A stretch of DNA of 16,789 bases from the NCBI GenBank assembly GCA_013287025.1, contig JABDEN010000037.1, positions 1 through 16,789 of the forward strand, in the 5' to 3' direction. The stretch comes from Gammaproteobacteria bacterium (GTDB taxonomy: Bacteria > Pseudomonadota > Gammaproteobacteria > DSM-16500). A program made the translations under genes and the position numbers. Shown here in pieces: positions 1 to 16,789 of the stretch. The notes under the pieces are model-generated. The model ran no database searches. It was not told the DNA's origin and saw only the letters and a program-made list of their open reading frames with translations. Within the stretch, counting starts at the first letter, position 1. Each line of letters begins with the position of its first letter.

Positions 1-164
1 CATGGACCTCGGTCGCAAGCGTCTTTGGGGGCAGCCATTTTGAAACCAGGGGGTGCTTCTTTATATTTTAAAGGAACCGAAACTTTGGGTTTTACATAGT
101 CGGGACCGACCGCGGTGCAGGAGGTCAGAAAAAGAAAAAAAGCTGTCATTAAAACTTTTCTCAT
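1..164 (-). CDS. NodT/OprM-family outer-membrane efflux lipoprotein (N-terminal 54 residues only)
   Basis: This is the outer-membrane channel partner of the adjacent RND pump; in this family it forms the trimeric duct that takes substrate across the periplasm and outer membrane. The start ATG at 164-162 overlaps the mdtC stop as ATGA. The visible 54 residues begin with a lipoprotein signal peptide ([16 protein letters not shown]) with lipobox LTSC and the acylated Cys at residue 16. It is followed by the hallmark NodT opening CTAVGPDYVKP and a proline-rich stretch ending in PLKYKE. The rest, normally about 450-500 residues, lies beyond the left edge, so this is a partial gene because of the window and not a broken one. 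It is the last visible gene of the mdtA-mdtB-mdtC operon and would complete a self-contained tripartite exporter. E. coli mdtABC instead relies on the separately encoded TolC. The family call is firm from the lipobox plus VGPDY motif; the substrate is unknown. Confidence 0.88.
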   Translation of the reverse strand, partial: MRKVLMTAFFLFLTSCTAVGPDYVKPKVSVPLKYKEAPPGFKMAAPKDACDRGP

Positions 165-3100
165 GCCGTCCCTCTTCTTGCAAAAGGCCACCACCGCCAC
201 TGACCCACTTTTTCTAACATTAAAAAAATCACGGGAGTCGTATAAAGCGTTAATAATTGGCTTAACAATAATCCGCCAATGATGGCAACGCCTAACGGTC
301 GACGCAATTCAGAACCGATTCCCATTCCGAAAGCTAAAGGAAAAGCACCGAACATCGCAGCAAGCGTCGTCATCATGATGGGACGAAAACGCAAGATAGC
401 GGCTTGGTAAATCGCATCCATTGGCGATTTGTTCTCAACTCTCTTCGCTTCAATCGCAAAATCAATCATCATAATGGCGTTTTTCTTAACAATTCCGATT
501 AATAGAATCAGACCAATCAATGCAATGATACTAAAGTCAATTCGCGTAATCAGCAAGGCTAATAACGCTCCCACACCGGCTGATGGCAAAGTAGAAAGAA
601 TAGTCAATGGATGAATGGTACTTTCATACAATATGCCAAGCACGATATATACCGCAACCAATGCAGCTAAAATTAAAATGCCTTCATTGGCAAGTGACTC
701 TTGGAATGCTTGCGCCGTACCCTGAAAAGAACTCAGCACGGTTTCGGGTAAATGCATTTTCTTCATGCCTTCCGTAATATTTTTAACCGCATCGCCTAAC
801 GCCACCCCCGGCCCTAAATTAAAAGAAATCGTCGCCGCTGGCGCCTGACCTTGATGATTGACTGACAATAAAGTATTCGAAGGAGCAAAATCCGCAAACG
901 CAGATAAAGGAACTAACTTGCCATTTGCCGCTGGCACGTAAATCACTTTTAACGTTTCGGGCGATTGCCAAAATTCGGGGGCGACTTCCATTACCACATG
1001 ATATTGATTGAGCGAGCGATACATTAAAGACACTTGCGCTTGACCAAAGGCATTATACAAAGTGCTATCGACATCCTGCATATCAATGCCTAAACGTGAG
1101 GCATTATCGCGGTCAACTGATACAAATGCTTGTAACCCATGCGTCAATTGATCGCTATTCACATCAACGATGCCAGGTAAAGTTTTTACGGAATCCAGTA
1201 CGCGCGGTGTCCATTGATTTAATTCCTTTAAACTATCGGCGGTTAACGTATATTGATACTGCGCATTTCCCACTCGCCCACCCACTGACAAATCTTGCGC
1301 GGCTTGCATGTACAAAGTGGCCCCGGTGACTCCCGATAATGATTGTCGCAAACGATCAATGACTTTATTTACCGACAAACTTCTTTCGTTCAATGATTTC
1401 AAAGAAATAAAAACAGATCCTGAATTTGTCGTACTTCCCCCCGCACCCCCGATAAAACCGACCACATTCGAAACCGCAGGATCATTTGTCACAATATCCA
1501 CGAAGTTTTTTAATTTTTTTACCATCGCTTGAAAAGAAATATCTTGATCTGCTTGAATTTGCGCGATAATTCGTCCGGTATCTTGTTGCGGAAAAAATCC
1601 TTTTGGGACAATCACAAATAAAAATATATTTAAAATAATTGCAAACAACGTAATAAATAACATGAGCTTTGGATGGCGCAATGCAATTTGTAAAGTTTTT
1701 TCGTAAAAACCATGCATTCGATTAAAACCACGTGTAAAAATATGGTCTTTCGTCTTCGATTCTTTTTTTAATAAATAAGCACACATCATGGGTGTGACCG
1801 TGAGGGACACGAGTAAAGACACTAAAATCGCTGCAGATAAAGTAATCGCAAATTCACGAAATAATCGTCCGACAATTCCACCCATTAACAAGATGGGAAT
1901 AAAAACTGCAATCAAAGAAAGACTCATGGATACAACGGTGAAACCCACTTCTTTCGCGCCTCGCAACGCGGCATCGAGGGGTTTCATGCCATCTTCCATG
2001 TGTCGAGTAATATTTTCTAAGACAACCACCGCGTCATCGACCACAAATCCGGTCGAAATCGTTAACGCCATCAGCGATAAATTATCGAGTGTATAACCCA
2101 TTAATTTCATCACACCAAAAGTTCCCAGTAATGACAATGGCACTGCCACACTGGGAATTAACATGGAGCGTAAATTTCCTAAAAAAAGATACACAACAAA
2201 AATCACCAACATAATCGCGATAACTAACGTGAACTCGACATCATGTAATGACGCACGAATCGTCGTCGTACGATCCATTGCCACCGTAATATCAATGGCG
2301 CTCGGAATGGTGGCTTTCAAAAAAGGAAGTGCGGCAAAGACACGATCCACCGTCGACACCACATTTGCACCGGGTTGTTTAAACAACACCAGCATCACAG
2401 CAGGTTTACCATTGGCGAGTCCTGCATTTCTCACATTTTCAACAGAGTCCGTCACGGTTGCCACATCACCGATACGCACCGGATTGTTGTTTTGATATCG
2501 AATAATGAGTGGACGATATTCACTCGCAGTGAGTAGTTGATCATTGGTCGACACTTCAGATGTTGTCGTACCTTGGGATAAATGTCCTTTAGGGCGATTA
2601 GAATTCGCGTTTTGCAATACGTCTTTTACCGTATTCAAACTAATTCCATAATTATTTAATGCGAGAGGATTTAATTCGACGCGAACCCCCGGCAATGAGC
2701 TTCCACCCACCAACACTTGTCCTACGCCATTCACTTGCGACAAAGATTGCGCCAAAATAGTGGAAGCATAGTCGTACAATTGTCCCGTGGAATAAATCTT
2801 CGAGGTCATCGCAAGAATTAAAATCGGTGCATCGGCAGGATTTACTTTGCGATAAGTGGGATTGCTCGGTAAATTGGAAGGCAATTGGCCGCTCGCGGCG
2901 TTGATCGCAGCCTGTACATCGGACGCTGCGCCATCAATATCACGTGTTAAATCAAATTGGATGGTAATAGCGGTTATTCCCAACGTGCTACTCGAGGTCA
3001 ATTGTGTAATGCCCGCAATGCGACCGAGTTGACGCTCCAGAGGTGTTGCGACGGAAGTTGCCATCGTTTCCGGACTACCACCTGGGAGCGTTGCTGTGAC

Positions 3101-3238
3101 TGTGATGGTTGGAAAATCAATTTCAGGCAGCGATGAAACGGGTAAGAGATAAAAAGCCACAATCCCCGCAATGGCAAGACCCATGGCTAATAAAGTAGTA
3201 GCAATGGGACGATGAATAAATGGCGAAGACAAACTCAT
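161..3238 (-). CDS. mdtC: RND multidrug efflux pump subunit, MdtC-like
   Basis: This is an inner-membrane proton-driven RND transporter of 1025 residues, about the length of E. coli MdtC. The N-terminus ([12 protein letters not shown], then LPEIDFPTI and [20 protein letters not shown]) follows MdtC closely. The architecture is standard: TM1 at about 11-33, a large periplasmic porter loop, and a TM2-TM6 block from about 335. TM4 carries the proton-relay pair Asp401-Asp402 in [15 protein letters not shown] second periplasmic loop follows, and TM10 carries Lys919 in [14 protein letters not shown]. All three relay residues are therefore present. In E. coli, MdtB and MdtC assemble as a heterotrimer in which the two subunits have unequal roles; the same is inferred here from the paired neighbouring gene. 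Its ATG overlaps the mdtB stop by 4 bases and its stop overlaps the lipoprotein gene by 4. Known MdtABC substrates include bile salts and novobiocin, but specificity cannot be read from this sequence. Confidence 0.93.
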
Positions 3239-6200
3239 TCATGCGCCCTCGGTGTCATCCATTGCAAACGAAAGGCATTGAATTTTCGCGCCATTTTATC
3301 GAATGCGAGATAAATGACAGGTGTCGTATAAAGCGTGAGTAATTGACTTACCATCAAGCCCGCAATGATCGCAATCCCTAAAGGTCGACGCAGTTCCGCT
3401 CCCATGCCAGAACCAAACGCCAAAGGAAAAGCACCAAACATTGACGCCATCGTCGTCATCAAAATGGGGCGAAAACGTAAAATACACGCTTCAAAAATTG
3501 CATCAAAGGCATTTTTACCGTACTGACGTTCTTGTTCTAATGCGAAATCAATCATCATAATCGCATTTTTCATCACAATACCAATCAGCAAAATAATCCC
3601 AATCAACGCAATGACGGTCAGCGCATTATTCGTCAACAATAATGCGAGGAGTGCACCCATGCATGCGGAAGGAAGGGTCGATAAAATGGTTATGGGATGA
3701 ATATAACTTTCATACAAGACCCCAAGCACAATATAAACCACAATAATGGCGGCGAGTACTAACCATGCTTCGTTGCTTAAAGAACCATGAAAAATTTTCG
3801 CGGCTCCCTCAAATCCTGCATTGATGCTATCAGGGATACCGATTTTTTGTTTGGCGGCATCCATCGCATGAATTGCATCGCCTAACGCGGCATTTTTTTG
3901 CAGATTAAAAGAAAGTGTCGCCACCGGAAATTGATTTTGCCGATTGAACACGATGGGGCCGACAGATTCTGTCACTTCTGCGATTGCACTCAACGGCACT
4001 TTTCCCAATGCTGTTGTATTAATATAAAGATTTTTTAAAGCATCCGGTCCTCTTTGTAATGCTTCCATCACAACGTAATATTGATTTCGCTGCGTAAACA
4101 ATGTTGAAATCAATCGCTGCCCAAACGCATCATACAACGTATTATCAATGAGATTCATCGAAATCCCGAATCGTGACGCCGTATCTCGATCGATCAAAAT
4201 ATTCGTTTGTAATCCACCATTTTGTTCATCGCTTGCGACATCTTGAAATGGATATTCATTACGAATGGTATCCATTAACTTATTCGTCCATTTGGTGACG
4301 TCATCTGCATTAGGCGAACCTAAGCTATATTGATACTGCGTACGACTAATACGCGTATCAATCGTCAAGTCCTGAACGGGTTGCATATATAACGTTGCAC
4401 CGGATATTTTTTGCAATTCCGGTTCTAAACGACGAATCACTTCACTGGCACTGACATCGCGTTCTGCTAAAGGTTTTAACGCAATAAGAAAACGGCCGGT
4501 ATTCAATGTCGCATTCGTCCCATCAATACCGATAAAAGAAGACAAATTTAAAACGGCCGGATCTTTCAAAACCACGTTCGCGAGCGCTTCTTGTTTTTTG
4601 GACATTTCAGTGAAGGAAATCGATTGATTGGCGTCAGAAATCCCCTGAATAAAACCAGTATCTTGAATGGGGAAAAAACCTTTGGGAATCAGGACAAATA
4701 ATAGCAATGTAATCACGAGTGTGACCACTGCAATGATTAAAGTTAAAGGTTGATGCGCCAATACGATTTGTAAGGATTTTTTATAAGCTTCCAAAATACG
4801 ATCAAAAAAATCTGCGGATTGTTGTTCGAAACGACTGAGTTCGGTACGTGCGCGGTGATGCAGCATGCGCGCGCACATCATGGGCGTCAACGTTAACGAC
4901 ACAAATGCAGAAAGTAAAATGGCAACGGATAATGTCATCGCAAATTCACGAAATAAACGGCCGATGACATCACTCATGAAAAGTAATGGAATGAGAACCG
5001 CGATCAAAGAAACGGTTAAGGACATAATCGTAAAACCAATTTGTTTTGCACCTTTTAAGGCTGCTTCTAGTGGTTTTTCACCGTTTTCGACATAACGAGA
5101 AATATTTTCAATCATGACAATCGCATCGTCGACCACAAAACCTGCCGCAATGGTCAACGCCATTAGCGTTAAATTATTTAAACTAAATCCCAAGAGATAC
5201 ATTGCGCCAAAGGTACCAATCAAAGAAAGCGGCACCGCGACACTCGGAATAACGGTCGCCGATAAATTTCGTAAAAACAAAAATATCACCAAAACCACCA
5301 GTACAACTGAAAGCATTAAATCAAATTGTACTTCTTTTACCGATGCGCGAATGGTATTCGTACGATCAGCAAGCACATCAATATGGATCGACGATGGAAT
5401 GGCCGCGTTTAATTGAGTTAATAATTTTTTAATGCGATCAGAAACGGCAATCACATTCGCACCCGGTTGCCGTTGAATATTCATAATCACGGCGGGGGTC
5501 ATATTCATCCACGCAGCGAGCTTTACATCTTGCGCACCATCTTGGACAGTCGCGATATCGGATAAACGAATGGGTGCATTATTTTTGTATGCAATGATCA
5601 ATGGGCGATATTCATCGCTCGTCAGTAATTGATCGTTCGAATTAATAATATAAGATAAAAACGGTCCGTCAAAACTTCCCTTCGCTGCATTCACGTTGGC
5701 ATTATTAATCGCCGTTCGTAAATCTTCTAAGTTGAGTTGATATGACGCAAGCGCATCCGCGTTCACTGTCACTCTCACCGCAGGACGTTGTCCGCCACTT
5801 AAACTAACAAGGCCGACACCGGTTAATTGCGAAATTTTTTGTGCGAGTCTGGTATCTGCAAAATCTTGCACCAGCGTCAACGGCATACTATTTGACGTCA
5901 AAGCCAATGTCATAACCGGCACATCGGCGGGATTCACTTTGCTGTAAATCGGAGGATTGGGTAAATCAACGGGTAAATATGTCGTTGCGGCATTGATGGC
6001 GGCTTGCACTTCTTGCTCTGCAACATCCAGACTCAAACTTAAATCAAACTGTAAAACAATCACCGACGATGTACTGCTACTGGTCGATGTCATCTGATCC
6101 AAACCGGGCATTTGGCCAAATTGACGTTCCAACGGTGCAGTCACTGACGTTGCCATCACGCTTGGACTCGCACCTGGATAAAATGTGGTGACTTGAATGG

Positions 6201-6330
6201 TGGGATAATCCACCTCAGGAAGCGATGATACCGGTAACAAATGATAAGCCAACAATCCCGCTAAAAATAACGCAATCATAATGAGCGATGTTGCAATGGG
6301 TCGCAAAATAAATATGCGGGATGGACTCAT
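3235..6330 (-). CDS. mdtB: RND multidrug efflux pump subunit, MdtB-like
   Basis: This is the second RND pump subunit, 1031 residues, closest in sequence pattern to E. coli Mdt[47 protein letters not shown]. The conserved block [13 protein letters not shown] plus [13 protein letters not shown] is the MdtB-type counterpart of [10 protein letters not shown] in MdtC. TM1 spans about 11-33. The TM4 proton-relay pair is Asp401-Asp402 ([14 protein letters not shown]), and the TM10 lysine is Lys921 ([14 protein letters not shown]). Both the 4-base overlap with mdtA and the 4-base overlap with mdtC suggest coupled translation and a fixed ratio of the subunits. It is clearly not a recent duplicate of mdtC: the two differ throughout the periplasmic loops, as expected for the ancient MdtB/MdtC split. 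It is complete, with no frameshift or missing catalytic residue seen. Confidence 0.93.
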
Positions 6331-7460
6331 TGGCTTCCAACCGTAACTGTTGCGCCGTCTGTTAATTTGTCTGCGCCTTCGACTACCACTTTTTCTCCTG
6401 GACTTACACCCGATTTCACGACGGTATCATTATCTTCTGTCGGACCTTTTTGGATGTTTTGCATTTTTACCGTTCCGTCAGTGCGGAGAATATAAACGAA
6501 AGGTGCGTTTATTCCTTGTTGAACGGCGGCGGTTGGAATGACAGTGGCCTTTTTCAACGTATCGATGAGCAATTTAATATTGACAAACTGATTAGGAAAT
6601 AAAAGATTATTATCGTTTTTAAATACTGATTTTAATTTTACCGTGCCAGTTGTGGTATCAATTTGATTATCCATGGTAAGCAACTGGCCTGTTCCCAATA
6701 ATTTTTTTTGCATCCGGTCAAAAGCTAAGGTCGTCAAGGGAATTTTGGCATTTAATTTTTCAAGCACTACTTGCACATCATCTTCAGGAATGGTAAATAC
6801 CACGTTAATCGGATGCGTCATCGTAATAACCGCAATCCCTGTCGCATCAGAAACCTGCACGTAATTACCTGGATCCACCAACCGCAAACCCACTCGTCCA
6901 TCAATGGGTGAAGTAATTCGACAATACGTTAAATTCACTTGCGTACTTTCAATTAATCCCTGATCGATTTTTACAATGCCTTCATTTTGTTGAACGGTGG
7001 CTGCTTCCGTATCTAGCGTTTGTTTCGCAACAGAATCTTGTTTCCATAGTGTTTGATAACGTTGTAAATCTAATTGCGAATTGGCCAAAAGTGCTGTGTC
7101 ACGTTCTAACTGACCTTGATATTGTTTGAGTTGCGCTTCATAAGGACGCGGATCAATTTCTGCAAGCAAATCACCTTTTTTGACCATCTGACCTTCCGTA
7201 AATAACACGCGAATCAATTGTCCATTGATCTGTGTGCGAACGGTGACAGAATTAATTGAGGTAACCGTACCAATTGCAGAAAGATAAACAGGAACATCTT
7301 TTAAAGTTGCTTCCCCTACCACAACAGATGGCGTCGCTTGCGGAATCACACGATTTGCATTTGACCGAATATGTCGGATAAAAAAGATGAGTAGAACAAT
7401 GATTAAAATCACTATCCAGAAACTGAGTCTTCGATTTAACGGACGGTTTGGTGTGTTCAC
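6327..7460 (-). CDS. mdtA: RND periplasmic adaptor (membrane fusion protein), MdtA-like
   Basis: This is the membrane fusion protein that links the MdtBC pump to the outer-membrane channel. I start it at the GTG at 7460-7458, not the in-frame GTG at 7508, because a clear AAAGGA site sits 6 bases upstream; this gives 377 residues (E. coli MdtA has 415). It has an uncleaved signal anchor at about 12-30. The first half of the lipoyl domain is at about 60-102 ([19 protein letters not shown], then [12 protein letters not shown]), and a coiled-coil hairpin at about 103-180 ([20 protein letters not shown]). The lipoyl return is at about 181-200 ([19 protein letters not shown]). The beta-barrel and membrane-proximal domains follow, including [22 protein letters not shown] and [10 protein letters not shown], all MdtA-like. 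It is the first gene of the operon and its stop overlaps mdtB as ATGA. No convincing -35/-10 pair was found upstream. Confidence 0.92.
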
Positions 7461-7466
7461 GCGGTA

Positions 7467-7472
7467 TCCTTT
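7467..7472 (-). promoter_or_regulatory. Ribosome-binding site that fixes the mdtA GTG start
   Basis: On the minus strand this reads AAAGGA, 6 bases before the GTG at 7460. The longer in-frame start at 7508 has no comparable site, and its extra 16 residues would precede the signal anchor with no family counterpart. Confidence 0.75.
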
Positions 7473-7546
7473 CAATATTTTGCGACATGCCCATGACAGC
7501 TTGAGCACTAGCTATCTTAAGCAATCCTGAAAAATTTTTCCTTAAC

Positions 7547-7560
7547 TTTATTTAAATAAA
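7547..7560. repeat. 14-base AT palindrome in the mdtA/yqjD divergent intergenic region
   Basis: TTTATTTAAATAAA is a perfect palindrome placed between the divergent mdtA and yqjD-like genes. It could be an operator half-site pair or chance in a very AT-rich stretch. No regulator gene adjoins it. The rest of this roughly 210-base gap holds A/T runs and the yqjD-like promoter described separately. Confidence 0.35.
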
Positions 7561-7618
7561 TAAAAAACAATTAAAAAACATAAGTTCTTTTTTTTTACAA
7601 CACCTAATTTTCTCTCTA

Positions 7619-7627
7619 TGCTATAAT
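7619..7627 (+). promoter_or_regulatory. Extended -10 promoter for the yqjD/yqjE-like pair
   Basis: TGCTATAAT is a perfect extended -10 element (TG, one base, TATAAT), predicting transcription to begin around 7634. No good -35 lies 16-18 bases upstream, which is typical of extended -10 promoters. The transcript would carry a GGAGG site at 7659-7663, 8 bases before the ATG at 7672. The surrounding 15 bases (7617-7631) recur exactly at the promoter of the AAA ATPase gene on the other strand. Confidence 0.65.
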
Positions 7628-7671
7628 TTCTTTGTGATAATTCACGTTTAGGGTCACTGGAGGATAAAAAT

Positions 7672-7953
7672 ATGCATAAGACCATCTCTAGGAAACAAAA
7701 TATCATCAAAAACGACTTAGAAAAATTGAAAGCCTTACTTGCAACTACCGCTTATGACGTCCGTGGCGAAGCAAGAAATGCGATTTCTGAATCTTTTGAA
7801 AATGTGAAAGATAAATCATCAGATTTGCAGACTAGCATTTCTGACTATGTCACAGAAAAGCCATTTAAAGCGTTAGGCCTCGCAATGTTATCCGGTTTGT
7901 TCTTAGGATTAACGATGCGTCGCAAAAAGAAACATCATCATACGACACGTTAA
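7672..7953 (+). CDS. YqjD/ElaB-like (DUF883) C-tail-anchored membrane protein
   Basis: This is a 93-residue protein of the ElaB/YqjD/DUF883 type. Residues 1-60 form a charged, amphipathic helical segment (KNDLEKLKALL, EARNAISESFENVKDK) likely to be coiled coil. A glycine-rich transmembrane helix follows at about 65-82 (FKALGLAMLSGLFLGL), then a basic tail RRKKKHHH. In E. coli, members of this family are inserted in the inner membrane by this C-terminal anchor, and YqjD associates with ribosomes in stationary phase. That role is known for the relative and only inferred here. A strong GGAGG site lies 8 bases before the ATG. The yqjE-like gene follows 17 bases later, as in the E. coli yqjCDE cluster, which supports the family call beyond the short sequence. 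Confidence 0.8.
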   Translation: MHKTISRKQNIIKNDLEKLKALLATTAYDVRGEARNAISESFENVKDKSSDLQTSISDYVTEKPFKALGLAMLSGLFLGLTMRRKKKHHHTTR

Positions 7954-7970
7954 TTGTAATGGAGCGTTGA

Positions 7971-8333
7971 ATGGCGAAAAAAAAACCTCCTTTTAAATTT
8001 TTACTAAGGTTATTGTTCGCTATTCCTGCAATAATGAGTCTTGCGAGCAAGGTTTTTACCTTAATAAAAATCGAAGCCCGTGAAAGTGGTAGAAACTTCG
8101 TAAAGATAGTCATTCTGGCTATCTTTTCTCTTATTGTGCTTTCATCGACCTGGATTTCAGCACTCGCAATTTTATTCTTTTACCTACTCGAATGGCACCT
8201 GACCGTCCCCGCTGCTTTAGGAATCCTCTTAGCTGTCAATTTATTATCACTATTCATCATTATGCTTAGTATTGTCCGATCCAAAAAAAGATTATTCTTC
8301 CCGGAAACGAGAAGGCAATTGCGGGGGTTGTAG
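7971..8333 (+). CDS. YqjE-like (Holin-X/DUF1469) membrane protein
   Basis: This 120-residue protein has a short basic N-terminus (MAKKKPPFKF), an amphipathic segment at 12-42 (LFAIPAIMSLASKVFTLIKIEARESG), and two strong transmembrane helices at about 43-72 and 78-103 separated by the polar turn LEWHLTV. It ends in a basic tail. This is the layout of the YqjE/putative holin-like superfamily III group, and its place directly after a DUF883 gene matches the E. coli yqjD-yqjE order. The biochemical role is unknown. The word holin in the family name is an old similarity label and is no evidence of lysis here. GGAG at 7961-7964 lies 6 bases before the ATG. Its stop is only 16 bases from the stop of the convergent RloB-like gene, with no terminator visible between them. 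Confidence 0.75.
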   Translation: MAKKKPPFKFLLRLLFAIPAIMSLASKVFTLIKIEARESGRNFVKIVILAIFSLIVLSSTWISALAILFFYLLEWHLTVPAALGILLAVNLLSLFIIMLSIVRSKKRLFFPETRRQLRGL

Positions 8334-8349
8334 TTATTTAGTCAATGTA

Positions 8350-8946
8350 TTAGTTTGCTTCAAGAATTTCATTGAGTAACTTATACACGGTTGAACAATT
8401 ACCTTCTAGAACTTCTACGGTGTCATGCTTTCTTTTTCCATTATGTACTGCCGTCTTACAATTTTCTCTTCTAATTTCTTTGACACCAATATTACTTTTC
8501 GTATAATTTGGTAAATGTCTAAGCAATCTCCTCACACAATCATTCGTGTTTTTAACATCATCTCCACTTTCAAAATGTAACAGTAACCAATATTCGAATT
8601 TTGGATTACTTATTGCTAAATTATGCTTAATATTAATTTTTTCCCATTCGAAACATTCTTGAAATGCACTTTTTTTTCGGCCATCAACGTCTATTATCAA
8701 CCAAATTTGTTCATTTTTATTCAAACCATTTTCCTTAATATATTTTTTAGCTCGCTTTAAAATTTGGTTAGGCTCAGTTTTCTTATCACCTTTTTTTACA
8801 ATTATATTAACCCTATCATTTATTTTTTTTAAAATAGTAAAATAATCGTTTTCAGTTTTTTCGCCTTCTGGGAAAATTGTAAAAACCTTTCTATATTCTC
8901 TTGTACCTATTGGTCGACTAAATTGATTTTTTTTTGATTTATTCAT
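8350..8946 (-). CDS. RloB-like TOPRIM-fold protein, second gene of an AAA/RloB abortive-infection-type pair
   Basis: This is a 198-residue protein with the signature of the RloB family. An N-terminal EG.KTE motif with Glu27 (FPEGEKTENDYF, 25-36) and a hydrophobic strand ending in Asp86-Val-Asp88 (IWLIIDVDGR) together resemble the TOPRIM metal-binding E and DxD. The RloB-typical NPKFEYWLLLHF lies at 114-125. Related systems (RloA/RloB beside type I restriction loci, lactococcal AbiL) pair such a protein with an ABC-fold ATPase. Their TOPRIM subunit is thought to be a nuclease released or switched on by the ATPase upon phage infection. The gene starts 14 bases after the ATPase stop, so it is co-transcribed. 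No strong ribosome-binding site is seen before its ATG, which suggests coupling or weak expression. Its base composition is visibly more AT-rich than the prp and mdt genes, consistent with acquisition by transfer. The family is likely; activity and target are inference. Confidence 0.82.
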   Translation of the reverse strand: MNKSKKNQFSRPIGTREYRKVFTIFPEGEKTENDYFTILKKINDRVNIIVKKGDKKTEPNQILKRAKKYIKENGLNKNEQIWLIIDVDGRKKSAFQECFEWEKINIKHNLAISNPKFEYWLLLHFESGDDVKNTNDCVRRLLRHLPNYTKSNIGVKEIRRENCKTAVHNGKRKHDTVEVLEGNCSTVYKLLNEILEAN

Positions 8947-8960
8947 GAAAATTTTCTACT

Positions 8961-10259
8961 TTAATGAGAAAGCAAAAGAATTTTGGGAATTCCGCCAAAA
9001 CTCCCCCGCAGATAACTTTTTCTAATATCTTTATCATTACGAGTATCTTTATATTCACTTAGCGAGAATAATTGCGTTGCTGAATTGGTATTTCTTTCTG
9101 TAATCCATAATTCATCCCTTCTCAATAACTTTTGATCCATTAACGTCACATTATGCGTAGTAAATATTAACTGTGAACGACTAGACGACGAGCAAGTTTG
9201 AAAATAATACTCCAGTAGCGAACGAATTAGCATGGTATGCATAGAATGATCAAATTCATCAATAATATACGTTTTACTTGATTTATCATTTGATAAATCG
9301 ATTATTGCTGGCAAAAGCTCTATCATTCTTAAAGTCCCTTCAGATTCTTGAGCCAAATCAAATTGAATATCATTACCATCTTTAGTTTTATGGTAAGAAA
9401 CAAGTTTCTTTAAAGATAATTCTCCATTCCTTTTTGATATAACAAAATTTCTACCTATTAAAACATCTGCACCATCAGGCAAGTCTTCTGAAACTTTTGC
9501 TTTTAATTCCTCTGGAAATTGAATACTTTCAAAAGTAACTTCGATACCATCCAATTGTGTGATACCCGTATCTAATTCAGAAATAATATTGTTAATCATC
9601 GAATATGTTGAAGTATCCTCTTTGTTTATTAAAAACCCCCATGAAAGATTAGACTTTGGACCTAATACAATTAAATTATGTTTAAACCAATCGTGTACAG
9701 GAGAAAAATCATCTTTTTTTTGATCTACTGTTTTAGTTAAAAATAATTGATTATCTCTAGTTCCTTCAGCAATAAATTTTAATCTTTGATCCTGACTTAA
9801 TGAAGGATCATCAGGAAACGTAACCTTTCCATTCGAGTCGCGCTCATATAAAACTTTTTGACTGTATGGGCCAAACTTAATTAGTTTTTCTTCTACAACT
9901 TTCTTTGATGTCACAGCAAAACTAAATTCATAGCAAATTTCATTGACTAATATTTGAAAACTAAAGCGTGTAGGTTCATGTTCGAGTTTTTTATCTAATT
10001 TAAATACGAGTCTTCTAATCAAACTTTCTGGCTGAGTGATTGTTGTAATAAAATCTCTTGCAAAGCGAATAGCATTACAAATTTTAGTTTTACCTGCGGC
10101 ATTCGCTCCATAAATAGCGGCAATGGGTAACAGGCGAAACCCATATTTTTTAATAATGGGTACACGTTCTGAATGCTGTTTTTCTTTAGTAGCAATCATA
10201 GAAAAAGTTATAGGTTCTCTTACAGATTCCCAATTTTCCACTGTAAATTTTATGAGCAT
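8961..10259 (-). CDS. AAA15-family (RloA/AbiLi-like) ABC-fold ATPase
   Basis: This is a 432-residue ATPase. The N-terminal strand MLIKFTVENWESVREPITFSM is typical of the COG1106/AAA15 group. Walker A is at 51-58 (GANAAGKT), an ABC-like signature at about 305-311 (ESEGTLR), Walker B at 331-335 (YIIDE, catalytic Glu335), and the switch histidine is His369 (FTTHN). The stretch between about 80 and 290 replaces the long coiled coil of SMC-like relatives. The C-terminal RKSYLRGSFGGIPKIL is also common in this group. It is the first gene of a two-gene unit with the RloB-like TOPRIM protein, so by family precedent it is probably the sensor or gate of a defence module. A good AAGGTGG site lies 6 bases before the ATG and an extended -10 promoter about 45 bases upstream. 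It is complete, with no decay seen, so the cassette is plausibly functional. Retron-, OLD- or PARIS-type pairings were considered; the RloB partner favours Rlo/AbiL. Confidence 0.85.
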   Translation of the reverse strand: MLIKFTVENWESVREPITFSMIATKEKQHSERVPIIKKYGFRLLPIAAIYGANAAGKTKICNAIRFARDFITTITQPESLIRRLVFKLDKKLEHEPTRFSFQILVNEICYEFSFAVTSKKVVEEKLIKFGPYSQKVLYERDSNGKVTFPDDPSLSQDQRLKFIAEGTRDNQLFLTKTVDQKKDDFSPVHDWFKHNLIVLGPKSNLSWGFLINKEDTSTYSMINNIISELDTGITQLDGIEVTFESIQFPEELKAKVSEDLPDGADVLIGRNFVISKRNGELSLKKLVSYHKTKDGNDIQFDLAQESEGTLRMIELLPAIIDLSNDKSSKTYIIDEFDHSMHTMLIRSLLEYYFQTCSSSSRSQLIFTTHNVTLMDQKLLRRDELWITERNTNSATQLFSLSEYKDTRNDKDIRKSYLRGSFGGIPKILLLSH

Positions 10260-10303
10260 ATCAAACCACCTTTTTATACGTAAATTTCTCTTTTATAATA
10301 GAA

Positions 10304-10312
10304 ATTATAGCA
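10304..10312 (-). promoter_or_regulatory. Extended -10 promoter for the AAA ATPase/RloB pair
   Basis: On the minus strand this reads TGCTATAAT, a perfect extended -10, leaving a short 5' leader of roughly 40 bases before the ATG at 10259. The ribosome-binding site AAGGTGG is at 10266-10272. No consensus -35 is present. A 14-base palindrome covers the -35 region. Confidence 0.65.
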
Positions 10313-10323
10313 TAATTTTAGAA

Positions 10324-10337
10324 AAAAACATGTTTTT
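10324..10337. repeat. Palindrome over the -35 region of the AAA/RloB promoter
   Basis: AAAAACATGTTTTT is a perfect 14-base palindrome beginning 14 bases upstream of the -10 of the AAA gene. Its placement would suit an operator or repressor site, but A and T runs inflate chance palindromes. Confidence 0.35.
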
Positions 10338-10362
10338 ATGAGCTTTTTTCTCCTAAAGATAA

Positions 10363-10378
10363 GATTGCCGTTGCAATC
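10363..10378. repeat. 6-4-6 inverted repeat between the AAA gene and prpB
   Basis: GATTGC, loop CGTT, GCAATC: a perfect 6-base inverted repeat lying about 65 bases upstream of the prpBCD -35 box. It could be an operator for prp or the divergent AAA gene, or a small hairpin. It has no trailing T run and so does not look like a terminator. Confidence 0.35.
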
Positions 10379-10443
10379 CCAAGATCGTCAAAGCAATAAG
10401 GAATTTCATCGCATTAACTTGTCCACTTAACTTACTCTTTCTC

Positions 10444-10472
10444 TTGACAAATCCCCCCACTCTCCAGACAAT
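10444..10472 (+). promoter_or_regulatory. Sigma70-type promoter of prpBCD
   Basis: A perfect -35 TTGACA (10444-10449) is followed by a 17-base spacer and a 4/6 -10 GACAAT (10467-10472). Transcription should begin near 10479, leaving about 20 bases before the prpB ATG with an AAAAGGA ribosome-binding site at 10484-10490. The -35 box also contains an in-frame TTG that would wrongly extend PrpB by 18 residues. Confidence 0.6.
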
Positions 10473-10497
10473 CTTCGCAATTCAAAAGGAAACGCAT

Positions 10498-11382
10498 ATG
10501 CTAAATTCAGGAAATCTTTTTCGTCTTGCAATTGCTGAAGAAAAACCTTTACAAATTGTCGGTACCATTAACGCAATCAGTGCGTTAATCGCTAAAAAAG
10601 CTGGATTTCGTGCGATTTATTTATCTGGTGCTGGCGTTGCCAATGCCTCATTTGGCGTCCCGGATCTCGGAATTACTACGCTGAATGACGTGTTACAAGA
10701 TGCGCGCCGCATCACGGGGGCGTGTGACTTACCATTATTAGTGGACGCCGACACCGGATTTGGGGGCGCTTTTAATATCGCACGTATGATTCGTGAAATG
10801 ATTAATGCCAATGTCGCGGGCGTTCATATCGAAGATCAGGTCTCGATGAAACGTTGCGGTCATCGTCCAGGCAAATTACTCGTCAAAACAGAAGAAATGG
10901 TCGATCGCATAAAAGCGGCCGTAGACGCACGAACCGAAGCCGATTTTGTGATAATGGCGCGCACCGATGCGCTTGCATCCGAAGGAATGGAAGCCACGGT
11001 CGAACGATGTCAACGTTATATCGAAGCGGGTGCAGATATGATTTTTTTTGAAGGGGTCGAACAATTAAAACAATACGAAACGCTTTCAAAACATTGCGAC
11101 GTTCCCATTCTTGCGAATATCACTGAATTTGGTGTGACTCCGCTTTTTACCAAACAAGAACTCTATAAAGCCGGCGTCAATATGGTACTTTATCCTTTGA
11201 GCGCATTTCGTGCGATGAATAAGACCGCACTTCATATTTATGACGCTATTCGAAAAGATGGAACGCAAAGAATTGTCCTCGATGATATGCAAACGAGACA
11301 AGAATTATATGACCTCATTCATTACTTTTCATACGAATCTAAACTAGATGAACTATTCGCAAAAGGGGAAATCCATGAATAA
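10498..11382 (+). CDS. prpB: 2-methylisocitrate lyase
   Basis: PrpB cleaves 2-methylisocitrate to pyruvate and succinate, the last step of the cytoplasmic methylcitrate cycle that disposes of propionyl-CoA. The protein is 294 residues (E. coli: 296) and colinear with it. [10 protein letters not shown] is at 17-26, YLSGAGVA at 41-48 and Mg-binding LVDADTGFG at 81-89. The isocitrate-lyase superfamily catalytic loop KRCGHRP is at 118-124 with the nucleophilic Cys120. MARTDALA is at 153-160, LANITEFG at 205-212 and YPLSAFRAM at 232-240. I chose the ATG at 10498, 7 bases after AAAAGGA, because it matches the family N-terminus; the upstream in-frame TTG falls inside the promoter. It overlaps prpC by 8 bases, so translation of the two is probably coupled. 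It is complete, with all active-site residues present. Confidence 0.95.
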
Positions 11383-12493
11383 AAAACCAGGTGGTCTCGC
11401 AGGTATAACGGTTGGCGAAACAGGTATTTCGACGGTTGGAAAAGAAGGGGTGGGTCTCACCTATCGCGGCTATGATATTCATGATTTGGCAGATAAGGCG
11501 TCTTTCGAAGAAGTCGCTTTTCTATTAATTGAAGGCAAATTACCGAACGAAAAAGAATTAGATCGTTTTCAATCGGTGCTTTCTTCGCATCGTGAAATAC
11601 CGGATGAATTAAAAATTGTTTTAGAAAAAATTCCACGCAATACGCATCCGATGGATGTTTTGCGGACGGGTATTTCAATGTTTGGCACCTTAGAACCCGA
11701 ATCCAAAAATCGTTCCGAAAAAAAGATTGCGAAGCATCTCCTTGCCGCGACACCTGGCATTTTATTGTATTGGTATCATTTTCATAAAAACGGTAAACGT
11801 ATTTCGACGCATTCTGACGAAAAAAGTATCGCGAGCCACTTTCTTTATTTATTACATGGAAAAAAAGCAGATGAATTAGCGATTAAAACTATGGATGTTT
11901 CCCTCATTCTTTACGCGGAACATGAATTTAATGCATCCACTTTTGCAGCACGCGTAACAACGTCAACTTTATCTGATTTTTATTCTGCCATTGTGAGCGG
12001 GGTCGGAACATTACGCGGCGCTTTACATGGTGGTGCGAATGAAGCCGCCATGGAATTAATTTCACGATTTAAAACACCAGAAGAAGCAGAGGAAGGCATT
12101 CGAAAAATTCTTGCTGCCAAAGAAAAAATTATGGGATTCGGACATCGTGTTTATAAAACTTCTGACCCTCGCTCAGATGTCATTAAACATTATTCCGAAA
12201 AATTATCGAAAAATGCCAAAGATGGTTATCTTTATCCCGTTTCAGAACGTATTGAAAAAATCATGTGGGATGAAAAAAAATTATTTCCCAATCTCGATTT
12301 TTATAGCGCTTCTGCCTATCATTTTTGCGGTATTCCGACAGAGATGTTTACGCCGCTTTTTGTGATGTCACGCATCGCAGGATGGAGTGCGCATATTATC
12401 GAACAAAGAAAAGATAATCGCTTAATTCGCCCTGACGCTGATTATGTAGGACCGACAGCTCGCACTTTTACCCCAGAGAAGGATCGAGAATAA
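11375..12493 (+). CDS. prpC: 2-methylcitrate synthase
   Basis: PrpC condenses propionyl-CoA with oxaloacetate to 2-methylcitrate. The protein is 372 residues, slightly short of E. coli PrpC (389) and close to the bacterial small citrate-synthase/methylcitrate-synthase class. It starts [15 protein letters not shown], then [12 protein letters not shown], the usual opening of this group. The catalytic triad of citrate synthases is visible as His218 (ALHGGANE), His257 ([13 protein letters not shown]) and Asp308 ([11 protein letters not shown]). [23 protein letters not shown] at 323-345 closes the active site and favours methylcitrate synthase type over the large TCA-cycle citrate synthase. The start at 11375 is preceded by AAGGGG at 11363-11368 inside the prpB coding end, and the genes overlap by 8 bases; the longer frame from 11348 has no family support. 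The prpBCD context removes most of the doubt between citrate and methylcitrate synthase. Confidence 0.94.
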
Positions 12494-12496
12494 CGT

Positions 12497-13930
12497 ATGT
12501 CTATCAACGAAGCTGATGTAAACATTCGCCCCCAATATGATACGGAATTTGCGACCATTGCCGATTATGTCGTGGATTTTGCAATTAATAGCGAGAAAGC
12601 CTATCAAACGGCGCGTTTAGCATTCATGGATGCGTTGGGATGTGCGTTCTTGGCATTGCAATATCCTGCGTGTAAAAAATTACTGGGGCCTGTCGTACCT
12701 GGTACCATTGTGCCAAATGGTTCACGTGTCATTGGCACTGAATTTGTGTTAGACCCAATTCTTGCTGCCTTTAATAATGGTGCGTTGATACGTTGGTTGG
12801 ATTTTAACGATACGTGGCTTGCCGCTGAATGGGGCCATCCTTCCGATAATTTAGGTGCGATTTTATCCCTCACGAATTATTTATCACGGAACCACCAATC
12901 GTTTACGATGCATGATGTGTTTATTGCAATGATTAAAGCTTACGAGATTCAAGGCATTCTTGCTTTGGAAAATAGCTTTAATCGCGTCGGTTTAGATCAT
13001 GTGGTTTTAGTCAAAGTCGCATCGGCCGCACTTTCTATGTTTTTATTAGGTGGTACACGCGACGATATTTTAAATGTGTTATCGCACGCTTTTATTGATG
13101 GCCAAAGTTTACGAACTTATCGTCATGCACCCAATACCGGCTCCAGAAAATCATGGGCTGCGGGGGATGCAACGGCGCGTGGTTTACGTTTAGCATGGAT
13201 GGTAAAACTGGGTGAAATGGGATATCCGAGTGCCCTTTCGGCCAAAAAATGGGGATTTTCTGATGTGTTATTCCGCGGTGAACCATTACGCTTAGCGCGT
13301 CCGTTGAATGCATATGTAATGGAAAATATTTTATTTAAAATATCTTTTCCCGCAGAATTTCATGCGCAAACCGCTGTCGAATGTGCGATCGCATTGCATC
13401 CACAAATCAAAAATCGTTTGGATAGCATTGAAAAAATCATTTTAACCAGCCAAGATTCTGCGGTACGCATTATCAGCAAAACCGGACCTTTACATAATCC
13501 CGCCGATCGAGATCATTGTTTACAATATATGGTTGCCATCGGCCTTATTTATGGTGATTTGCGCGCAGAACATTATGAAGATGATTTCGCATCGGATCCG
13601 CGTATTGATGCATTACGTCAAAAAATGGAAGTGCAAGAAAATATTCAATTTAGCAAAGATTATTTAGATCCTGAAAAACGTTCGATTGCGAATGCCATTC
13701 AAATATTTTTGAGGGATGGTAGTTCGACTGAAAAAGTCATCGTTGAATATCCAATCGGACATGTCAGAAGACGGGACGAAGGTATTCCATTGTTACTCAA
13801 TAAATTTAAAACAAATGCGAGCACACTTTTTAAAGCAGATAAAGTCGAAGAATTATTAAATTTATTTGAGAGCAAAACGCTTGATCGAATGGAAGTGCAT
13901 CAGTTTATGGATTTGATTACTTTTTCTTAA
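12497..13930 (+). CDS. prpD: 2-methylcitrate dehydratase
   Basis: PrpD dehydrates 2-methylcitrate to 2-methylaconitate (MmgE/PrpD family, no Fe-S cluster). The protein is 477 residues (E. coli: 483) and colinear throughout: [15 protein letters not shown] (56-70), [17 protein letters not shown] (99-115) and [11 protein letters not shown] (158-168). [20 protein letters not shown] follows at 206-225, then [24 protein letters not shown] and [12 protein letters not shown]. The start lies 3 bases after the prpC stop, with GGATCGAG inside the prpC end acting as ribosome-binding site. Because PrpD is present, the cofactor-independent route is used; no acnD/prpF pair is seen in the window. Rehydration to 2-methylisocitrate would fall to an aconitase encoded elsewhere. 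The gene ends just before a palindromic repeat, with no classical terminator. Confidence 0.95.
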
Positions 13931-13939
13931 TATCAACAC

Positions 13940-14030
13940 TGTCATGCCAGCATGCTTTCAGCTGGCATCCAGTCGGCAACCAATAGAATCGCCTGGATGC
14001 CACCTCTCGCTACGCTCGGCTGGCATGACA
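13940..14030. repeat. Bipartite palindromic repeat, copy A (~90 bases)
   Basis: The outer inverted termini are perfect over 12 bases: TGTCATGCCAGC at 13940-13951 and GCTGGCATGACA at 14019-14030. An inner inverted pair is perfect over 10 bases: TGGCATCCAG at 13963-13972 and CTGGATGCCA at 13993-14002. Each half is also its own hairpin; the left half has an 8-base stem ATGCCAGC/GCTGGCAT with a 9-base loop. This is a REP/BIME-like layout. The left half of this copy matches the reverse complement of the right half of copy B (16265-16356), so the two copies are inverted. It lies between prpD and the RAP gene. No clear target duplication is visible, and no T run follows to make it an intrinsic terminator. 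Confidence 0.85.
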
Positions 14031-14055
14031 AAGTACTATTTTGATGATTTTGGTG

Positions 14056-14061
14056 TATAAT
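14056..14061 (+). promoter_or_regulatory. Probable -10 box for the OPR/RAP-type gene
   Basis: TATAAT, a perfect -10, lies 28 bases before the ATG at 14090 with no convincing -35 at 16-18 bases. It sits just downstream of copy A of the palindromic repeat, so the gene appears to have its own promoter independent of prpBCD. The ribosome-binding site GAGG is at 14081-14084. Confidence 0.5.
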
Positions 14062-14089
14062 TGCCATTTTTTGCTCGCACGAGGAAAAT

Positions 14090-16285
14090 ATGCAAGATCG
14101 TCATCATCCAAAAAATAATCACCGTTCTGAAAGAAAAATTACCAGCCCTGAACTGATTGATCTCACGAACATTTTAGATCAACTTGCGGAGAAAACGACT
14201 TCTGAATCCCCCACAATTTCCAAAAACGAAGAAATGCTCCAGATAGATAATGCAATACTTGAAATAGAAAAAATTCTATCCAAAAATTTCAAAAATTTAT
14301 CCTTAAAAGCCATCGACGAACTTTTATATCTGTTAGTCAAAGCAAATTTTAAAAAAAATACATTAGATGAATATCCTCACATTGCAACTCAATTAGTCGA
14401 TAAAATTGAATTGTTACTTCAAAACTTGAGAGAGCAAAAAGATCCTACATTTAATGAAAAACATATTGAAATATTGTGGTCTTTCAAAAAATTAAATTAT
14501 AATGCTGAGAATTTCCGCTATCTCAACAACATTATTTTTCCATTATTAAATAGAAAAAAAGATTTTTGCCTTTCTTATTTACATTTATGCTCCGAATTAG
14601 GTTTCACCGCTTATCATATGAGAAAAACAGCTTATAAACCTATTCCTGCGATTATTGCATTTTTACAAAATCCTAAAGGTGACGAGGATCCAAGCTTAGC
14701 TTCGAGAAAGCTTTTACGATCGATAAGTTTATTAGGATTTAGCAAAAAAGATTTCACATCCAAAGAACGCGATATTCTACTCGAGAAAATTCCCGCTATT
14801 TTAGATAATGTCAAAAATAAGGGAGAAAAACCGGATTATTTAATTAAATTCTTTTGGATGTTAGCGCGGTTAGATTTTGATTTTGCTGAATTAAAAGATA
14901 AACCGATCATGAAGAAAGTTTCTGAATATTACAAAGCTTATCCAAAAACTTTTATTGAAATTGAAAATATCGCCTTATTTTTATGGAGTATGGCGGCTAT
15001 TAACGTTCCGACCGACTATTCACTATATAAAAAATTCATCGAAAAAGTATTGCCTACGCTGCAATACGCACCATTAGAAACAGAAGACTACATTTCTCAA
15101 ATTCTCACTGGTCGACTTTACTTTGATTTAAATCTATCGCCAACAAGAAGAGAGCTTTTAGGAAAAAAATTACATCGTAAACACAAAAGTTCAGAACTAC
15201 ATCTTCTGCTTGAAAACATCATTCGCAGATTATTAGATGAAGAAAGAGAAAAAGATCCAACTATTCCTGAACCTCCGAAACCAATGCATGAATACACATT
15301 TGAACATGGTATTATTGTAGTGGATACCGCGCTTTCGGAAGATTTTGTCATTGAATTTGATGGCGCATTACATTCCAATCAAAATGTCAGTGATAAATTA
15401 AAAAATCGTTTATTAGAAAAATTAGGAGTGACTTGCATTCGAGTTTCAAGCGAAGAAATTTATAACGCAAAAGCAAAAGATGATTTACTTCATTTTTTAA
15501 AAGTAAAAATTATTCAGCCATATTTACATCATCATCAAGAAAAGCTTCAAAAAATGGAAAAAGAAGAAAAACAATATGATGTTGCTGACAATTTTTATAA
15601 TCAAACACCTATTGCTTGGTCAGAGCCTGTCGAAAATGATGGTTTTTATGATCAACCGCCTATTGAATGGGAGCAATCGCAACCAAAATTAACTTTTAGT
15701 GAAATTGTGCGAAAAGCGGAAATAGCGGCAAAAATAGCTGAGAAAAAAACGTCTCTCGAAAAGGAAACTCCAAAAAAAATACCTACCGCCATTACGTTAC
15801 CAAAGAAAGTTATCCTTCCTGAAATAAAAGTCCTTTCGAAACCTACACCCCCAGCTTCTATTGAAAATACTACAAATGATGTCGTTAGTTTTCCAATAGG
15901 GAATACAAAAGAAACTCCAAAATCTTTTTTTCAACCCATTCAAAAAAAGAAAAGAAGAATAACAACAAAAGTCGCTATACCTCACTCCGAAGAAAAAATT
16001 TCGAGAAGTGCCGCACTAAACCATGTAGATGAACATCTTGAAAAATTACTTTTTGGACGTCAAGCTGAAAATCTTTTTGAAATAAAATTAGAAATAGCTT
16101 CCGCGCTAAATAAACATTCGGTTTTGGAAGGTGAATTGGAAAAAGCGTTAGGTAACAATTTAATTATTACAACGAGCACGCAAGGTTGTTGGTTTTTCAA
16201 AAAAACAATTCATACACTGCATTTTTATGAAAAAGATTTTGAAAAAAATCTACAAGGTTTTAGTCGTCATGCCAGCCTACGCTAA
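14090..16285 (+). CDS. OPR/FASTK-like helical-repeat protein with RAP domain (putative RNA-binding protein)
   Basis: This is a 731-residue protein, not matched to a named gene. Residues about 70-350 hold at least seven helical units of similar pattern, spaced about 36-50 residues: AIDELLYLLVKANF, KHIEILWSFKKLNYN, YLHLCSELGF, LLRSISLLGF, LIKFFWMLARLDFDF, IALFLWSMAAINV and ISQILTGRLYFDLNL. This resembles octotricopeptide/FASTK-type repeats that bind RNA. A RAP domain follows at about 404-475, with VVDTALSEDFVIEFDGALH and the helix KLKNRLLEKLG plus the strand CIRVSSEEI; its ExD (Glu422, Asp424) recalls the PD-(D/E)XK nuclease fold to which RAP is related. The tail (about 480-640) is charged and low-complexity, with a 17-residue tandem repeat, then a helical module at 640-715. 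The last six codons and the stop lie inside palindromic repeat B. Role is unknown: RNA processing in the cell, or a secreted eukaryote-like effector, are both possible. No signal peptide or membrane segment is seen. Confidence 0.75.
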   Translation: MQDRHHPKNNHRSERKITSPELIDLTNILDQLAEKTTSESPTISKNEEMLQIDNAILEIEKILSKNFKNLSLKAIDELLYLLVKANFKKNTLDEYPHIATQLVDKIELLLQNLREQKDPTFNEKHIEILWSFKKLNYNAENFRYLNNIIFPLLNRKKDFCLSYLHLCSELGFTAYHMRKTAYKPIPAIIAFLQNPKGDEDPSLASRKLLRSISLLGFSKKDFTSKERDILLEKIPAILDNVKNKGEKPDYLIKFFWMLARLDFDFAELKDKPIMKKVSEYYKAYPKTFIEIENIALFLWSMAAINVPTDYSLYKKFIEKVLPTLQYAPLETEDYISQILTGRLYFDLNLSPTRRELLGKKLHRKHKSSELHLLLENIIRRLLDEEREKDPTIPEPPKPMHEYTFEHGIIVVDTALSEDFVIEFDGALHSNQNVSDKLKNRLLEKLGVTCIRVSSEEIYNAKAKDDLLHFLKVKIIQPYLHHHQEKLQKMEKEEKQYDVADNFYNQTPIAWSEPVENDGFYDQPPIEWEQSQPKLTFSEIVRKAEIAAKIAEKKTSLEKETPKKIPTAITLPKKVILPEIKVLSKPTPPASIENTTNDVVSFPIGNTKETPKSFFQPIQKKKRRITTKVAIPHSEEKISRSAALNHVDEHLEKLLFGRQAENLFEIKLEIASALNKHSVLEGELEKALGNNLIITTSTQGCWFFKKTIHTLHFYEKDFEKNLQGFSRHASLR
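15587..15670 (+). repeat. Two-copy 17-residue tandem repeat within the RAP-protein tail
   Basis: DNFYNQTPIAW (residues 500-510) recurs as DGFYDQPPIEW (517-527), 51 bases apart. This points to a local duplication in the linker region, with synonymous and replacement changes since. Confidence 0.7.
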
Positions 16286-16356
16286 GCGCGCGGTGGCATC
16301 CAGTTGGCATCTAGCTGTGCCGCTTGGATGCCAGCTAAAAACATGCTGGCATGACA
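16265..16356. repeat. Bipartite palindromic repeat, copy B (~90 bases), overlapping the RAP gene end
   Basis: The outer termini GTCATGCCAGC (16266-16276) and GCTGGCATGAC (16345-16355) are perfect over 11 bases. The inner pair is TGGCATCCAG (16294-16303) and TTGGATGCCA (16324-16333), perfect over 9. The right half, read in reverse complement, matches the left half of copy A, and the left half likewise matches copy A's right half, so B is inverted relative to A. The centre differs between copies. Its left end codes for the last residues (RHASLR) and the TAA of the upstream gene. It also separates two convergent genes, a frequent location for REP-like elements. Confidence 0.85.
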
Positions 16357-16361
16357 GAGTT

Positions 16362-16601
16362 TTATCGATGAGATTTTAGTGAGGGTAAATTATCGGTTTT
16401 TTTATCACTTTCAGTCACAGGCTGATACATCCTCATTTCCGCTTCCCGGCATACTTTTGTACTGACTGCTGCCGTTAATAAAGCCGCCGCTGAACCAATA
16501 GCAAAAATACTCGAAAAATAAATAGCTTGGTCCTTTCCAGATAATTTATCAACATTATCTGCCGTTGTATTTTTTAATATTTTCCCGATATTCCTTAACA
16601 T
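16362..16601 (-). CDS. Small single-span membrane protein, unknown function
   Basis: A 79-residue product that I do not recognise. Residues 1-25 are basic and polar (MLRNIGKILKNTTADNVDKL). One hydrophobic segment at about 27-47 (IYFSSIFAIGSAAALLTAAV) is a likely transmembrane helix. The remainder is a charged, probably disordered tail with PVTESDKKTD. Support that it is a real gene comes from a good GAGGAAG ribosome-binding site (16606-16612) before the ATG and a plausible promoter upstream. It also runs cleanly between two repeats with no better frame on either strand. Its stop sits 6 bases past palindromic repeat B. It could instead be a membrane small protein of stress or toxin type, but nothing specific points there. 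Confidence 0.55.
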   Translation of the reverse strand: MLRNIGKILKNTTADNVDKLSGKDQAIYFSSIFAIGSAAALLTAAVSTKVCREAEMRMYQPVTESDKKTDNLPSLKSHR

Positions 16602-16633
16602 TTTTCTTCCTCTAATTTAAAAAAAAGCGAGCA

Positions 16634-16662
16634 AGTAGATCATGCAAAAAGAAATGAGTCAA
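16634..16662 (-). promoter_or_regulatory. Candidate promoter for the small membrane protein gene
   Basis: On the minus strand -35 TTGACT (16662-16657), a 17-base spacer and -10 TCTACT (16639-16634, 4/6) precede the ATG at 16601. The -35 is 5/6 to consensus. Spacing is ideal; the -10 is weak. Confidence 0.4.
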
Positions 16663-16682
16663 GTTGTTGTGCCACCCTTCTA

Positions 16683-16789
16683 ACACCCGCGGTCCTGCTC
16701 CCGGACTGAATCCGGGATCACCGCAAGATCTAGAGCAACATCGTAGGGCCCGCGAGTAAATCGGCGTACAACCGTCGTCCCGCGGCTTG
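16683..16789. repeat. GC-rich palindromic region, truncated by the window end
   Basis: About 107 bases clearly richer in G+C than everything around them and with no reading frame of note. It holds a hairpin CCCGGA (16700-16705), loop CTGAA, TCCGGG (16711-16716), followed by GATCACCGC. CCCGCGG occurs near both ends, at about 16686 and 16779. It looks like one or two further REP-like elements of a family different from copies A and B; the right boundary lies outside the window. Confidence 0.5.

What the first reader, a model, noticed from the sequence alone, without database searches (positions are those of the whole stretch)
14090..16285. Bacterial OPR/FASTK-like helical-repeat protein fused to a RAP domain
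At least seven helical units with LWS/LLGF-type cores are followed by VVDTALSEDFVIEFDGALH, a recognisable RAP core. RAP proteins are best known from eukaryotic organelle RNA biology (apicomplexans, green algae, FASTK proteins). A bacterial version with the same repeat-then-RAP order could be an RNA-specific regulator or nuclease, or an effector that acts in a host cell's mitochondrion or plastid. The ExD residues of the nuclease-like fold are kept. The long charged tail has no counterpart I recognise.
Basis: partly seen in the sequence, partly recalled or inferred. Interest (0 to 1): 0.75.

Follow-up and report, generated by a model that had tools for sequence, protein, structure and literature searches.

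The report
Helical-repeat protein with endonuclease-like end
An uncultured bacterium, from a group that mostly carries a Legionella-type injection system, has a very divergent protein built like the RNA-handling proteins of mitochondria and chloroplasts, a stack of helices followed by a nuclease-like domain; such bacterial proteins are rare but already known, and this one lies nearer the bacterial nuclease side.

Summary
The reading frame is real (731 aa, 14090-16285). The labels need correction: Pfam gives DUF559 (24.1 bits, cut-off 20.6), RAP only 13.7 of 24.2, and the repeats match no OPR, DUF1601 or FAST profile directly. They are homologous to a 413-aa protein, L163, of the same probable order (Smith-Waterman 103, shuffles 41.9 +/- 6.7, 0 of 1000 as high), whose repeats are clearly homologous to L166, which matches DUF1601 and FAST_1 over cut-off. 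Repeat-plus-RAP/DUF559 proteins occur sparsely in other gammaproteobacteria. Low-confidence models show solenoid then endonuclease fold; Toxoplasma mitoribosome chains, FASTKD4 and I-Bth0305I lead the Foldseek list. Most likely it binds RNA through the solenoid and cleaves or clamps it with the domain, inferred only; whether it acts in the bacterium or as an injected effector is open. Bacterial OPR and RAP proteins are already in print, so this is a divergent variant.

The parts
14090..16285 (+). gene: solenoid plus PD-(D/E)XK-domain protein, 731 aa
   Evidence: GAGG about 5 bases before the ATG read by eye
14222..15253 (+). alpha-solenoid, residues about 45-388
   Evidence: 20 helices up to residue 388, single-sequence model, low confidence; residues 180-388, low confidence
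14648..15241 (+). part of the solenoid (residues 187-384) homologous to the repeats of L163 (compared as its frame in L121)
   Evidence: Smith-Waterman 103 against shuffles 41.9 +/- 6.7, 0 of 1000 as high; 0 of 803 control ORFs as high (best 57)
15281..15469 (+). DUF559/RAP-type PD-(D/E)XK domain, residues about 398-460
   Evidence: DUF559 24.1 bits over cut-off 20.6; RAP 13.7 below 24.2; DUF2726 21.2 below 24.7; fold
15323..15373 (+). core residues D412, E422, D424, G425, H428
   Evidence: columns invariant in 6 of 6 rows; numbering
15587..16282 (+). charged tail, residues about 500-731, no known domain
   Evidence: composition (residues 501-731: K 11.7%, E 10.4%, P 6.9%)
13940..14030 (.). 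palindromic repeat element upstream of the gene
   Evidence: (fold z -4.54, 0 of 200 shuffles as good)
16265..16356 (.). second copy of the palindromic element; it encodes the last six residues (RHASLR) and the stop codon
   Evidence: (fold z -4.34, 1 of 200 shuffles as good)

Best explanation
It is a fast-diverging bacterial member of the solenoid-plus-PD-(D/E)XK proteins whose best-known forms are the OPR-RAP and FASTK proteins of organelles. SHOWN here: a real gene; a C-terminal DUF559/RAP-type domain with the conserved D...E-x-D-G..H core; repeats homologous, through L163, to bacterial repeats of DUF1601/FAST_1 type; the same repeat-then-domain order in several other gammaproteobacteria. 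INFERRED: the solenoid binds single-stranded RNA, and the domain cleaves the bound RNA or holds its end; the tail is a flexible linker, targeting or partner-binding segment. INFERRED and weaker: because 31 of 36 genomes of the probable order carry a Dot/Icm marker and bacterial OPR-like proteins include type III effectors, it may be injected and act on host or organelle RNA rather than on the bacterium's own.
Confidence: 0.6

Rival explanations
1. A DNA-directed solenoid endonuclease for defence or DNA repair: the DUF559/Vsr-type domain nicks DNA and the helical repeats bind DNA or a partner protein; the resemblance to organelle RNA proteins is only shared parts.
For: The domain scores as DUF559, not RAP; a profile of 48 stand-alone DUF559 domains scores it 22.2 bits against 12.8 for a RAP-like profile of 4; stand-alone domains are common in the order (16 of 36 genomes have one in a frame of at most 162 aa, counted); an AbiL-type pair lies in the same window.
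Against: No PADLOC family at E up to 0.001 for the protein; the repeats link by homology to DUF1601/FAST_1-type repeats, whose studied relatives act on RNA; the AbiL pair is separated from it by the prp genes.
Confidence: 0.2
2. The repeats joined a DUF559 domain independently of the OPR-RAP proteins, so the architecture is convergent.
For: In the domain tree of 59 rows the window falls among stand-alone DUF559 rows, away from the other 10 repeat-fused rows. Plasmodium helical-repeat proteins with a RAP-like DUF559 domain are reported as well (PMC11079077 passages).
Against: The window end branch is 7.09 changes per column and the tool warns that its place is unsure. L163 shares repeats and domain with the window in one collinear match (residues 192-453). 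The window scores 26.2 bits on a profile of the repeat-fused domains of L164, L096, L095 and L163 against 22.2 on the stand-alone profile, a small difference between models of different make-up.
Confidence: 0.2
3. A scaffold or adaptor: the PD-(D/E)XK domain is catalytically dead and only holds nucleic acid or protein. (Compatible with the best explanation in its clamping form; the odds are not exclusive.)
For: The usual ExK lysine is not at its place (E422-F423-D424, read from the sequence); FASTKD4 precedent (PMC11879112 passages).
Against: The D...E-x-D-G..H set is the same in the stand-alone DUF559 row of A3.
Confidence: 0.35

Closest known systems
Bacterial OPR and RAP proteins (Coxiella, Orientia in print; L093, L094, L097 and Legionella sp. 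H2069_01970 = L095 here)
   Same: repeat-then-PD-(D/E)XK order; a tail after the domain in some
   Different: L093, L094 and L097 have RAP over cut-off and L093 has DUF1601 over cut-off; the window has neither and is DUF559-type. The Coxiella and Orientia proteins were not compared here
Algal-type OPR-RAP protein P0003 (848 aa)
   Same: architecture; the profile A2, which includes the window, reaches it at E 5.4e-3
   Different: RAP 53.1 bits and FAST_1 38.2 bits, both over cut-off; no significant direct match to the window. That it is algal is my reading; the search gave no organism
FASTK family (FASTKD4, PDB 9gek)
   Same: helical module followed by a Vsr-like RAP domain; Foldseek rank 3, prob 0.66
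   Different: no FAST_1 or FAST_2 listed for the window; FASTKD4 reported without nuclease activity
DUF559 / Vsr-like endonucleases (3hrl ngo0050, 3r3p I-Bth0305I)
   Same: domain fold and core residues; profile A3, which includes a DUF559 row, matches 3hrl at 3.6e-18
   Different: no solenoid in these structures (94 and 97 residues)
Plasmodium helical-repeat proteins with RAP-like DUF559 domain (PMC11079077, passages)
   Same: helical repeats plus a DUF559 domain resembling RAP
   Different: eukaryotic; identified by predicted structure; no sequence compared here
Ralstonia RipS/SKWP type III effectors (PMC7729196, passages)
   Same: bacterial repeats likened to OPR
   Different: no sequence was compared here; called effectors there, secretion untested for this protein

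Membership tests
RAP domain (Pfam PF08373) | profile score over the curated cut-off (24.2 bits) | tested here: not met
   13.7 bits, E 0.063, residues 436-471
RAP domain (Pfam PF08373) | D...E-x-D-G..H core | tested here: met
   invariant in 6 of 6 rows; the DUF559 row shares it, so it does not separate the two
RAP domain (Pfam PF08373) | C-terminal to helical repeats | tested here: met
   low-confidence models; homology of the repeats
DUF559 (Pfam PF04480) | profile score over the curated cut-off (20.6 bits) | tested here: met
   24.1 bits, E 3.5e-5, residues 413-460
PD-(D/E)XK / Vsr-like fold | alpha-beta-beta-beta-alpha-beta core | tested here: met
PD-(D/E)XK / Vsr-like fold | nuclease activity | not testable with these tools
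   needs purified protein
OPR (octotricopeptide) repeats | match to a repeat profile (38-40 residue motif) | tested here: not met
   (scores reached by 146 of 2000 and 150 of 5000 shuffles); DUF1601 not listed
OPR (octotricopeptide) repeats | homology to proteins with such repeats | tested here: met
   window to L163 103, 0 of 1000 shuffles; L163 to L166 164, 0 of 5000; window to L166 55, 43 of 5000 shuffles, 0 of 803 control ORFs
FASTK family | FAST_1 and FAST_2 domains | tested here: not met
   neither among the 6 families listed; L166, with no RAP listed, has FAST_1 31.4 bits
Dot/Icm effector | bacterium has the secretion system | tested here: inconclusive
   window genome not held; 31 of 36 genomes of the probable order carry one component family, PF11393
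Dot/Icm effector | translocation into a host cell | not testable with these tools
   step referred

The most novel reading that the evidence does not exclude
Gammaproteobacteria, several of them in Legionella's order, hold a graded series of solenoid proteins whose last domain runs from DUF559-type endonuclease to true RAP. The series would be the evolutionary bridge by which a bacterial Vsr/DUF559 nuclease joined OPR repeats and reached eukaryotic organelles, or the trace of the reverse transfer, and the DUF559-type members, this one included, would still be active solenoid-guided RNA endonucleases.
Probability: 0.15. Interest if true: 0.8.

Novelty: new variant of a known kind. Interest (0 to 1): 0.5.

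Why it matters
OPR and RAP proteins handle much of organelle RNA in algae and apicomplexans, and only scattered bacterial members are in print. Bacterial solenoids whose C-terminal domain scores as DUF559 rather than RAP give a place to look for the step between an ordinary bacterial endonuclease and the organelle RNA-binding domain, and proteins on which nuclease activity can be tested directly.

Tried and rejected
Homologue searches with P0001: none at E 0.001 among the 7996 candidates scored; domain region 375-500, none at E 1 among 284; genome contigs, 37 stretches, none a relative; viral contigs, 3 stretches, none a relative; plasmids and phages no match at E 0.01; PDB only 3hrl at E 0.19. 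In 9 genomes reached through loci, 2 had a match at E up to 10, best 0.057. In the 36 genomes of the order, 4 had a match at E 0.1, best 0.0012, and G014 with L163 was not among them. NCBIfam 0 families; PADLOC none for the protein; Rfam 0 matches in the window; promoter and terminator scan at the level of shuffles.

Repeat profiles that failed on the window: 0.3 bits with a model of 23 repeats, 16 from L093; 2.0 bits with a balanced model of 18. A two-sequence model of the last repeat block of L095/L096 gave 2.4 bits, 39 of 5000 shuffles and 1 of 803 controls as high: suggestive, superseded by L163. hhalign against 5 relatives aligned the domain only. The 803 controls are six-frame ORF translations of at least 250 aa from L001-L080, so some are not real proteins.

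Direct Smith-Waterman of window repeats with others was weaker: L095 54, L157 16, L093 46, P0003 22, L096 91 and L098 (the L166 protein) 4 of 300 shuffles as high.

Rows set aside: of 5 matching genomes of 369, G252 and G282 (L091, L092) were judged helicase-type on reading; L120, L126 and L128 likewise helicase- or ATPase-type; L127/L165 was kept apart because its N-terminal part did not resemble the repeats. Other long frames with the domain, many (whose list is cut) and G034:C97, were not read.

Paper searches without use: searches gave 0 papers; the 8 papers listed hold the term OPR proteins 0 times.

Full report
OBSERVATION. The frame 14090-16285 is open over 731 codons, with low GC at third positions (0.228; prpD 0.337, RND pump 0.403, AbiLi 0.208). 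About seven hydrophobic repeat cores precede it by eye, and the single-sequence AlphaFold2 model shows 20 helices and then strands and helices in the order of an endonuclease core (mean pLDDT 53.6, so topology only).

WHERE IT COMES FROM. No genome is held for the window. Its PrpD is nearest, at 67%, to gammaproteobacterial MAGs (L001, L004), but the 80 loci kept span 60-67% and include other phyla's MAGs and Legionella at 63-64%, so PrpD alone places it poorly. An RND pump of the window is up to 72% identical to proteins in the order of L001's genome (35 of 36 genomes match). I did not search the pump in other orders, so the placement is probable, not proven. In that order 31 of 36 genomes carry the Dot/Icm component family DotI/IcmL.

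THE REPEATS. No profile recognises them directly: not Pfam, not two OPR models built here, and P0001 alone did not find L163 in the order. The link came from a domain-profile search of the 36 genomes, which hit a 429-aa frame in G014 (L121, read; same gene as L163, 413 aa). Window residues 1-400, the domain left out, align to the repeats of that frame with Smith-Waterman 103; 1000 shuffles have mean 41.9, sd 6.7, none as high, and none of 803 control ORFs reaches it (best 57). The phmmer match of the whole proteins runs from 192 to 453, through repeats and domain (E 2.7e-8 in a set of 10). L163 is itself below cut-off for DUF1601 (17.4 of 25) and DUF559 (15.7 of 20.6), but its repeats align to L166, a 435-aa protein of the same order with no RAP listed, at 164 (0 of 5000 shuffles, 0 of 803 controls). 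L166 scores 109.4 bits for DUF1601 and 31.4 for FAST_1, over its cut-off 27.4. The direct window-L166 score is 55: 43 of 5000 shuffles, 0 of 803 controls, whose best is 53. The repeat period in L093, L164 and L166 is 42-43 residues (positions), a little longer than the 38-40 given for OPR (PMC8635915).

RELATIVES. RAP hits are rare: 1 of 36 genomes of the order, 2 of 143 of the Legionella order, 1 over cut-off, 5 of 369 in a class sample, two of which are helicase-type proteins and one of which is the G040. DUF1601 is in 1 of 36. Repeat-plus-domain proteins were read in L093 (1149 aa, DUF1601 and RAP) and L097, both from the class sample; L094, from the window's probable order; and L095 (identical to P0002, Legionella sp. 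H2069_01970), L096 and L164 (two tandem genes of 687 and 860 aa), from the order of a Legionella genome. RAP/DUF559 bit scores form a series: L093 45.7/11.9, L094 45.7/17.7, L097 32.2/15.5, L095 21.0/20.9, L096 19.0/43.2, window 13.7/24.1; L164 shows DUF559 29.6 and 28.4 and no RAP at E 0.1. Domain-profile hits occur in 19 of 36 and 75 of 143 genomes; 23 of the 30 listed lie in frames of 103-162 aa, that is, stand-alone; the list is cut and was not counted.

MECHANISM. From known OPR, RAP and FASTK proteins, the solenoid most likely binds single-stranded RNA and the domain cleaves it or holds its end; both are inferences. FASTKD4 is a warning that a Vsr-like pocket need not cleave (PMC11879112, passages). 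For the site of action I weigh own-RNA regulation and injected effector about equally: Dot/Icm is common in the order, bacterial OPR-like repeats are known from type III effectors such as RipS4 (PMC7729196, passages), but no signal was tested.

LITERATURE. OPR proteins in Coxiella burnetii are mentioned in PMC8635915 (passage); bacterial and archaeal RAP candidates in PMC8190603 (part of the abstract and passages); an Orientia RAP protein and RipS effectors in PMC7729196 (passages); helical repeats with RAP-like DUF559 in Plasmodium in PMC11079077 (passages). [quoted passage not shown] The primary papers cited there were not seen. I did not find solenoid-DUF559 proteins of bacteria in print in the listings, which cover open-licence papers only.

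SURROUNDINGS. The gene stands after prpBCD (Pfam names), between two palindromic elements of about 92 bp (folding z -4.54 and -4.34); the second encodes its last six residues and stop. I saw no shared neighbour beside L163, L164, L094 or L095, but only by looking at the first residues of the ORFs listed; no family scan of the neighbours was run.

VERDICT. The anatomy is right, the family labels are loose, and the protein is a divergent variant of a known kind.

Noticed in passing
window 13940-14030 and 16265-16356: Two copies of a palindromic element of about 92 bp flank the gene; the second provides the last six codons and the stop. The 12-mer TGTCATGCCAGC also occurs once in each of L003, L078 and L115.
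   Followed up: partly
window 8350-10259, minus strand: An AbiL-type defence pair: AbiLi (266.9 bits) and AbiLii (78.9 bits) in PADLOC, in an AT-rich stretch.
   Followed up: no
L164:14-4860: Two tandem genes in a genome of the Legionella order encode proteins with many near-identical repeats of 43 residues followed by a DUF559 domain; a natural pair for reading repeat specificity.
   Followed up: partly
L166:4985-6292: A 435-aa bacterial protein matching both DUF1601 (109.4 bits) and FAST_1 (31.4 bits), with no RAP domain listed: a hint that the two repeat families are related.
   Followed up: partly
L165:4014-8264: A 1416-aa protein with a long, by eye coiled, N-terminal part, a RAP/DUF559-like core (YDGLDH) and a proline- and glutamine-rich tail.
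   Followed up: no
window about 16383-16604, minus strand: A short frame of about 73 codons, hydrophobic in part by eye, without Pfam match at E 0.001.
   Followed up: no
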